A stretch of 64,000 bases of DNA, from NCBI RefSeq assembly GCF_018687895.1, contig NZ_CP061307.1, positions 1,695,948 to 1,759,947 on the forward strand, given 5' to 3'. Below the pieces are notes generated by a model. The model was given only the letters and a program-made list of their open reading frames with translations. It did not search any database and was not told the origin of the DNA. The translations under genes and the position numbers were made by a program. Positions 1-64,000 of this stretch are shown here, one piece after another (the stretch's first letter is position 1; each line of letters starts with the position of its first letter). This DNA is from Polynucleobacter sp. JS-JIR-II-50. Lineage in GTDB: Bacteria > Pseudomonadota > Gammaproteobacteria > Burkholderiales > Burkholderiaceae.

Positions 1-3
1 GCG

Positions 4-699
4 ATGAGCTTACTTCCAAAACCATTTAGCGCACTTGTCATTGGAGCATCGGGGACTATTGGCTCCCATTTTGTAAAACTACTGCAGAATCATCCATCTT
101 GCTCCAGGGTAATTGGCATACATCGTAACTCCGCTCATGCAATTGATTACCATCATCCACAGACTATTGAAACTTCTGCAAGAAGTCTGGCTAAGTTAGG
201 GCCATTTCAATTGATCATCAACACTATTGGTGTATTACATTCAGAAGAATGGATGCCTGAAAAGAAATTGGATGATTTAAATGCAACTCAATTGGCTGAG
301 ATGTTCAATACAAACACTATTGGTCCAGCCCTAACAATCAAGCATTTCTCAAAACTCTTGGACCCAAAGCATGGAGTTATGGCAACCCTCTCTGCTAAGG
401 TGGGCAGCATTGAAGATAATCGACTGGGTGGTTGGTATAGCTATAGAGCTTCAAAAGCCGCGCTGAATATGATCATCAAAACAGCCTCTATCGAATTTGC
501 AAGAACGAAGCCCAATATTGCTTTGATTGCCCTTCACCCCGGCACCGTGAACTCTGGATTGTCACAACCTTTTCGCGGCCAGCAAATCGGCAGGGATCCC
601 CTAGAGGCGGTAAGTGACATGTTTAATGTCCTTGCAAATGTGAAGAAAGAAGATTCAGGCAGCTTTCTGACTTACTCAGGTGAAAAATTACCTTGGTAA
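4..699 (+). CDS. SDR family NAD(P)-dependent oxidoreductase
   Basis: Short-chain dehydrogenase/reductase of 231 residues, close to the usual 230-260. The N-terminal Rossmann motif GASGTIG is at residues 14-20, and the catalytic pair appears as YRASK (Tyr147, Lys151). Family members reduce or oxidise carbonyl/alcohol groups with NAD(P)H. The sequence resembles the C-factor/YdfG-like cytosolic group, but the substrate cannot be told. The ATG at 4 has only three bases before it in the window, so a ribosome site cannot be seen and a slightly longer N-terminus is possible. The next gene lies 144 bp downstream on the same strand. Confidence 0.85.
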   Translation: MSLLPKPFSALVIGASGTIGSHFVKLLQNHPSCSRVIGIHRNSAHAIDYHHPQTIETSARSLAKLGPFQLIINTIGVLHSEEWMPEKKLDDLNATQLAEMFNTNTIGPALTIKHFSKLLDPKHGVMATLSAKVGSIEDNRLGGWYSYRASKAALNMIIKTASIEFARTKPNIALIALHPGTVNSGLSQPFRGQQIGRDPLEAVSDMFNVLANVKKEDSGSFLTYSGEKLPW

Positions 700-843
700 A
701 ACCAAAGAGCTGTATGAGTAGATATCCGAAGAAAACCACTTTCTTACTCTTTAGTTTTGAAAGTCAAAATGCTTGGGAGCACTAATCCTAGCGTCTAGTT
801 ACTCCTAAATACTTCAGCAATATGCTTCTGTAGAATAAAGCTC

Positions 844-1500
844 ATGAAACCAACGATCAAAATAGACTATGTATCTGATGTAGCCTGCCCTTGGTGTGCT
901 GTCGGGCTAGGCAATCTCAATCAGGCAATTTCCCAGTTAAGTGATCGGGCTAATTTTGAGGTGCACTTTCATCCTTTTGAGCTCAATCCCAATATGCCTT
1001 TGGGTGGTCAAGATGCCATCGAGCATCTCACAGAAAAATATGGCTTAACAGTCGATCAGGTTAAATCTAATCAAGCCAATATTAGGGCTAAAGCGTTGGA
1101 AGCAGGATTTGAATTTCATCCAGAAGGTCGTAAAAGGGTGTACAACACATTTGATGCTCACCGTCTTTTATATTGGGCGGGAGAGGAGTTTGGACTAGAG
1201 AAGCAAGCAGTCCTCAAAAAGGAATTGCTCAATACTTACTTTTGCCTGGCAGTTAATTTAGATGATCAGAAAAATCTAATAGATGCAGTAACTCGTTCTG
1301 GCCTAAATAAGGAAAGGGCCAAAGGGATACTCCAGGGTAAAGAATTTTCTCAGGAAGTTCGGGATGAAGAAGCTACTTATACAAATGCAGGCATCAGCTC
1401 TGTACCCTCTATCATTCTTAACGATCAATATCTTTTACAGGGTGCTCAGCCTCCCGAGTCATTTATCAATGCATTTGAGCAGTTAATTCAAAAGACCTAA
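844..1500 (+). CDS. DsbA family oxidoreductase (FrnE-like)
   Basis: Thioredoxin-fold protein of 218 residues with a C-P-W-C active site at residues 15-18 straight after the first beta strand, as in FrnE-type members of the DsbA family. There is no signal peptide, so it is probably cytoplasmic, unlike periplasmic DsbA. The C-terminal half has the cis-proline segment SSVPSIILND typical of the fold. Likely role: thiol-disulfide oxidoreductase or isomerase under oxidative stress; the 2-hydroxychromene-2-carboxylate isomerase branch is the closest alternative. No close partner gene downstream. Confidence 0.85.
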   Translation: MKPTIKIDYVSDVACPWCAVGLGNLNQAISQLSDRANFEVHFHPFELNPNMPLGGQDAIEHLTEKYGLTVDQVKSNQANIRAKALEAGFEFHPEGRKRVYNTFDAHRLLYWAGEEFGLEKQAVLKKELLNTYFCLAVNLDDQKNLIDAVTRSGLNKERAKGILQGKEFSQEVRDEEATYTNAGISSVPSIILNDQYLLQGAQPPESFINAFEQLIQKT

Positions 1501-1857
1501 AAGACCAATCCCTACTATTTTGATTGGGCCAAACTTAGTTAAATAGGTATTAGCCGCCGTTCCTTAAGGCAATTACCCCATCCTTACTCTAAGCAAGGAT
1601 TATGGCAGCCGACTGGTAACAGCCCAAAAGAGACTAAATTAAATCTCATACCAGCATTAGCAATTATTACCGAGCTCCGGCAATATGGCCATGAGAGTCT
1701 CGGGTATCAATGATGGTTTTAAACCCAGTGACCGAGTCAATAGTCTCACTATAGATGCCCTTGATAAGATTTATATTTACTGATTTCTCTGGGTTATATT
1801 GTGACTGCTGGACGAGGAACTGCTGCTGAGGTTGCTTACACGCTTTGTGTCACAGAA
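1501..1857. other. Intergenic stretch with a possible coding remnant
   Basis: No intact gene is visible here. Two short plus-strand pieces look protein-like: an open stretch of about 30 codons from the ATG near 1693, and about 20 codons around 1789-1860 containing the peptide GRGTAAEVAYTL, which recalls the glycine-rich nucleotide-binding loop of LOG/TIGR00725-type Rossmann proteins. They lie in different frames and are separated by stops. This may be a decayed gene; the family match is a guess from a very short motif. Confidence 0.25.
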
Positions 1858-1890
1858 AGAAAAACGACTTAGGAATTTCTCCCTAAGTCG
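1858..1890 (-). terminator. Rho-independent terminator behind the split tRNA
   Basis: On the minus strand a 9-bp stem (arms 1882-1890 and 1865-1873, CGACTTAGG/CCTAAGTCG) with an 8-base loop is followed by a T tract (TTTTTCTTT). It starts 10 bases after the CCA end of the tRNA 3' half at 1901. It is therefore most simply the original terminator of the ancestral tRNA-Ile gene that followed rpoD. Confidence 0.8.
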
Positions 1891-1900
1891 TCGATATTGC

Positions 1901-1945
1901 TGGTGGGCCCACCAGGACTTGAACCTGGGACCAAAGGATTATGAG
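1901..1945 (-). pseudogene. tRNA-Ile(CAU) 3' half, intron-less (attR-like)
   Basis: Read on the minus strand, this is the anticodon loop CTCATAA followed by the 3' anticodon strand, variable loop, T arm, acceptor 3' strand and encoded CCA of a tRNA. The 40 bases 1901-1940 are identical to 5171-5210 in the complete copy. Here the anticodon runs straight into the 3' exon with no intron. Sequence upstream of the loop does not match a tRNA. It pairs with the 5' half at 5655-5693: joined at the shared CTCATAA the two would make a normal tRNA. Confidence 0.9.
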
Positions 1946-2000
1946 AGCAGAGACCCATGATAGAGCCATATAAACAGTGGGTATGAGGGTGGTCAGCGTC

Positions 2001-2011
2001 GGCGTGTAAGC
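2001..2011 (+). repeat. Arm-type repeat near attR
   Basis: GGCGTGTAAGC, matching 10 of 11 bases of the tandem repeat GGTGTGTAAGC at 5556-5577 near the opposite end of the element, and lying 56 bases inside the tRNA 3' half. Such paired repeats inside both ends resemble integrase arm-binding sites; the role is inferred. Confidence 0.35.
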
Positions 2012-2040
2012 ACTTGTGCGATAAAAAACACATCTCCCAA

Positions 2041-2349
2041 TTAATCAAATTTAAAACGCTTTCGTAGGGTTGCATTACCACCAGCCGCGCGATTGGTCGA
2101 GCCACCATTGCCATTAATTATCAAACTAGTGTCTTTGGTTTGTACTTTACTGGCTGGAGTTGAGGAAGACAAAGCCTGGCTTTCATTGGCATCCCCTTCA
2201 TTCTTGGAGGTACTATGAATCACGGTGTTATTTTTTTGAACAGGAAATACCCTTGCTTTATCCACATCCCCGATTTCATCATTTGCTGACGCAGCCCGTA
2301 TGACTTGAAAAAAGAAAAAAGTAGCAACCTTAAATCTATTGATTTTCAT
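2041..2349 (-). CDS. Small exported protein of unknown function
   Basis: A 102-residue product with a short basic start, a hydrophobic core rich in Phe and an AxA-type end (RAASA) near residue 22, so probably a signal peptide. The rest is Ser/Asn/Thr-rich, polar and low in complexity, ending in a basic RKRFKFD tail. It starts 2 bp after the DUF1501 stop on the same strand and so is probably the third gene of that operon. I recognise no family. It could also be the end of a decayed longer gene. Confidence 0.5.
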   Translation of the reverse strand: MKINRFKVATFFFFQVIRAASANDEIGDVDKARVFPVQKNNTVIHSTSKNEGDANESQALSSSTPASKVQTKDTSLIINGNGGSTNRAAGGNATLRKRFKFD

Positions 2350-2351
2350 GA

Positions 2352-3560
2352 TTACGCTTTTTGATAACTGAAGGCTTGATTTAAAAACTTTTGATAATCT
2401 GTAGTAACAGCTAGGTCAACACCTCGATCCAGTCGTTCGGTACTCAGCCCAGGCCACTGCCCCATTACCCTACCGCCGGGAACATTACTTCCCATAATGA
2501 GTCCAAGAGATCCATGGCCATGATCAGTTCCGTTACTTCGATTACTGCGCAACCGTCTTCCAAACTCAGTCATTACCACCAATGTATAGGGTTGTTTTTT
2601 AGCTTCCATATCCTCAGAAAATGCCGCAAGACTTGTACTCAGATTTTTAATCTGTCCATTGAGCCTACTGGGCTGATTTTCATGCGTATCCCACCCTGAC
2701 TGATCTACCCAAGCATACTGAAGACCTACGTTCGCATCTATTAATCTAGCAACAGATCGAAGCCCAACGCCTGGATCAGCATTCGGATAAGCAGTTTTCC
2801 CAGCGCTTTCATATGGGATCGGTTTATTAGATCCTTTGGTGAGGGTTTGATTAATGAAATCTAAATTACTCAGATGATCTTTCATCCAAGGCGTAGATAC
2901 TGTGTTGGAGTCCGCATTACATAATGCACTGACAGCATTAAATCCTCCTACGCTATTTGGCAATGCAATCCCATTTTGAATATCTCGAACTGCAATCGCT
3001 CTATGGGCACCCTGCATCGACCTTGGAGAGTTATTGTTTCCAGCAAATAACGGAATTGCGTTCTTTTGAAATCGATCTTTCGCAATAATTTGCCTTGCCA
3101 TCCACCCCAAATCATCAGGTAATGTATTTAGGGAATTTATACCGCGCTCCATAATTTCTTGAGCCTCAAAGTGCGATCGAGTCTCATCCATAATGCCTAA
3201 TGCTGGCCATGCAATCAATTTTCTCTGGGCAAATAAATTGGCTAGAGGCGCCGCCTCCGGATGCCAAAATAAATTAGCACCTCCTGCTTCGACCCTACCG
3301 CCGCTTACTTCTAAAGAAAAACGCATCTCTGGTGGCCTTGCTGCCAAGAAATTTTCATCTTCGAGCGGCGACAAAATAGAGAGTCCATCAGCACCGCCTC
3401 GCAAAAATACGACTATAAAGGGATGCAACATCTGCGGGGGCACCAATATACCAGCAGACTTTTTTTGATCAAGCGAAAAAGCAATGTCACTAATACCAAA
3501 TAGAGGGGTGGCTAAACCAATTTTTAGGAATGTGCGGCGATCAATATATTTCACATTCAT
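2352..3560 (-). CDS. DUF1501 domain protein, TAT-exported
   Basis: 402 residues. The N-terminus has a twin-arginine signal (RRTFLK, Arg8-Arg9, then a hydrophobic stretch), so it should be exported folded to the periplasm or cell surface. The body matches DUF1501, a family with an alkaline phosphatase/sulfatase-like fold: the FLRGGADGLS segment near residue 55 and the C-terminal TEFGRR...DHGHG motif are characteristic. The enzyme activity of the family is not established. The start codon overlaps the DUF1800 stop by 4 bp (ATGA), so the two are translationally coupled, and this DUF1800-DUF1501 pairing is common in bacteria. It is cargo of the element at 1939-5661. Confidence 0.9.
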   Translation of the reverse strand: MNVKYIDRRTFLKIGLATPLFGISDIAFSLDQKKSAGILVPPQMLHPFIVVFLRGGADGLSILSPLEDENFLAARPPEMRFSLEVSGGRVEAGGANLFWHPEAAPLANLFAQRKLIAWPALGIMDETRSHFEAQEIMERGINSLNTLPDDLGWMARQIIAKDRFQKNAIPLFAGNNNSPRSMQGAHRAIAVRDIQNGIALPNSVGGFNAVSALCNADSNTVSTPWMKDHLSNLDFINQTLTKGSNKPIPYESAGKTAYPNADPGVGLRSVARLIDANVGLQYAWVDQSGWDTHENQPSRLNGQIKNLSTSLAAFSEDMEAKKQPYTLVVMTEFGRRLRSNRSNGTDHGHGSLGLIMGSNVPGGRVMGQWPGLSTERLDRGVDLAVTTDYQKFLNQAFSYQKA

Positions 3561-5029
3561 ATATTCTCCCCAGCGTAAAAATCAGGTTCAATTGCCTCGG
3601 TCTGAAATGACGGTGAACAAGCAAGATAGCCAACCATTTTTCTTGCCACTTTTGGATCACTGACCCGCTCAATTCCAGTTAATCCCTGTGAACGTATAAG
3701 TGCTTGCGATAACTCAGGTCTTGATTGACCAAACAATGGGGTTTCCCAACGCGATAAAAGTTGAGTGTAAGTAGGGCTAGAAGGAAGATTAGCAAAAGGA
3801 TTCCATTCGCCAGTACCCCACCAATTTTCAGCAACTCCCTGAATCAGGGTGATCCTCTGTTTGAGGTATGCGGCAGATAGATTCCATTGCAAACCATCTG
3901 GCGGACCGTCAGGTGAAATCCAGCCATATAGAGCAGGCCCTGCGGACTCGACTTGAGGCATGATTTTTCCTTCAGAAAGATCAAATGGCAGGTTTACTGC
4001 ATTTACGAAAGCGGCAACAAGTCGCATTGGCTTTCTTACTTTTTGACGACCTTCTTTGGGTATCGATGAAGCTAGCTTTGCAATGTGCCTAGAAAGAAGG
4101 CTTAATTGATTTGGCGCGTTTCGATGCTCGACAAATACCGCATGCGCACTTTGAATCATCTTTTCTGACGGCTCATCGCTAATCATACGCTTGATTAATT
4201 TTCGCATTAAATGCTGCGCGGTAGCGGAATGAAATGCACATAAGTCTAATACTTTTTTACCATCTTTCATCGGGCCACTATAGGGATCAAATTCATTTGC
4301 CAGAATTCTTTTCTGGTAGTTATCATGCCACGACTCTAGGTAAATAAATTGGCCCGTCTTTGGAAGACTTTGTCCGCCGCCAATACCAGTGCCATCCTCT
4401 ACCGTCCAGCCAGTAAATGCCCGAGCAGCTTCATATACGTCTTGATCTATATAGCCCTTTGGCTTACCCTGTAACGCCCCGGGCACTTCTCGCCACTGAG
4501 CATACAAATTATTTAAATAAGAATGACGTCCTAAAGTGTGTAATTCAAACAATTCTCTTGCGTAATTCTCATTCGCACTTCCCGCGCGAGAACTTTTATT
4601 ATTTAAGTAATACAGCATACAGGGATGGGTTGCGGTAGCTTCTAGAAATTTTCGAAAGTTGCTAAAAGCATTCTTCCGAATGACTTCATTCTCCCAATGC
4701 GGAAGAAATGCACCGACATTCTGCTCATATCCATAGACGGAGAAATGATCCCTCCAGAAACTAATCCACTCCTCTTCCCAATAACTTTTAGCTTGAATAG
4801 CCTTTATTAAAGTGGCGGCCAGCACTTCTTTTCTGGGGCGAGATCTTTCAGGTGGTGGTAATAATTCATCTTTGCCAGTGTACTGAAAGAGCTTTGGAAT
4901 GCTGGCATTTAATAAGCTCAATGGTTTTAATTCATCAATTGCAGGATACTCTTTACCATCTCTAAATTTTCCCGCAGGGTACCGCTCTCTCAGTAGTACT
5001 TGATTGACATCAATATTCAACGTTGGCAC
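3557..5029 (-). CDS. DUF1800 domain protein, N-terminus probably missing
   Basis: 490 residues with typical DUF1800 blocks: a W..FWRDHFSV motif near residue 88, the N-E-N-Y-A-R-E-L-F-E-L-H-T-L-G segment, and a FTGW block. DUF1800 proteins are usually encoded beside DUF1501; both functions are unknown. The only start upstream is a GTG at 5029, with a stop in frame a few codons before it and a purine run (AAAAAGG) abutting the codon rather than spaced as a Shine-Dalgarno. The usual family opening, with a signal peptide and a LLNRxTFG-like motif, is absent. The gene may be 5'-truncated or have a divergent N-terminus. If truncated, DUF1501 could still be expressed through coupling. Confidence 0.8.
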   Translation of the reverse strand: MPTLNIDVNQVLLRERYPAGKFRDGKEYPAIDELKPLSLLNASIPKLFQYTGKDELLPPPERSRPRKEVLAATLIKAIQAKSYWEEEWISFWRDHFSVYGYEQNVGAFLPHWENEVIRKNAFSNFRKFLEATATHPCMLYYLNNKSSRAGSANENYARELFELHTLGRHSYLNNLYAQWREVPGALQGKPKGYIDQDVYEAARAFTGWTVEDGTGIGGGQSLPKTGQFIYLESWHDNYQKRILANEFDPYSGPMKDGKKVLDLCAFHSATAQHLMRKLIKRMISDEPSEKMIQSAHAVFVEHRNAPNQLSLLSRHIAKLASSIPKEGRQKVRKPMRLVAAFVNAVNLPFDLSEGKIMPQVESAGPALYGWISPDGPPDGLQWNLSAAYLKQRITLIQGVAENWWGTGEWNPFANLPSSPTYTQLLSRWETPLFGQSRPELSQALIRSQGLTGIERVSDPKVARKMVGYLACSPSFQTEAIEPDFYAGENI

Positions 5030-5134
5030 CTTTTTAAACTGATGATTCAGTATTTAACAAAATAAATGAGGCAGGCACACAATAAATTTACACCAAATGA
5101 ATTAAGTTTGGGGAATAAAAAGCGATGGCCAAAT

Positions 5135-5160
5135 AAAAAATACCAACCCGAAGGTTGGTA
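5135..5160 (-). terminator. Terminator of the intron-bearing tRNA-Ile
   Basis: Minus-strand hairpin with 8-bp arms TACCAACC/GGTTGGTA (5153-5160 and 5141-5148) around a TTCG loop, followed by a T run at 5135-5140. It begins 10 bases after the encoded CCA of the complete tRNA. Confidence 0.85.
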
Positions 5161-5170
5161 TTTTCATTTC

Positions 5171-5461
5171 TGGTGGGCCCACCAGGACTTGAACCTGGGA
5201 CCAAAGGATTCCGGTTTGTGTTAGTTTCCTAACTCCCTGGACTATGCCTTCACCATATGCTTGCGCACTTAGGTGGGTGCCGTCTAGTCTCTACACCTTC
5301 AACAGCACTTTCATACTGAAGCTTGGCTCGGCGTTAGCTTGTGCAGCTTTTGGCTGAATTTAGCTTTCTCCGAATTTGACACCATCCCTTATGCAGTTTC
5401 CACGCATAAGGCACAACTTTCGCTATGAGTCCTCTGCTCTAACCAACTGAGCTATGGGCCC
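5171..5461 (-). tRNA. tRNA-Ile(CAU) interrupted by a group I intron
   Basis: The exons (5425-5461 and 5171-5210) fold into a full cloverleaf: acceptor GGGCCCA/TGGGCCC with encoded CCA, D arm GCTC/GAGC, anticodon stem GAGGA/TCCTT, loop CTCATAA, T arm CCAGG/CCTGG. The CAT anticodon could mean Met or the AUA-reading Ile whose C34 becomes lysidine. Tight similarity of the intron to the one in Azoarcus tRNA-Ile(CAU), and the position downstream of rpoD, favour Ile. The intron sits directly after the anticodon T36. This is the only complete copy in the window; the ancestral copy is split at 5655-5693 and 1901-1945. Confidence 0.95.
5211..5424 (-). ncRNA. Group I intron (self-splicing ribozyme), Azoarcus type
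   Basis: 214 nt with no reading frame. P1: exon CAT pairs with the guide GTG at 5412-5414 (T36 opposite G, the conserved splice-site wobble), extended by intron AGC/GTT around a GAAA tetraloop. P2 is CCTTATGC/GCATAAGG with a GAAA loop. The core contains GGGATGGTGTCAAATTCGG, GCCGAGCCAAGC, and AGAGACTAGACGGC, which holds the guanosine-binding part of P7. P9 is a stem with a GAAA loop, and the intron ends in the required G at 5211. These blocks match, nearly base for base as I recall it, the 205-nt Azoarcus tRNA-Ile(CAU) ribozyme; peripheral stems differ. Splicing should need only GTP and Mg2+. Confidence 0.95.
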
Positions 5462-5470
5462 TAAAACTTT

Positions 5471-5577
5471 CATTTACTACACACCTTTTGAGGGGTGCTT
5501 TACTTCTTAAAACCACACTAAAACCGCATTTACTACACACCTCGGTTTTTACCTTGGTGTGTAAGCGGTGTGTAAGC
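5471..5577. repeat. Cluster of direct and inverted repeats (arm-site-like)
   Basis: Two copies of a 16-base direct repeat (CATTTACTACACACCT) at 5471-5486 and 5527-5542, and a tandem pair of GGTGTGTAAGC at 5556-5566 and 5567-5577. The first pair read on the minus strand also contains AGGTGTGTA, so all four share GGTGTGTA in two opposed pairs. They lie inside the tRNA 5'-half boundary, and a near copy lies inside the other end (2001-2011). This arrangement resembles integrase arm sites of a tRNA-targeting tyrosine recombinase. No protein-coding gene lies between 5462 and 5654. Confidence 0.5.
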
Positions 5578-5621
5578 AATTTTGACTACCTAATTCACCA
5601 CTAACCTCTTGAATCTATTGA

Positions 5622-5639
5622 GGTCTTTGTTACAAGACC
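5622..5639. repeat. Short inverted repeat near attL
   Basis: Arms GGTCTT and AAGACC around a 6-base centre, 16 bases inside the tRNA 5'-half junction. It might be a protein-binding site of the recombination complex or a weak hairpin in read-through RNA from rpoD. Confidence 0.3.
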
Positions 5640-5654
5640 CCTTGGGCTTCTTTC

Positions 5655-5693
5655 TTATGAGTCCTCTGCTCTAACCAACTGAGCTATGGGCCC
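5655..5693 (-). pseudogene. tRNA-Ile(CAU) 5' half (attL-like)
   Basis: Read on the minus strand: acceptor 5' strand, D arm, 5' anticodon strand and the whole anticodon loop CTCATAA of tRNA-Ile(CAU). The 37 bases 5657-5693 are identical to the 5' exon at 5425-5461. After the loop the sequence departs completely, with GAAAG where the tRNA has TCCTT. It begins 12 bp after the rpoD stop codon, probably the native site of the tRNA gene, and would be transcribed with rpoD. Confidence 0.9.
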
Positions 5694-5705
5694 GTTAGTC
5701 TTGGA

Positions 5706-8258
5706 TCAATCTTCTTCGAGGAAGGTCTTGAGTTTGTCGCTACGGCTTGGGTGACGCATTTTTCTCAGGGCCTTAGCTTCAATCTGACGGATACGCTCAC
5801 GAGTCACGTCAAACTGTTTGCCGACTTCTTCGAGGGTGTGATCAGTGCTCATCTCAACACCAAAGCGCATACGCAATACTTTTGCTTCACGTGGTGTCAA
5901 TGAATCCAGAACGTCTTTCACCACATCGCGCATAGAGTCATGTAATGCCGCTTCAGCTGGAGCCAATGTGTTGCCGTCTTCAATGAAATCACCTAAATGA
6001 GAATCTTCATCGTCACCAATTGGTGTCTCCATGGAGATAGGCTCTTTAGCAATCTTCATGATCTTACGAATCTTGTCTTCAGGAATCTCCATCTTCAGTG
6101 CCAAAGTTGCTGCATCTGGCTCATGACCAGTTTCTTGCAAGATCTGACGGCTGATACGGTTCATCTTGTTGATCGTCTCGATCATGTGAACAGGGATACG
6201 AATTGTACGGGCCTGGTCAGCGATAGAGCGAGTAATCGCCTGACGAATCCACCATGTTGCATAGGTAGAGAACTTATAACCACGACGGTATTCAAACTTA
6301 TCTACCGCCTTCATCAAGCCAATGTTGCCTTCTTGAATCAAGTCCAAGAACTGCAGGCCACGGTTGGTGTATTTCTTAGCGATGGAGATTACCAAACGTA
6401 AGTTGGCTACTGTCATCTCACGTTTCGCTTCACGGGCACGCTTCTCGCCAGCGATCATCTGCTTGTTTACTTCTTTTAATTCTGGAAGTGGAATAACAAC
6501 ATTCTTCTGAATATCAATCAACTTTTGCTGAAGTTCTTGGATGGCCGGAACGTTACGCTCCAAGAGCGCGCTGTAAGGCTTGTTCTCTTTGAGCAACTTC
6601 TCAGTCCAAGTCAAATTCATAGACATCTTAGGGAAGTCTTTTAATACTTCACTACGATTGACGCCGACTTTGTCTACCAACAAGCTAACGATGCCACGCT
6701 CAAGTTTCCATACTTGGTCTACTTGTGAGCGCATGGTGTCGCATAACTTCTCGACGCTCTTCGCTGTCAAACGGAAACCAAGTAACTCAGCGCGAATTGC
6801 TTCTTGTGCCTTCAGATACGCAGGGCAGTTATAACCATCCTTATCAAACGCACGGCGCATCTTGTCGGCTTGTGTGCGTACGATTGCAAACTTCTCTAAA
6901 GAAATCTGCTTCAACTCTTCTAATTGCTTAGCGTTAGCCGTTGCAGCGCCACCACCGCCACCGCCGCCTTCATCTTCACCACCGTCGTCTTCACCCTCTT
7001 CGGCATCCGGATCAACTTCTGGCTCTTCAGGTCCAAGCTTAATATCTTCTGCGTTAGGATCAACTAGACCATCAACAAACTGGTCAATCTCCATCTCGCC
7101 ACTAGCGATCTTGTCAACGTTGCTCATAATCTCAGCAATCGTTACTGGGCAAGCAGCCAAAGCCATCACCATATCTTTGAGGCCGGCCTCAATCTTCTTC
7201 GCAATGACGATCTCGCCTTCGCGAGTCAGCAAATCAACTGTACCCATCTCACGCATGTACATACGTACTGGATCGGTAGTGCGTCCAAATTCTGAATCTA
7301 CTGTAGATAAAGCAGCTTCAGCCTTTTCTTCAGCCTCTTCTTCGGAAGCTGCAGCTTCTGTGTTGTCAGACAGAATTAAGGTTTCAGCATCAGGTGCTTG
7401 TTCGTAAACAGTAATGCCGATGTCGTTGAGCAAGCTAATCAAGGTTTCTAATGCGTCCGCATCAGACAACTCGTCAGACATCACGTCATTCATCTCACCA
7501 TGGGTTAAATAGCCCTTGGACATACCCATCTTGATCAAGGTCTTCAAGCGTGCACGACGTAATTCTTGCTGCTCTTCAGTACCCAACTGCTGTGCTGCGA
7601 ATTCTTTTAAAAGCGCCTTCTCTTTAGCCTTACGCTCACGCGCTTTTTGACGATCCGTTAATACTGGCTCTGCATTTTCCGCAGGGGCATCCGCCTTTGC
7701 TTTACGGCCACGCTTCTTTTCATCTTCAGCTACTGGCGCCTCAACTTCAGCAACCTTGGCTTTTTTATCTTTGGTTTCTTTTACTTCTTTAATTGGTTCA
7801 GCCTTAGGTGCAGGTGCAGCTTTACCTTTTTTTAGCGGCTCAACTTTGACTTCTGCTTTTGCTGCTTTTACAGGGGCTTTGGCAACTGGCTTAGCAGGTA
7901 CTTTTGCCGCTGGCTTTGCAACTGCTTTTGTTGGTTTTGCTGGTGCTTTAGCCGCAACCTTAGGTGCTGGCTTTGAGACAGCCTTCACTGGCTTAACTGG
8001 TGCTTTAGCTTTTGGGGCTGGCTTAGCTGGAGCTTTCGCTTTCGGCGCTGGTTTAGCAGCAACTTTTACTGGCTTAGCAGGAGCTTTCGCTTTTGGGGCC
8101 GGCTTAGCTGGTGCCTTTGCTTTAGAAACTGGTTTGGCTGCAGCCTTTACTGGCTTAGCTGGAGCTTTTGCTTTAGCCGCTGGTTTTGCAGCAGCTTTTA
8201 CTGGTTTAGCTGGAGCTTTCGCTTTTGGAGCTGGTTTTTTGGTCTTGGTATTCGGCAT
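5706..8258 (-). CDS. rpoD: RNA polymerase primary sigma factor, sigma-70
   Basis: 850 residues, much longer than E. coli RpoD (613). Order: a Lys/Ala/Pro repeat region (about residues 5-145), a charged linker, region 1.1 (about 220-300), region 1.2 ([11 protein letters not shown] near 329), an acidic non-conserved insert with a run of glycines near 433, region 2 including the -10-binding helix ([16 protein letters not shown], near 673), region 3, and region 4.2 with its helix-turn-helix ([14 protein letters not shown], near 815). It directs core RNA polymerase to housekeeping promoters. Last protein gene of the rpsU-yqeY-dnaG-rpoD cluster, with its own 234-bp upstream gap. The extension is typical in kind for Burkholderiales, though large. 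Confidence 0.97.
7825..8240 (-). repeat. Lys/Ala/Pro repeat region in rpoD
   Basis: In-frame degenerate repeats encoding units such as [15 protein letters not shown], roughly 10-15 residues each, over about 140 codons. The DNA repeats are imperfect at synonymous sites. The product resembles histone H1-like AlgP/PhaF tails and should be disordered and strongly basic. Confidence 0.85.
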
Positions 8259-8403
8259 TTATTAGCACTTACTCACATTACTGTTATTGATATCGACTGA
8301 TGAAACACAGCCCCGTAGTAATTCACTTACCCACTTACCCCAAATTTCATCAAAATAAAGCGCAAGTGGCTGAATTAAATCGGTTTTTTCTTGGGAACAG
8401 AGG

Positions 8404-8409
8404 ATTATA
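8404..8409 (-). promoter_or_regulatory. Possible rpoD promoter -10
   Basis: A perfect TATAAT on the minus strand about 146 bp before the rpoD start, inside the 234-bp gap between dnaG and rpoD. No good -35 lies at the right distance, so this is tentative. It would give rpoD a private promoter with a leader of about 140 nt. Confidence 0.35.
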
Positions 8410-8492
8410 GTCGATTGCGACTTTTTTACCCCCGCATCACCTAAAAATATGGGGTAATTTTGAGAGTTTTCTAGGGGTGTTTCAGTAAATTC

Positions 8493-10460
8493 TTAGGAGA
8501 ATTTCAGCTTTTCGCCCAATTCCCGATAACGGGCCTTGTCTTGCTCGGAAGCGGTGCTTCCAGAGATCTTTTGGGCGATTTCAGTCATTTCTTGCTTGAG
8601 ATGGGTTAATTCCAGCTTTTTGAATGCCCCCTCAAGATCGGCGGCTGCACCCTCTAACTCCAAATCAGAACCCATTACCCGATTTCTCAGGACCTCATAC
8701 AGAGGAGCCAACTCACTATGAGAGAGTTGATCTTGGAACATGGCAAATGCGCCGGCACCAGCGATCGCTGGTTTATTACCTTCGCCCGGAATCAGCTCAA
8801 CCAAGTCACACTGTGACAATAGATCTTGCATCAAAGCATGGGCCTTTACAGATCTTTGCTCTGCCGCCTTCAATGCAAGCGCGCGCTTGTTCGAATCCAA
8901 AGCTTTACCTAAATGCGGAAACTGAATAATCACTCGCAGCATTTGCTCCGCTAAATCCGTTGGCGCTTTGGGTGGCTCGATATTTTGAGTGGCAACCCGT
9001 TTTGCGGAACCTTTGGATGCTTGCCAAGGCGCACCTTGACGATTGCCATTACTTGCGTAGGTATTTGAATTATTTTGATTACCTTGGCCGCCTTGCGTTC
9101 TTGCTTGCATTGGTTGATACGTAGTTTGACGAACCGGTGCAGGCGCTACTGTTAAACCACAAAATGCTTCTAGTTCCGCAGGGGTGGTATTGGTACGAAT
9201 CGCGAGCTCACGCAAAATTTGCGTACGCAAAGCAATGGGAGGCATCGACAGTAAAAGCGGCTTAGCGGCATGATGGGTATAGGCTCGACCTTCTGGGGTA
9301 GTTTGCTCGTGACCCTCACTAACAACCTTAAAGAAGAAGCTAGAGATAGACATCGCCTCTTTAATCACCTTCTCAAAAGCGGGTGCACCATAAGCACGAA
9401 CATAGCTATCAGGGTCATGCTCTGTCGGTAAGAATAAGAAACGAATTTCTTTATCGTCTGACATGAGTGGCAAACATGCTTCAAGTGCACGCTGTGCAGC
9501 ACGTTGACCAGCGGAGTCACCGTCAAATGAGAAAACTACTTTATCGGTTTGTCTAAGCAGCATGCGCACATGGTTTGCAGTACAAGCCGTGCCTAGAGTA
9601 GCAACCGCATTAGGGAATCCCAATTGCGCTAAGGCAACAACATCCATATAACCTTCGCACACCAAAACATATTCCTGGGCACGAATCGCTTGTCTTGCCT
9701 CAAACAAACCGTAGAGCGTATTACCTTTTGAGAACAATGGAGTCTCAGGAGAATTTAAATACTTAGGTTCACCTTGATCCAAAATCCGTCCACCAAAACC
9801 AATGGTTTGACCTTTGGGATTGCGAATAGGAAACATAATACGGTCACGGAAACGGTCGTAGCGCTTTACATTTGCACCTTCAGACTGCTCACCCTGAATC
9901 AGTAAGCCGCCCTCGAGCAAGGTCTTGGCAACTTCATCATTAGAGTAGGTGCCAAATACTGCTTCAAGACCTTGCCAGCCGTCAGGCGCATAACCTAAGG
10001 CATAACGCTTAGCAATCTCACCGGTAAGTCCGCGGCCCTTTAAATACTCGACCGCCCTGGTATTGCCTTTGAGTTGTTGGCGATACCAATCTGCAGCAGT
10101 GCTCATCACCTCACTCAATGCCATTGCTTGCTGCTGTCTCGCTACATCATTTGCAGTGCGCTCTTCACGAGGCACATCCAAGCCTGCGGAACGCGCAAGA
10201 TCTTCAATAGCATCCACATATCCAAGTCCGGAATACTCCATTAAGAAACTAATGGCAGAGCCATGGGCGCCGCAACCAAAGCAGTGATAAAACTGTTTAG
10301 TAGGCGATACCGAAAATGAGGGAGACTTCTCTGAATGAAACGGGCACAAACCCTGAAAGTTCGCACCCGCTTTTTTTAACTTAACGTGCTGCCCAACCAC
10401 ATCAACGATATCAACCCGATTTAAAAGATCGGCAATGAAGGATTGTGGGATGAGCGCCAT
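8493..10460 (-). CDS. dnaG: DNA primase
   Basis: 655 residues. N-terminal CHC2 zinc finger: Cys39, His42, Cys60 and Cys63 (CPFH...HCFGC). Catalytic core with the Toprim fold, acidic motif VCEGYMD near residue 268 and the SFDGDSAGQRA motif. A Gln/Asn-rich linker near 450-490 leads to the C-terminal helicase-binding domain, which docks on DnaB. It makes RNA primers at the replication fork. The N-terminus aligns well with E. coli DnaG, supporting the ATG at 10460. It lies between yqeY and rpoD on the same strand. Confidence 0.97.
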   Translation of the reverse strand: MALIPQSFIADLLNRVDIVDVVGQHVKLKKAGANFQGLCPFHSEKSPSFSVSPTKQFYHCFGCGAHGSAISFLMEYSGLGYVDAIEDLARSAGLDVPREERTANDVARQQQAMALSEVMSTAADWYRQQLKGNTRAVEYLKGRGLTGEIAKRYALGYAPDGWQGLEAVFGTYSNDEVAKTLLEGGLLIQGEQSEGANVKRYDRFRDRIMFPIRNPKGQTIGFGGRILDQGEPKYLNSPETPLFSKGNTLYGLFEARQAIRAQEYVLVCEGYMDVVALAQLGFPNAVATLGTACTANHVRMLLRQTDKVVFSFDGDSAGQRAAQRALEACLPLMSDDKEIRFLFLPTEHDPDSYVRAYGAPAFEKVIKEAMSISSFFFKVVSEGHEQTTPEGRAYTHHAAKPLLLSMPPIALRTQILRELAIRTNTTPAELEAFCGLTVAPAPVRQTTYQPMQARTQGGQGNQNNSNTYASNGNRQGAPWQASKGSAKRVATQNIEPPKAPTDLAEQMLRVIIQFPHLGKALDSNKRALALKAAEQRSVKAHALMQDLLSQCDLVELIPGEGNKPAIAGAGAFAMFQDQLSHSELAPLYEVLRNRVMGSDLELEGAAADLEGAFKKLELTHLKQEMTEIAQKISGSTASEQDKARYRELGEKLKFS

Positions 10461-10509
10461 GTAGCCAGTATGAAAGGATTTTGCTTTCTTAGCTAGCCAC
10501 TGAAATTAC

Positions 10510-10956
10510 TTACTTCGCCAATGCGGCTTTTACCAAGCCAGATACTTTACCCATATCTGCCTTGCCAGCCAATTGACCCTTAAGTACACCAATGACCTTA
10601 CCCATATCCTGTGGGCCTGCAGCGCCAGTCGAAGCAACGGCAGCAGCTACTGCAGCCTCTACTTCAGCATCGGATAACTGCGCAGGCAAGTAGGTTTGCA
10701 AAATCACCATCTCAGCAGCTTCAATCGCCACTAAATCGGCGCGATTAGCTTTTTCAAACTGAGAGATCGAATCTTTACGTTGCTTAATCATTTTTTCAAC
10801 AGTCGCAATTACGCCAGCATCGTCAACCACAATACGCTCATCAACTTCGCGTTGCTTAATCGCCGCCAACAAAAGACGAATCGCTCCAAGGCGCTCAACT
10901 TCTTTAGCGCGCATAGCGTTTTTCATATCTTCGGTGATTTGATCTTTTAGACTCAT
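10510..10956 (-). CDS. GatB/YqeY domain protein
   Basis: 148 residues, the normal length of the stand-alone GatB/YqeY family: MSLKDQITEDMKNAMRAKE opening, then a helical domain ending in a GKVIGVLKGQLAGKADMGKV segment. The domain matches the tail of the GatB subunit of tRNA-dependent amidotransferase and may bind tRNA; the cellular role of the free protein is unsettled. It sits between rpsU and dnaG, the usual place in many proteobacteria. Confidence 0.93.
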   Translation of the reverse strand: MSLKDQITEDMKNAMRAKEVERLGAIRLLLAAIKQREVDERIVVDDAGVIATVEKMIKQRKDSISQFEKANRADLVAIEAAEMVILQTYLPAQLSDAEVEAAVAAAVASTGAAGPQDMGKVIGVLKGQLAGKADMGKVSGLVKAALAK

Positions 10957-11009
10957 GGCTTTATTCCTGATGTTGAATATAAAACGTCGAACATTTAATA
11001 ATGGTGATT

Positions 11010-11050
11010 AAAAAGCAAAAACCCGCTGCGTTTCACCGTCAGCGGGTTTC
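11010..11050 (-). terminator. Terminator/attenuator between rpsU and yqeY
   Basis: Minus-strand stem AACCCGCTG/CAGCGGGTT (about 11041-11050 and 11020-11028), with T-rich sequence TTTTTGCTTTTT after it. It lies 35 bp after the rpsU stop. A terminator at the same place in E. coli lowers dnaG and rpoD expression relative to rpsU; the same role is inferred here. Confidence 0.85.
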
Positions 11051-11084
11051 AAAGCCTCTCGGTGAGGAGAGCTTTTAAATTCTA

Positions 11085-11297
11085 TTAGTAAAGCTTCTTA
11101 GGCAACATTTGGCTGCGAATACGCTTGTAATGGCGCTTAGCAGCTGCGGCCTTCTTACGCTTACGTTCAGCCGTTGGCTTCTCGTAGAACTCGCGTGCTC
11201 GCAAGTCTGTCAAAAGGCCATTCTTTTCAATGGTGCGCTTAAAACGGCGCAATGCCACTTCAAATGGTTCGTTTTCGCGGAGGCGGACTGTAGTCAT
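11085..11297 (-). CDS. rpsU: 30S ribosomal protein S21
   Basis: 70 residues, the typical length, opening [20 protein letters not shown] and ending in a very basic tail ([17 protein letters not shown]). S21 is a late-assembling protein of the small subunit near the anti-Shine-Dalgarno end of 16S rRNA. First gene of the macromolecular-synthesis operon, divergent from tsaD with a 77-bp gap that must hold both promoters. Confidence 0.97.
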
Positions 11298-11374
11298 ACT
11301 TATTTAACTCGTATATGCTCGATAGATATCGAAAAATTAACTGAATTGCGATTCTAGCACGGCTAAGTAAAAAA

Positions 11375-12448
11375 ATGATTGTTTTAGGAATAGAAACTTC
11401 TTGTGACGAGACCGGGGTGGCTTTATACAACACCACGCCTTGGGAAGACGGTAAACCGGCCTTCCAGGGCATATTGGGCCAGGGCTTGCACTCCCAGATC
11501 GCCATGCACCGGGACTATGGGGGCGTTGTCCCCGAATTAGCCTCCCGCGACCACATTCGTCGTGTTTTACCGCTCTTAGACCAGTCCTTAGCCCAATCTG
11601 GCCTCAAATTGGCCGATATTGATGCCGTGGCATTTACTCAGGGGCCCGGATTGGCTGGCGCCCTCCTAGTTGGAAGCGCTTTTGCTAAATCCCTAGCCCA
11701 AGGCCTTAATTTACCGTCTATAGGGGTACATCACCTCGAAGGACACCTTCTTTCCCCGCTTTTGGGTCAAACAGCACCTCAATTTCCCTTTATTGCCCTA
11801 CTGGTATCTGGTGGCCACACGCAACTCATGAAGGTCTCTGGGATTGGTCAATACGAACTGCTTGGCGAAACCTTGGATGACGCGGCAGGAGAGGCATTTG
11901 ATAAGACGGCTAAATTACTCGGCTTGGATTACCCCGGTGGCGCAGCTATTTCTAAATTGGCAGAGCAAGGTCGCCCAGGCATTTTTGATTTACCAAAACC
12001 CATGCTGCACTCTGGCGATTTAGATTTTTCTTTCTCGGGATTAAAGACGGCCGTCCTCAATCAAGTGAAAAAGTTTGCAGAAAAAAATATTGCGAATCCT
12101 TCGGAGGTCGCACAATTTCATGCGGATCTTGCCAGAAGCTTTGTTGACTCGATCGTAGCGGTTCTTGTCAGTAAGTCAGAAAAAGCGCTCAAGCAAACGG
12201 GTTGTAAACATTTAGTGCTCGCAGGTGGCGTTGGTGCCAATTTGCAACTACGTGCTGCGCTCAATGACAAAGCAAAACGCAATGGCTTTGAAGTACATTA
12301 CCCACCGCTTGAACTCTGCACCGATAACGGCGTGATGATTGCTTTTGCTGGAGCGCTACGCATGATCGAAAAAAATAATGGCTCCACAACATCTGGAGCC
12401 TTTGATATCAAACCCCGCTGGGATTTGCAAAGCAATAATCTGAAATAG
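11375..12448 (+). CDS. tsaD: tRNA threonylcarbamoyladenosine synthase subunit TsaD
   Basis: 357 residues of the Kae1/Gcp ASKHA family. The N-terminal [13 protein letters not shown] and the metal-ligand motif HHLEGH near residue 118 are clear, as are LVSGGHTQ and the C-terminal [10 protein letters not shown]. With TsaB, TsaE and TsaC it makes the t6A modification at position 37 of tRNAs that read ANN codons. Its targets include tRNA-Ile(CAU), whose A37 lies directly after the intron insertion point at 5210/5211. It converges with folE2, 12 bp apart. Confidence 0.97.
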
Positions 12449-12460
12449 ACTGATTGCTTG

Positions 12461-13306
12461 TTATTTCTGATGACTGATTCTGGCGAATGCGCTGTGGTTG
12501 TGGATAGATTCAAAGTTCTCAGCCTCCACCACAAAAGAGCGAATACGCTGATCTGCCTTGAGATTGCCGGCCACATCACGCACTAAGTCTTCGACGAACT
12601 TTGGGTTGCTATAAGAATGTTCGGTAACCCACTTCTCATCAGGACGTTTCAGCAATCCCCATAACTCACTAGAAGCTTCACTTTCAGCAGCGGCAACTAA
12701 ATCTTCCACCGTCATCTGCGTCTCGGAATCCAATACCACCGTCATAGTGACGTGTGAACGTTGATTATGCGCACCGAACTCAGAAATCTCTTTTGAGCAA
12801 GGGCACAAACTCATTACTGGAACTTGTGCACGCAAACCCAATTCAACGTCAGCAGCGCTCGTTGAATTTTGCTTCCCTGTTGCCATCCACGTGACTTCGT
12901 AATCCATCAAGCTTTCTACACCAGAAACCGGTGCCGCTTTTTTAACGAAGTGCGTATAAGTAAATTGCACGTGGCCTTCTTTAGCATCGAGCAAAGGCAA
13001 CATATCGCGTACTAAGGCAACAATGGTCGCACTATCCACAGCCGCATCTTGTTTTTGGAGAAGCGCCATGAATCGAGACATGTGCGTACCCTTTATATGG
13101 GCGGGCAATGCCACATCCATCTCAAAAGTTCCAACCGATGGAAAGTTACCTGTCTTGCTACGAATGGTCAGTGGATGACGTACGCCACGAATACCAACTT
13201 GCTCAATAGGCAGTGCGCGCTCATCCAAAGTGGATTGCACGTCAGGCATTGCGCTGGCTTTCAGAAACGCGGGATTCAAGTCATTCATGGCTCTATTTTC
13301 AGGCAA
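12461..13306 (-). CDS. folE2: GTP cyclohydrolase I type IB (FolE2)
   Basis: 281 residues. The motif CPCSKEISEFGAHNQRSH near residue 166 contains the catalytic Cys and metal ligands typical of GCYH-IB, which accepts metals other than zinc. It converts GTP to 7,8-dihydroneopterin triphosphate for folate and 7-deazaguanine (queuosine) synthesis. It starts 7 bp after the dxs stop and is probably co-transcribed with dxs. Alternative annotation: MptA-like, but length and motif favour FolE2. Confidence 0.95.
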   Translation of the reverse strand: MPENRAMNDLNPAFLKASAMPDVQSTLDERALPIEQVGIRGVRHPLTIRSKTGNFPSVGTFEMDVALPAHIKGTHMSRFMALLQKQDAAVDSATIVALVRDMLPLLDAKEGHVQFTYTHFVKKAAPVSGVESLMDYEVTWMATGKQNSTSAADVELGLRAQVPVMSLCPCSKEISEFGAHNQRSHVTMTVVLDSETQMTVEDLVAAAESEASSELWGLLKRPDEKWVTEHSYSNPKFVEDLVRDVAGNLKADQRIRSFVVEAENFESIHNHSAFARISHQK

Positions 13307-13313
13307 AACGGGC

Positions 13314-15215
13314 TTATTTGCCTACAAGCGCTGAATTTACAGTCAAAATTGCTGGAAAACGCTGTTTGATGGAATTGGCAACACCCTCAACGTCCAAGCC
13401 GCACTTGGTCATCAGCAGGCTGTAGTCACCATGCTCGATAAATTGATCAGGAAGACCTAATTGCAGGAGGGGTTTATGAATACCGAGATTCGAGAGTGCC
13501 TCTAAACAAGCGCTGCCTGCACCGCCGGCAATAGCCCCATCCTCAATCGTCACAAAATAATCATGATCGGCTGCTAACGATTGGATGAGGTCCACATCGA
13601 GCGGCTTCACAAAGCGCATATTGGCCACCGTTGCATTAATCCCTTCGGCCACTTCGAGCGCCGGGTAGAGCAAAGTGCCAAACGCTAATATCGCCACGCG
13701 CTGACCAGCAGGTGCAGTGGATTTGCGACGAATCTCACCCTTACCGAATGGCAAAGTACGCAATTCTTTAGACGGAATAGCGCCAACACCTGCGCCACGC
13801 GGGTAGCGAACTGCGCTTGGATGCGGCTGATGAAAAGCTGTAGTTAATAAGTCGCGGCATTCAGATTCATCAGCCGGTGTCATTACCAGCATGTTCGGAA
13901 TACAACGCAAGAATGGAATGTCATAAGCGCCAGCATGGGTGGCGCCATCAGCACCAACGAGACCAGCACGATCTAATGCAAACAATACTGGTAAGTCTTG
14001 TATCGCCACATCATGAATCAGTTGGTCATACGCGCGCTGCAAGAAGGTAGAGTAAATCGCTACCACTGGCTTCATTCCTTCACATGCCATACCGGCTGCA
14101 AAAGTGACCGCGTGCTGCTCAGCAATACCTACGTCGTAGTAACGCTTAGGGAAACTCTTCTCAAACTCTACTAAGCCGGAACCTTCTCGCATTGCTGGAG
14201 TAATGCCAACCAATAAAGGATCTGCGTGCGCCATGTCGCACAACCACTCACCAAATACTTGAGTGAAAGTTTTTTTGCTAGCAGCTGTTTTTTTGACACC
14301 CTCTTCAGGGTTAAATTTACTGGGACCGTGATACAGCACAGGATCTGCTTCAGCCAACTCATAACCCTGACCTTTTTTAGTCACTACATGCAAGAACTGC
14401 GGACCACGGCCTTCTAAAGCTAAGCGACGCACGTTCTGCAGCATCGGAATCAAGGCGTCTAAGTCATGACCATCAATCGGGCCGAAATAATTAAAGCCAA
14501 ACTCTTGGAAGATCGTTGATGGAGAAACCATCCCTTTAGCATGATCCTCAAGGCGTTTTGCAAATTCACGTAAAGGGGGCGCAATTGATAAAACACTATC
14601 AATACCTTTTTTAGTTGCCGAATATATATTGCCGCTGAGTAATCTAGCCAGGTGGCGATTAAGCGCACCCACGGCAGGCGAGATCGACATGTCGTTGTCG
14701 TTCAGAATCACTACGAGCGGTAAGTCGTCATACACGCCAGCATTGTTCATGGCTTCGAAAGCCATACCACCGGTCATCGCACTATCGCCAATCACTGCTA
14801 CAGCTACATGTCGTTCGCCTTTAGTTTGAAACGCACGCGCCATACCCATTGCTGCAGAAATACTAGTGGATGAATGACCGGTACCAAAAGCATCAAACTC
14901 ACTTTCAGAGCGATGCGGAAAACCTGATAGGCCTTTGTACTGACGCAAGCTTCCCATACGTTCACGACGACCAGTCAGAATCTTATGTGGGTAACTTTGA
15001 TGCCCAACATCCCAAACGATGCGATCGTCTGGGGTATCAAATACGTAGTGCAAAGCAATAGATAGCTCCACTGTTCCCAAGTTGGACGACAGATGTCCGC
15101 CCGTCTTAGATACGGAATCCAAAACAAACTCGCGCAACTCATCCGCTAAAACCGGTAGCTCTTCGCGGGAGAGTTTTTTGAGATCATCGGGGGAATTAAT
15201 GGAATGTAAAGTCAT
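13314..15215 (-). CDS. dxs: 1-deoxy-D-xylulose-5-phosphate synthase
   Basis: 633 residues, three-domain transketolase-like enzyme. It has the thiamine-diphosphate motif [18 protein letters not shown] near residue 145, the proton-relay segment [15 protein letters not shown], and the [15 protein letters not shown] block. It condenses pyruvate and glyceraldehyde 3-phosphate, the first step of the MEP isoprenoid pathway. With ispA and xseB upstream and folE2 downstream it forms a same-strand cluster; ispH, the last MEP enzyme, is at 46497. Confidence 0.97.
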
Positions 15216-15270
15216 TGAATCTAAATTATCTGTACCGATGAATTTCTCTTGTATTTAACTTGCATCTTTC

Positions 15271-16167
15271 TTACTTGCCGCGATTGACAACCAAGAGAGC
15301 CAAATCTTTTAATGCTTGTCCAGATGCGCCGAAACTATCTAAGCTAGTAATTGCTGCTTCTTGCAACCCCTTAGCCTGCTTCTGTGCATAGTCTAAACCC
15401 ATCAAGGTCACATAGGTCGGCTTATTGGCAGCGGCATCCTTGCCGGCCGTCTTCCCCAAGGTTTGACTATCCGCAGTGGCATCCAGCACATCATCCACAA
15501 TCTGGAACGCCAATCCAAGGGACTTTGAGTAATTTGCCAGGTGCGCCATTTGCGTTGGATTTAGGTGGGCAGCAATACCGCCTAATTCCACGGCGCATGA
15601 CAACAGGGCACCTGTCTTCATAGCATGCATTTGCTTTAGCCCATTCAGATCTAATTTCTTGCCAACACTTTCTAAATCAATTGCCTGACCACCCGCCATG
15701 CCGCGTGAGCCAGAGGCAGCCGCTAATGCAGAAATCATGTTGAGGCGAACTTGCGCATCGCCATTTGCATTGGCCAAAATTTCAAAAGCGCGCGTTTGTA
15801 ATGCATCGCCAACCAGCAATGCTGTTGCTTCATCAAAAGCTTTGTGCACTGTCGGACGACCACGACGCAAGTCATCATCATCCATGCATGGCAAATCATC
15901 GTGTACCAATGAATAAGCATGAATACATTCAATTGCTACGGCCGCAGCATCTAATGCTTCGCTACTTTCTGTGTTTTCGCCAAGTTGACCTGCGGCATAA
16001 ACCAATAAGGGGCGAATACGCTTGCCGCCACCTTGCGCTGCGTAACGCATAGCATCATGTAAACGATGCGGCGTAGTTTGGGCGGAATCGAGCAAGCGAT
16101 CTAAAGCCAACTCAGTTCGCTCGGAGTGAGAAGTAATCCACTCCTGAAATTGAAAAGCAGCGCCCAA
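15271..16167 (-). CDS. ispA: Farnesyl diphosphate synthase (polyprenyl synthetase)
   Basis: 298 residues, usual for IspA. Both aspartate-rich motifs are present: DDLPCMDDDDLRRG (first) and DDVLD (second), as well as GGGKRIRPLL for diphosphate binding. It builds C15 farnesyl diphosphate from IPP and DMAPP for ubiquinone and undecaprenyl synthesis. It begins immediately after the xseB stop and is followed by dxs, the common xseB-ispA-dxs order. Confidence 0.96.
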   Translation of the reverse strand: MGAAFQFQEWITSHSERTELALDRLLDSAQTTPHRLHDAMRYAAQGGGKRIRPLLVYAAGQLGENTESSEALDAAAVAIECIHAYSLVHDDLPCMDDDDLRRGRPTVHKAFDEATALLVGDALQTRAFEILANANGDAQVRLNMISALAAASGSRGMAGGQAIDLESVGKKLDLNGLKQMHAMKTGALLSCAVELGGIAAHLNPTQMAHLANYSKSLGLAFQIVDDVLDATADSQTLGKTAGKDAAANKPTYVTLMGLDYAQKQAKGLQEAAITSLDSFGASGQALKDLALLVVNRGK

Positions 16168-16401
16168 TTAAGCCTCGAACACTCGAACTTGTTGCTCAAC
16201 CTGGGCCAGCATCCCCTGACAATGTTTTAGCAAGGCTGCGCCACGTTGATAGGCTAATAAGGTTTCTTCTAGGGAAAATTTGCCAGACTCCATATCGGAA
16301 ATAAGCTTTTCAAGCTCTTTTACCGCTTGCTCATAGCGAAGATCTGGGTCGATTTGGACCTCAAGGCCTGGTTTTTGACTCTCTGACTTCTTGGCTGGCA
16401 T
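16168..16401 (-). CDS. xseB: Exodeoxyribonuclease VII small subunit
   Basis: 77 residues with the family's YEQAVKELEKLISDMESGKFSLEE helical core, spanning about residues 23-46. Several XseB copies bind one XseA to form ExoVII, which degrades single-stranded DNA in mismatch repair. Directly abuts ispA. XseA is not in the window. Confidence 0.94.
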   Translation of the reverse strand: MPAKKSESQKPGLEVQIDPDLRYEQAVKELEKLISDMESGKFSLEETLLAYQRGAALLKHCQGMLAQVEQQVRVFEA

Positions 16402-16469
16402 AAGCGATTTCCTTGATATTTCTTGTGCAGATGGCCCTACATATTAAAGCGAGAAGCCCCTTGGATGGG

Positions 16470-16475
16470 TATAAT
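16470..16475 (+). promoter_or_regulatory. Possible -10 for the Rieske gene
   Basis: A perfect TATAAT in the 152-bp divergent gap between xseB and the Rieske oxygenase gene, about 88 bases before its ATG. No convincing -35 stands 16-18 bases upstream. Confidence is low. Confidence 0.3.
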
Positions 16476-16562
16476 TCACCCCTTCCTTTCCAATATCGAT
16501 CCGTCGATGGTTGGATTGGTTATTCCGCTTAGCTTCGGCTGACGTTTTCGGGGGTGGGGAGA

Positions 16563-17669
16563 ATGACTAATCTGGCTACCGCGCAGAAGCTTGCGCCGTC
16601 CAATCTGCAATTGCCGGTTTCGGCATATTTTGACGCTGACCTGTATCAGCGGGAAATTGAACTGCTTTTTAAGCAGGGCCCTGGCTATGTTGGTCACGAA
16701 TTGATGGTGCCTGAAATGGGCTCCTATCAGACTTTAAGCGCAGAAAACGAAGGTCGCATCCTTGTTCGCAATGAGTCTGGCGTAGAACTTCTTTCTAATG
16801 TTTGTCGCCATCGTCAAGCATTGATGCTCAATGGTCGCGGTAAAGCAGACAATATTGTTTGCCCATTACATCGCTGGACCTATGACTTAGGAGGCAATTT
16901 ATTAGGCGCACCTCACTTTGAAGATAAGCCTTGTTTAAATCTTGGCAAGTCCCCGCTACAAAATTGGCAAGGCTTGTTATTTGAAGGTCCTCGCGATGTG
17001 CGCTCTGATCTTGCTAAGCTGGGTGTTGCCGACGATCTTCAGTTTGAAGGATACGTTCTAGACCATGTTGAAGTGCATGAATGCAACTACAACTGGAAAA
17101 CATTCATCGAGGTCTATCTCGAGGACTATCACGTTGTGCCATTTCATCCGGGTCTTGGAAAATTTGTTTCTTGCGAGGATCTACACTGGGAGTTCGGTGA
17201 TTGGCATAGCGTTCAAACCGTTGGCATTCACAAAGATTTACAAACTCCAGGCTCATCAACCTATCGTAACTGGCACGAAGCAGTGCTTCGCCAATTTGAC
17301 GGTAAAGCCCCACGCCATGGGGCTATCTGGCTAACCTATTACCCCAATGTCATGGTGGAGTGGTACCCAGGCGTTTTGTGCGTATCAACGCTGCACCCAA
17401 TGGGGCCCGGTAAAACACGAAATATCGTCGAGTTCTATTACCCAGAAGAAATCGCTTTGTTTGAGCGCGAATTTGTGGAAGCAGAACGTGCTGCTTATAT
17501 GGAAACCTGCATCGAAGATGATGAAATTGCTGAGCGCATGGATCAGGGCCGAGCAGCCCTACTTGCCCGTGGCATTAATGAAGTAGGTCCCTATCAAAGC
17601 CCAATGGAAGATGGCATGCAACATTTTCATGAGTGGTATCGCCGCGTCATGAACTTCGAAGGCGCATAA
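16563..17669 (+). CDS. Rieske-type aromatic ring-hydroxylating oxygenase, alpha subunit
   Basis: 368 residues from the ATG at 16563; a GTG two codons upstream is possible but less likely. The Rieske 2Fe-2S ligands are Cys81-x-His83 and Cys100-x2-His103. The mononuclear iron site is visible in EDYHVVPFH (about residue 190), which supplies the two His. Such enzymes use O2 and electrons from a reductase to hydroxylate or demethylate substrates. No beta subunit lies nearby, so this is probably an alpha-only, RHO-like monooxygenase. The unlinked reductase at 39376 could supply electrons (inference). Substrate unknown. Confidence 0.9.
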   Translation: MTNLATAQKLAPSNLQLPVSAYFDADLYQREIELLFKQGPGYVGHELMVPEMGSYQTLSAENEGRILVRNESGVELLSNVCRHRQALMLNGRGKADNIVCPLHRWTYDLGGNLLGAPHFEDKPCLNLGKSPLQNWQGLLFEGPRDVRSDLAKLGVADDLQFEGYVLDHVEVHECNYNWKTFIEVYLEDYHVVPFHPGLGKFVSCEDLHWEFGDWHSVQTVGIHKDLQTPGSSTYRNWHEAVLRQFDGKAPRHGAIWLTYYPNVMVEWYPGVLCVSTLHPMGPGKTRNIVEFYYPEEIALFEREFVEAERAAYMETCIEDDEIAERMDQGRAALLARGINEVGPYQSPMEDGMQHFHEWYRRVMNFEGA

Positions 17670-17739
17670 TCCAAACAGGCTTCACGGTTTCATTAATACC
17701 CTTTATGAATAACCCTCATCACTAAAAATAGGAAGCATC

Positions 17740-18570
17740 ATGACTCCTCTGATCTCAGCTAACCAGTTAGAAGAAATCATTAATAGTGGTGAAAATGTAT
17801 TGCTCTGTGATTGCCGCTTTGATTTAGCCGACCCACTAATCGGCAAAAAATCCTACGAAGAAAGCCATATTCCTGGTGCCATTTATGTAGACCTCGATAA
17901 AGATCTCTCAGGGAGTAAAACTGGGATGAACGGCAGACATCCCCTGCCCAATCCAGAAGTCTGGGCTCAAACTAAAACGCGCTTAGGCATCAACCCCAAT
18001 ACCTTAGTAGTTGCCTATGACAAACAAGGCTCTGTGTATGCCAGCCGTTTGTGGTGGATGCTCAAGGCAACAGGGCATGCAAATGTTCGAGTACTAGATG
18101 GCGGCTTAGATTCTTGGAATGGCCCCATGGGTTCTATTCCAAGAGCGCCTACCCCTTGCGCCGAAGCCATTGGAGTGATGCCTTATGCGGGGCTGGTTCT
18201 AGTTGATGAAGTGGTGGCTAATCTAGAGACAAAGAAAAACAAAATCATCGATGCGCGCACTGAAGATCGCTTTCATGGTCAAAATGAAACGTTGGATCCA
18301 GTTGGCGGGCATATTCCGGGGGCGATGAATCGCTTCTTTAAAAATAATCTTAATGCGACTGCATTCAAAACTCCTGAGCAGTTATTCAAAGAATTTTCAG
18401 AATTCCTCGGGACTACTAAAGCTTCTGAAGTGATTCACCAATGTGGATCTGGCGTCACTGCCTGCCACAATCTTCTAGCGATGGAGCTTGCTGGCTTTAA
18501 AGGCTCACGCCTGTATGCAGGTAGCTGGAGCGAATGGTGCGCAGACCCCAAAAGGCCTGTTGAGCTTTAA
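17740..18570 (+). CDS. sseA: 3-mercaptopyruvate/thiosulfate sulfurtransferase
   Basis: 276 residues with two tandem rhodanese domains, the N-terminal one inactive (CDCRFDLADP) and the C-terminal one catalytic with CGSGVTAC (Cys235). The CGSGVTA loop is that of 3-mercaptopyruvate sulfurtransferases such as E. coli SseA, whereas classical rhodaneses carry CRxG[KR]. It transfers sulfane sulfur to cyanide or thiols. Its AT-rich leader includes a plausible GGAAG ribosome site 7 bases before the ATG. Confidence 0.93.
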   Translation: MTPLISANQLEEIINSGENVLLCDCRFDLADPLIGKKSYEESHIPGAIYVDLDKDLSGSKTGMNGRHPLPNPEVWAQTKTRLGINPNTLVVAYDKQGSVYASRLWWMLKATGHANVRVLDGGLDSWNGPMGSIPRAPTPCAEAIGVMPYAGLVLVDEVVANLETKKNKIIDARTEDRFHGQNETLDPVGGHIPGAMNRFFKNNLNATAFKTPEQLFKEFSEFLGTTKASEVIHQCGSGVTACHNLLAMELAGFKGSRLYAGSWSEWCADPKRPVEL

Positions 18571-18576
18571 AGCTTG

Positions 18577-19350
18577 TTAGTGCAATAGGGACAGTAGGAT
18601 CACAAACCCTACGCCACAAGCAATCAAGATCGTCTGACGTAAAGACTCGACCCAGTGTGGGCGACGGTGCATCTGCGGGATGAGATCACTCACCGCAATA
18701 TAAATAAAACTACTAGAAGCGACCACCAATAAATATGGCATCGCTGCATGCGCTTTTTCCAAGAAGAAATAAGCCAATACGCCACCCACTACCGCCGACA
18801 AGCCGCAAATAAAGTTGTACAACAAGGCGCGCGCGCGCGAGAACCCAGCATTTAACAAGACAATGAAATCGCCGATCTCTTGTGGAATCTCATGGGCAAT
18901 GATCGCAATGGCTGTAAAAATGCCTACTTGAAAGTCGGCCATAAAGGCTGCAGCAATCAGGATGCCATCTACGAAGTTATGAATGCCATCCCCAACCAAA
19001 ATCATCCAGCCACTACGCCCAGCATTTTCTGCATCATGCCCATGGTGGTGGTGGTGACCATCACCCTCATGATGATGATCGTGTCGCAATAAAGCAATCT
19101 TCTCAAGCAAGAAAAATCCTAATAGCCCAGCAAGCAAAGTAGCAAATAAAAACTGGGGATTTGCACCTTCCATGCTAAATGCCTCAGGCAAGGAGTGGAG
19201 CAAAGCTGTTGCTAGCAAAATACCAACCGATAGGCTCACCATATTGTTGACCATCTTGGATAGCATAGCCAAAGAACAACTTGCAGCCACCAAGACGCTG
19301 GCAGTACCCGCTAACGCAGTGACTAAGAGGATGCTTTGTAAAACAGTCAT
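18577..19350 (-). CDS. ZIP family metal transporter
   Basis: 257 residues with about eight membrane segments. A cytoplasmic histidine-rich loop (HHHEGDGHHHHHGHDAE, about residues 94-110) follows the third. The signature of ZIP helix IV (GDGIHNFVDGILIAAAF) and the HEIPQEIGD metal site of helix V are both present. It imports zinc or another divalent cation into the cytoplasm. Convergent with sseA by 6 bp and 5 bp after the dienelactone hydrolase gene, so probably an operon with the latter. Confidence 0.94.
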   Translation of the reverse strand: MTVLQSILLVTALAGTASVLVAASCSLAMLSKMVNNMVSLSVGILLATALLHSLPEAFSMEGANPQFLFATLLAGLLGFFLLEKIALLRHDHHHEGDGHHHHHGHDAENAGRSGWMILVGDGIHNFVDGILIAAAFMADFQVGIFTAIAIIAHEIPQEIGDFIVLLNAGFSRARALLYNFICGLSAVVGGVLAYFFLEKAHAAMPYLLVVASSSFIYIAVSDLIPQMHRRPHWVESLRQTILIACGVGFVILLSLLH

Positions 19351-19355
19351 CGCGC

Positions 19356-20231
19356 TTATGCCACTCCGTTTTTCTTAAACCAAGCAATACATTTTTCCCA
19401 ACCATCTTTCGCAGGACCTTCGCGATAGCTAGCGCGGTAATCGGCATGGAATGCATGGGGGGTATCTGGATAAACTACAAATTCACAAGCCTTGGCAACA
19501 GGATTCTTAGGAGCGGCTTGCGCTAAAGCGGCGCGCATTTGATCAATACTCTCTAGAGAAATACCGGTATCAGCCGCGCCATACAAGCCGAGCACTGGCG
19601 CTTTTAAATCAGCGGCAATATCTACAGGATGTTTGGGGTTACCCTCGGTCTTCTCGCCAATGAGACGACCGTACCAAGCTACACCAGCACGGACCTGCGG
19701 CAAGGTTGCGGACAACCAAGTAATACGCCCACCCCAACAGAAGCCAGTAACGCCGACGCGTTTTAAGTCACCGCCATTTTTGCCGGCCCACACCAAAGCA
19801 GCTTGTAGATCGTTTAAGACCTGAACATCAGGAGTCTTAGCCACAATATTGGATTGGATTTCGGCAATCGTGCCGTAAGCATTGGGGTCACCTGCGCGGG
19901 TAAAAAATTCCGGGGCAATGGCAAGATACCCCAACTTCGCAAAACGTCTGGTGACATCAGCAATGTATTCGTGCACACCAAAAATCTCGCTCGCCACAAT
20001 AATGATGGGTAAAGAGCCTTTCGCTTTTTCAGGTCGAGAGACATACGCTGGCAACTGAAAGCTACCAACGGGGATCATCTGCTCACCAGCTTTGATGCCT
20101 TTGAAATCGGTTTCAATAGCCGCAGCCATCACAGGCTCAGAGGCTCCCACAAATCCAACCCCAATAGCGGTCGCACTTATTGCGGATGTTTTTATAAAAT
20201 TGCGTCGACTATTTTGAATGTCTTTACTCAT
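19356..20231 (-). CDS. Dienelactone hydrolase family protein, TAT-exported
   Basis: 291 residues. A twin-arginine signal (SRRNFIKTS) precedes a hydrophobic stretch, so export through TAT is expected. The alpha/beta-hydrolase body has the DLH nucleophile motif GFCWGG (Cys near residue 165), with a C-terminal Asp (GLYGAADTG) and His (PHAFHADYR). DLHs hydrolyse lactones such as dienelactone. Here the role is uncertain because no ortho-cleavage genes are nearby. Situated 5 bp upstream of the ZIP transporter gene. Confidence 0.93.
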   Translation of the reverse strand: MSKDIQNSRRNFIKTSAISATAIGVGFVGASEPVMAAAIETDFKGIKAGEQMIPVGSFQLPAYVSRPEKAKGSLPIIIVASEIFGVHEYIADVTRRFAKLGYLAIAPEFFTRAGDPNAYGTIAEIQSNIVAKTPDVQVLNDLQAALVWAGKNGGDLKRVGVTGFCWGGRITWLSATLPQVRAGVAWYGRLIGEKTEGNPKHPVDIAADLKAPVLGLYGAADTGISLESIDQMRAALAQAAPKNPVAKACEFVVYPDTPHAFHADYRASYREGPAKDGWEKCIAWFKKNGVA

Positions 20232-20267
20232 TACCCTGTCTCCTGGCTTGCATTTCCCATTAAATAC

Positions 20268-23093
20268 TCAGTGCGCCTCTTCCCAATTATCGCCAATCCC
20301 AATACTAACCACCAAAGGCACCTTTAACTGGGCAACATTGCACATCAAACCGGGTAATTTTGCTTGTACTACCTCAAGCTCATCAAAAGGCACATCTAGG
20401 ACCAACTCATCATGAACCTGCAATAGAAGCTTGGTCTTGAGCTGCTCTTTTTCAAGCCAGCCCTCAACCGCGATCATGGCTAACTTGATCAAGTCAGCTG
20501 CAGTACCTTGCATTGGGGCATTAATCGCTGCACGCTCAGCCCCCTGCCGTCGCGGACCATTGGAACCCTTGATCTCCGGCAACCATAGACGTCGCCCAAA
20601 AACTGTTTCTACATAGCCATTCTCTCTTGCTTCGAGACGGGTACGCTCCATATACTGAGCCACCCCGGGATAACGATCGAAGTATTTAGCGATGTAGTTT
20701 TGCGCAGCAGAACGCTCAATACCCAGATTACCGGCCAAACCAAAAGCACTCATGCCGTAAATCAGGCCAAAGTTAATTACCTTAGCGTATCGACGTTGCT
20801 CAGAATTCACATCATCCAATGGGACACCAAAAATCTCTGCTGCAGTAGCCTGGTGAACGTCTTTACCCTCTTTAAATGCCGTTAAGAGATTTTCATCTTC
20901 GGCAATGTGCGCCATGATGCGCAACTCAATTTGGGAGTAATCCGCCGACAATAATTTGCATCCGTCTGCTGGAATAAAGGCCTCACGAATACGACGACCC
21001 TCTTCTGTGCGCACCGGAATGTTTTGCAAGTTTGGATCGCTTGATGCTAGGCGACCTGTGACTGCAGTAGCTTGCGAGAAGTTCGTATGCACGCGCCCCG
21101 TCTTGGGATCAGCCATGCGAGGAAGCTTCTCAATATAAGTGGACATTAGCTTTGCTAAGCTGCGGTAATCCAAAATGCGCGCAGGCAAGGGATAGTCTTC
21201 CGCTAACTTCTGCAACACTTCCTCGTCGGTAGAGGGTGCGCCTGAAGGCGTCTTTTTAATTACCGGAAGCTCAAGTTGTCCAAATAAAATTTCTGCGATC
21301 TGCTTAGGTGACTGAATATTAAAAGGCTGACCTGCTAGCTTGTGAATTTCGCCTTCTAACTCAAGCAAACGTTTGCCCACCTGCTGGCCTTGTTTGGCCA
21401 ACAATGCTGAATCAATCCGAATGCCATTACGCTCCATGATGCCGAGCACACGCATAGCGGGCATCTCTACCTTTTCATAGATATAGAGCAGGCCTGAGTT
21501 TTCCTGAATCTGCGGCCATAACTCTAAATGTAGACGCAAAGTAATGTCAGCATCCTCTGCCGCATAGTCTGTCGCAATTTGGAGATCGACTTGATCAAAG
21601 CCAATCTGGTGGACACCTTTGCCGCAGACCTCTTCATAGCGAATGGTTTTCATGCCTAAATGACGCTCAGCCAAGCTGTCCATATTGTGAGGCATGTGTG
21701 ACTCAAGCACATAAGACTCTAGTAAGGTGTCAAATGCAATGCCCTTTAAGGTAATGCCATAGTTTGCAAAGATATGGGCGTCGTACTTTAAGTTTTGACC
21801 TACTTTTAAATGCGTTGCGCTTTCCAACCAGGGCTTCATGCGCGCGAGTACTAGGGCACGATCAAGCTGTACCTCACCGTTGCGGTGAGCAACCGGGATG
21901 TAACAAGCTTCACCCGGCTTTACTGATAAAGAAATTCCAACAAGTTCTGCCGCAAGCGCATCAAGACTGGTGGTTTCGGTGTCAACTGCGGTTAGCGAGG
22001 ATGACTCAATCTTCTTTAGCCACTTCTCCAAACTCGCTTCGTCCACCACGCATTCGTAGTGACGCTCGACCGCATCTTGTGAATCGCGAGTTTCTTGTGA
22101 CAAATCTTTGGTCGGCGAGCTAGCAATCACGCGCGTCTTTTTTTCTTTGTCTGCCACGCCCTCAGAGGAAGAAATTGGGCTACCTGCCAAATCAAAGCTT
22201 GCTGCCTCAGCCTTACTATCCGGGCTTGTGAGCTGCTTTTCTACGTCACGCAACCAAGTCTTAAATGCATAGCGCTCAAATAATTCACGCAATAAAGGCG
22301 CGTCTTCAGACTTGGCATGCAAGTCATCTAGACTTGGTAAATGGGGCGATAAATCACAATCGGTTTTTACCGTAATGAGTTGACGAGCTTGTGGCAACCA
22401 AGGAAGCGTAGCGCGCAAGTTTTCACCAACTACACCTTTAACTTGATCGGCATTTGCCATCAAGTTATCGAGAGTGCCAAATTCTGCTAACCATTTATTT
22501 GCCGTCTTTGGTCCTGCCTTTGGAACACCTGGCACGTTATCAACGGTATCGCCGATGATCGATAAATAATCCACAATCAATTCCGGTGGTACGCCAAACT
22601 TTTCTTTGACACCTTCGATGTCGAGCTTTTCATTTGTCATCGTGTTGATGAGAGTGACCGCAGGATTTACCAATTGCGCTAAATCTTTATCACCAGTCGA
22701 AATGATAGTTTCCCAACCCGCTTGCGTAGCTTGACAAGCCAAAGTTCCAATCACATCGTCCGCCTCAACACCAGAGACCATCAATACCGGCCAACCCAAA
22801 GCTTTCACCATGGCATGGATCGGCTCAATCTGTTTAACCAAATCCTCAGGCATGGGGGAGCGATGCGCCTTGTATTCTGAGTACATTTCGTCGCGGAAGG
22901 TCTTGCCTTTGGCATCAAAAACACAGGCAATATGGTCGGCCTTGAGCTCAGATCGGGCCCGGCGCATCATATTGACCATGCCATAAATAGCCCCAGTGGG
23001 CTCTCCCGCCCCATTTCTGAGGTCTGGCATGGCGTGGAAGGCGCGATAGAGGTAGCTAGAACCGTCTACCAACAAGAGTCTATGTTTAGTCAT
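20268..23093 (-). CDS. polA: DNA polymerase I
   Basis: 941 residues from the ATG at 23093; an in-frame ATG five codons upstream is less like the family start. Three intact domains: the 5'-3' exonuclease (LLLVDGSSYLYRAFHA opening), the 3'-5' proofreading exonuclease with its DTET acidic site near residue 375, and the polymerase with motif A (LLSADYSQIELRIMAH), the finger helix (RRYAKVINFGLIYGMS) and motif C (QVHDELVLDV). It fills gaps in Okazaki processing and repair. Divergent from the DUF2782 gene. Confidence 0.97.
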   Translation of the reverse strand: MTKHRLLLVDGSSYLYRAFHAMPDLRNGAGEPTGAIYGMVNMMRRARSELKADHIACVFDAKGKTFRDEMYSEYKAHRSPMPEDLVKQIEPIHAMVKALGWPVLMVSGVEADDVIGTLACQATQAGWETIISTGDKDLAQLVNPAVTLINTMTNEKLDIEGVKEKFGVPPELIVDYLSIIGDTVDNVPGVPKAGPKTANKWLAEFGTLDNLMANADQVKGVVGENLRATLPWLPQARQLITVKTDCDLSPHLPSLDDLHAKSEDAPLLRELFERYAFKTWLRDVEKQLTSPDSKAEAASFDLAGSPISSSEGVADKEKKTRVIASSPTKDLSQETRDSQDAVERHYECVVDEASLEKWLKKIESSSLTAVDTETTSLDALAAELVGISLSVKPGEACYIPVAHRNGEVQLDRALVLARMKPWLESATHLKVGQNLKYDAHIFANYGITLKGIAFDTLLESYVLESHMPHNMDSLAERHLGMKTIRYEEVCGKGVHQIGFDQVDLQIATDYAAEDADITLRLHLELWPQIQENSGLLYIYEKVEMPAMRVLGIMERNGIRIDSALLAKQGQQVGKRLLELEGEIHKLAGQPFNIQSPKQIAEILFGQLELPVIKKTPSGAPSTDEEVLQKLAEDYPLPARILDYRSLAKLMSTYIEKLPRMADPKTGRVHTNFSQATAVTGRLASSDPNLQNIPVRTEEGRRIREAFIPADGCKLLSADYSQIELRIMAHIAEDENLLTAFKEGKDVHQATAAEIFGVPLDDVNSEQRRYAKVINFGLIYGMSAFGLAGNLGIERSAAQNYIAKYFDRYPGVAQYMERTRLEARENGYVETVFGRRLWLPEIKGSNGPRRQGAERAAINAPMQGTAADLIKLAMIAVEGWLEKEQLKTKLLLQVHDELVLDVPFDELEVVQAKLPGLMCNVAQLKVPLVVSIGIGDNWEEAH

Positions 23094-23176
23094 ACCGCAA
23101 TCGTACAATCTAGTTGTGAATTGCCTACAGGTCTGGTTAGGGAACCGACCGAGAGTAGGCTTAAAAAGGTGAAAAA

Positions 23177-23581
23177 ATGCATTACTTAACGAACTTAATT
23201 AGCCACTCAATGAGTCAAAGCCTAACCCTAATGAGTTTTTTGGTGGTTTTTGGACTTTTTGGCGCCACTTCAGCCCAAGCTCAGAATAACAGCCAGGCAC
23301 TGAGTCCATCGGAATTGAACCGTATCAATAATCAGCCACTCGCACCTGCAGTGAGCGCAAGCGGTGTGATGAATGCCCCTGAACAACGCAAACCAAACTA
23401 TCAGTACAAAGACAAAAATGGCACTACCGTTACTGAATATAAGGATGTTAATTCTCCAACGCAGGTAGATGTAAAAACGCCATACACCAGTTATGAAATG
23501 GCACCGCCCACATCCGTAATGCCAGGACCTCCAAAAGATACCGATCTGATTAGCGTTCCTAGCGTCAGCATTCCCTTTTAA
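23177..23581 (+). CDS. DUF2782-like small exported protein
   Basis: 134 residues. A signal peptide runs to about residue 37 (ATSAQAQ). A short core, YQYKDKNGTTVTEYKD (about residues 75-90), matches the TVTEY motif of DUF2782, a betaproteobacterial family encoded between polA and thrB. The tail is Pro-rich. A Shine-Dalgarno-like AAGGTG lies 6 bases before the ATG at 23177. Function unknown, probably periplasmic. Family assignment rests on motif plus location. Confidence 0.75.
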   Translation: MHYLTNLISHSMSQSLTLMSFLVVFGLFGATSAQAQNNSQALSPSELNRINNQPLAPAVSASGVMNAPEQRKPNYQYKDKNGTTVTEYKDVNSPTQVDVKTPYTSYEMAPPTSVMPGPPKDTDLISVPSVSIPF

Positions 23582-23604
23582 TTTAAAAAAGTATTTACTG
23601 ATTT

Positions 23605-24579
23605 ATGGCTGTGTTTACTCCGATCGAGCTTGAAGATATTTCTCAATGGATTTCTCAGGACTTTGATATCGGCCAAGCCAGTGACATACGTGGCATTCAT
23701 GGTGGTATTGAAAACTCTAACTTTTTCTTAGATACCATCAAGAATGATCAGAAGCAGGAATATGTTTTAACAATCTTTGAAAGATTGTCTGCGCAACAAC
23801 TGCCTTTTTACTTAGAGTTAATGCGCCACCTAGCAAACAAAGGTGTGCCCGTTCCCAAGCCAATTGATAACAAACAGGGTGAGATTCTCTTTACCCTAAA
23901 AGGCAAGCCAGCAGCCATCGTTACCAAGCTTCCAGGTCTCTCTAGGCTCCAGCCCGAAGCCAATCATTGCGCCCTTGTCGGCGAGATGCTGGCGAAATTG
24001 CATTTGGCCGGGAAAGATTTTCCAAAATCACAAGAGAATCTTCGAAGTCTTGCTTGGTGGCAGAAAACAATACCTTTGGTATTGCCACACTTAAGTACAC
24101 CCCAGAAAGAGCTCATTACCCATGAGTTAAAAACTCAGGAGGAATTTTTTGCTTCGGGAACATACGATGGATTGCCACAAGGGGCAAGTCATTGCGATTT
24201 ATTCCGCGACAATGTCTTATTTGATCCCAAAGGATCTGATGCATCCCAAGATCAATTGGGTGGCTTCTTTGACTTTTACTTTGCTGGCACTGATAAATGG
24301 CTATTTGATATTGCCGTCACCGCCAATGACTGGTGTCTTGCAGATAACAAGCAAGATTTAGATCCCGCTCGCTTAGACGCGTTCATGAAAGCCTATCAGT
24401 CCGTTCGCCCCCTTACCAAAGAAGAACAAGCTAGCTGGCCACTCATGTTGCGTGCAGCAGCCTTACGCTTCTGGGTTTCAAGGCTCTGGGACTTCTATTT
24501 GCCGCGTGATGCGCAGATGCTAACCCCCCACGACCCTACGCACTTTGAACGCATCCTTTTAAGTCATCGCTCACTATGA
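23605..24579 (+). CDS. thrB: Homoserine kinase, ThrB type II
   Basis: 324 residues of the aminoglycoside phosphotransferase-like fold, not the GHMP fold of E. coli ThrB. The opening [16 protein letters not shown] and the GIENSNFFL segment are typical. The kinase site reads [13 protein letters not shown] (Brenner motif, near residue 194) with the metal-binding Asp in GFFDFYFAG. It phosphorylates homoserine in threonine synthesis. Its stop overlaps the next start by 4 bp. Confidence 0.94.
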
Positions 24580-25355
24580 AACTGAATTCGGTAGCACCCA
24601 AAGAAGGCTACACCTGGATTAGACAGGGCATTTGGCTCTTCAAACAAAATCCCTTGGGTTTCTTAATGCTGGTCTTCATGTATGTCTTTGCGGCGCAGCT
24701 AGCGGTAATCGTTCCAGTGATCGGCGTCTTTGCAGTTCTGCTGCTCACACCCACTCTTTCCGTTGGATTCATGACCGCTTGCCGCCAAGGCATTCAAAAA
24801 GAGCGTATTAGGCCGATGGTCTATTTGATAGCCCTGCGGTCTAGCCCTATTGTGCGAAAGAGAATTCTGCAATTAGGCTTGGTGTATGCCAGCATGATTT
24901 TGTTGCTCAGTTTTATCTTGAGTCTCTTGGTTGACTTTGAATTACTCCTGCCATTAATGACCAGCGATAAGTCCATCACACCCGAGGCGCTGCGTCAGAT
25001 TTACTTAGTGCTTTTCTTTGGCGCCATCCTGTACATACCAGTAGCCATGTTGATGTGGTTCTCTCCGGTACTGGTTGCTTGGGCAGATATGCCCGTCCCT
25101 CAGGCCCTCTTCTCAAGCTGCTTGGCATGCTGGGCTAATAAAGCGGCATTCTTTTTGTATCTAGCTATTTGGAGTGCAATTCTGATTGCCATTCCACTGA
25201 CAGTAGGAATGATTTTTGATGCGCTTGATCTGGGGCAAGCAGCCTCGTTCATCATCGCCCCTATTTCCATGGCGGGTTTGACGATCATGCACTGCTCTTT
25301 TTATGCAACTTGGAAAGCTTGCTTTACAGAAGATGAAGTGGTGTTACCTGTTTAA
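24576..25355 (+). CDS. BPSS1780-type membrane protein
   Basis: 259 residues with about six hydrophobic segments (around 27-50, 55-70, 105-128, 148-170, 190-215 and 222-245). The opening, with [19 protein letters not shown], is that of the BPSS1780 family found next to thrB in Burkholderiales. Function unknown; inner membrane. Translationally coupled to thrB through an ATGA overlap and convergent with uvrD. Confidence 0.88.
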
Positions 25356-25363
25356 TTGATTTA

Positions 25364-27730
25364 TCAGTCAATCGCAGCAAGCTTCGCAATACTCAACTGT
25401 AGCCACTTGATGCCATGACGCTTGAAATTAACCTGCGCCCTTGCATCAGCATCTACACCCTCCAATCCAGTCACGCGTCCCTCACCGAACTTCGTATGAA
25501 AGACATTCTGCCCGATGGTGAATGGGTAATTTCCGCGAGGTGGGGAGGCTAGCCTTTTCACTTCCATAGAAGCTGAACCAACTCGCTTCGCCGGTCTTTG
25601 ACGTTCGGAGCCCGAATCAAAAAAATCATTCGACTCATATTCGCGTTGACGGGTATAACCATCTTGCCATGTAGAGCCAGATCTTGAGCCACCGCCACCC
25701 CAGCGTGCATCTCTTGATTTAGGGGTGAGCCATTTCAATGAATCGGATGGGAGCTCTTCTAAGAAGCGGGAAGGCATGTTGTAGCGCAGTTGGCCATGCA
25801 ACATCCGCGATTGAGTGTGTGAGAGATACAGGCGCTCCTTGGCACGTGTAATCGCCACATACATCAAGCGGCGCTCCTCCTCTAAGCCGTTTTGCTCATT
25901 CACACTGTTCTCATGCGGGAATAAACCCTCTTCAAGACCGGTGATGAATACTGAGGTGAACTCTAAGCCTTTGGCTGAGTGGACTGTCATTAACTGAACA
26001 GCATCTTGACCGGCTTGAGCTTGGTTATCGCCTGCCTCTAATGAAGCATGGGATAAAAAGGCCGCCAAAGGGGAAACTTCGACAACGCCAGGAGCATTCT
26101 CACCCGGCAACATTGCGGCGGCTGCATCTTGGCCATAACCCTCTTCAGCAATAAATGCAGTGGCTGCGTTAATCAATTCCTGTAAGTTCTCAACACGATC
26201 CTGTCCTTCACGCTCAGAGAGGTAGTGCTGAATCAAGCCGCTATGCTGAATTACGAATTCGACTGTTTCTGGCAAGGTATTGTGACGCGTAGCTTCACGC
26301 ATGTGATCTACTAAACGCACAAATCCACTAAGTGCGGCGCCGGCTTTGCCCTCCAAAGTAGAGGCGGCTAGATATAAAGAACATTGCTGTGCTCTGGCAG
26401 CATCTTGCAAGGCCTCAATCGATCTCGCTCCAATTCCACGGGTTGGAAAATTTACCACTCGAGAGAATGAAGTGTCATCATTTGGATTCTCGAGCAAGCG
26501 CAAGTAAGCGAGCGCATGTTTAATTTCAGCGCGCTCAAAGAAGCGCAAACCGCCATATACACGATACGGAATACCCGCAGAAAATAATGCGTGCTCAATA
26601 ATGCGTGACTGTGCGTTGCTACGATAGAGTAAAGCTACTTCGGTGCGCTTGATACCGCTATTGACTAACGCCTTGATCTCGTCCACCAGCCAGGCAGCTT
26701 CAGCATGATCGCTAGGCGCCTCATAAATGCGGACTGGCTCGCCATGACCAGCATCGGTTCGCAGGTTTTTACCAAGGCGCTCAGAGTTATTCGCAATGAG
26801 GTGATTTGCCGTATCCAGAATATGGCCGTGTGAGCGATAGTTCTGCTCCAACTTCACCATCAATGGGTGGTATTGCTTTTCATAAAGACGCATGTTTTCA
26901 ACATCGGCGCCACGGAATGCATAAATACTTTGATCATCATCGCCTACCGCAAAAACGGAACTACTACCCATGCCACTGACATTGATGCGACTTGCGTCAT
27001 GACCTGATAACAATTTAAGCCATGCATATTGCAAAGCATTGGTATCCTGAAACTCGTCAATCAAAATATGACGGAAGCGCTCTTGATAGTGGGTCCTAAT
27101 CGCTTCGCTATGTTTGAGTAATTCATAGCTGCGCAATAAGAGTTCAGCAAAATCCACCACGCCTTCGCGTTGACATTGCTCATCGTAAGCCGCATACAGT
27201 TGCGCCATCTTGGCTTGGAAATCATCACCAAGCGCTAAATCTTTTGCTCGTTGACCGCGCTCCTTGGCGTGGGCAATAAAGTATTGCAATTGCTTTGCGG
27301 GATATTTTTCATCGTCAACCTTTAAACCCTTCAACAGGCGCTTAATTGCCGATAGTTGATCTTGGGTATCCAAGATTTGGAAGGTCGACGGTAAACCCGC
27401 CTCTTTGTGGTGAGCACGCAATAAACGGTTACAAAGGCCATGGAAGGTGCCAATCCACATCCCACGCGTATTAATCGGCAGCATGGCACTAAGACGAAGC
27501 ATCATCTCTTTGGCGGCCTTATTAGTGAAGGTCACCGCTAGGACGCCAATAGGGGATACCTGGCCGGTCTGAATCAACCAGGCTATACGGGTGGTGAGGA
27601 CGCGGGTCTTACCGCTCCCTGCCCCAGCCAAAATCAAGGCTGATTGGGCTTGGCCATTTTCGTGGACGGGCGGGAGGGTCACTGCCTCGCGCTGTTCTGG
27701 ATTGAGGTTCGCGAGCAAGTCTGAGTACAT
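25364..27730 (-). CDS. uvrD: DNA helicase II (UvrD/PcrA)
   Basis: 788 residues, superfamily 1A helicase. Walker A is [12 protein letters not shown] near residue 35, motif II is LIDEFQDTN, motif III is [13 protein letters not shown], and motif VI is [15 protein letters not shown]. The C-terminal tudor-like domain ([22 protein letters not shown]) is typical of UvrD/PcrA and binds RNA polymerase. It unwinds DNA 3'-5' in nucleotide excision and mismatch repair. Divergent from valS, with only 24 bp between start codons. Confidence 0.95.
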
Positions 27731-27739
27731 CAGCCCAAT

Positions 27740-27745
27740 TATAAT
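27740..27745 (+). promoter_or_regulatory. Possible valS -10 just before its ATG
   Basis: A perfect TATAAT ends 9 bases before the valS ATG at 27755, inside the 24-bp gap to the divergent uvrD. If used, transcription would begin at or very near the start codon, giving a leaderless message. No good -35 is visible. Confidence 0.35.
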
Positions 27746-27754
27746 TTGCCTCTT

Positions 27755-30646
27755 ATGCCAAATGCCTCAAATACCCCTAATTCACCAGCGGCCAGCTCAG
27801 CGGACGAGCTCGCCAAATCCTACGAACCCGCCCCGATAGAGGCCTACTGGGGTCCAGAGTGGGAACGACGGGGTATCGCGGACTCCACCATGGATGAGGG
27901 CAAAGGTAATTTTTCTATTCAGCTTCCCCCACCCAACGTAACCGGCACCCTACATATGGGGCACGCTTTCAACCAAACCATCATGGATGGCTTGGTACGT
28001 CACGCTCGCATGACGGGCAAAAATACTTTATGGGTACCGGGCACAGATCATGCCGGCATTGCGACTCAAATTGTTGTGGAGCGCCAACTCGATGCTCAAA
28101 AAGTTTCTCGCCATGATTTGGGTCGTGAGAAGTTTTTAGAAAAAGTATGGGAGTGGAAAGAAACTTCCGGCAACACGATTACTCGTCAAATTCGTCGCCT
28201 TGGCGCATCGATTGATTGGGGCAAAGAATATTTCACAATGGACAGCAAGATGTCCAAGGCAGTTGTCGAAGTCTTTGTCCGCCTACATGAACAAGGTTTG
28301 ATTTACCGCGGTAAGCGCTTGGTGAACTGGGACCCTGTTTTGGGTACAGCAGTTTCTGATTTAGAGGTAGTGAGCGAAGAAGAAGATGGATCAATGTGGC
28401 ACATCCGCTATCCATTGACCGATGGCTCTGGCCACCTCACCGTTGCAACTACCCGTCCAGAAACCTTATTGGGTGACGTTGCCGTCATGGTGAACCCAGA
28501 AGACGAGCGCTATAAACACCTTATCGGTAAGTCAGTGAACTTACCTTTATGTGATCGTCAGATCCCCATCATTGCTGATGACTATGTTGATTTGAACTTT
28601 GGCACCGGTGTTGTGAAGGTAACCCCCGCGCATGACTTTAATGACTATGCAGTAGGTCAACGCCATCAACTAGCCATGATCAACATCCTCACTTTGGATG
28701 CCAAGATTAATGAGAATGCTCCAGCCGCCTATCAAGGCATGGAAAGATTCGCAGCACGTAAGCAAGTAGTTTCTGATTTAGAGGCTGCTGGTTTATTGGA
28801 TAAAGTTCAGCCACATAAATTAATGGTGCCACGCGGTGATCGCACCCAAACCATCATTGAACCCATGCTCACTGACCAATGGTTTGTGGCGATGTCCAAA
28901 CCCAGTCCCGATAACAAGTACCAACCCGGCTCATCGATTGCTGGTGCTGCCTTAGATGCGGTAACTAAGGGTGATATCAAGCTCGTTCCAGAAAACTGGA
29001 TTAACACCTATACCCAGTGGTTAGAAAACATTCAAGACTGGTGTATCTCCCGTCAACTCTGGTGGGGCCATCAAATCCCCGCTTGGTATGGCGATGATGA
29101 GCAAATTTTTGTCGGGCGCTCTGAAGAAGAAGCTAAAGCGAAAGCTGCTGCGGCTGGTTACAGCGGCAAACTCAACCGTGACCCTGACGTTCTGGATACC
29201 TGGTTCAGCTCTGCCCTCGTACCATTCAGCTCTTTAGGCTGGCCCGAAGAAACGCCTGCATTAAATCACTTCTTACCTTCATCCGTTTTGGTGACCGGTT
29301 TTGACATCATCTTCTTCTGGGTGGCGCGCATGGTCATGATGACCTGCCACTTCACTGGAAAAGTACCGTTCCACACCGTCTATGTTCACGGTCTAGTGCG
29401 TGATGCGGAAGGTCAGAAGATGAGCAAGTCCAAAGGTAACACTTTGGACCCAATTGATTTGATTGACGGTATCAAAATTGAAGAGCTAGTAGGCAAGCGA
29501 ACTACTGGCCTCATGAATCCAAAACAGGCTGAGAGCATTAGCAAGAAAACGAAGAAAGAGTTTCCGGATGGCATTCCTGCGTTCGGCACTGATGCCCTAC
29601 GTTTTACTTTTGCCTCCCTGGCTTCGCTGGGTCGCAATATTAACTTTGATCAGAAGCGCTGCGAAGGCTATCGCAATTTCTGCAACAAACTCTGGAACGC
29701 CACTCGCTTTGTACTCATGAACTGCCCTGGTGGCGATGAAGACAATGGCTTCGCCCCTTGTGACAACCAGTGCGGCCCTGATGGCTATTTGGATTTTTCC
29801 CCAGCCGATCGTTGGATCGTTTCTCAACTACAAAGGACTGAAGCCGAGGTAGCTAAAGGCTTTGAGGCTTATCGCTTTGACAATATTGCCAGCAGCATTT
29901 ACCAATTTGTTTGGGATGAGTATTGCGATTGGTATCTAGAGCTTGCTAAAGTGCAGTTGCAGACTGGTACACCAGCGCAACAACGTGCAACCCGCCGCAC
30001 CCTATTGCGTGTTTTGGAAACCATTCTGCGCATGGCGCATCCTTTAATTCCATTTATTACCGAAACGCTTTGGCAGACTGTTGGCCCTAAATCTGGAAAA
30101 GTTTTAGCCCAGCAAGAAAAACAAACTATTGCTCTTCAGCCTTACCCCATTGCTCAGCCTGAAAAGATTGATGAGAAGAGTGAAGCCTGGGTTGCGCAGA
30201 TCAAAGCGATTGTGGATGCCTGCAGAAATCTTCGCGGCGAGATGCAAGTTCCTCCCGGTCAAAAAGTGCCACTCTGGATCTGCGGTCCAAAAGGGTTCCT
30301 GGAAAAAGCCACCCCCTATCTCATGGCGCTTGCTAAATTAGCCGAGGTCAAAATCTATAGCGATGAATCTTCTTTAGAAAAAGATGCTCCAGGCGCGCCG
30401 ATTGCTTTGGTGGGCGATATCAAGCTCTTACTTAAGATTGAGGTGGATGTTGGCGCCGAACGAATCCGTCTAGGGAAGGAAATTGAGCGCTTAGCCAATG
30501 AAATCAATAAAGCCAAGGGCAAATTGACCAATGAAAGCTTCGTGGCTCGCGCGCCAGCTGAGGTTGTTGCCCAAGAGAAACAACGCCTTGCTGGCTTTGA
30601 GCAAAATCATGAGAAGCTTGTTGCACAATTAGAGCGTCTTAAATAA
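27755..30646 (+). CDS. valS: Valyl-tRNA synthetase
   Basis: 963 residues from the ATG at 27755; a TTG three codons upstream is possible. Class I synthetase: HIGH-like motif [13 protein letters not shown] near residue 67, the editing domain ([11 protein letters not shown]), KMSKSKGN near residue 553, the anticodon-binding domain, and a C-terminal coiled-coil arm ([20 protein letters not shown]). It charges tRNA-Val. No Shine-Dalgarno is evident, in keeping with a possible leaderless start. Confidence 0.96.
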
Positions 30647-30668
30647 AAACGGTAAGAACGGACCACCC

Positions 30669-31559
30669 ATGTCAATCCATTTCGGCTCTAAAAAAGTAAC
30701 TAAGGCTGTATTTCCCGTTGCCGGATTTGGTACGCGCTTTTTGCCTGCTACTAAAGCCAGCCCAAAAGAAATGCTCAATGTGGTGGACAAGCCGCTGATT
30801 CAGTACGCAGTAGATGAGGCAGTTGCGGCCGGCATTACAGAGCTCATTTTCGTTACGGGCCGCAGCAAACGCGCGATTGAAGATCACTTTGATAAAGCCT
30901 ACGAGCTAGAGGCAGCTCTTGAAGCGAAGAACAAACAGGACCTCCTCCAACTTGTTCGCAGTGTTAAACCCGACAATGTGGACTGCATCTACATTAGGCA
31001 AGCCGAACCATTAGGCTTAGGTCATGCAGTTCTCTGCGCCGCACGGGTAGTGGGTGACGAGCCGTTTGCAGTGATCTTAGCTGATGACCTTTTGGATGGT
31101 CAGCCGCCAGTACTCTCACAAATGCTCAAAGTATATGAAGAGCAAGCAGGATCGGTATTGGCAGTAGAAAAAATCGACCCCGCCAAAAGTAGCTCATATG
31201 GAATTGTCTCGGGGGATGAAGTGAGCAGAGGTATTTATCGACTCAATGGCATTGTCGAGAAACCGAAGCCAATAGATGCGCCTTCTGACCTCGCGGTAGT
31301 TGGGCGCTATGTGCTCTCAGCAAAGATTTTTGATCACATTCGTAATGTGAAGCCTGGCGCCGGCGGAGAAATTCAACTCACCGATGCAATTGCTGCATTA
31401 CTAAAAGAAGAGCCTGTATTCGCCTACGAATATGATGGCGTTCGCTATGATTGCGGTAGTAAGTTGGGCTACCTCAAGGCTTCTGTAGATTTTGCCCTAC
31501 GACACAAAGAAGTTGGCGAAGAATTCGCTGAATATTTAAGAGGCTGGTCTTTAAAGTAG
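30669..31559 (+). CDS. galU: UTP-glucose-1-phosphate uridylyltransferase
   Basis: 296 residues, typical of GalU. The nucleotidyltransferase signature [17 protein letters not shown] lies near residues 19-35, and [13 protein letters not shown] follows. It makes UDP-glucose for envelope polysaccharides. It is 22 bp downstream of valS on the same strand, probably co-transcribed, and is followed by a clear terminator. Confidence 0.96.
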
Positions 31560-31579
31560 CCCTCCGGGGTTAGATACGC

Positions 31580-31607
31580 AAAAGGCAGAGAATCTCTGCC
31601 TTTTTGT
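31580..31607 (+). terminator. Terminator of valS-galU
   Basis: 7-bp stem GGCAGAG/CTCTGCC (31584-31590 and 31594-31600) with a 3-base loop and TTTTT after it. An A run precedes the stem, so it could also act on the opposite strand behind tusA. Confidence 0.9.
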
Positions 31608-31646
31608 TTGATCCCTTACCAAGAAATATGAACGCCAGACTATTTC

Positions 31647-31892
31647 TTATCTTCGCTTCATAAAGAAAACCAGTACATCACCTTCACTGGTGCTTGCAAG
31701 CAACTCATTACCAGTTTGCTTAGCAAACGCAGGGAAGTCATGGGCGGCCCCCGCATCAGTTGCCTTAATCTTTAGGACTTCGCCTGACTGCATTGTTGCT
31801 AATGCTTTTTTAGTACGCAAGATAGGCAATGGGCAGTTCATGCCAATCGCATCTACTTCTGCATTAAAGGCAATATTCACTGATTCACTCAT
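31647..31892 (-). CDS. TusA/SirA family sulfur carrier
   Basis: 81 residues, the usual size. The family motif is [19 protein letters not shown]; the Cys of C-P-L-P (about residue 20) carries the sulfur. TusA relays sulfur from cysteine desulfurase toward tRNA 2-thiouridine and cofactor synthesis; a closely related YedF-like role cannot be excluded. Its start overlaps the alaS stop by 4 bp, so it is coupled to alaS. Confidence 0.92.
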
Positions 31893-34513
31893 TTGCTTGC
31901 TATCCAGTCTTTAACGCCAGCTAAAGCCGCGCCCAACTTACTAGGATCGGTTCCACCAGCCATCGCCATCTCTGGCTTACCGCCACCTTTACCGCCTACT
32001 TGTTGAGCAACAAAGTTCACGAGGTCACCCGCCTTTACTTTGCCAATCGAATCGGCGGTAACGCCCGCAATTAAACTCACCTTATCGCCCTGCACTGAGG
32101 CCAACACGATGGCAGCGGTTTTCAGCTTTGCCTTGAGAGCATCCATCGTTTCACGAAGTACGCCAGCATCGGCGCCGTCAAGTCTAGCAGCAAGGACTTT
32201 AATGCCATTCACATCAATGGCTTGACCCGCCAACTCATCACCCTGGCTGGCAGCCAACTTAGAGTTCACTTTTTCTAAATCGCGCTCCGCTTGACGCAGG
32301 CTTTCTTGAAGTTGCGCAACGCGATTAACCAAATCACCAGGGTGGGTTTTAAGAATCGCCGCAGCTTCATTGATCTTGTCTTCTAGGCCTTGCAAAAAAT
32401 GTAGCGCGTTATTACCTGTCACAGCCTCAACACGACGGATACCAGCAGCAACACCGCCCTCCGAAACAATCTTCAAGCTACCGATATCGCCAGTGCGTCC
32501 CACATGAGTGCCCCCACAGAGCTCTTTAGAGGAGCCAATCTCCAGCACTCGCACCTCATCACCGTACTTCTCGCCAAACAACATCATGGCACCCGTCTTT
32601 TGCGCATCATCCAAAGACATAACTTTGCCTGAAGTGGCTGTGTTTTCCAGAATCTCTTGATTTACGAGATCTTCGATACGACGAATTTGCTCAGCGGTAA
32701 TCGGTGCGTTGTGCGTAAAGTCAAAGCGGGTCTTAGTAGCATCTACCAATGAACCCTTTTGTTGCACATGATCGCCCAACACTTCACGTAAGGCTTTGTG
32801 CAAGATATGAGTAGCGCTGTGGTTACGCATCGTATCGGTTCTTTGCTGGGTATCTACCAGTGCATTGATCGCATCACCTACTTTGAGCTCACCCTCAAGC
32901 ACTTCACCCTGATGGCCAAATACGTCAGCCTGAATCTTGAAGGTATCCTCCACTGCAAAACGAATACTGTCGTTGCGCAGTTCGCCTTTATCGCCAACCT
33001 GACCACCAGATTCAGCGTAGAAAGGGGTGTTATCCAAAACAATCACGGCAGCATCGCCCGCCTTCACTGACGGCACGGCAGCACCATCTACATAGAGGGC
33101 GGTTACTTTGGCGCCCTCATGCTTTAAGGTGTCATACCCATGAAACTGCGTAGGTTTGCCTTTGTAGTCCAGACCCTGAGCTACCTTGAATTTGCCTGCG
33201 GCTCTCGCTTGATCGCGTTGCTTCTGCATCGCTACTTCAAAGCCATCTGCATCGACAGTAACGCCACGTTCACGACAAACGTCAGCCGTTAAATCCAATG
33301 GGAAACCAAAAGTGTCATGCAAGCGGAAAGCAGTGTCTCCGTCAACTACTTTTGCGCCGCCAGCTAAAGCACCATCCAAAATTTCCATGCCATTGGCAAT
33401 CGTTTGGAAGAAGCGCTCTTCTTCTTGCTTAATGACTTCACTGACTTTGTGTTGTGCGGCGCGTAACTCTGGATAGGCTTCCCCCATCTCTTTAACAAGC
33501 GCAGGCACCAACTGATAAAAGAATGGTTTGCGTGCGCCCAACTTGTAACCGTGACGAATCGCACGCCGCGCAATGCGACGTAATACATAACCACGACCAG
33601 CATTACCTGGAATGACACCATCGACCACAATGAAGCTACATGCACGGATGTGGTCAGCAATCACCTTTAATGAAGGACTTTGTGCATCACAGTTTTCGCC
33701 ACCCGCCGCATCAACCGCATCCTTAGAAGCCTTAAGAAGATTGACGAAGAGGTCGATTTCATAATTAGAGTGAACATGCTGCAAGACTGCAGCAATACGC
33801 TCGAGTCCCATGCCTGTATCAACGCTAGGCTTAGGTAGCGGATGCATTACACCGGCCTCGTCACGGTTGTACTGCATGAAAACGTTATTCCAAATTTCAA
33901 TGAAGCGATCACCATCTTCATCAGGACTTCCAGGAGGACCACCAGGAATATGTTCGCCGTGATCGTAAAAAATTTCAGTGCAAGGTCCGCAAGGGCCTGT
34001 ATCACCCATCATCCAAAAATTATCCGAGGCGTAACGCGCCCCTTTGTTGTCTCCAATTCGAATAATGCGATCGGCCGGGACACCAATTTGTTTATTCCAA
34101 ATTTCATAAGCTTCGTCATCTTCAGCATAGACAGTGACCAGAAGTTTTTCTTTGGGTAACTTTAAGACTTGGGTCAATAAATCCCAGGCAAATTGAATGG
34201 CGTCCCTCTTGAAATAGTCTCCAAAAGAGAAATTCCCCAGCATTTCAAAAAAGGTATGGTGACGTGCGGTGTATCCGACGTTATCCAAATCATTATGTTT
34301 TCCGCCAGCGCGGATGCACTTTTGGGCAGTCGTCGCACGGTTATAGGGGCGCTTATCGAAGCCCAAAAACACATCTTTAAACTGATTCATGCCTGCATTA
34401 GTAAATAGCAGGGTTGGATCATCCCCCGGCACCACTGGGCTGGAAGGGACGATTTGGTGGCCTTTTTGGGCAAAGAAGTCCAGATAGGCCTGGCGAATTT
34501 GGGAGACTTTCAT
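31889..34513 (-). CDS. alaS: Alanyl-tRNA synthetase
   Basis: 874 residues, full length. Class II catalytic domain ([15 protein letters not shown] opening, [16 protein letters not shown]), editing domain with the metal-binding [12 protein letters not shown] and [13 protein letters not shown] motifs, then a coiled coil and the C-Ala domain ending [12 protein letters not shown]. It charges tRNA-Ala and clears mischarged Ser and Gly. Divergent from tctB across a 121-bp gap containing a perfect inverted repeat. Confidence 0.97.
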
Positions 34514-34538
34514 AGCAATAATTATCGCATTGGCACCT

Positions 34539-34558
34539 GTCTAGGGCAAACCCTAGAC
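34539..34558. repeat. Perfect inverted repeat between alaS and tctB
   Basis: GTCTAGGG, four bases CAAA, then CCCTAGAC: 8-bp perfect arms in the divergent gap. No T tract follows on either strand, so a terminator is unlikely. It may be an operator for tctBA or alaS, or a leader hairpin. Confidence 0.5.
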
Positions 34559-34634
34559 AAGATCCCCATATCCTGCCTTACAATCGCACAACATCAATAA
34601 ATCGACAAATAAGTCGGTAATTAAGGAGCGCAAC

Positions 34635-35093
34635 TTGGAAATCCGTAATCAAAAAGATTTTGGGGCCGGCCTAATGTATATGGTCATTGGTCTCTTTTTT
34701 ACCTTCATGGCTACCCAGTACCCAATGGGGACAGCCGCCAAAATGGGGCCTGGATACTTCCCCTTCTGGCTTGGCCTAGTAATGACAGCCCTAGGTTTAA
34801 TAATCCTAGTGAAGTCACTCAGCGCTAAAGCAGCGATTGAAAAAATCCCTCCTTTCAACTGGAAGGTCATTGGCCTCATTACTGGATCCGTCATTGCATA
34901 TGGCATCCTCTTGCCAACGATGGGCTTTATCGTAGCCGTGTTCGTTTTGGTATTTATGTCAGCCAGTGCAAGTCATGAATTTCATTGGAAAGGCACTTTA
35001 ATCAATGCCACATTTCTGATTGTTTTCACTTATTCGGTATTTGTTCTGGGTCTGAAATTACAGTTCCCATTACTGCCTTTCTTTCTTCAATAA
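34635..35093 (+). CDS. tctB: Tripartite tricarboxylate transporter, TctB subunit
   Basis: 152 residues with four predicted membrane helices and the TctB family's GPGYFP motif near residue 36. It starts with TTG, supported by AAGGAG six bases upstream and by the lack of a nearby ATG. TctB is the small membrane subunit of a cation-driven transporter for citrate-like acids; it works with TctA (next gene, 18 bp downstream) and a periplasmic TctC. No tctC is present in the window. Confidence 0.92.
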   Translation: MEIRNQKDFGAGLMYMVIGLFFTFMATQYPMGTAAKMGPGYFPFWLGLVMTALGLIILVKSLSAKAAIEKIPPFNWKVIGLITGSVIAYGILLPTMGFIVAVFVLVFMSASASHEFHWKGTLINATFLIVFTYSVFVLGLKLQFPLLPFFLQ

Positions 35094-35111
35094 CGTACCG
35101 GGATACTGAAA

Positions 35112-36614
35112 ATGGACTTATTTGCTAATTTAGCTCTCGGTTTCGATACCGCATTTACCTTACAAAATCTCTTGTACTGCCTGATCGGCTGCGTCTTGGG
35201 AACCCTAATTGGTGTATTGCCAGGTTTGGGTCCAATCGCTACGATTGCAATGTTGTTGCCAGCTACTTATGCCCTGCCTCCAATCGCTGCATTGATTATG
35301 TTGGCTGGTATTTACTACGGCTCACAGTACGGCGGCTCTACAACAGCAATTCTGTTGAACATCCCAGGAGAGACGTCCTCGGTGGTCACGGCGATCGATG
35401 GATATCAAATGGCCAGAAATGGTCGAGCTGGTGTTGCATTGTTCACCGCCGGCATGGGCTCATTCTTTGCGGGCTGCGTAGCAACTTTAGTATTGGCCGC
35501 TTTTGCTGCGCCACTCTCACAACTGGCATTTAAGTTTGGTCCAGCTGAGTACTTCTCTTTGATGATCTTGGGCTTGATCGGCGCAGTTGTGTTGGCGTCC
35601 GGCTCTTTGATCAAAGCGATTGGCATGATCGTCTTGGGCCTTCTAATGGGCTTGATCGGTACTGACGTTAACTCTGGTGTTTCGCGTTATGCGTTTGATA
35701 TTCCTGAGTTGAGTGATGGCATTGGCTTTGTTGCAGTTGCCATGGGTGTCTTTGGTTTCGCAGAGATCATGGGCAACCTTGAGAAAACCGATGAGGACGA
35801 AGGCTTCTTAAACAAGATGACCACGATGATTCCTACCAAGGAAGACGTCAAGCGCATGATTCCCTCCATCTTGCGCGGCACAACAATTGGTTCGATTCTC
35901 GGAATCCTCCCTGGTGGTGGCGCAGCACTTGCTGCTTTTGGCGCCTACTCGGTTGAGAAAAAATCCTCTAAGTACAGCCATGAGTTTGGTAAAGGCGCCA
36001 TTGAAGGTGTTGCTGGCCCTGAATCAGCTAACAATGCCGCCGCTCAAACCTCATTTATTCCATTGTTGACTTTGGGTATTCCACCAAATGCAGTGATGGC
36101 CTTGATGGTTGGCGCGATGACTATTCACAACATTCAACCAGGTCCTCAGGTAATGACCAGCAACCCTGCTTTGTTCTGGGGTCTGATCGCTTCCATGTGG
36201 ATTGGTAACGTGATGTTGATTCTCTTGAACTTGCCCCTGATTGGTATCTGGGTCAAGCTACTGAAGATTCCTTATCGCTTCATGTATCCAGCCATTTTGG
36301 TTTTCTGCTGTATCGGCGTCTATACCGTCAACAACACTGTCTTTGACGTATATGTGACTGCTGCTTTTGGCATTATTGGCTACCTCTTCTTCAAACTGGG
36401 TTGCGAACCGCCTCCATTGCTTTTGGGCTTTGTGCTTGGACCAATGATGGAAGAGAACTTCCGCCGCGCGTTATTGTTGTCCCGTGGCGATTTCACCACC
36501 TTCCTGACTCGTCCACTCTCCTTGGGATTGCTGATTGCATCAGCCCTCTTGGTAGTGATCGTGGCCCTGCCAGCAGTCAAGAAGACTCGCGAAGAGGCAT
36601 TCGTCGAAGACTGA
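35112..36614 (+). CDS. tctA: Tripartite tricarboxylate transporter, TctA subunit
   Basis: 500 residues, about eleven or twelve membrane helices. Conserved TctA blocks: GVLPGLGPIATIAMLLP near residue 38, YYGSQYGGSTTAILLNIPGE, and the repeated ILPGGGAALAAFGAYSVEK. This is the large channel-forming subunit. The bound substrate depends on the TctC partner, which must be encoded elsewhere. Followed by a strong terminator. Confidence 0.96.
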   Translation: MDLFANLALGFDTAFTLQNLLYCLIGCVLGTLIGVLPGLGPIATIAMLLPATYALPPIAALIMLAGIYYGSQYGGSTTAILLNIPGETSSVVTAIDGYQMARNGRAGVALFTAGMGSFFAGCVATLVLAAFAAPLSQLAFKFGPAEYFSLMILGLIGAVVLASGSLIKAIGMIVLGLLMGLIGTDVNSGVSRYAFDIPELSDGIGFVAVAMGVFGFAEIMGNLEKTDEDEGFLNKMTTMIPTKEDVKRMIPSILRGTTIGSILGILPGGGAALAAFGAYSVEKKSSKYSHEFGKGAIEGVAGPESANNAAAQTSFIPLLTLGIPPNAVMALMVGAMTIHNIQPGPQVMTSNPALFWGLIASMWIGNVMLILLNLPLIGIWVKLLKIPYRFMYPAILVFCCIGVYTVNNTVFDVYVTAAFGIIGYLFFKLGCEPPPLLLGFVLGPMMEENFRRALLLSRGDFTTFLTRPLSLGLLIASALLVVIVALPAVKKTREEAFVED

Positions 36615-36637
36615 TAGTTTTACGCCTCACAGAAACA

Positions 36638-36666
36638 AGCCCGCAGCTGTTTGCGGGCTTTTTCTT
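36638..36666 (+). terminator. Terminator of tctBA
   Basis: 8-bp stem AGCCCGCA/TGCGGGCT around a 6-base loop (36638-36659), followed by TTTTTC. It lies just upstream of glnS and insulates it from tctBA. Confidence 0.9.
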
Positions 36667-36686
36667 TATGGGCTGGGGGTTTTCTC

Positions 36687-36692
36687 TACAAT
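36687..36692 (+). promoter_or_regulatory. Possible glnS -10 just before its ATG
   Basis: TACAAT ends 6 bases before the glnS ATG at 36699. Transcription from it would begin at the start codon itself, a leaderless arrangement like that proposed for valS. No strong -35 is visible; the terminator of tctBA lies immediately upstream, so some promoter must lie in this short interval. Confidence 0.35.
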
Positions 36693-36698
36693 GTGGCT

Positions 36699-38471
36699 AT
36701 GTCCCAAGATAGCAAACCCTCCAAAGCAAATGCCGGCGCTGTAGCCGAACCGTCTAATTTCTTACGCCAGATCATTGACCATGATTTAGCAAGCGGGGCT
36801 TTTTCACAGCGTACCAATTTGGCTGGTAAAGCGATTCCGTCCATCATTACCCGTTTTCCACCTGAGCCAAATGGTTATTTACATATTGGTCACGCTAAAA
36901 GTATTTGCCTCAATTTTGGTTTAGCTGCTGACTACAACAATCAAGCTGGTGGTGCGCGCTGCAATATGCGTCTAGACGACACCAATCCAGTTAAAGAGGA
37001 TGTGGAATACGCTGACAGTATTTTGGATGCAGTGAAGTGGCTTGGTTTTGATTGGGGAACCCATCTTTATCATGCGAGCGATTATTTTGATCGTCTCTAT
37101 GAGTTTGCTGAAATCTTGATTCAGAGCGGTAAGGCTTATGTTGACAGTCAAAGCGCTGATGATATTCATACCAATCGAGGTAACTTTGGCCAAGCTGGAA
37201 AAAATAGCCCTTACCGCGATCGTAGTCCAGAAGAAAATCTCTCCTTATTCCGCGAAATGCGTGATGGGAAGTTCAAGGACGGCGAGCATGTATTGCGCCT
37301 GAAAATTGACATGGCGCATCCCAATATTGTGATGCGTGATCCCGTTGTTTACCGTATCCGCCATACCGATCACCACCGCACGGGCAGTAAATGGTGCATT
37401 TATCCCCTATATGACTTCACACATTGCATCTCTGACGCATTGGAGAATGTCTCTCACTCCATCTGTACACTAGAGTTTGAAAACAACCGCCCCTTGTACG
37501 ACTGGATTGTGAATTCATTAAAAGAATTGGGCGTCTTTAAAGACCCGGTGCCCCATCAATATGAGTTCGCACGACTGAACCTGACATACACCATTACCAG
37601 TAAGCGTAAGTTACTGCAGCTGGTAGAAGAAAAGCATGTTGAGGGTTGGGATGATCCACGGATGCCAACCATTGTAGGAATCCGTCGTCGTGGCTACACC
37701 CCAGAAAGTATTCGTCTGTTCTGCGAGCGCATTGGCGTATCTAAAGCCGATAGCTGGATTGATATGAGTACACTTGATCAAGCGGTGCGCGACGATCTAG
37801 AAGCAAGAGCTCCACGCGCTACTGCGGTACTCAAACCACTCAAGCTCGTAGTGGAAAACTTTGATGTCTCAGCAAAAGAAGCATGCTCTGCCCCACGTCA
37901 TCCGAATCACCCCGAGTGGGGCAATCGTGAATTTCATTTCACGCGCGAACTGTGGATTGAAGCAGATGACTTTATGAAGGAACCCATTAAGGGCTTCTTC
38001 AGGCTATATCCACCGATTGGAGATCAGCCCGGTAGCCGCGTTCGCTTACGCCATGGATTTGTTGTGCAATGCACTGGTTTTGAAACCGACGCACAAGGGA
38101 ATGTCACGCAAGTCAACGTGACACACTTCCCCGATAGCAAGAGCGGTACTGCTGGCTCCAATAACTACAAGGTCAAAGGCAATATTCACTGGATCAGCGC
38201 GGCTGAGGCGATTCCTGCAGAAGTTCGTCTATATGATCACCTCTTTAGCGACCCGCATCCAGATAGTGGCGATAAGAATTTCTTAGAAGCAATCAATCCC
38301 CAATCTAAGCAAACTATTACTGCTTACTTAGAGCCCTGCATGAAAGATGCCACAGCGGAGGATCGTTTTCAGTTTGAACGTCACGGCTACTTTGTTGCCG
38401 ACAAGTATGATTCCAAGCCTGGCAAGCCCGTGTTCAACCGCACAGTTGGACTTAAGGATTCTTGGAAATAG
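36699..38471 (+). CDS. glnS: Glutaminyl-tRNA synthetase
   Basis: 590 residues from the ATG at 36699. Upstream in-frame codons run through the tctBA terminator and are not coding. Class Ic: PPEPNGYLHIGHAKS near residue 56, and the second signature as TSKRKLLQ near residue 298, followed by GWDDPRMPTI. It charges tRNA-Gln directly, so the transamidation route is not needed for Gln. The last 20 bp overlap the convergent epimerase gene. Confidence 0.96.
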   Translation: MSQDSKPSKANAGAVAEPSNFLRQIIDHDLASGAFSQRTNLAGKAIPSIITRFPPEPNGYLHIGHAKSICLNFGLAADYNNQAGGARCNMRLDDTNPVKEDVEYADSILDAVKWLGFDWGTHLYHASDYFDRLYEFAEILIQSGKAYVDSQSADDIHTNRGNFGQAGKNSPYRDRSPEENLSLFREMRDGKFKDGEHVLRLKIDMAHPNIVMRDPVVYRIRHTDHHRTGSKWCIYPLYDFTHCISDALENVSHSICTLEFENNRPLYDWIVNSLKELGVFKDPVPHQYEFARLNLTYTITSKRKLLQLVEEKHVEGWDDPRMPTIVGIRRRGYTPESIRLFCERIGVSKADSWIDMSTLDQAVRDDLEARAPRATAVLKPLKLVVENFDVSAKEACSAPRHPNHPEWGNREFHFTRELWIEADDFMKEPIKGFFRLYPPIGDQPGSRVRLRHGFVVQCTGFETDAQGNVTQVNVTHFPDSKSGTAGSNNYKVKGNIHWISAAEAIPAEVRLYDHLFSDPHPDSGDKNFLEAINPQSKQTITAYLEPCMKDATAEDRFQFERHGYFVADKYDSKPGKPVFNRTVGLKDSWK

Positions 38472-39339
38472 TTTTTAGAAAATGTCCTACGCTGGGATAG
38501 CGTAGTGGCGTTTTTAATTCTGGCAAGCGCTGATTAGTCACTCTGCGTGACTCACGCATAAAAGACCAAAGCATTGGGCTAACAATTTTTTGCAACTCAC
38601 TGCCAGGTAATCGGAGCGGTCTTTCCAGCCCAAAGGCATCGGCCACTTCATCAAAGTAATCCCCCATTTTGGTCTCGCCGCCATCACAGGTATTAATGAT
38701 GCGCTGAGGCTTGCCATGGTAGACGGCTGCACAGGCTAGCCTCGCCAAATCATCGCTATGAATATGATTGGAGTAAGCATCTTCCTCAGGCAGTAGTGCT
38801 GGTGTTTGCGCCCGAAGCCTCTCAATCGGCAGACGATCAGCCGCATAAATCCCTGGAACACGCAAAATCGTTAAGGCAACGCCGTGTGCTGGCGCCCATA
38901 ATCGAAGAGCCCGCTCAGCATCCACTCTTCTTTGGGCGCGCTCACTTTGAGGGTTTGCTGGAGTTATCTCGCTCACTTTACCGCCCCGGTGATCACCATA
39001 GACACCGGTGGTGCTGATATAGATCAGGCGCCTGACGGCATTGGAGCCTTGGGCTAAAATTCGGAGTAGGTTGCGGGTTCGGCAATCACGATTTCCACCA
39101 TTTTGAGGTGGCGCCAGATGAATGACGGTTTGAGCTAAACCGCTAAGGCGCCATAAAGACTCTGGATGATCCAGATTACCCAAAATAGGAATCGCGCTAA
39201 CCTCCCTCAACTCCTGAAAACGACTTTGCTGTGAAGTCAGCGCAAAAACACGATGACTTCGCGATAGTTGCTTAGCGACCCGAAGACCAATGTCTCCGCA
39301 GCCAATAATCAGGATTGAAGGTTTACCAAAAGGTTGCAT
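38452..39339 (-). CDS. NAD(P)-binding epimerase-like protein (YeeZ type)
   Basis: 295 residues, extended SDR/Rossmann protein with IIGCGDIGLRVAKQL near residue 11, YISTTGVYGD near residue 107, and a following segment that lacks the classical YxxxK. It resembles the YeeZ/SDR_a5 group of nucleoside-sugar epimerase-like proteins of unknown substrate. The 3' end overlaps glnS on the opposite strand by 20 bp, and the 5' end is divergent from the reductase gene. Confidence 0.85.
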   Translation of the reverse strand: MQPFGKPSILIIGCGDIGLRVAKQLSRSHRVFALTSQQSRFQELREVSAIPILGNLDHPESLWRLSGLAQTVIHLAPPQNGGNRDCRTRNLLRILAQGSNAVRRLIYISTTGVYGDHRGGKVSEITPANPQSERAQRRVDAERALRLWAPAHGVALTILRVPGIYAADRLPIERLRAQTPALLPEEDAYSNHIHSDDLARLACAAVYHGKPQRIINTCDGGETKMGDYFDEVADAFGLERPLRLPGSELQKIVSPMLWSFMRESRRVTNQRLPELKTPLRYPSVGHFLKTISKNP

Positions 39340-39375
39340 AAGCTACATCGTAACGATTTATTGAAAGGAATGAGA

Positions 39376-40416
39376 GTGTCTTATCAGGTCACGCTCAAAA
39401 CGAGCGGCAAACAATTTACCGTTAATCCAGATGAGAATCTCCTGGAGGCCGCTCTTCGTCAAGGCATCAACCTGCCCTATGGCTGCAAAAATGGCGCTTG
39501 CGGCTCCTGCAAAGGTAAAGTTTTAGAAGGTCAAGTGACTCATGGTCAGCATAGTGAAAGCGCCCTGAGTAAGACTGATGAGACTGCAGGCGGCATTCTG
39601 GTTTGTTGCTCCCACCCCCAATCAGACCTGCTAATTGAAGCTCGTGAAGTCCAAGGGGCGGGCGATATTGCGATTCGCAAAGTGCCTTGCCGCGTCAACG
39701 TGATTACCAGACCCAGTGATGATGTCGCCATTCTCAAGCTCCAATTACCTGCTGCAGAACGCTTTCAATTCTTGGCTGGTCAGTATTTGGAGTTTCTCCT
39801 CAAAGATGGTCAACGCCGTGCTTACTCAATCGCCAATGCGCCCGAGCAAGAGGGTCCTCTGGAGTTGCATATTCGTCATTTGCCAGGCGGCCTCTTTACC
39901 GACTTTGTGTTTGGTGCCGTCACGCCCGCATTAAAAGAAAAAGATATTCTTCGCTTTGAGGGTCCCCTAGGAAGCTTCTTCTTAAGAGAAGATTCTAAAA
40001 AACCGATTATTTTTGTTGCAGCAGGCACAGGCTTTGCCCCGATCAAATCGATCATCGAGCAAATGCAAGCAAAGAAGATGGAGAGGCCAATCTACCTTTA
40101 CTGGGGTGGACGTCGCCCCAGTGATTTGTATTTGGGTGATTTGTGCAAAGTCTGGGAAAAAGAAATTGCCGACTTTAAATACATCCCCGTGATTTCGGAC
40201 GCCTTGGCGGAGGATGGTTGGCAAGGTCGCACCGGCTTTGTGCATCAAGCTGTGATGGCTGACCATCCTGATATGAAGGGTTTGCAGGTCTATGCCTGTG
40301 GTGCCCCAGTCATGGTCAATGCCGCCAGAAATGACTTCTCAGCCAAATGCCTCTTGCCAGAGGAAGAGTTCTTTGCCGACTCATTCACTAGCGCGGCTGA
40401 TTTAGCTAACGCATAA
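39376..40416 (+). CDS. 2Fe-2S ferredoxin-FAD oxidoreductase (CDP-6-deoxyglucoseen reductase-like)
   Basis: 347 residues from the GTG at 39376, chosen because AAAGGA stands six bases before it; the ATG at 39370 abuts that site. A plant-type ferredoxin domain with CKNGACGSCKGKV and a fourth Cys in CCSHPQ is followed by an FAD domain (RAYSIANAP) and an NAD domain (FVAAGTGFAPIKSIIEQM). These proteins pass electrons from NAD(P)H through FAD to a 2Fe-2S cluster and on to an oxygenase or dehydratase. The CDP-sugar name is by homology only. It could serve the Rieske oxygenase at 16563. Confidence 0.88.
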   Translation: MSYQVTLKTSGKQFTVNPDENLLEAALRQGINLPYGCKNGACGSCKGKVLEGQVTHGQHSESALSKTDETAGGILVCCSHPQSDLLIEAREVQGAGDIAIRKVPCRVNVITRPSDDVAILKLQLPAAERFQFLAGQYLEFLLKDGQRRAYSIANAPEQEGPLELHIRHLPGGLFTDFVFGAVTPALKEKDILRFEGPLGSFFLREDSKKPIIFVAAGTGFAPIKSIIEQMQAKKMERPIYLYWGGRRPSDLYLGDLCKVWEKEIADFKYIPVISDALAEDGWQGRTGFVHQAVMADHPDMKGLQVYACGAPVMVNAARNDFSAKCLLPEEEFFADSFTSAADLANA

Positions 40417-40493
40417 GTCTTGCCCCACAAAACCCATTCGGTTAGATAATAGAAACTTCATTTCACCCTGTCACTCTTTCTTCCTAAATCAGC

Positions 40494-41687
40494 ATGAATA
40501 AGCCAATCCAGACTATTGATACCCACTCAGTCATGTTTATTACACCGCGCCCTGAGGTCGTGATGATGGAGGGCAAGGGCTCATGGTTAACGGATAACAA
40601 TGGCAAACGCTATTTAGATTTCTTGCAAGGCTGGGCTGTGAACTGCTTAGGCCATGGCAACCCAGGGATGATTGAAGCGCTCAACGTGCAAGCAAGGAAG
40701 TTAATTAACCCAAGTCCTGCGTTCTACAACGAACCGATGATTGACCTATCCAATCTACTGACTGCAAACAGTTGCTTCAATAAAGTCTTCTTTGCAAATA
40801 GTGGCGCGGAGGCCAATGAAGGTGCAATTAAGTTGGCACGCAAATGGGGTCAGCTAAATAAATCTGGTGCGTTTGAAATTATTACTTTCGATCACAGTTT
40901 TCATGGCCGCACACTAGCAACGATGAGCGCTTCTGGAAAACCAAACTGGGATACGATGTTTGCTCCACAAGTAGCGGGCTTTCCTAAAGCGGATTTAAAT
41001 GATTTAGAGTCCGTCAAAAAACTAGTGACTGACAAAACCGTTGCGGTCATGCTTGAACCCGTTCAAGGTGAAGGTGGTGTGATTCCAGCAACCCAAGAAT
41101 TTATGCGTGAGCTACGTAAGTTCACCAAAGAAAACAATATTCTGTTGATTGCCGATGAAGTGCAGGCTGGCTGTGGTCGCACCGGTACGCTCTTTGCCTA
41201 TCAAAACTACGGCATTGAGCCAGATATCATGACTTTGGGCAAAGGTATTGGTGGAGGCGTTCCATTGGCAGCCCTACTGGCAACAGATGCAGTAGCTTGC
41301 TTTGTGCCTGGCGATCAAGGTGGGACTTATAACGGTAACCCCCTCATGACTGCTGTTGGTATTAGCGTCATTGAACAACTGTTGGCTCCCGGATTTTTGG
41401 ATAGCGTCAAAGCGAAAGGTGCATTGCTAAAGTCTGAATTACTTAAGCTTTGTGCAGAATTTAATCTTGAAGGTGAGCGTGGCGAAGGATTGCTACGTGC
41501 GCTGATGCTTGGAAAAGATATTGGCCCAAAACTAGTTGATCTGGCGCGAGATCGCAGCCCTGAAGGGTTGCTGATTAACTCACCTAGGCCAAACCTATTG
41601 CGCTTTATGCCAGCTTTAAATGTGTCTGACGATGAAATTCGTCAGATGTGCAATATGCTGCGCGAGTTACTCAAGGAAGCAGCTTAA
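40494..41687 (+). CDS. argD: Acetylornithine transaminase
   Basis: 397 residues, class III PLP aminotransferase. Visible features: the [17 protein letters not shown] cofactor block near residue 102, the [12 protein letters not shown] motif near 221, and the Schiff-base Lys in [14 protein letters not shown] near 250. It makes N-acetylornithine in arginine synthesis; members may also act on succinyl-diaminopimelate. Monocistronic, convergent with the liv operon. Confidence 0.92.
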
Positions 41688-41701
41688 TAAGCCTTGCCCA
41701 C

Positions 41702-42415
41702 CTACTCACCTAGGTAGGCAGTTCTAACCCTAGGATCCTCTAGCAATTCTTTTCCAGATCCGCTCAGAGTGATTAAGCCATTCTCCATGACGTAGGCGCG
41801 ATCTGCCATCTGCAGGGCTAAGCGTGCGTTTTGCTCCACCAGGAAAATAGTCATCCCGCTGGTGGACAAACTGCGAATCACATCAAATATGGTTTCTACC
41901 ATGATGGGGGATAGCCCCATTGAAGGCTCATCTAACAGTAGTAACTTGGGCTGAGCCATCATTGCCCTGCCCATGGCAACCATTTGCTGCTCACCACCGG
42001 ATAACGTCCCCGCCAACTGTGAAAGACGCTCTTTCAATCTCGGGAAATACGAATACACCTGTTCAAGCTTGCGCTCAATTTCCTTGGCATCAGACTTTAA
42101 GTAAGCACCCATTTGTAGGTTTTCTAAAATCGTCATGCGTTTAAAGACGCCGCGGCCCTCGGGTACCATGCCTAATCCCAGGCGCACTAATTCATATGCG
42201 GGCAACTTCTTGGTTTCCTGGTTTGCAAAATGAATCTCTCCAGCAGATGGAGTGAGCAAACCTGCGATGGCCTTCAGGCTAGAGCTCTTACCTGCGCCAT
42301 TTGCACCGATCAAGGCAACAAGCTCACCATGGTCTACATGTAAGTCAATTCCCTTAACGGCATTAATTCCGCCATAAGAAACCTTGAGTTCCTTTACCTT
42401 AAGCAAAGAAGCCAT
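41702..42415 (-). CDS. livF: Branched-chain amino-acid ABC transporter ATPase LivF
   Basis: 237 residues from the ATG at 42415, which overlaps the livG stop by one base (TAATG). A longer upstream frame runs through livG and is not real. Walker A GANGAGKSS, signature LSGGEQQ, Walker B LLLLDEPSMGL. One of the two ATPases of the LIV-type high-affinity importer; last gene of the livKHMGF cluster. Confidence 0.95.
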   Translation of the reverse strand: MASLLKVKELKVSYGGINAVKGIDLHVDHGELVALIGANGAGKSSSLKAIAGLLTPSAGEIHFANQETKKLPAYELVRLGLGMVPEGRGVFKRMTILENLQMGAYLKSDAKEIERKLEQVYSYFPRLKERLSQLAGTLSGGEQQMVAMGRAMMAQPKLLLLDEPSMGLSPIMVETIFDVIRSLSTSGMTIFLVEQNARLALQMADRAYVMENGLITLSGSGKELLEDPRVRTAYLGE

Positions 42416-43188
42416 TACGCAACCCCTTGCCCAAGATAGGCTCTTATCACTTCTGGGTGGACGCGCACATCCGCAGGCTTTCCAGTAGCAATTACCTTGC
42501 CGTAATCCAGTACCGTCAAGCTGTCGCAAATCCCCATAACCAAACTCACATCGTGCTCAATCAACAAGATGGTTTTGCCATCAGCACGGATGCGCAATAA
42601 CAATTCTCGAAGCTCTAATTTCTCAGTAGCATTCATACCAGCAGCTGGCTCATCTAGAGCCAAGAGTTTAGGCTCAGTGGCTAATGCCCTCGCTATCTCA
42701 AGACGACGCTGATGACCGTAAGAGAGGTTACACGCTTCCATCTGGGCAAACTCACTTAGACCGACATAAGCCAATAGCTTATGCGCTTTTTCTCGTATTG
42801 CGCGCTCTTCACGCTTAGTTGATGGAAAGCGGAAAATTGCGCCTAATAGCCCAGCTTTAGTCCGGCAATGACAGCCCACCATGACATTCTCGAGGACAGT
42901 CATTTCGCCGAAGAGACGAATATTTTGGAATGTTCTAGCTAAACCAGCTTTAGTAACTTCAGATACCGACTCTGGAAAATACGATTTGCCATCAAACAAA
43001 AAGATTCCAGAGTCCGCAGGATATAAACCAGTAATCACATTAAAGAAAGTTGTCTTACCGGCACCATTGGGGCCAATCAAGCCAACAATTGCACCATGGG
43101 GTACTTGTAAACCAACGGAGTCTAGCGCCTGCACGCCACCAAAGCGCTTGGATACATCAGCGACATCCAACAGTAAAGCAGTTGTCAT
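42415..43188 (-). CDS. livG: Branched-chain amino-acid ABC transporter ATPase LivG
   Basis: 257 residues. Walker A GPNGAGKTT near residue 38, signature LSYGHQRRLEIARAL and Walker B LLALDEPAAGMN are intact; LSYG in place of LSGG is usual for LivG. The long Q-loop segment and the C-terminal VIRAYLG tail are typical. Its start overlaps the livM stop by 4 bp. Confidence 0.95.
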   Translation of the reverse strand: MTTALLLDVADVSKRFGGVQALDSVGLQVPHGAIVGLIGPNGAGKTTFFNVITGLYPADSGIFLFDGKSYFPESVSEVTKAGLARTFQNIRLFGEMTVLENVMVGCHCRTKAGLLGAIFRFPSTKREERAIREKAHKLLAYVGLSEFAQMEACNLSYGHQRRLEIARALATEPKLLALDEPAAGMNATEKLELRELLLRIRADGKTILLIEHDVSLVMGICDSLTVLDYGKVIATGKPADVRVHPEVIRAYLGQGVA

Positions 43189-44303
43189 TTGCCACCTCTA
43201 CGCTTTTGCCAAATACCACCTGGGCGATAGAGCATGATCAGAATCAAAGCTAGGCCATAAATTAATTGACGGATTACCTCAACATCGATAACGACATGGC
43301 CAAACAAGAACTGCTGCAATGGCTGCGCAATACCGCGCAATACCTCCGGAAACACCGCCAATAGCACCGCACCCAAAATCACTCCTGGAATATGCCCAAT
43401 ACCGCCAAGAACGACCATAGCCAGGACTACGATAGACTCCCAGAGCGTAAATGATTCTGGAGAGACGAAGCCCTGAAAAGCAGAAAACAATACGCCCGCC
43501 ACACCCGCAAATGAAGCGCCGATTGCAAAGGCGAGTAATTTCATATTGCGCGTATTAATACCCATCGCCTTGGCTGCAATCTCATCCTCGCGAATGGCAA
43601 TCCAAGCGCGCCCAATACGCGAGTCCTGCAAATGTAAGCAAACAATAGCTACCGCAATTGCCAACACAAGGAATAAATAAAACACCAGATATAAACCCGG
43701 AATTTGCACAAAACCTAAATTCAAAGGTTTAGTAAACGAGATGCCAAACAATTGAATCGGATCAATCCCCGAAATTCCCTTAGGGCCATTAGTGAGATTT
43801 AGAGGGCGGTCAAGGTTATTCATAAAGATACGAATAATTTCACCGAAGCCTAGGGTAACGATTGCCAAATAATCACCGCGCAACTGCAGCGTCGGCAAAC
43901 CTAAAATCAGCCCAAATAAAGCGGCCAGAATAATCGAGAAGACGGCAACCATCCAGGGTGAAAAATGCATGCCCTCTGGAAAAGCAGCCGCAATAGTTTC
44001 AAACTGAGTTGGCAAATGTGGAGAAGCCAACAGGGCAAAGCTATAGGCGCCTAAAGCATAAAAGGCTATGTAGCCCAAATCTAAAAGGCCCGCAAAACCC
44101 ACTACGACGTTCAAGCCCAGGGCCAGCACGATGTAAAGCAAGGCAAAGTCGAGTACTCGCACCCAGTAGCTGCCGCCACCAGCACCTACAACCCAAGGTA
44201 AAAGCACTAAAGCGATAACACCCAGCCAAAGATAGGTGGAGCGATTAAGGCGAATGAAGCGATTGGCGAAAAGACTTTTAAGCACGATCTGAAACCTTCT
44301 CAC
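43185..44303 (-). CDS. livM: Branched-chain amino-acid ABC transporter permease LivM
   Basis: 372 residues with about ten membrane helices. The LivM signature GLNVVVGFAGLLDLGYIAFYALGAY lies near residues 63-87, and the EAA-like loop near 240-260 (IAIREDEIAAKAMGIN) contacts the ATPases. Its start overlaps the livH coding end by 26 bp. Forms the membrane channel with LivH. Confidence 0.94.
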   Translation of the reverse strand: MRRFQIVLKSLFANRFIRLNRSTYLWLGVIALVLLPWVVGAGGGSYWVRVLDFALLYIVLALGLNVVVGFAGLLDLGYIAFYALGAYSFALLASPHLPTQFETIAAAFPEGMHFSPWMVAVFSIILAALFGLILGLPTLQLRGDYLAIVTLGFGEIIRIFMNNLDRPLNLTNGPKGISGIDPIQLFGISFTKPLNLGFVQIPGLYLVFYLFLVLAIAVAIVCLHLQDSRIGRAWIAIREDEIAAKAMGINTRNMKLLAFAIGASFAGVAGVLFSAFQGFVSPESFTLWESIVVLAMVVLGGIGHIPGVILGAVLLAVFPEVLRGIAQPLQQFLFGHVVIDVEVIRQLIYGLALILIMLYRPGGIWQKRRGGK

Positions 44304-45213
44304 CCAACAAACCTGTAGGTCGCAAAACCAAAACCAAGATCAACACTAGAAATGCAAAGATATCCTGGTAGTTAGAGCCAAAGACTCCACCGGTAAGCTC
44401 GCCGATATATCCTGCACCCAAAGATTCAATTAACCCTAAGAGCAGGCCACCTAACATCGCGCCCTGCAAATTTCCGATACCACCCAGGACGGCAGCAGTA
44501 AATGCCTTAAGGCCTGGAATGAAGCCCATGTAAAAGTGGACATTTCCATAGTTGCTCGCAATCATGACGCCCGCTAAACCCGCTAGTGCACCACCCAACA
44601 TAAAAGTAATGGAGATCACGCGATTTGGATTAACGCCCATCAGCGCAGCAATTTGAGCTTGTTCTGCCGTAGCCCGCATTGCTCTGCCAAGCTTTGTTTT
44701 TTCTACCAGGAACAATAAGCCTGACATTACTGCCAAGGCCACCACGATGATCACAATTTCTTTGCCAGTAATCGTAGCGCCACTCCCCCACAAATCAATT
44801 GGAGTTGAAGGCAATAATTGTGGATAAGTCATAGGATTGCGCGACCAAATCATCATTGCAATCGTTTGCAACAAAATAGACATGCCAATAGCCGATATCA
44901 GCGGCGCCAAGCGTGGAGCATTACGCAAAGGGCGATAAGCAATCCTCTCAATCCAATAACTTAATCCTGCGCAGACTGCCATCGTTACTGGTAGCACGAT
45001 CAAGAGCGTAAGCCAACCCGGCAAGTCACTCGTTAAATTGAGAATCAGGCGCAATAACGACAGCGAAACCATGGCGCCAATCATTAAGACCTCGCCATGT
45101 GCAAAATTAATAATCCCCAGAACACCATAGACCATCGTGTACCCCAACGCAATCAAGGCATAGATGCTGCCTAGCACTAAGCCATTAATAATCTGTTGAA
45201 GAAGGATATCCAT
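44278..45213 (-). CDS. livH: Branched-chain amino-acid ABC transporter permease LivH
   Basis: 311 residues with about eight membrane helices. Family opening LLQQIINGLVLGSIYALIAL and the YGVLGIINFAHGE motif are clear. The loop near residues 195-215 (MRATAEQAQIAALMGVNPN) is the ATPase-contact region. Follows livK after a 75-bp gap holding a terminator-like hairpin. Confidence 0.95.
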   Translation of the reverse strand: MDILLQQIINGLVLGSIYALIALGYTMVYGVLGIINFAHGEVLMIGAMVSLSLLRLILNLTSDLPGWLTLLIVLPVTMAVCAGLSYWIERIAYRPLRNAPRLAPLISAIGMSILLQTIAMMIWSRNPMTYPQLLPSTPIDLWGSGATITGKEIVIIVVALAVMSGLLFLVEKTKLGRAMRATAEQAQIAALMGVNPNRVISITFMLGGALAGLAGVMIASNYGNVHFYMGFIPGLKAFTAAVLGGIGNLQGAMLGGLLLGLIESLGAGYIGELTGGVFGSNYQDIFAFLVLILVLVLRPTGLLGEKVSDRA

Positions 45214-45241
45214 TAGGGTTGGGAATAAATTGGGTCTAGAT

Positions 45242-45276
45242 AAAAAAATAGCACCGCATGAGCGGCGCCATTTTTT
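45242..45276 (-). terminator. Terminator-like hairpin between livK and livH
   Basis: Minus-strand 9-bp stem, TGGCGCCGC and GCGGTGCTA with G-T pairs, around loop TCAT, followed by seven T. It lies after the livK stop and before livHMGF. Inferred to be an attenuator that yields more binding protein than membrane subunits. The T run on the plus side also makes it bidirectional. Confidence 0.8.
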
Positions 45277-45288
45277 ATTGAAGTGTCT

Positions 45289-46467
45289 TTACATCTTAAT
45301 GACGTCAAGAACAGTTTTCTTTTTGTCTTTGAAGTCATACAAAGTGATTACGCCTTCTTTCATATCACCCTTGCTATCGAAGGCAATATTGCCTACTAGG
45401 CCCTGCATCTTGGTATCTGGCATGGCAGCTAAAATCTTTGCGGGGTCGGTTGAGTTTGAGCGCTTCATTGAATCCACTAAAACATAGACTGCGTCATAAG
45501 TGAAAGGTGCGTAGATTTGTACCTCGGAATTAAAGCGCTCTTTATATCGCCTCTGGAAGTCCGCGCCTTGCGCCATCTTCGATAACGCCATACCAGCCTC
45601 AGAACAGGTCACATTCACTACGGCATCGCCAGCCAACTCAGCAAGCTTTTCTGTACACATACCATCACCACCAACTATCTTGGCTTTAATGCCAAGTTCT
45701 GCTGCTTGCTTGGTTAAAGGGCCGCCTGTCGCATCCATGCCGCCATACATGATGACATCAGGTTTGCTACCTTTAATTTTAGTCAGAATTGCTTTGAAAT
45801 CGGTTGCCTTGTTATTGCTCGCTTCGCGAGTGACCACTTTCATGCCAGCAGCTTTAACTGTTTTCTCAAATTCATCAGCCAAACCTTTGCCGTACTGAGT
45901 TGAGTCATCAATAATCGCTACAGTCTTTGCCTTCAAAGTATTGGCAACGTAATTAGCCAATGCTGGGCCTTGCTGTGCATCAGTAGCCACCAAACGATAA
46001 GTCGTCTTAAAGCCTTGCTTGGTATAGTCAGGATTCGTTGCTGATGGAGAAACTTGAGTAATGCCTGCGTCGCTATAGATACGCGATGCCGGAATACTTG
46101 TTCCAGAGTTGAGGTGACCTACTACCCCCACTACTTTGGCATCCACTAATTTTTGCGCAACTTGTGTGGCTGTCTTTGGATCTTCCGCATCATCCTCGGG
46201 GACCAAAGTCAGAACTACTTTTTTTCCATCAATGATTAAGCCCGCTTTATTGATTTCTTCAAGCGCAAGACGGGCGCCGTTCTCATTATCTTTACCTAAG
46301 TGGGCAATAGGCCCAGTGAGAGGAGCAACGTGACCGATCTTTACCTCAACACCATCAGCCGAAGCTACAGCAGATTTATCGCCCCCTTTGCCGCATGCAG
46401 CCAGTAATAAAGTCGAGGCCGCCAAAACAATGGCGCTTCTTGTAAGGGTGATGTGTGATGTGATCAT
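45289..46467 (-). CDS. livK: Branched-chain amino-acid-binding lipoprotein
   Basis: 392 residues from the ATG at 46467, chosen for the Shine-Dalgarno AGAGGAGC upstream and because it places a lipoprotein signal (STLLLAAC, lipid-accepting Cys near residue 25) at the N-terminus. The mature part is a type I periplasmic-binding protein (GPIAHLGKDNENGARLALEE near residue 50). It captures Leu, Ile, Val or related ligands for LivHMGF. Being lipid-anchored is unusual beside E. coli soluble LivK, though many such proteins exist. Confidence 0.93.
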   Translation of the reverse strand: MITSHITLTRSAIVLAASTLLLAACGKGGDKSAVASADGVEVKIGHVAPLTGPIAHLGKDNENGARLALEEINKAGLIIDGKKVVLTLVPEDDAEDPKTATQVAQKLVDAKVVGVVGHLNSGTSIPASRIYSDAGITQVSPSATNPDYTKQGFKTTYRLVATDAQQGPALANYVANTLKAKTVAIIDDSTQYGKGLADEFEKTVKAAGMKVVTREASNNKATDFKAILTKIKGSKPDVIMYGGMDATGGPLTKQAAELGIKAKIVGGDGMCTEKLAELAGDAVVNVTCSEAGMALSKMAQGADFQRRYKERFNSEVQIYAPFTYDAVYVLVDSMKRSNSTDPAKILAAMPDTKMQGLVGNIAFDSKGDMKEGVITLYDFKDKKKTVLDVIKM

Positions 46468-46496
46468 GTACAGCTCCTCTGTTATGAATGGATACT

Positions 46497-47438
46497 TCAA
46501 TCAACTAAATTTTTTGGTAATGAAAAAGTAACGTCCTCAACTACACCATCGAGCGCACGCACACTTCTTGGTCCAAACTCCTGTATGCGACTAACAATCG
46601 ATTGCGCCAAGCTCTCTGGCGCTGATGCGCCCGCAGTTAAACCAACCCGTTTTTTACCAGTGAACCATTCTGACTTCAACTGATCTGGTGAATCCACCAT
46701 GTAAGAAGGAACCCCGAGCTTTTCAGAAAGCTCACGCAAGCGATTAGAGTTCGAGCTTGTCGCACTTCCCACCACAATAACCACCTCAACCTGAGGTGCC
46801 ATAAATTTCACAGCATCTTGACGATTCTGAGTGGCATAACAAATATCTTGCTTACGGGGCTGAACAATATTGGGAAACTTAATCGTTAGCGCATCGACAA
46901 TTTCTTTTGTCTCGTCTACCGAGAGTGTTGTCTGGGTAACAAATGCAATCTTCTCATCGGCTGGGAAAGGCAACGAACCCACATCGCCAACTTTCTCGAT
47001 TAAGAAAACACCTTCCCTGACCTGTCCCATCGTTCCCTCAACCTCAGGGTGCCCTGCATGACCAATCATCAATACCGTGAAGCCGTCTTTGCACATCTTG
47101 ACAACCTCAAGGTGAACTTTGGTAACCAGAGGGCAAGTAGCGTCATACACCTGCAAACCTCGCACCTCAGCATCCTTGCGAACTTCCTGAGAAACGCCAT
47201 GGGCACTAAATACAACAATGCCGCCTTTGGGAACCTCATGCAATTCATCTACAAATACCGCACCCTTGTCGCGCAACTCATTTACTACATAGGCGTTGTG
47301 CACAATTTCATGGCGCACATATATTGGCGCACCAAAACGAATGAGTGCCTCATTGACGATATTAATTGCACGATCTACGCCCGCGCAGAAACCCCGCGGC
47401 TGAGCCATCAAAATTTCTGGGTTATTAGAGTCGCTCAT
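46497..47438 (-). CDS. ispH: 4-hydroxy-3-methylbut-2-enyl diphosphate reductase
   Basis: 313 residues. The three cluster-ligand cysteines are in [12 protein letters not shown] (near residue 18), [10 protein letters not shown] (near 102) and the C-terminal SSNSNRL region after CYATQNRQ. The active-site Glu lies in TQTTLS...E. Last step of the MEP pathway, giving IPP and DMAPP; dxs and ispA are in the same window. It starts 3 bp after the fkpB stop. Confidence 0.96.
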
Positions 47439-47441
47439 GGT

Positions 47442-47888
47442 TTACAAAATCGCCACAATCTCTGCCTCAAAAGTCACTGGTCTGCCTGCCAGAGGATGGT
47501 TAAAGTCAAACCAGGCTCCCTCTTCATTAATCGATTGCAGTACACCTGCGTACTGAGCGCCACCTGGTGCATTGAACTCAATCACATCCCCAGGATTAAA
47601 TTCCACATCATCATCGCGACCCTCTTTAAGCGCGTTCAAAGATACCCATTGGACCAAATCTTCTTTGCGCTCACCAAAACTTTCCTCAGGCGCGAGCAGT
47701 GCACTTTTTTTCTCTCCAACACCTAAACCTAGCAAGACTTTTTCAAAGCAAGGAGCAAATTGTCCAGACCCCATCAAAACCGTCGCAGGACGATCGACAA
47801 AAGTGTTGATGTAATCCTCCCCACTGGGCAGAGTAAGCCGATAGTTGAGAGTCAAATAGGAATTAGGCAAAACAGTAAGCTTAGTCAT
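47442..47888 (-). CDS. fkpB: FKBP-type peptidyl-prolyl isomerase (FkpB/SlpA-like)
   Basis: 148 residues from the ATG at 47888; a longer frame upstream would overlap radC. FKBP domain with the inserted flap of the SlyD/SlpA group: LMGSGQFAPCFEKVLLGLGVGEKKS in the middle, and an acidic patch (GRDDDVEFNPGD). It catalyses proline isomerisation and chaperoning, in the cytoplasm since there is no signal peptide. The fkpB-ispH pair matches the E. coli order. Confidence 0.9.
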   Translation of the reverse strand: MTKLTVLPNSYLTLNYRLTLPSGEDYINTFVDRPATVLMGSGQFAPCFEKVLLGLGVGEKKSALLAPEESFGERKEDLVQWVSLNALKEGRDDDVEFNPGDVIEFNAPGGAQYAGVLQSINEEGAWFDFNHPLAGRPVTFEAEIVAIL

Positions 47889-47918
47889 AAGGTGATTGTA
47901 TCTAGGCCTGCGCTGGCT

Positions 47919-48614
47919 GTGCACTCCCCCATTACAAGCTGGCCAAAAAATGAGCAGCCTCGAGAAAAACTTCGCTTAAATGGCGCAGCGGCACTTTCTG
48001 ATGCCGAACTACTGGCTATCTTTTTGCGAGTTGGGGTTAAGGGCAAAAGTGCTGTTGCCCTAGCCAAGGATCTACTGCATCACTTTGGGGGGCTCCCTCG
48101 ACTATTGGCCAGCACCCCTGAAGAATTTACGCGGCTCCATGGCATGGGGCTGTCTAAGTGGTCTCAAATTCAGGCGGCATATGAGCTAGTTAAGAGAAGC
48201 CTAGAGGATGGTTTGACCCATGACCCCATCTTTTCATCTCCTAACCACGTCAGAGAGTTCTTGCAGGCCAAAATTGGTCGCCTCCCTCATGAGGTTTTTC
48301 TGTGCCTCTACTTAGACTCCCGGCTTCACCTGATTGAGTGTGATGAGCTTTTTAGAGGCTCCATTACCCAAACAGCCATCTACCCCCGCGAAATCCTAAA
48401 AGAGGCACTTGCCAAGAATGCTAGCGCCCTGATCGTGGCCCACAATCATCCCAGCGGCAATCCATTACCTAGCGATGCAGACCAAAAACTCACCAAGGTG
48501 CTGGCAAATGCCTTGCAACTGGTAGATATTCAGCTCCTGGATCACTGTATTGTGAGTGGTAGCGGTTTTTTCTCATTTTCCGACTCTGGGCTTATGGATA
48601 TTGGATTTAAATGA
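47919..48614 (+). CDS. radC: DNA repair protein RadC (JAB domain)
   Basis: 231 residues from the GTG at 47919, which gives the family opening (HSPITSWPKNEQPREKLRLNGAAALSDAELLAIFL). A GTG at 47892 is an alternative, and codons further upstream overlap fkpB. N-terminal helix-hairpin-helix-like part (LHGMGLSKWSQIQAA), then the JAMM metalloprotease-like site HNHPSGNPLPSDAD near residue 177. The role in repair is doubtful; the family is of uncertain function. Divergent from fkpB by 30 bp. Confidence 0.92.
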   Translation: MHSPITSWPKNEQPREKLRLNGAAALSDAELLAIFLRVGVKGKSAVALAKDLLHHFGGLPRLLASTPEEFTRLHGMGLSKWSQIQAAYELVKRSLEDGLTHDPIFSSPNHVREFLQAKIGRLPHEVFLCLYLDSRLHLIECDELFRGSITQTAIYPREILKEALAKNASALIVAHNHPSGNPLPSDADQKLTKVLANALQLVDIQLLDHCIVSGSGFFSFSDSGLMDIGFK

Positions 48615-48758
48615 TAGTAAATGCTAACTTGATAGGTAATTTTCTACCTAGACAGCCCTTTTATGCCCAATTCACTAAAAACAAAGCCATTTAGTGCTAG
48701 CCGAAAATAGGCTGAGACTGATACAATCTCCTTTTTTCGCAATTAATGGAGTTATGTC

Positions 48759-48992
48759 ATGGCAAAAGTTTGCCAAGTCACTGGGAAGAAGCCGATGGTT
48801 GGCAACAATGTATCCCATGCAAACAATAAAACGAAGCGTCGCTTTTTGCCGAATTTGCAAAATCGTCGATTCTGGGTTGAATCTGAAAACCGTTGGATTA
48901 GCTTGCGCTTAACCAATGCTGGTTTGCGCGTTATCGACAAAAACGGCATCGATGCTGTGTTGTCTGATCTACGTGCACGTGGCGAAATTTAA
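48759..48992 (+). CDS. rpmB: 50S ribosomal protein L28
   Basis: 77 residues, opening [20 protein letters not shown] and containing [18 protein letters not shown]; standard length. Preceded by GGAG 7 bases before the ATG and by TACAAT at 48722-48727, a possible -10. Co-transcribed with rpmG, 11 bp downstream. Confidence 0.97.
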
Positions 48993-49003
48993 GGAGCGCA
49001 GAA

Positions 49004-49171
49004 ATGGCTAAAGGCGGCAGAGAAAAAATCAAGTTAGAGTCATCAGCAGGTACTGGTCACTTCTACACAACTTCAAAAAACAAGCGTACAAAGCCTGAGA
49101 AAATGGAGATCATGAAGTTTGATCCAACTATTCGCAAGCACGTTGCTTACAAAGAAACAAAGCTGAAGTAA
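49004..49171 (+). CDS. rpmG: 50S ribosomal protein L33
   Basis: 55 residues, the usual length. Opens [20 protein letters not shown] and ends with [13 protein letters not shown] strong ribosome site AAGGAG lies 8 bases before the ATG, overlapping the rpmB stop region. It lacks the paired CxxC zinc motifs, so it is the zinc-independent form. A terminator follows. Confidence 0.97.
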
Positions 49172-49189
49172 TTCCTTCTTTCAGCAAAT

Positions 49190-49219
49190 AAAAAACCCGC
49201 TACATCAGCGGGTTTTTTA
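49190..49219 (+). terminator. Terminator of rpmB-rpmG
   Basis: Stem AACCCGCT/AGCGGGTT around a 5-base loop, with TTTTTTA after and an A run before, so it may work in both directions and also end the desaturase message. Confidence 0.9.
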
Positions 49220-49262
49220 TTGTCTAGAAATTCATCCAAGCACTTGGTTTGAAATTTTTCTT

Positions 49263-50456
49263 TTAAGCGTAACGACGCAATCTCAACGAGAACTCACGCA
49301 GGCTTGTTAAACCACTTTCTTCAGCGCGCTGACACCAAGCGTGCAACTGAGTAAGTAATTGCTCTTTGGTCGCATTAGAGCGACTCCAGATAGCTTGAAG
49401 ATCACGACGCATTTCAATCATCTTTCGTAGTTGAGCATTGCTCGCCATTAGCTCCTCAAGCTTTGCTTTCTCTTGCTCAGTCAAACGAGATTCATCTTTG
49501 GCCAACCAAGCACGCGCATCCGTTAAATGGGTTGCTAAGACCTGCATATGCTGCACTTCATGACTAAAGAAGTTACGCAATGTCTTGCTGTAGCGCGCCA
49601 TGATTTCATAGCGGTTTGCAATGATGGCCTCAAGAGTATTTTGATCGGCAGGACGCAAATCACTCAGCACTGGCTTAGGTGGAGTCTTCTTCACAGTCGC
49701 CAAGCCAGCCGCACTCATGATCTGGATATACATCCAACCAATATCGAACTCATACCATTTGTTTGACAGCTTCGCACTCGTTGCAAAGGTGTGGTGATTG
49801 TTATGCAACTCTTCACCGCCAATCAAAATACCCCAAGGCAGAATGTTTCGGGAAGCATCTTCATAATCAAAATTACGATAGCCCCAATAGTGACCGATAC
49901 CGTTAATGATTCCGGCTGCCGTAATCGGAATCCAGAGCATTTGCACTGCCCAAACTGTTAGACCAATCGCGCCAAACAAAAACACATCAATGATGAGCAT
50001 GATGGCAACGCCCTGCCAAGAAAACTTAGAGTAGATGTTGTGCTCGATCCAGTCATCTGGAGTGCCGTGACCAAATTTATCCAAGGTCTCTTGATTGGCT
50101 GCTTCTTTTTTATAAAGCTCAGCGCCACGAGAGAGCACTGTATTGATGCCCAGAACCTGTGGGCTATGAGGATCATCAATAGTTTCACATTTAGCGTGAT
50201 GCTTGCGATGGATGGCAGCCCATTCTTTGGTAACCATGCCAGTTGTTAGCCAAAGCCAAAAGCGGAAGAAATGGGAAACGATAGGATGTAAGTCCAAAGC
50301 ACGATGTGCTTGGCAGCGGTGCAAGAAAATTGTCACCGCAGCAATCGTGATGTGAGTAACCACCAGAGCGAAAACAACTATCTTCCACCATGACCAATCC
50401 AAATATCCATTAGCAAGCCAATGGAGGAACAAATCAAAACCTGAAGCTGTATTCAA
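49263..50456 (-). CDS. Membrane fatty-acid (acyl-CoA) desaturase
   Basis: 397 residues with four membrane segments in the first 220. All three histidine boxes are present: HRCQAHRALD (near 47), HRKHHAKCE (near 83) and HNNHHTFATS (near 218), as in delta-9 acyl-CoA/phospholipid desaturases of the DesA/OLE1 type. It should use O2 to make unsaturated membrane lipids. The C-terminal 130 residues are charged and helical (EQEKAKLEELMASNAQLRK), probably coiled coil. Confidence 0.93.
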   Translation of the reverse strand: MNTASGFDLFLHWLANGYLDWSWWKIVVFALVVTHITIAAVTIFLHRCQAHRALDLHPIVSHFFRFWLWLTTGMVTKEWAAIHRKHHAKCETIDDPHSPQVLGINTVLSRGAELYKKEAANQETLDKFGHGTPDDWIEHNIYSKFSWQGVAIMLIIDVFLFGAIGLTVWAVQMLWIPITAAGIINGIGHYWGYRNFDYEDASRNILPWGILIGGEELHNNHHTFATSAKLSNKWYEFDIGWMYIQIMSAAGLATVKKTPPKPVLSDLRPADQNTLEAIIANRYEIMARYSKTLRNFFSHEVQHMQVLATHLTDARAWLAKDESRLTEQEKAKLEELMASNAQLRKMIEMRRDLQAIWSRSNATKEQLLTQLHAWCQRAEESGLTSLREFSLRLRRYA

Positions 50457-50484
50457 AAGGGGATCCCTAAAGAGGTCTAAAACT

Positions 50485-52044
50485 CTATTTTAGTTCTTTA
50501 GGGGCCAGCTTGTTTTTGACCTTAGTCTCTTTTTGAGGGTCTTTTTCTGAATCAGGGACTGGGGCAGCAGCCTTCTTCTGGAATACAGCCCCAAAGAAGC
50601 CGTCTGTTCCATGAATATGGGGCCATAACTGCCACCAAGGATTGTCCGAACTACAACCTATTGGTAATTTATCCTTAGGAAACAATGGCTTAAGCACTTC
50701 TGCCGCGGGAACAGCCTCAAATTGTGGGTGTTTTGCCAGAAAATCCTCGGCAATGGCTTGATTTTCTTGGGGTAGGAGGCTACAAGTGGCATATACCAAC
50801 CGGCCTCCAGGCTTCAATAAACGAGCGGCAGAAGTCAAAATATTCATTTGCTTCTGGTTGAGCTCTAAAACTCCCTCAGGGGTTTGGCGCCACTTCAGGT
50901 CTGGATTACGACGTAAAGTACCCATACCACTACAAGGGGCATCTACTAGAACACGATCAATCTTGCCTGCCAAGCGTTTGATCTTGGTGTCATTCTCACT
51001 ATCAATCCACACTGGATGGACGTTTGAAAGGCCGCTACGGGCCTGCCTTGGCTTCAAATTCGCTAAACGACGCTCTGACGTATCTAAAGCGTACAAGCGT
51101 CCTGTAGAGCGCATGATCGCTCCAATGGCCAAGGTCTTGCCGCCAGCTCCAGCGCAAAAGTCGACAACCATCTCACCACGTTTAGGCGCGAGTAAGTGAG
51201 CCAAAAGCTGACTGCCCTCATCCTGCACCTCAAACATACCCGCTTTAAAACCTGCAGTATTTTGCAGGGCAGGTTTACCCATGATGCGCACCCCATCAGG
51301 TGCGTAAGGAGTTGGAATTGCTTGATAGCGACCGCCCAATGCATTCATCTGCACGAGCAGTTCTTCGCGATTGGTTTTCATGGTGTTCGCACGCAAATCT
51401 AACAGCGCTGGATGCATTAATGACTTAGCCAACTCTTCGCGAGCTTCTTCGCCAGGATATTTTCCAAACGCATCCCACAACCACTCGGGCAAATTGTTCC
51501 GCACGAGAGGATTTAATGCTGCAGGATCAACCGTTGCAAAACGCTGTAGCCACTCGTATTCACCCGTCTTCAGTACGTGCGCTAAATCAGCAATTGCGCT
51601 CTCTGCACGATTAGCAGAACCCAGCCCGCCTTCAGACAGAGCAGACAGCAAACCCAATAGGGCCAAGCGTCTAGCCTGAGAGCCTTCACCACTTGAAGCG
51701 AATTGAGAGAACTCATTTTTACGACGCAAAATGGCGAACGCACTCTCGGCAATCAAAGCACGATCGCGATTTCCAAGTTGTTTCTCTTCTCTGAAATAAC
51801 GACTGACTACTCGGTCAGCCGGCTGTTCAAAACTCAGCAACTCGGGAAGCAAACGTTCAAGGTGAATCGCATGCTGTGGCAATGCTTTTGCATTTGAGAA
51901 ATTCTTTTGACCTTCTGGTGCAATTAAATTCCCGCTAGCATTGCGACGCTCGGGACGACGCAACGGATCTTTCGATTTCGTTGCGTAACTTTTGTGGGGG
52001 GCTAGTCTGCTACCAGATCTACGGGGTGGACGTTCTGCACTCAT
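50485..52044 (-). CDS. rsmB: 16S rRNA (cytosine-967 C5) methyltransferase, RsmB type
   Basis: 519 residues. A basic, disordered N-terminus (about residues 1-55) is followed by a NusB-like RNA-binding domain and a SAM-dependent RNA m5C methyltransferase: VDFCAGAGGKTLAIGA (motif I), VDAPCSGMGTLRRNPD (catalytic motif IV Cys) and YATCSLLPQEN (catalytic motif VI Cys). RsmB is the closest assignment, though other NOP2/Sun members are possible. Its start overlaps the purN stop by 4 bp. Confidence 0.88.
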   Translation of the reverse strand: MSAERPPRRSGSRLAPHKSYATKSKDPLRRPERRNASGNLIAPEGQKNFSNAKALPQHAIHLERLLPELLSFEQPADRVVSRYFREEKQLGNRDRALIAESAFAILRRKNEFSQFASSGEGSQARRLALLGLLSALSEGGLGSANRAESAIADLAHVLKTGEYEWLQRFATVDPAALNPLVRNNLPEWLWDAFGKYPGEEAREELAKSLMHPALLDLRANTMKTNREELLVQMNALGGRYQAIPTPYAPDGVRIMGKPALQNTAGFKAGMFEVQDEGSQLLAHLLAPKRGEMVVDFCAGAGGKTLAIGAIMRSTGRLYALDTSERRLANLKPRQARSGLSNVHPVWIDSENDTKIKRLAGKIDRVLVDAPCSGMGTLRRNPDLKWRQTPEGVLELNQKQMNILTSAARLLKPGGRLVYATCSLLPQENQAIAEDFLAKHPQFEAVPAAEVLKPLFPKDKLPIGCSSDNPWWQLWPHIHGTDGFFGAVFQKKAAAPVPDSEKDPQKETKVKNKLAPKELK

Positions 52045-52670
52045 AATTTAAAAAATTGCGGCTCCGGGGGTTGTAACTTCACTTGATTACCATCTATGCG
52101 CAATCGTCCATCAAGGAACCATTTTACGGCCCGGGGATAAATTTGATGCTCGGCAGCCAAAACACGGGCAGCCAAGGTGTCCGCCTCATCACTTTCCAGC
52201 ACTGGAACTGAGGCCTGACAAATAATGGGGCCCTCATCCACACCTTCATTCACGAAGTGCACGGTGGCGCCATGCTCCTTCACACCAGCCTCCAGAGCCC
52301 GTTCGTGGGTATGTAAACCAGGGAAGGCAGGCAATAAGGCTGGATGGATATTGATCAAGCGACCCTCAAAATGGCGAATAAAGCCCGGAGTCAGAATTCT
52401 CATAAAGCCCGCAAGAACCACCAAATCAGCCCCTAAGGCATCAATCTGTGCAATTAAGGCGGCATCAAAGGATTCTCGGGTCGCGTGCTCCTTATGCTCA
52501 ATGGTAAAGGCCGGAATGCCCTGCGAGCGAGCAAAATCAAGGCCCTTAGCCGCTGAATGATTCGCTATAACCCCAGCAAAAGTGACTGGCCATTGCTCTT
52601 TTTGAGCTGTTTTGACGATGGCCTCGAAATTAGATCCGCGGCCGGAGATTAAGGTGACGATAGAAGGCAT
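52041..52670 (-). CDS. purN: Phosphoribosylglycinamide formyltransferase
   Basis: 209 residues from the ATG at 52670; a GTG two codons upstream is possible. Formyl-THF binding and catalytic motifs: SGRGSNFEAI near residue 9, NIHPALLPAFPGLHTH (catalytic His), and HFVNEGVDEGPII (catalytic Asp). Third step of purine synthesis, giving formyl-GAR. Operon with rsmB; divergent from ribF by 39 bp. Confidence 0.95.
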   Translation of the reverse strand: MPSIVTLISGRGSNFEAIVKTAQKEQWPVTFAGVIANHSAAKGLDFARSQGIPAFTIEHKEHATRESFDAALIAQIDALGADLVVLAGFMRILTPGFIRHFEGRLINIHPALLPAFPGLHTHERALEAGVKEHGATVHFVNEGVDEGPIICQASVPVLESDEADTLAARVLAAEHQIYPRAVKWFLDGRLRIDGNQVKLQPPEPQFFKL

Positions 52671-52678
52671 GCCCACAA

Positions 52679-52684
52679 TATAAT
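52679..52684 (+). promoter_or_regulatory. Possible ribF operon -10
   Basis: TATAAT in the 39-bp gap between purN and ribF, 25 bases before the ribF GTG. It would give a leader of about 18 nt. The -35 would fall inside purN and is not recognisable. Confidence 0.4.
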
Positions 52685-52709
52685 TGATGGCTACCCTGAA
52701 AGCGATTTT

Positions 52710-53660
52710 GTGAACGTATTCCGTGGCCCCACCCAGTTTTCTGCAGGACCAGCTTGTGCCCTAACCATCGGCAATTTCGATGGCGTGCACAGGGGTCATC
52801 GCGCCTTGCTCAAGGAGTTGGTTGATGGCGCCAAGGATCAAGGTCTGGTTAGTTGTGTAATGACCTTTGAGCCACATCCAAAAGAATTCTTTTCATCAGA
52901 ACAAGCCCCGCCCCGCATTCTGAATTTACGCGACAAATTAGCTGCCCTTGCCGAACTTGGAGTAGACCGTGTTGTTGTAGAACACTTCAACTCTGCTTTT
53001 GCCAAACTGTCGCCCGAGGAATTTGTTTCAGAAATTATTGTTAAACGACTGAACGCTAAATGGATTTTGATTGGTGATGACTTTTGCTATGGCGCAAAAC
53101 GTGCAGGTAACTTTGCCAGCCTGAAAGCTGCTGGCGAAAAATATGGCTTTGAAGTATCTAGCATCCAAACCATTCAAGAAAATGGTGAGCGCATTTCTAG
53201 TTCTGCACTTCGTACTGCGCTAGCCTCTGGTGACATGCAGTTAGCTGAAAAATTATTAGGGCGTCCTTACGGAATATCTGGGCACGTGCTTCATGGTCAG
53301 AAGCTAGGACGTCAACTTGGGTTCCCCACTTTGAATTTAGCAGTTGCCAATCATCTGCACCATCGCAAACCGGCAACGACTGGAATCTTCACCGCACAAG
53401 TGTTAGGCTTGAGTGATAAGCCACTGCCTGCTGTGGCTAGCTTGGGCGTAAGACCGACAGTGGAAGATGCGGGCAGAGTATTGCTAGAAACCCACATCTT
53501 TGACTACAACGCGGATCTTTACGGAAAAATTATTACCGTTGAACTATTAGAAAAAATCCGTGACGAGGCAAAGTATCCAGACCTCGAAACCCTTACACAA
53601 GCGATTGCATCTGATGCAACGCACGCCAGAAATTATTTCCAGAAAAAAGCTTATGTCTGA
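52710..53660 (+). CDS. ribF: Bifunctional riboflavin kinase/FAD synthetase
   Basis: 316 residues, GTG start. FAD-synthetase domain with [10 protein letters not shown] near residue 22, and a C-terminal riboflavin kinase domain with [11 protein letters not shown] near residue 206. Makes FMN and FAD. First gene of ribF-ileS-lspA-coaBC-dut, similar to the E. coli ribF-ileS-lspA order. Its end overlaps the ileS start by 8 bp. Confidence 0.96.
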
Positions 53661-56514
53661 AAAAGAAAACTCTTACCCCGTCAATCTTCTAGATACCTCT
53701 TTCCCAATGCGAGGAGATCTAGCTAAGCGCGAGCCACAGTGGGTTGCAGGCTGGCAAAAAAATAAGCTCTACGAAAAGATTCGTGCAGCCCATGCCAATC
53801 AACCAAAATTCATTCTGCATGATGGCCCTCCATATGCAAACGGCGATATTCATATTGGACACGCAGTTAACAAGATTCTGAAAGACATGATTGTCAAGTC
53901 ACGCTGGCTCATGGGTTTTGACTCTGTTTATGTGCCTGGCTGGGATTGCCATGGCATGCCGATTGAAATTCAAATTGAAAAAGAGTTTGGCAAAAACTTA
54001 CCAACTGCCGAAGTGCAGTCAAAGGCGCGTGCTTATGCCCATGTTCAAGTGGAAAAACAGAAGAAAGATTTTGAACGCTTGGGTGTATTAGGTGATTGGA
54101 ATAACCCCTACCTCACTATGAACTTTCGCAACGAGGCTGATGAAATCCGCGCCCTTGGGAAGATCTGGGAAAAGGGATATGTGTTCCGTGGATTAAAGCC
54201 GGTGAACTGGTGTTTTGATTGTGGCTCTGCACTTGCTGAAGCCGAAGTGGAATACCAAGACAAAACTGACCCAACGGTGGATGTTGGCTTTGCCTTTGAT
54301 GATGCACAGCGTCCACAGCTAGCAAAAGCGTTTGGACTTGCCGAGCTACCAAATAAACCAGGTCAAATTGTCATCTGGACAACAACCCCCTGGACCATTC
54401 CTGCTAACCAAGCAATGAATGTCCACCCAGAACTTACTTACGCTTTAGTAGATGTTGGCGACAAGTTATTAATTCTGGCAAAGGACCGAGTTGAGATTTG
54501 CTTGCAAGACTATGGTCTAGAAGGCGCAGTGATTGCCACTTGCCAAGGTGCTCAATTGGCAAACATTTCCTTCTGGCATCCGCTAGCGCAGTTGCATGAT
54601 GGCTATAAGCGCCTGTCTCCCATTTACCCTGCCGAGTACGTCACGCTCGATACAGGTACCGGTATTGTTCACTCTGCTCCTGCCTATGGTGAGGAAGACT
54701 TTAAATCCTGCAAAGCCAATAAGCTTGCTGATAAGGACATTCTTAATCCCGTGATGGGTAATGGAGTGTACGCATCATGGTTACCGCTCTTCGCCAACGA
54801 ATACATCTGGAAAGCAAACCCAAAGATTGTTGAAGCTATGCGCGAAGCAGGCAGCTTGTTACGTGATAAAACTTACACTCACTCATACATGCACTGCTGG
54901 CGTCACAAGTCGCCGATTATTTATCGCGCTACCTCACAATGGTTTGCAAGCATGGATAAGAAGCCATCTGATGGCCAAGCCAGTTTGCGCGAAACTGCAT
55001 TGACAGGGATTAATAGCACTGAGTTCTTCCCAGCATGGGGCAAACAGCGCTTAAGTAGCATGATTGCTAATCGCCCTGATTGGACTCTGTCACGTCAGCG
55101 CCAATGGGGCGTCCCAATGGCGTTCTTTGTTCATAAAGAAAGTGGCGAACCACATCCACGCACCGTTGAATTGCTTGAAGAGATCGCTCTGCGCGTAGAA
55201 AAAGAAGGTATTGAAGCCTGGCAAAAACTGGAAGTTGCTGAACTATTGGGTGAAGAAGCCGCGCAATATGAAAAGAACCGCGACACCTTAGATGTTTGGT
55301 TTGACTCAGGTACAACACACTGGCACGTCATTCGTGGATCGCACCGTAACGAACTACTCACTGCTGACGCAGAAACACCAAACGGTCGCTTGGCTGATTT
55401 ATATCTCGAGGGTTCAGACCAACATCGCGGCTGGTTCCACTCCTCCTTGCTAACGGGCGCCATGCTCGATGGCAAGCCGCCATATAAGGCACTCCTTACG
55501 CATGGCTTTACTGTCGACGGCCAAGGCCGCAAGATGAGTAAATCCGTGGGCAATGTGATTGCACCTCAACAAGTTGCAGACAAGCTCGGCGCTGAGATTA
55601 TTCGCCTCTGGGTTGCCTCTACAGACTACTCTGGCGAAATGACGATCTCAGACGAGATTCTCAAGCGTGTTACCGAGAGTTATCGTCGCATTCGCAATAC
55701 CTTGCGCTTCTTGCTGGCCAACCTATCTGATTTTGATCCTAGCAAGCACACAATGCCTGCTGAGCAGTGGCTTGAGATTGATCGCTACGCAGTTGCTCTT
55801 GCTAATCAATTGCAGAGTGATACTGAAGCGCATTACAAAGCATATGAATTCCAACCAGCAGTAGCTCGCATGCTGTCTTTCTGCTCCGAGGACTTGGGCG
55901 GCTTCTATTTAGATATTCTCAAGGATCGCCTCTATACAAGCGCACCGGACTCTCCTGACCGCCGTGCTGCTCAAAATGCACTATTCCAGATCACTCGCAA
56001 TCTCTTAAAGTGGCTGTCTCCATTCCTCTCCTTCACCGCAGAGGAAGCTTGGAAAGACTTCCCCCATGGTTCGGGCAGCAAGCCTGCAGAATCGATCTTT
56101 ATGGAAGAGTTTGGCAAGTTCTCTGATATTAATCATGCTGATGAATTGCTTGCTAAATGGAATCGTATTCGTGAAATTCGTTCTGAAGTTACCAAGGCAA
56201 TTGAGGTGGAGCGCGAAGCAGGTAATGTAGGCTCATCATTGCAAGCTGAACTCACGATCAAAGTAGGTGACGTTGATTTCGCCATCCTGCACTCATTGGA
56301 GGATAATTTACGCTTTGTAACGATTACCTCTAGTGCCAATATTGAACTCAGTAATGAGGGGCTAGAAGTTTTGGTACGTGGTAGCCAATATAAAAAATGT
56401 GGACGCTGCTGGCATCACACCAAAGACGTAGGAAGCAATGCCGATCACCCAGAATTATGTGGTCGCTGCATTAGCAACTTGTTTGGTGATGGTGATCACC
56501 GCCTCTTCGCCTGA
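53653..56514 (+). CDS. ileS: Isoleucyl-tRNA synthetase
   Basis: 953 residues from the ATG at 53653; the frame upstream overlaps ribF. Class [16 protein letters not shown] near residue 59, editing domain, KMSKSVGN near residue 626, and a C-terminal zinc-binding domain (KKCGRCWHH and CGRC). It charges all tRNA-Ile, including the lysidine-modified CAU isoacceptor encoded at 5171-5461. Confidence 0.97.
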
Positions 56515-56525
56515 GTAGCGGCCAT

Positions 56526-57017
56526 ATGAAAAGTCTTGCTCTACCTCGTTATCTTGCAATTACAATCGTCGTGCTATTGCTTGATCAACTTAGCAAGTGG
56601 TCGGCGCTCAGTAATTTACAAATGGGCACCCCTGAACCAGTTCTTCCTTTTCTAAACTGGTTACTTCTCTTTAATCCTGGCGCAGCATTTTCATTTCTGG
56701 CGCAAGGCTCTGGTTGGCAGCGCTGGTTTTTCACCATTCTTGGGCTGGCAGCATCCGTTTACATTATTTGGATGCTCTATAAAAACCAAAGCGATAAGCT
56801 ACTCTGCATAGCCTTGAGCTTCATTCTGGGTGGTGCACTTGGTAATGTCTTAGATCGCGTGATGTATGGCGCTGTAGTCGACTTTATTGATGTCTATTAC
56901 GGCAACTGGCATTGGCCCGCTTTTAATATCGCTGATAGTGCTATCTGTATTGGTGCCGCCCTCATTATTTGGGGTGAATTACGTAAGTCATTTGGCAAAT
57001 CCGCCCAATCCCATTAA
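56526..57017 (+). CDS. lspA: Lipoprotein signal peptidase (signal peptidase II)
   Basis: 163 residues with four membrane helices. Conserved motifs: LLDQLSKW near residue 18, NPGAAFSFL, and the two catalytic Asp in GNVLDRVMYGAVVDFIDVY and FNIADSAIC. It cleaves lipid-modified prolipoproteins such as LivK. It starts 11 bp after ileS. Confidence 0.96.
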   Translation: MKSLALPRYLAITIVVLLLDQLSKWSALSNLQMGTPEPVLPFLNWLLLFNPGAAFSFLAQGSGWQRWFFTILGLAASVYIIWMLYKNQSDKLLCIALSFILGGALGNVLDRVMYGAVVDFIDVYYGNWHWPAFNIADSAICIGAALIIWGELRKSFGKSAQSH

Positions 57018-57026
57018 GCTGGCGCC

Positions 57027-58238
57027 ATGCAATCACTGATTAATAAGAAGATCGTTCTCGGAATCTCCGGCGGAATCGCAGCCTACAAAGCCCCTGAGCT
57101 TGCGCGTCAACTCATGCAAGAAGGCGCATCCGTGCAAGTAGTGATGACCGAAGCTGCACAGCAATTTGTAACGCCTGTGACCATGCAAGCCCTAACCGGC
57201 AACCCAGTTTATTTAAGTCAATGGGATAGCACGATTCCAAATAATATGGCGCACATTGAGTTATCACGTTCTGCAGATGCCATTCTGATCGCCCCTGCAA
57301 GCGCTGATCTCATGGCCAAGCTTTCTCTGGGTTTGGCCGATGACCTATTGACTACTCTCTGCCTGGCAAGAGATTGCCCTCTATTACTCACGCCGGCCAT
57401 GAACAAGCAGATGTGGGAGCATGCAGCCACCCAAAGAAGCGTGAAACGACTTGTTGACGATGGCGTTACCCTTCTTGGTCCTGCCAGCGGCTTCCAAGCT
57501 TGTGGCGAAGTTGGTATGGGCAGAATGCTCGAGCCCTCTGAAATTACCGAGCAAGTCATTGCCTTCTTTCAGAAAAAATCATTAGCTGGCAAAAAAGTAT
57601 TGATTACTGCGGGCCCCACATTTGAAGCAATTGATCCAGTGCGTGGCATTACTAATCACAGCTCGGGCAAGATGGGCTTTGCAATCGCAAGAGCTGCTGT
57701 TGAAGCTGGTGCCCAAGTTCATTTGATTGCTGGACCATGTGATCTCAATACCCCACTTGAAGCTACTGGACAAATTACCCGTACCAACGTGGTTAGCGCC
57801 AAAGAAATGCATGCAGCCACTCTGAGCGCAACTGACTGCGACGTTTTCTTTGCAGTCGCCGCCGTTGCTGACTGGGGCATTGCTAAGCCTGCCAAAGAAA
57901 AGATCAAGCGCCAGGGTAACCAAGCACCCCATCTAGAGTTTTCAGCGAACCCAGACATTCTGCTTGATGTTGCTAAGACAGTGAAAGCTAAAGGTGGTAA
58001 GCCGCACCCCTATTGCGTAGGCTTTGCAGCAGAGTCAACCGATCTAGAAAAGCATGCCGATGAGAAGCGCCAGCGCAAAGCTATCCCAATGATTGTTGGC
58101 AACATTGGTCCCGATACATTCGGCAGCGACCTTAATCAATTACTCGTAATGGATGACAGCGGTAGCAAAAAAATTGCTAAGGCAGAAAAACTACAGTTAG
58201 CACGTCAACTGATTCAGTTAGTTGCCAAGAAAATTTAA
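57027..58238 (+). CDS. coaBC: Bifunctional CoaBC (Dfp): PPC synthetase and decarboxylase
   Basis: 403 residues. N-terminal flavoprotein CoaC with GISGGIAAYKAPELAR near residue 13 and PAMNKQMWEH; the LGPASGFQACGEVGMGRM segment carries the active-site Cys. C-terminal CoaB with ITAGPTFEAIDPVRGITNHSSGKMG. Converts phosphopantothenate to phosphopantetheine in CoA synthesis. It starts 9 bp after lspA. Confidence 0.96.
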   Translation: MQSLINKKIVLGISGGIAAYKAPELARQLMQEGASVQVVMTEAAQQFVTPVTMQALTGNPVYLSQWDSTIPNNMAHIELSRSADAILIAPASADLMAKLSLGLADDLLTTLCLARDCPLLLTPAMNKQMWEHAATQRSVKRLVDDGVTLLGPASGFQACGEVGMGRMLEPSEITEQVIAFFQKKSLAGKKVLITAGPTFEAIDPVRGITNHSSGKMGFAIARAAVEAGAQVHLIAGPCDLNTPLEATGQITRTNVVSAKEMHAATLSATDCDVFFAVAAVADWGIAKPAKEKIKRQGNQAPHLEFSANPDILLDVAKTVKAKGGKPHPYCVGFAAESTDLEKHADEKRQRKAIPMIVGNIGPDTFGSDLNQLLVMDDSGSKKIAKAEKLQLARQLIQLVAKKI

Positions 58239-58259
58239 TTCCCCGTTTTAGGAAATCAT

Positions 58260-58709
58260 ATGCAATCCCTTCAAGTCAAAATTCTCGATGAACGTATGCG
58301 CGACCAGTTGCCAAACTATGGCACCCCTGGAAGTGCTGGATTAGATCTGCGTGCCTGTATTGACGAAGCGATCGAAATTACCCCCGGTCAAACGGTACTT
58401 GTGCCCACTGGATTAGCAATCTATGTTGAAGATCCGCGCTATGCCGCATTTATTCTGCCGCGTTCTGGCTTAGGCCATAAGCACGGTATTGTGCTCGGTA
58501 ACCTAGTTGGCTTAATTGACTCTGACTATCAAGGTCAACTCATGGTGAGCACCTGGAATCGCGGCTCCACCACATTCAAGCTCGAGCCGATGGAGCGTTT
58601 GGCTCAGTTGGTTGTCATGCCGGTACAACAAGTAGAGCTCAAGGTAGTTGAAGAGTTCACCGAGAGCAGTCGTGGCGCCGGCGGCTTTGGTAGCACAGGG
58701 CGCGCCTAG
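58260..58709 (+). CDS. dut: Deoxyuridine 5'-triphosphate nucleotidohydrolase
   Basis: 149 residues, trimeric dUTPase. Motif 1 GSAGLDLRA, motif 2 [11 protein letters not shown], motif 3 [10 protein letters not shown], motif 4 [11 protein letters not shown], and motif 5 [10 protein letters not shown] at the C-terminus are all present. Hydrolyses dUTP to keep uracil out of DNA. Follows coaBC, as in E. coli (coaBC-dut). Confidence 0.97.
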
Positions 58710-58718
58710 TCAAAAATT

Positions 58719-60098
58719 CTAACGGGTGGTATTCAAGACTCTTTTGCGACTAAACGCTAAGGGCAGAAAACCTAGAAGCAAACCTCCAACTCCCGTCATG
58801 ATGGTAAATGCATCAAAAGTGGGGATGCTGTAAATAGCAACGAACACCATGAATGCGCCTGAGAACCCAGGCCATATGACATATGCCATGGCTGATCCGA
58901 AGCCGGCATTGAGTTTTTTCCTGTAATGCCATGCACAAGCAAAGCCAGTCAAACTCATATAAAAACAAATCTGAAATCCAATTGCCAAAATGGAGCTGGT
59001 CAAGATTGCTTTCACTGAAGGCATAAAGGATGAGGAAAAAAGTAATGCCACTCCTAAAAACCAAATAACAAAAGTAGCTACCCAAGGCGTCTTGTATTGG
59101 CCATGCACTTTTGCGTAGACTGGATGCAACATACCATCTCGCGCCATTGCAAACATGCTGCGACTGAACTGCAAAATTTGAGTTTCTATCGTTCCAACCG
59201 TGCTAAATATGGTGCAAAAGACCGCCAGATAACTCCAGGGTGCCGGGAATAATTTATTGGCGATTGCAAAAAGGACATTGGTGCCAGAGTCGGCAATTTC
59301 ACTATCGGTTAAGACCATTAAAACCACAACCATCATCAGCACAAAGAAAAGCATCATATTCAGTACTGACCAAAATGCCCCCTTACCTGCAGCCCCATCT
59401 GCGTTTTTTTGACCACCCTTACTCTCTTCACTTAAATTCATGGTGACATCCCATCCCCAAAAGAAAAAGATGGCCGTCAGCGCACCCGTAGCAAATAGCT
59501 GCGGAGAAAATGAGAGTGGAGAAATCCATACAAAGGAAGGTGGGTGTGCTGGACTTGACCAGTAACTCATCAGTCCACCAGCAATCAGCACGAATAAAAT
59601 TACTGACTCAAAAAGGGTGAGGGTAATTTGCATAAAGCTCGAGTGCTTTATACCGCGCCCAACAATTAATGAAACCACCGTCAACCAGACGGCAGCTATT
59701 GCGGAAATGAGTTGGGTGTTTTCAGCCTGATCAGGAGCGATAAGCAGCAAGGTGGAGCTAGCCGCAGGAATGGTTGCCGAAACCATGAAAAAAATAGAGG
59801 CAATTAATAAACCCCAGCCAGCAAAGAATCCCCAAGCAGGTCCAAAAACATGACCCACCCAAGCATAGGCAGCACCAGCGTTAGGCTGAATCTTGCTCAA
59901 ATGAATGAAAGCTAAGGTGATCCCAAACATAATGAGACCGCAATACAAGATGCTTCCTACAGATAAAACACCAACCGAGGCAACAATAGCGGCGCTAGTT
60001 ACGGCAACGCTAAAGGCGGGTGCAGTCCCCGCAATACCCATAATGATTGACTCAAATACGCCTAGTGAATTTTTTGCCAAACCATCGGATGAGCTCAT
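58719..60098 (-). CDS. Amino acid permease, APC superfamily
   Basis: 459 residues with about twelve membrane helices. The N-terminal LGVFESIIMGIAGTAPAFSV, followed by a glycine-rich first helix, and the FFFWGWDVTMNLSEESKGG segment near residue 220 are typical of APC-type amino acid or polyamine permeases. Substrate cannot be told. Convergent with dut across a 9-bp gap; single gene. Confidence 0.9.
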   Translation of the reverse strand: MSSSDGLAKNSLGVFESIIMGIAGTAPAFSVAVTSAAIVASVGVLSVGSILYCGLIMFGITLAFIHLSKIQPNAGAAYAWVGHVFGPAWGFFAGWGLLIASIFFMVSATIPAASSTLLLIAPDQAENTQLISAIAAVWLTVVSLIVGRGIKHSSFMQITLTLFESVILFVLIAGGLMSYWSSPAHPPSFVWISPLSFSPQLFATGALTAIFFFWGWDVTMNLSEESKGGQKNADGAAGKGAFWSVLNMMLFFVLMMVVVLMVLTDSEIADSGTNVLFAIANKLFPAPWSYLAVFCTIFSTVGTIETQILQFSRSMFAMARDGMLHPVYAKVHGQYKTPWVATFVIWFLGVALLFSSSFMPSVKAILTSSILAIGFQICFYMSLTGFACAWHYRKKLNAGFGSAMAYVIWPGFSGAFMVFVAIYSIPTFDAFTIMTGVGGLLLGFLPLAFSRKRVLNTTR

Positions 60099-60191
60099 AT
60101 ATAAAAATATTGCTTAAATTGCCTAAAGGAAAGATTCTATTCTTAAATAACCTGAGCGCCGAACTTCAGCGCATTGCTTGCAAACGAGCAA

Positions 60192-60218
60192 TAAAAAAGC
60201 CACCCGAAGGTGGCTCTT
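60192..60218 (-). terminator. Terminator of the small lysine-rich gene
   Basis: Minus-strand stem GAGCCACC TTCG GGTGGCTT with a UUCG-type loop and TTTTTTATT after it, 17 bp past the gene's stop codon. Confidence 0.88.
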
Positions 60219-60235
60219 CTTAGGTTACAAATTAC

Positions 60236-60469
60236 TTACTTGCGAATATGGGCCTTACGAGCCGCATCTTGTGACATGCCTGCACCAGCGCCTTCACGAG
60301 ATTCTTTTTCAGCAGTAATTTCTTTACGGCGCTCCTTACAAGAACCAGCAATCTCCTGCAAAGCCTTACGAGCGCGCGCTGCAGAAGCTTTAATACCTTT
60401 GCCTTGAAACTTTTCATTTTCAGCTTTGTAGTTTTCAAAAGCCTCTAATAATTTATCGTGATGAGACAT
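60236..60469 (-). CDS. Small lysine-rich helical protein, unknown function
   Basis: 77 residues rich in Lys, Glu and Ala, with one Cys, no signal peptide and no membrane segment; predicted to be helical throughout. The middle, KGIKASAARARKALQEIAGSCKERRKE, has a histone/H-NS-like feel but no recognisable motif. GGAAG lies 7 bases before the ATG. It stands 40 bp downstream of clpA on the same strand, has its own terminator, and its ribosome site and coding bias suggest a real gene. A frame-shifted ORF over the same bases is its shadow. Confidence 0.75.
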   Translation of the reverse strand: MSHHDKLLEAFENYKAENEKFQGKGIKASAARARKALQEIAGSCKERRKEITAEKESREGAGAGMSQDAARKAHIRK

Positions 60470-60509
60470 ATCTTCCTTTTTTGGGTTTTTTATTTAAAAA
60501 ATTAGTGAA

Positions 60510-62816
60510 TTAAATTTCTTCAGCAGGCGCTACATCAGCTTTAGAACGCTTTCCTGGTAGCACTGGAGCATCAAAGTTCAATAGGACTTTGCCATCAGCA
60601 TCAATATCAACATCCACATGGCCGCCTTGAGCTAACTTACCAAACAATAGCTCATCAGCAAGCGCTTTACGCACAGTGTCTTGAATGATGCGTTGCATCG
60701 GGCGAGCGCCCATTAAAGGATCGAAGCCATGCTTGGCTAAATGAGCTCGCAAGGCAGGACTAAAGGTTGCATCTACCTTCTTCTCATGGAGTTGCTCCTC
60801 TAACTGCATCAAGAACTTATCAACCACGCGCATGATGATCGACTCATCAAGAGCTTTAAAGGAAACAATGGCATCCAAGCGATTGCGGAATTCTGGCGTA
60901 AAGAACTTCTTGATATCGGCCATCTCATCACCAGACTCACGCGCATTCGTAAAGCCAATGGTTGATTTCTGCATTGCCTCAGCCCCGGCATTAGTGGTCA
61001 TGATGATAATCACGTTACGGAAATCAGTCTTACGACCGTTGTTATCCGTCAAAGTGCCATGATCCATCACCTGCAAGAGAATATTGAAAATATCTGGATG
61101 AGCTTTTTCAATTTCATCAAGCAAGAGCACACAATGCGGTTTCTTATTTACGGCCTCAGTGAGTAAGCCGCCCTGATCAAATCCTACATAACCTGGAGGC
61201 GCACCAATCAAACGACTCACTGCATGACGCTCCATGTACTCGGACATATCAAAACGGAGCAACTCAATACCCAAAATATAGGCAAGCTGTTTGGCAACTT
61301 CAGTCTTACCAACACCAGTTGGTCCGGAGAACAAGAATGAACCAATTGGACGATCGATCTTGCCTAGACCAGCACGAGTCATTTTGATAGCACTAGCCAA
61401 GGCCTCGATCGCAGGATCTTGACCGAAGACCACACTCTTAATGTCACGATCCAGAGTTTGCAACTTACTGCGGTCATCGACTGTGACTGATTGTGGCGGT
61501 ATGCGCGCAATCTTTGCCACAATTTCTTCAATCTCTGGGCGACCAATAGTTTTCTTCTGCTTGGACTTAGGCAAAATACGTTGAGCAGCACCGGCCTCAT
61601 CTATCACGTCAATCGCCTTATCTGGCAAATGACGATCATTGATATAGCGCGCAGAAAGTTCTGCGGCAGCGACTAAAGCGCCAGCCGCATACTTCACGCT
61701 GTGATGCTCCTCAAAGCGAGACTTTAAGCCACGCAAGATTTGCACTGTTTGATCTACAGTTGGCTCTACGACATCCACCTTCTGGAAGCGACGCGATAAA
61801 GCCGCATCCTTTTCAAAGATGCCACGATATTCCGTAAAGGTGGTTGCGCCAATGCATTTCAACTGGCCATTTGACAAAGCGGGCTTTAATAAATTACTCG
61901 CATCTAATGTACCGCCAGAAGCTGCGCCAGCTCCAATCAGCGTATGAATCTCATCAATAAACAATACACCATGAGTATGATCTTTGAGTGACTTGAGTAC
62001 GCTCTTCAAGCGCTGCTCAAAATCACCGCGGTATTTAGTGCCCGCTAAAAGAGCGCCCATGTCTAAGGAGTAAACAGTAGCATTAGCCAAAATATCCGGC
62101 ACATCGCCCTTCACAATTCTCCAGGCCAAACCCTCAGCAATTGCTGTCTTACCTACGCCAGCCTCGCCCACCAATAACGGATTATTTTTGCGACGACGGC
62201 AGAGCACTTGAATCACGCGCTCTACCTCGCTCTCGCGCCCAATTAATGGGTCAATCTTGCCTTGACGGGCCATCACATTAAGGTTCTGGGTGTATTGCTC
62301 AAGAGGGCTTTCTTTACCAGAAGAGGCGGATTCTTCAGTCTCCTGCGAAGGCTCAACGGGCTTTACATGCTCCGACTGATCTTTACGCACACCATGACTG
62401 ATGAAGTTCACGACATCTAAGCGTGTCACACCCTGCTGTTGCAAGAAATAAACTGCATGCGAATCTTTTTCGCCGAAGATGGCAACCAGCACATTTGCGC
62501 CAGTCACTTCTTTCTTACCATTTGATGTTGACTGCACATGCATGATGGCGCGCTGAATCACACGCTGAAATCCCAGCGTGGGTTGCGTATCAACCTCATC
62601 ATTGCCTGGCACAACAGGTGTGTTGTCATTAATAAAGTTTTTGAGTTGAGCGCGTAGTTCTGCGATATTGACTGCGCAAGCCTTTAAGACTTCGACCGCA
62701 GTAGCGTTATCCAGCAAGGCCGCGAGCAAATGCTCGACTGTGATGAACTCATGTCGCGATGCCCTTGCGTCAACAAACGCCATGTGCAAACTCACTTCTA
62801 ATTCTTGGGCAATCAT
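60510..62816 (-). CDS. clpA: ATP-dependent Clp protease ATP-binding subunit ClpA
   Basis: 768 residues from the ATG at 62816, which overlaps the clpS stop (ATGA). N-terminal Clp_N domain ([14 protein letters not shown]), AAA+ D1 with GEAGVGKTA (near 213) and [15 protein letters not shown], and D2 with GPTGVGKTE (near 494). The IGF-type loop, IGFTNARE, that docks ClpP is visible near residue 617. It unfolds substrates for ClpP; N-degron substrates come through ClpS. Confidence 0.97.
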
Positions 62817-63160
62817 GCTTCCTCCATAGTGCACTGTAGTGGGTGACCCGCTTCACGGGAGAGTTCGATAACTTGATGCACTTTCGTAGCGGCAACATCG
62901 CGGGTAAATACTCCGCAAACACCCTTGCCAACTAAATGTACTTGCAACATGATGCGTGTAGCTGTTTCATGATCCTTATTAAAATACTCCTGAATCACCA
63001 TCACCACAAATTCCATTGGCGTGTAATCGTCATTCATTAATAAAACTTTATACATCGAAGGCGCCTTAACTTGCTCGATTTGCTTTTCGAGCAGTAGGGT
63101 GTCTTCAATGTACGGATTGCTGGGGTTGCCAGTGGTGGGATTTTTGGGAGCGCGACTCAT
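62813..63160 (-). CDS. clpS: ClpS adaptor of the ClpAP protease
   Basis: 115 residues from the ATG at 63160; an ATG six codons upstream is also possible. Conserved ClpS core: [17 protein letters not shown] (N-degron pocket with NDD-T-M) and the [17 protein letters not shown] block. Delivers proteins with destabilising N-terminal residues to ClpA. Coupled to clpA by a 4-bp overlap; divergent from the cold-shock gene. Confidence 0.96.
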
Positions 63161-63306
63161 GAGAAACATTCTAAACACAGATATCCAAACTTTAATTTAC
63201 AGGGGTCATGTTGCGAAAAACACGAAAAAACCCCTCCTAAACCCATATTGGGGCATTTTTCTATAAAAAAAGGGGTAATTACTAGGGGGTAGGGGCATAT
63301 AACTCC

Positions 63307-63335
63307 TTGACACCCCTCCAAAAAGGGCAAACAAT
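63307..63335 (+). promoter_or_regulatory. Possible cold-shock gene promoter
   Basis: A consensus -35 TTGACA at 63307-63312, a 17-base spacer, and a weak -10 AACAAT at 63330-63335. Transcription would start near 63342 and give a leader of about 100 nt, in line with the long leaders of cspA-type genes. The surrounding divergent gap (63161-63445) also holds several G runs and AT tracts but no gene. Confidence 0.45.
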
Positions 63336-63445
63336 CGGGGGGTAGGCTTCAAAAGAGGTTCTATTTAGGCGTGTTGTGGATTGAGACTGATTAAAAAGTA
63401 TTTACCCTCATCACGGTTGTTTTAAGTTTATGTAATGGAGTTCGC

Positions 63446-63649
63446 ATGGCGACCGGAATTGTTAAGTGGTTCAATGATGCAAAAGGTTTTGGCTTTATCA
63501 AACCTGATGATGGTGAAGAAGAGTTGTTCGCGCATTTCAGCGCAATTACTATGCCTGGGTTCAAAACCCTCAAGGAAAACCAAAAGGTAACGTTTGACAT
63601 TACCCAAGGCCCTAAAGGCAAGCAAGCTACCAATATCCAAGCGGCTTAA
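63446..63649 (+). CDS. Cold-shock protein (CspA family)
   Basis: 67 residues, a single cold-shock domain. RNP1 KGFGFI and RNP2 LFAHFS are present after GIVKWFNDA; the usual VFVHFS is LFAHFS here. Binds single-stranded RNA/DNA as an RNA chaperone. GGAG stands 8 bases before the ATG. A strong terminator follows. Which paralogue (cspA, cspD, etc.) cannot be told. Confidence 0.96.
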
Positions 63650-63667
63650 TAGTCCTTAGATCATTAT

Positions 63668-63702
63668 TAAAAACCCAGGACTTGTTCCTGGGTTTTTTTT
63701 CG
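63668..63702 (+). terminator. Terminator of the cold-shock gene
   Basis: Stem AACCCAGGA/TCCTGGGTT around a 5-base loop, followed by eight T in a row. Confidence 0.92.
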
Positions 63703-63733
63703 CCTGCAATTTCCCTCACTTAAAATACGAAGC

Positions 63734-64000
63734 ATGTCTATATCAATCCCTAGTACCTCAACATTCTTGCGCCAAGCATTTTCTACTGCGCTCTTTCTTT
63801 GCTCCACCCTAACGCTCGCCCAGGTTAACGTCGGTCTACCCACTATTGAATTAAAGACGGGCATCTATCGTATTCAGGCTGAGCTTGCCAATACACCGAA
63901 GGCTAGAGAGATTGGCCTCATGAACCGCACAAGCATGCCAACGAATTCTGGAATGTTATTTATCTTCGAACAAAAAGCGGGTCACTGCTTCTGGATGAAC
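63734..64000 (+). CDS. DUF192 family exported protein (cut by window end)
   Basis: The first 89 codons are visible and open to the edge. A signal peptide is likely (hydrophobic core TALFLCSTLTLAQ, near residue 20-33). The DUF192 motif follows: A-N-T-P-K-A-R-E-I-G-L-M-N-R, then MLFIFE and FWMN. Family members are small periplasmic proteins of about 150 residues, often downstream of cold-shock genes in betaproteobacteria; function unknown. The C-terminus lies beyond the window. Confidence 0.88.
   Translation, partial: MSISIPSTSTFLRQAFSTALFLCSTLTLAQVNVGLPTIELKTGIYRIQAELANTPKAREIGLMNRTSMPTNSGMLFIFEQKAGHCFWMN

Follow-up and report, generated by a model that had tools for sequence, protein, structure and literature searches.

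A tRNA-Ile(CAU) gene in Polynucleobacter split by a probable integrative element that carries a complete, intron-bearing copy

Among the described systems closest to the locus investigated here is the tRNA-dependent lysogeny of actinobacteriophages, which in the available text of its description counts tRNA-Ile2-CAT among its targets (Guerrero-Bustamante and Hatfull, 2024, PMC10865867). For archaea, the accessible part of Sugahara et al. (2012, PMC3293823) presents a model of an intron-bearing attP and raises the possibility that the added intron excludes other elements; the idea of a protective intron is already in print for this archaeal tRNA intron. A hypothesis of Randau and Soll, as cited in the available part of PMC4390854, holds that the disruption of tRNA genes is retained because it protects them from the integration of mobile elements, and the reference list of the same article contains a title on the group I intron of the Azoarcus pre-tRNA-Ile. 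In this study, we describe a tRNA-Ile(CAU) gene of Polynucleobacter that is split downstream of rpoD. We consider it very probable that this arrangement originates from a site-specific integration in which the whole tRNA carried by the element rescues the disrupted gene, a judgement that does not extend to the protective role of its intron discussed below.

The locus is part of a window of 64,000 nucleotides, a stretch of DNA to which all positions refer and of which about the first 10 kb were analysed, and its features are located on the minus strand unless stated otherwise. The rpoD gene (5706..8258, an 850-aa open reading frame), situated upstream of the native tRNA, is followed 12 bp past its stop codon by a 39-nt 5′ half of tRNA-Ile(CAU) (5655..5693), the host stump, which ends in the 7-bp core CTCATAA (5655..5661, attL on the rpoD side). 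The adjoining P′ arm of the att site (5462..5654), defined in an alignment of 28 loci, contains tandem CTTACACACC repeats and constitutes the leader of a complete carried tRNA-Ile(CAU) of 291 nt (5171..5461), which starts 232 bp downstream of the start of the stump and is interrupted between U36 and A37 by a group I intron of 214 nt (5211..5424, the Rfam match proper covering 5437-5218). On its 3′ side follow a palindromic terminator-like hairpin (5137..5164), which the scan lists on the plus strand only, and a cargo consisting of genes for a DUF1800 protein (PF08811, 3557..5029) and a DUF1501 protein (PF07394, 2352..3560) and of a small open reading frame without Pfam family (2041..2349). The element's reading frames in the window include neither an integrase nor a phage gene. 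The P arm (1946..2020), assigned from its match together with the core in relatives and from the arm repeats, shares the same repeat with the P′ arm and leads into the distal core (1939..1945, attR), which is part of the 45-nt 3′ half of the tRNA (1901..1945) located distal to the element. The terminator hairpin after this half (1863..1892) belongs to a flank that follows the intact tRNA in a relative (G086). The element measures 3,709 bp between the cores and 3,716 bp including one of them. An earlier note had placed the 5′ half 12 bp after rpoD, which holds, and the 3′ half 10 bp before a terminator, which compares with 8 bp up to the stem as the scan draws the hairpin.

The two halves, both of which contain CTCATAA and thus the anticodon loop, rejoin to a 77-nt tRNA-Ile(CAU) that is the same as the exons of the carried copy, as had been claimed, and the agreement of halves, cores and carried exons bears out the interpretation of a tRNA split at its seven-nucleotide anticodon loop by an element. 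When used as query against the whole genome, the 291-nt copy matches exactly three places, namely itself and the two halves. Rfam assigns 36 tRNAs in the genome (ARAGORN called none in the window), and the two with a CAU anticodon among the 30 that were read are, by reading of their sequence, Met tRNAs, one elongator and one initiator. By this query search and among these 30 of 36 tRNAs, the carried tRNA-Ile(CAU) is the sole complete copy found. The remaining six tRNAs are 82-92 nt long and were judged to be class II by their length.

The history of the locus is reflected in its counterparts within the genus, where rpoD was matched in 169 of 186 genomes and 141 rpoD loci were classified, a set that omits 28 of the 168 relatives so matched. 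Of these loci, 71 have an intact intronless tRNA in this position, and 65 show the stump anatomy with its boundary at the 7-bp core and with varied arm sequences. The alignment with G086 runs ungapped over the rejoined halves and on into the distal flank of the window, which identifies the empty site that a comparison downstream of rpoD had been proposed to reveal. Together with the 71 intact loci, it supports a site-specific insertion into an intronless tRNA with a complete carried tRNA as rescue. The P′ arm was matched in 80 and the P arm with the core in 56 of the 186 genomes, and all 13 tandem junctions read in 12 relatives contain the predicted sequence CTGCT-CTCATAA-GAAAG; they read TCTGCTCTCATAAGAAAG and are of attP type. 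The cargo genes, whose presence at this place in all relatives would have spoken against insertion, were not matched at the nucleotide level in 60 relatives, whose regions of up to 20 kb were searched. A search of the genome contigs for DUF1800 yielded 20 loci, and since six of them (L037-L040, L044, L045) were scanned and found to lack a tRNA piece, this cargo is not diagnostic. What is not shown is the suggestion, drawn from the perfect halves, of a recent event or gene conversion, as 20 of 57 loci have a mismatch between local stump and carried 5′ exon, which in 16 of them is confined to position 6. Of 65 stumps in the genus, three have changes typical of decay, compared with none of 57 carried 5′ exons.

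Relatives with full-length elements encode a tyrosine integrase of 448-468 aa that we take as cognate. When only loci with 3,000 bases or more are counted, 16 of 48 with a stump contain it, as opposed to none of 65 intact ones. Integrase sequences are 93-98% identical within seven loci with a GAAAGAA arm and 97% between two loci with a TCTAATT arm, compared with 39-40% between the two groups. Arm and integrase can also be mismatched, as in G126 and G042, which share the arm start TGGACTT and contain integrases from different groups, that of G126 being 95% like its equivalent in G044 (GAGAGAT arm) and that of G042 82-85% like the GAAAGAA group. The 468-aa protein has no match in Pfam, and a sequence search against solved structures was empty. 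Small PF00589 recombinases of 190-237 aa were rejected as integrase of the element, as the similarity of the one that was tested to Xer profiles is limited to their catalytic half; for this reason, and because several loci contain them next to full-length integrases, they were treated as a separate module. The cognate integrase that the earlier note expected elsewhere in the genome was not detected, with no family member at E ≤ 1e-40 and with four PF00589 genes all located outside the element. Elements that are flanked by att sites and lack an integrase are known as cis-mobilisable elements (CIMEs). Our element, with attL, attR, cargo and no recombinase, is CIME-like, although it is distinguished by carrying a tRNA that the host would need.

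In the proposed mechanism, a tyrosine integrase would have recombined attP with attB through the 7-bp core, which coincides exactly with the anticodon loop. Because attP shares only this core with the gene, neither junction restores the tRNA, and since the carried tRNA is the only complete copy found, the cell would depend on it; as judged from the sequence, it follows that the viability of such an integration would require the carried gene. The present copy may either have lost its integrase or have been moved by an enzyme supplied in trans, for which the genome contains no family member at the above threshold. Read-through from rpoD probably accounts for the transcription of the carried gene, in the way expected for the native one; a promoter scan between 1850 and 5800 was uninformative, with three promoters found compared with 7.7 in shuffled sequences and none in the leader. 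The transcript would then have to lose its intron, which matches RF00028 with 55.1 bits (E 2.9e-11), above the gathering score, and whose fold is conserved, with double-sided changes in 23 of 84 predicted pairs in a covariation analysis of 42 copies. From family match and covariation, we infer maturation of the carried tRNA by self-splicing of a group I intron. At the splice junctions CTCAT/AGCG...CCGG/AA, a U precedes the 5′ splice site and the intron ends in a G; a U/G boundary rule for group I introns is given in the available part of PMC11915505. In relatives, the gathering score of RF00028 is passed by all three U36 loci and by none of four U33 loci, with one U33 intron reaching 35.6 bits (E 1.2e-7) in a permissive search. 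The type of the intron and the fact that it splits the integration core are points beyond the earlier note.

A second pronounced feature concerns the distribution of introns, which interrupt 51 of 57 element-carried tRNAs compared with 2 of 73 tRNAs at the native position (141 rpoD loci; Fisher 9e-27). Of the introns in carried tRNAs, 46 are inserted after U36 and five after U33, both of which split the 7-bp core, and six carried copies are intronless. A test on independent pairs gave nine supported pairs, about eight of which point in the same and none in the opposite direction (median p 0.008, ranging to 0.07). Because the intron splits the core, the carried tRNA would no longer act as attB, and we regard a shield on the rescue tRNA as the most likely added role of the intron, with an even chance of being correct. 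Such a shield would block self-integration of the circular form, deletion of the cargo between the carried tRNA and attR, and the attack by later elements. Later elements have re-hit three of nine intronless and none of 53 introned carried copies (one of seven and none of 51 within the genus alone, p 0.12), a contrast that is partly built in because the search relied on a stump signature that a hit on an introned copy would not produce. In G226, a train of successive stumps carries an introned copy at its end. The intron itself seems to be the target of other cassettes, which look as if located at the two strands of its conserved P7 helix. An arms race, in which the intron would hide the rescue tRNA, intronless copies would be re-invaded and second-wave cassettes would answer by entering the intron, is a tentative extension that we place just short of an even chance.

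The strongest alternative, which we consider a real possibility while leaning against it, views the intron as a neutral hitchhiker that elements acquired with a tRNA-Ile(CAU) from donors already containing it, with no selection for the intron. It draws on an order-level survey with 14 tRNA-Ile(CAU) intron loci picked by eye, nine of them with rpoD upstream, where 7-8 of these nine, from other genera, contain an introned tRNA and no recognisable stump, so that these introns also spread without such elements; two loci within the genus equally combine an introned tRNA with no stump. Two loci beyond the genus, L246 and L252, carry exons whose type is not that of the stump. Within the genus, however, carried exons are of local types and yet several intron types occur, a single arm family (GAAAGAA) bears U36-introned, U33-introned and intronless copies, and intronless carried copies do exist, some of them re-hit. 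That the intron is instead kept for another purpose, such as hiding the anticodon loop from tRNA-cutting nucleases or regulating tRNA supply, agrees with its location in this loop, the sole observation in its favour, but should hold for native copies too, 71 of 73 of which are intronless, and thus appears improbable. An origin by homologous duplication or assembly artefact without a site-specific recombinase is still harder to defend: although the 38-nt 5′ repeats could recombine and G032 and G034 may be such products, the exact 7-bp cores, by which an artefact was rejected, recur in 65 of 141 loci with differing arms and attP-type tandem junctions, and the integrase family is confined to stump loci. 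Finally, a split tRNA joined by trans-splicing, for which the perfection of both halves in this genome could be invoked, was rejected as next to impossible in light of the complete copy and of the three stumps in the genus with changes typical of decay.

With respect to the integration and rescue by a carried tRNA, the locus takes the rescue by a whole tRNA beyond the actinobacteriophages, to small and apparently phage-gene-free elements found across a bacterial genus. It would turn an essential tRNA into a property of the element, which the host therefore could not lose piecemeal. The dozens of loci with stump and copy provide a natural experiment on anticodon-loop introns as protection against integration, and they suggest one reason for the persistence of group I introns in bacterial tRNA genes. 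In the open-licence literature, whose coverage makes absence weak evidence, we found no such arrangement in Polynucleobacter and no report of a shielding role of bacterial group I introns.

The relationship to described systems, in each case as far as the available text of the source extends, is closest for the tRNA-dependent lysogeny of actinobacteriophages (PMC10865867), with which the locus shares a core that is too short to rebuild the tRNA (8-17 bp there, 7 bp here), a tyrosine integrase, although here only in relatives, and a carried tRNA of the disrupted isotype. In contrast to these phages with their own integrase, the present element is 3.7 kb long and contains neither an integrase nor a recognised phage gene, and the core within its carried tRNA is split by a group I intron, whereas in the available text on the phages the word intron occurs only in the title of a reference. 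The archaeal model (PMC3293823) likewise involves an intron-bearing tRNA that arrives on a mobile element and a tRNA fragment that remains behind, but there a single archaeal locus with an extra intron at 24/25 is concerned, whereas here bacterial group I introns reside in the anticodon-loop core throughout a genus. Unlike in the hypothesis of Randau and Soll, as cited in PMC4390854, the disrupted genes are bacterial and mainly borne by elements. Finally, the Azoarcus pre-tRNA-Ile, known here from its title in the same reference list, belongs to a related bacterial group and likewise contains a group I intron, whereas in the genus studied here most copies are found on integrative elements.

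In the window, the minus strand carries the 39-nt 5' half of tRNA-Ile(CAU) (5693-5655), which lies 12 bp past rpoD and ends in the 7-bp core CTCATAA, followed by a 193-bp spacer, a carried complete copy of the same tRNA containing a group I intron (5461-5171), a palindromic hairpin, genes for DUF1800 and DUF1501 proteins, a small ORF and finally the 3' half (1945-1901), which opens with a second CTCATAA at the element end and is next to a terminator. With one core included, the element measures 3,716 bp. The adjacent rpoD encodes a long N-terminal tail with Ala-Pro-Lys repeats (7756-8258). An empty site, as anticipated by the earlier note, is found in a relative (G086), which carries the rpoD end, both tRNA halves and the distal terminator of the window in an alignment of 539 positions, whose single 1-bp gap lies outside the tRNA. 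A whole-genome search returned no further matches to tRNA-Ile(CAU) elsewhere in the window's genome; among its 36 Rfam tRNA matches, 30 are readable, including the two with a CAU anticodon, which are Met tRNAs by sequence, and the remaining six were assessed from length alone. Since there is no other genome match and both CAU tRNAs read as Met, the cell's only tRNA-Ile(CAU), the tRNA that reads AUA, appears to be supplied by the element.

The ends of the element recur in related genomes. Of 186 genomes, 80 match the 200-bp segment extending from the core inwards (P' arm) and 56 match the 82-bp segment at the opposite end (P arm), and the two arms have in common a GCTTACACACC-type repeat, as would be expected for integrase arm sites. 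At 13 places in 12 genomes, found by eye, the matches to both arms overlap by exactly the 7-bp core, and TCTGCTCTCATAAGAAAG is present at all 13. The junction sequence that had been predicted for an excised circle thus exists, its setting here being chromosomal tandem junctions in place of a circle. The 7 nt after the core (arm start) are of nine different types among 57 loci; beyond the arm start, the sequences of GAAAGAA, TCTAATT, AAGATTT and AGGACCT, among others, are clearly different, while other arms are related.

Within the genus, 169 of 186 genomes, the window's counted in, gave an rpoD match. Downstream regions from 140 relatives (at most 20 kb in 60 relatives and at most 3 kb in the other 80) provide, together with the window, 141 loci, comprising 71 with an intact intronless tRNA, 65 with a 5' half left beside rpoD (stump), two with an introned tRNA but no stump and three that are too short. 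The next tRNA past the 65 stumps contains an intron after position U36 in 46 cases and after U33 in five, is intronless in six and out of view in eight; in two of these eight (G045 and G103) the introned copy lies farther on and was left out of the counts. Measured from the first stump, the next 5' half comes at a spacing of 197-256 bp in 57 of 57 loci. Decay-type changes are present in three stumps versus none of the carried 5' exons, and the carried 5' exon is unlike the stump in 20 of the 57 loci, with position 6 alone differing in 16. The two stumpless loci, where the introned tRNA stands straight after rpoD (L069 in G034, L084 in G032), could be products of a deletion between two 38-nt repeats. 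Some intact loci (G039, G075, G005) contain ordinary-type islands with a second 3' half farther on, and a second group of these elements resides at G184:C1:1598420-1692997, on the strand opposite to the rpoD locus and about 135 kb away.

A family of tyrosine integrases of 448-468 aa, with some members shorter or clipped at the end of the fetched stretch, is encoded at 16 of 48 stump loci versus none of 65 intact loci (loci of at least 3,000 bases), and its 468-aa member matches a PHROGs integrase family (E 3.5e-30). Identity amounts to 93-98% among seven members from GAAAGAA-arm loci, 97% for two from TCTAATT-arm loci and 39-40% between both groups; no single integrase type fits both TGGACTT-arm loci. 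Matches at E <= 1e-40 are found in 86 of 186 genus genomes; many have an identity of only about 35% and are sited elsewhere. Among the listed places where 330 residues or more match at 85% identity or higher, 21 of 24 have a tRNA copy no more than about 9 kb upstream on the same strand, the exceptions being G184, at 36 kb, G146, at a contig end, and G052, which lacks a tRNA match. The cognate integrase that the earlier note had envisaged elsewhere in the window's genome did not emerge from this genus-wide search at E <= 1e-40. Another element class with the same core (L169/L292 in G045, L156/L293 in G103, L183, L168, L110) has an integrase of 404-406 aa adjoining the stump and, in G045 and G103, a tRNA 5' half at the far end. 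At five loci (L114, L089, L116, L077, L095), a catalytic-domain-only tyrosine recombinase of 190-212 aa is found beside a divergent gene of 286-319 aa, in four of them along with genes of 211-221 aa and, where in view, 264-266 aa; three of these partner genes, from G077, had no Pfam or PHROGs family match.

The U36 intron reaches the Rfam gathering score in the window and in all three U36 loci scanned, and none of four U33 loci does so; under a permissive search, one of these U33 introns was clearly recognised as group I (35.6 bits, E 1.2e-7). An alignment of 42 U36 copies has double-sided changes at 23 of 84 predicted pairs, mostly in helices taken as P2, the P5/P6 region and P9. Because many of these sequences are close kin, this covariation shows constraint rather than splicing. 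Both insertion points cut CTCATAA, and we see an about even chance that the intron shields the carried tRNA, which with a split core would no longer serve as an attachment site. Introns reside in 51 of 57 carried tRNAs versus 2 of 73 at the native position (Fisher 9e-27, without correction for kinship). A tree built from 395 bp of rpoD implies at least 49 changes of the stump state, and of nine independent pairs on supported branches about eight point in the same direction and none in the opposite (median p 0.008, range to 0.07). Carried copies that lack an intron are indeed hit again: successive stumps are found in G043, where a second stump at 233 bp precedes the introned copy, and in G226 from another genus, where a decayed stump-like segment and two clear stumps precede a U33-intron tRNA of other exon type. 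Later hits on carried copies affected three of nine intronless versus none of 53 introned ones (p 0.002) in a set that combines the genus with two loci from outside it, encountered in the survey, and one of seven versus none of 51 (p 0.12) within the genus only; G074, where the T arm differs in the 3' half of the carried tRNA, is probably one more re-hit intronless copy. This contrast is only suggestive of a shield, because an introned copy, if hit, would not carry the signature searched for.

To the alternative, that the intron is a neutral hitchhiker, we assign somewhat less than even probability. Introned tRNA-Ile(CAU) stands after rpoD in other genera too. A survey at order level turned up group I matches in 32 of 300 genomes, and of 28 loci inspected, the 14 judged by eye as tRNA-Ile(CAU) were then tested; rpoD lies upstream in nine of these 14, with stumps at L246, a decayed stump-like segment at L230 and neither at the other seven. 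Since introned rpoD-linked tRNAs occur without a stump, introns spread independently of these elements, which may have captured them by chance. At L246 and L252, both from beyond the genus, the introned tRNA that comes after the stumps is of a different exon type (GGGCCTCTAGCTCATGCTTGG), a mismatch pointing to transfer between lineages.

The intron itself looks like a target of further elements. Among 20 fetched partial copies, consisting of the intron 3' part and the 3' exon, six start at a boundary that precedes TGAAGGCATAGTCC, and another eleven start at a second boundary (GACTAGACGG) or no more than about 25 nt ahead of it. We place these two boundaries on the two presumed strands of P7. 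Of the other three, L266 is an apparent diverged intron without such a boundary and two are clipped by contig ends. In six genomes (G044, G086, G087, G126, G093 and G032), the partial copy is preceded by an introned tRNA of like orientation, about 1-11 kb away. Cassettes that end distally in an intron 3' part with the 3' exon, and among which the two boundaries recur, are found at L068, L079, L084, L086, L104, L115, L116 and L257-L276; no integrase was seen among those whose ORFs were read. A HAD/MFS/GntR-like cassette (named by eye) is near-identical in G044 and G086, and a two-gene cassette is alike in G126 and G087.

An element that rescues its host with a whole tRNA of its own has a known precedent in tRNA-dependent lysogeny (PMC10865867). 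For one archaeal locus, it has been proposed that an intron arriving with a mobile element could exclude others (PMC3293823). As far as our searches of the literature go, the new features are the bacterial form without phage genes, its distribution across a genus, the presence of group I introns at two positions in one 7-bp core, and the later insertions within the intron.
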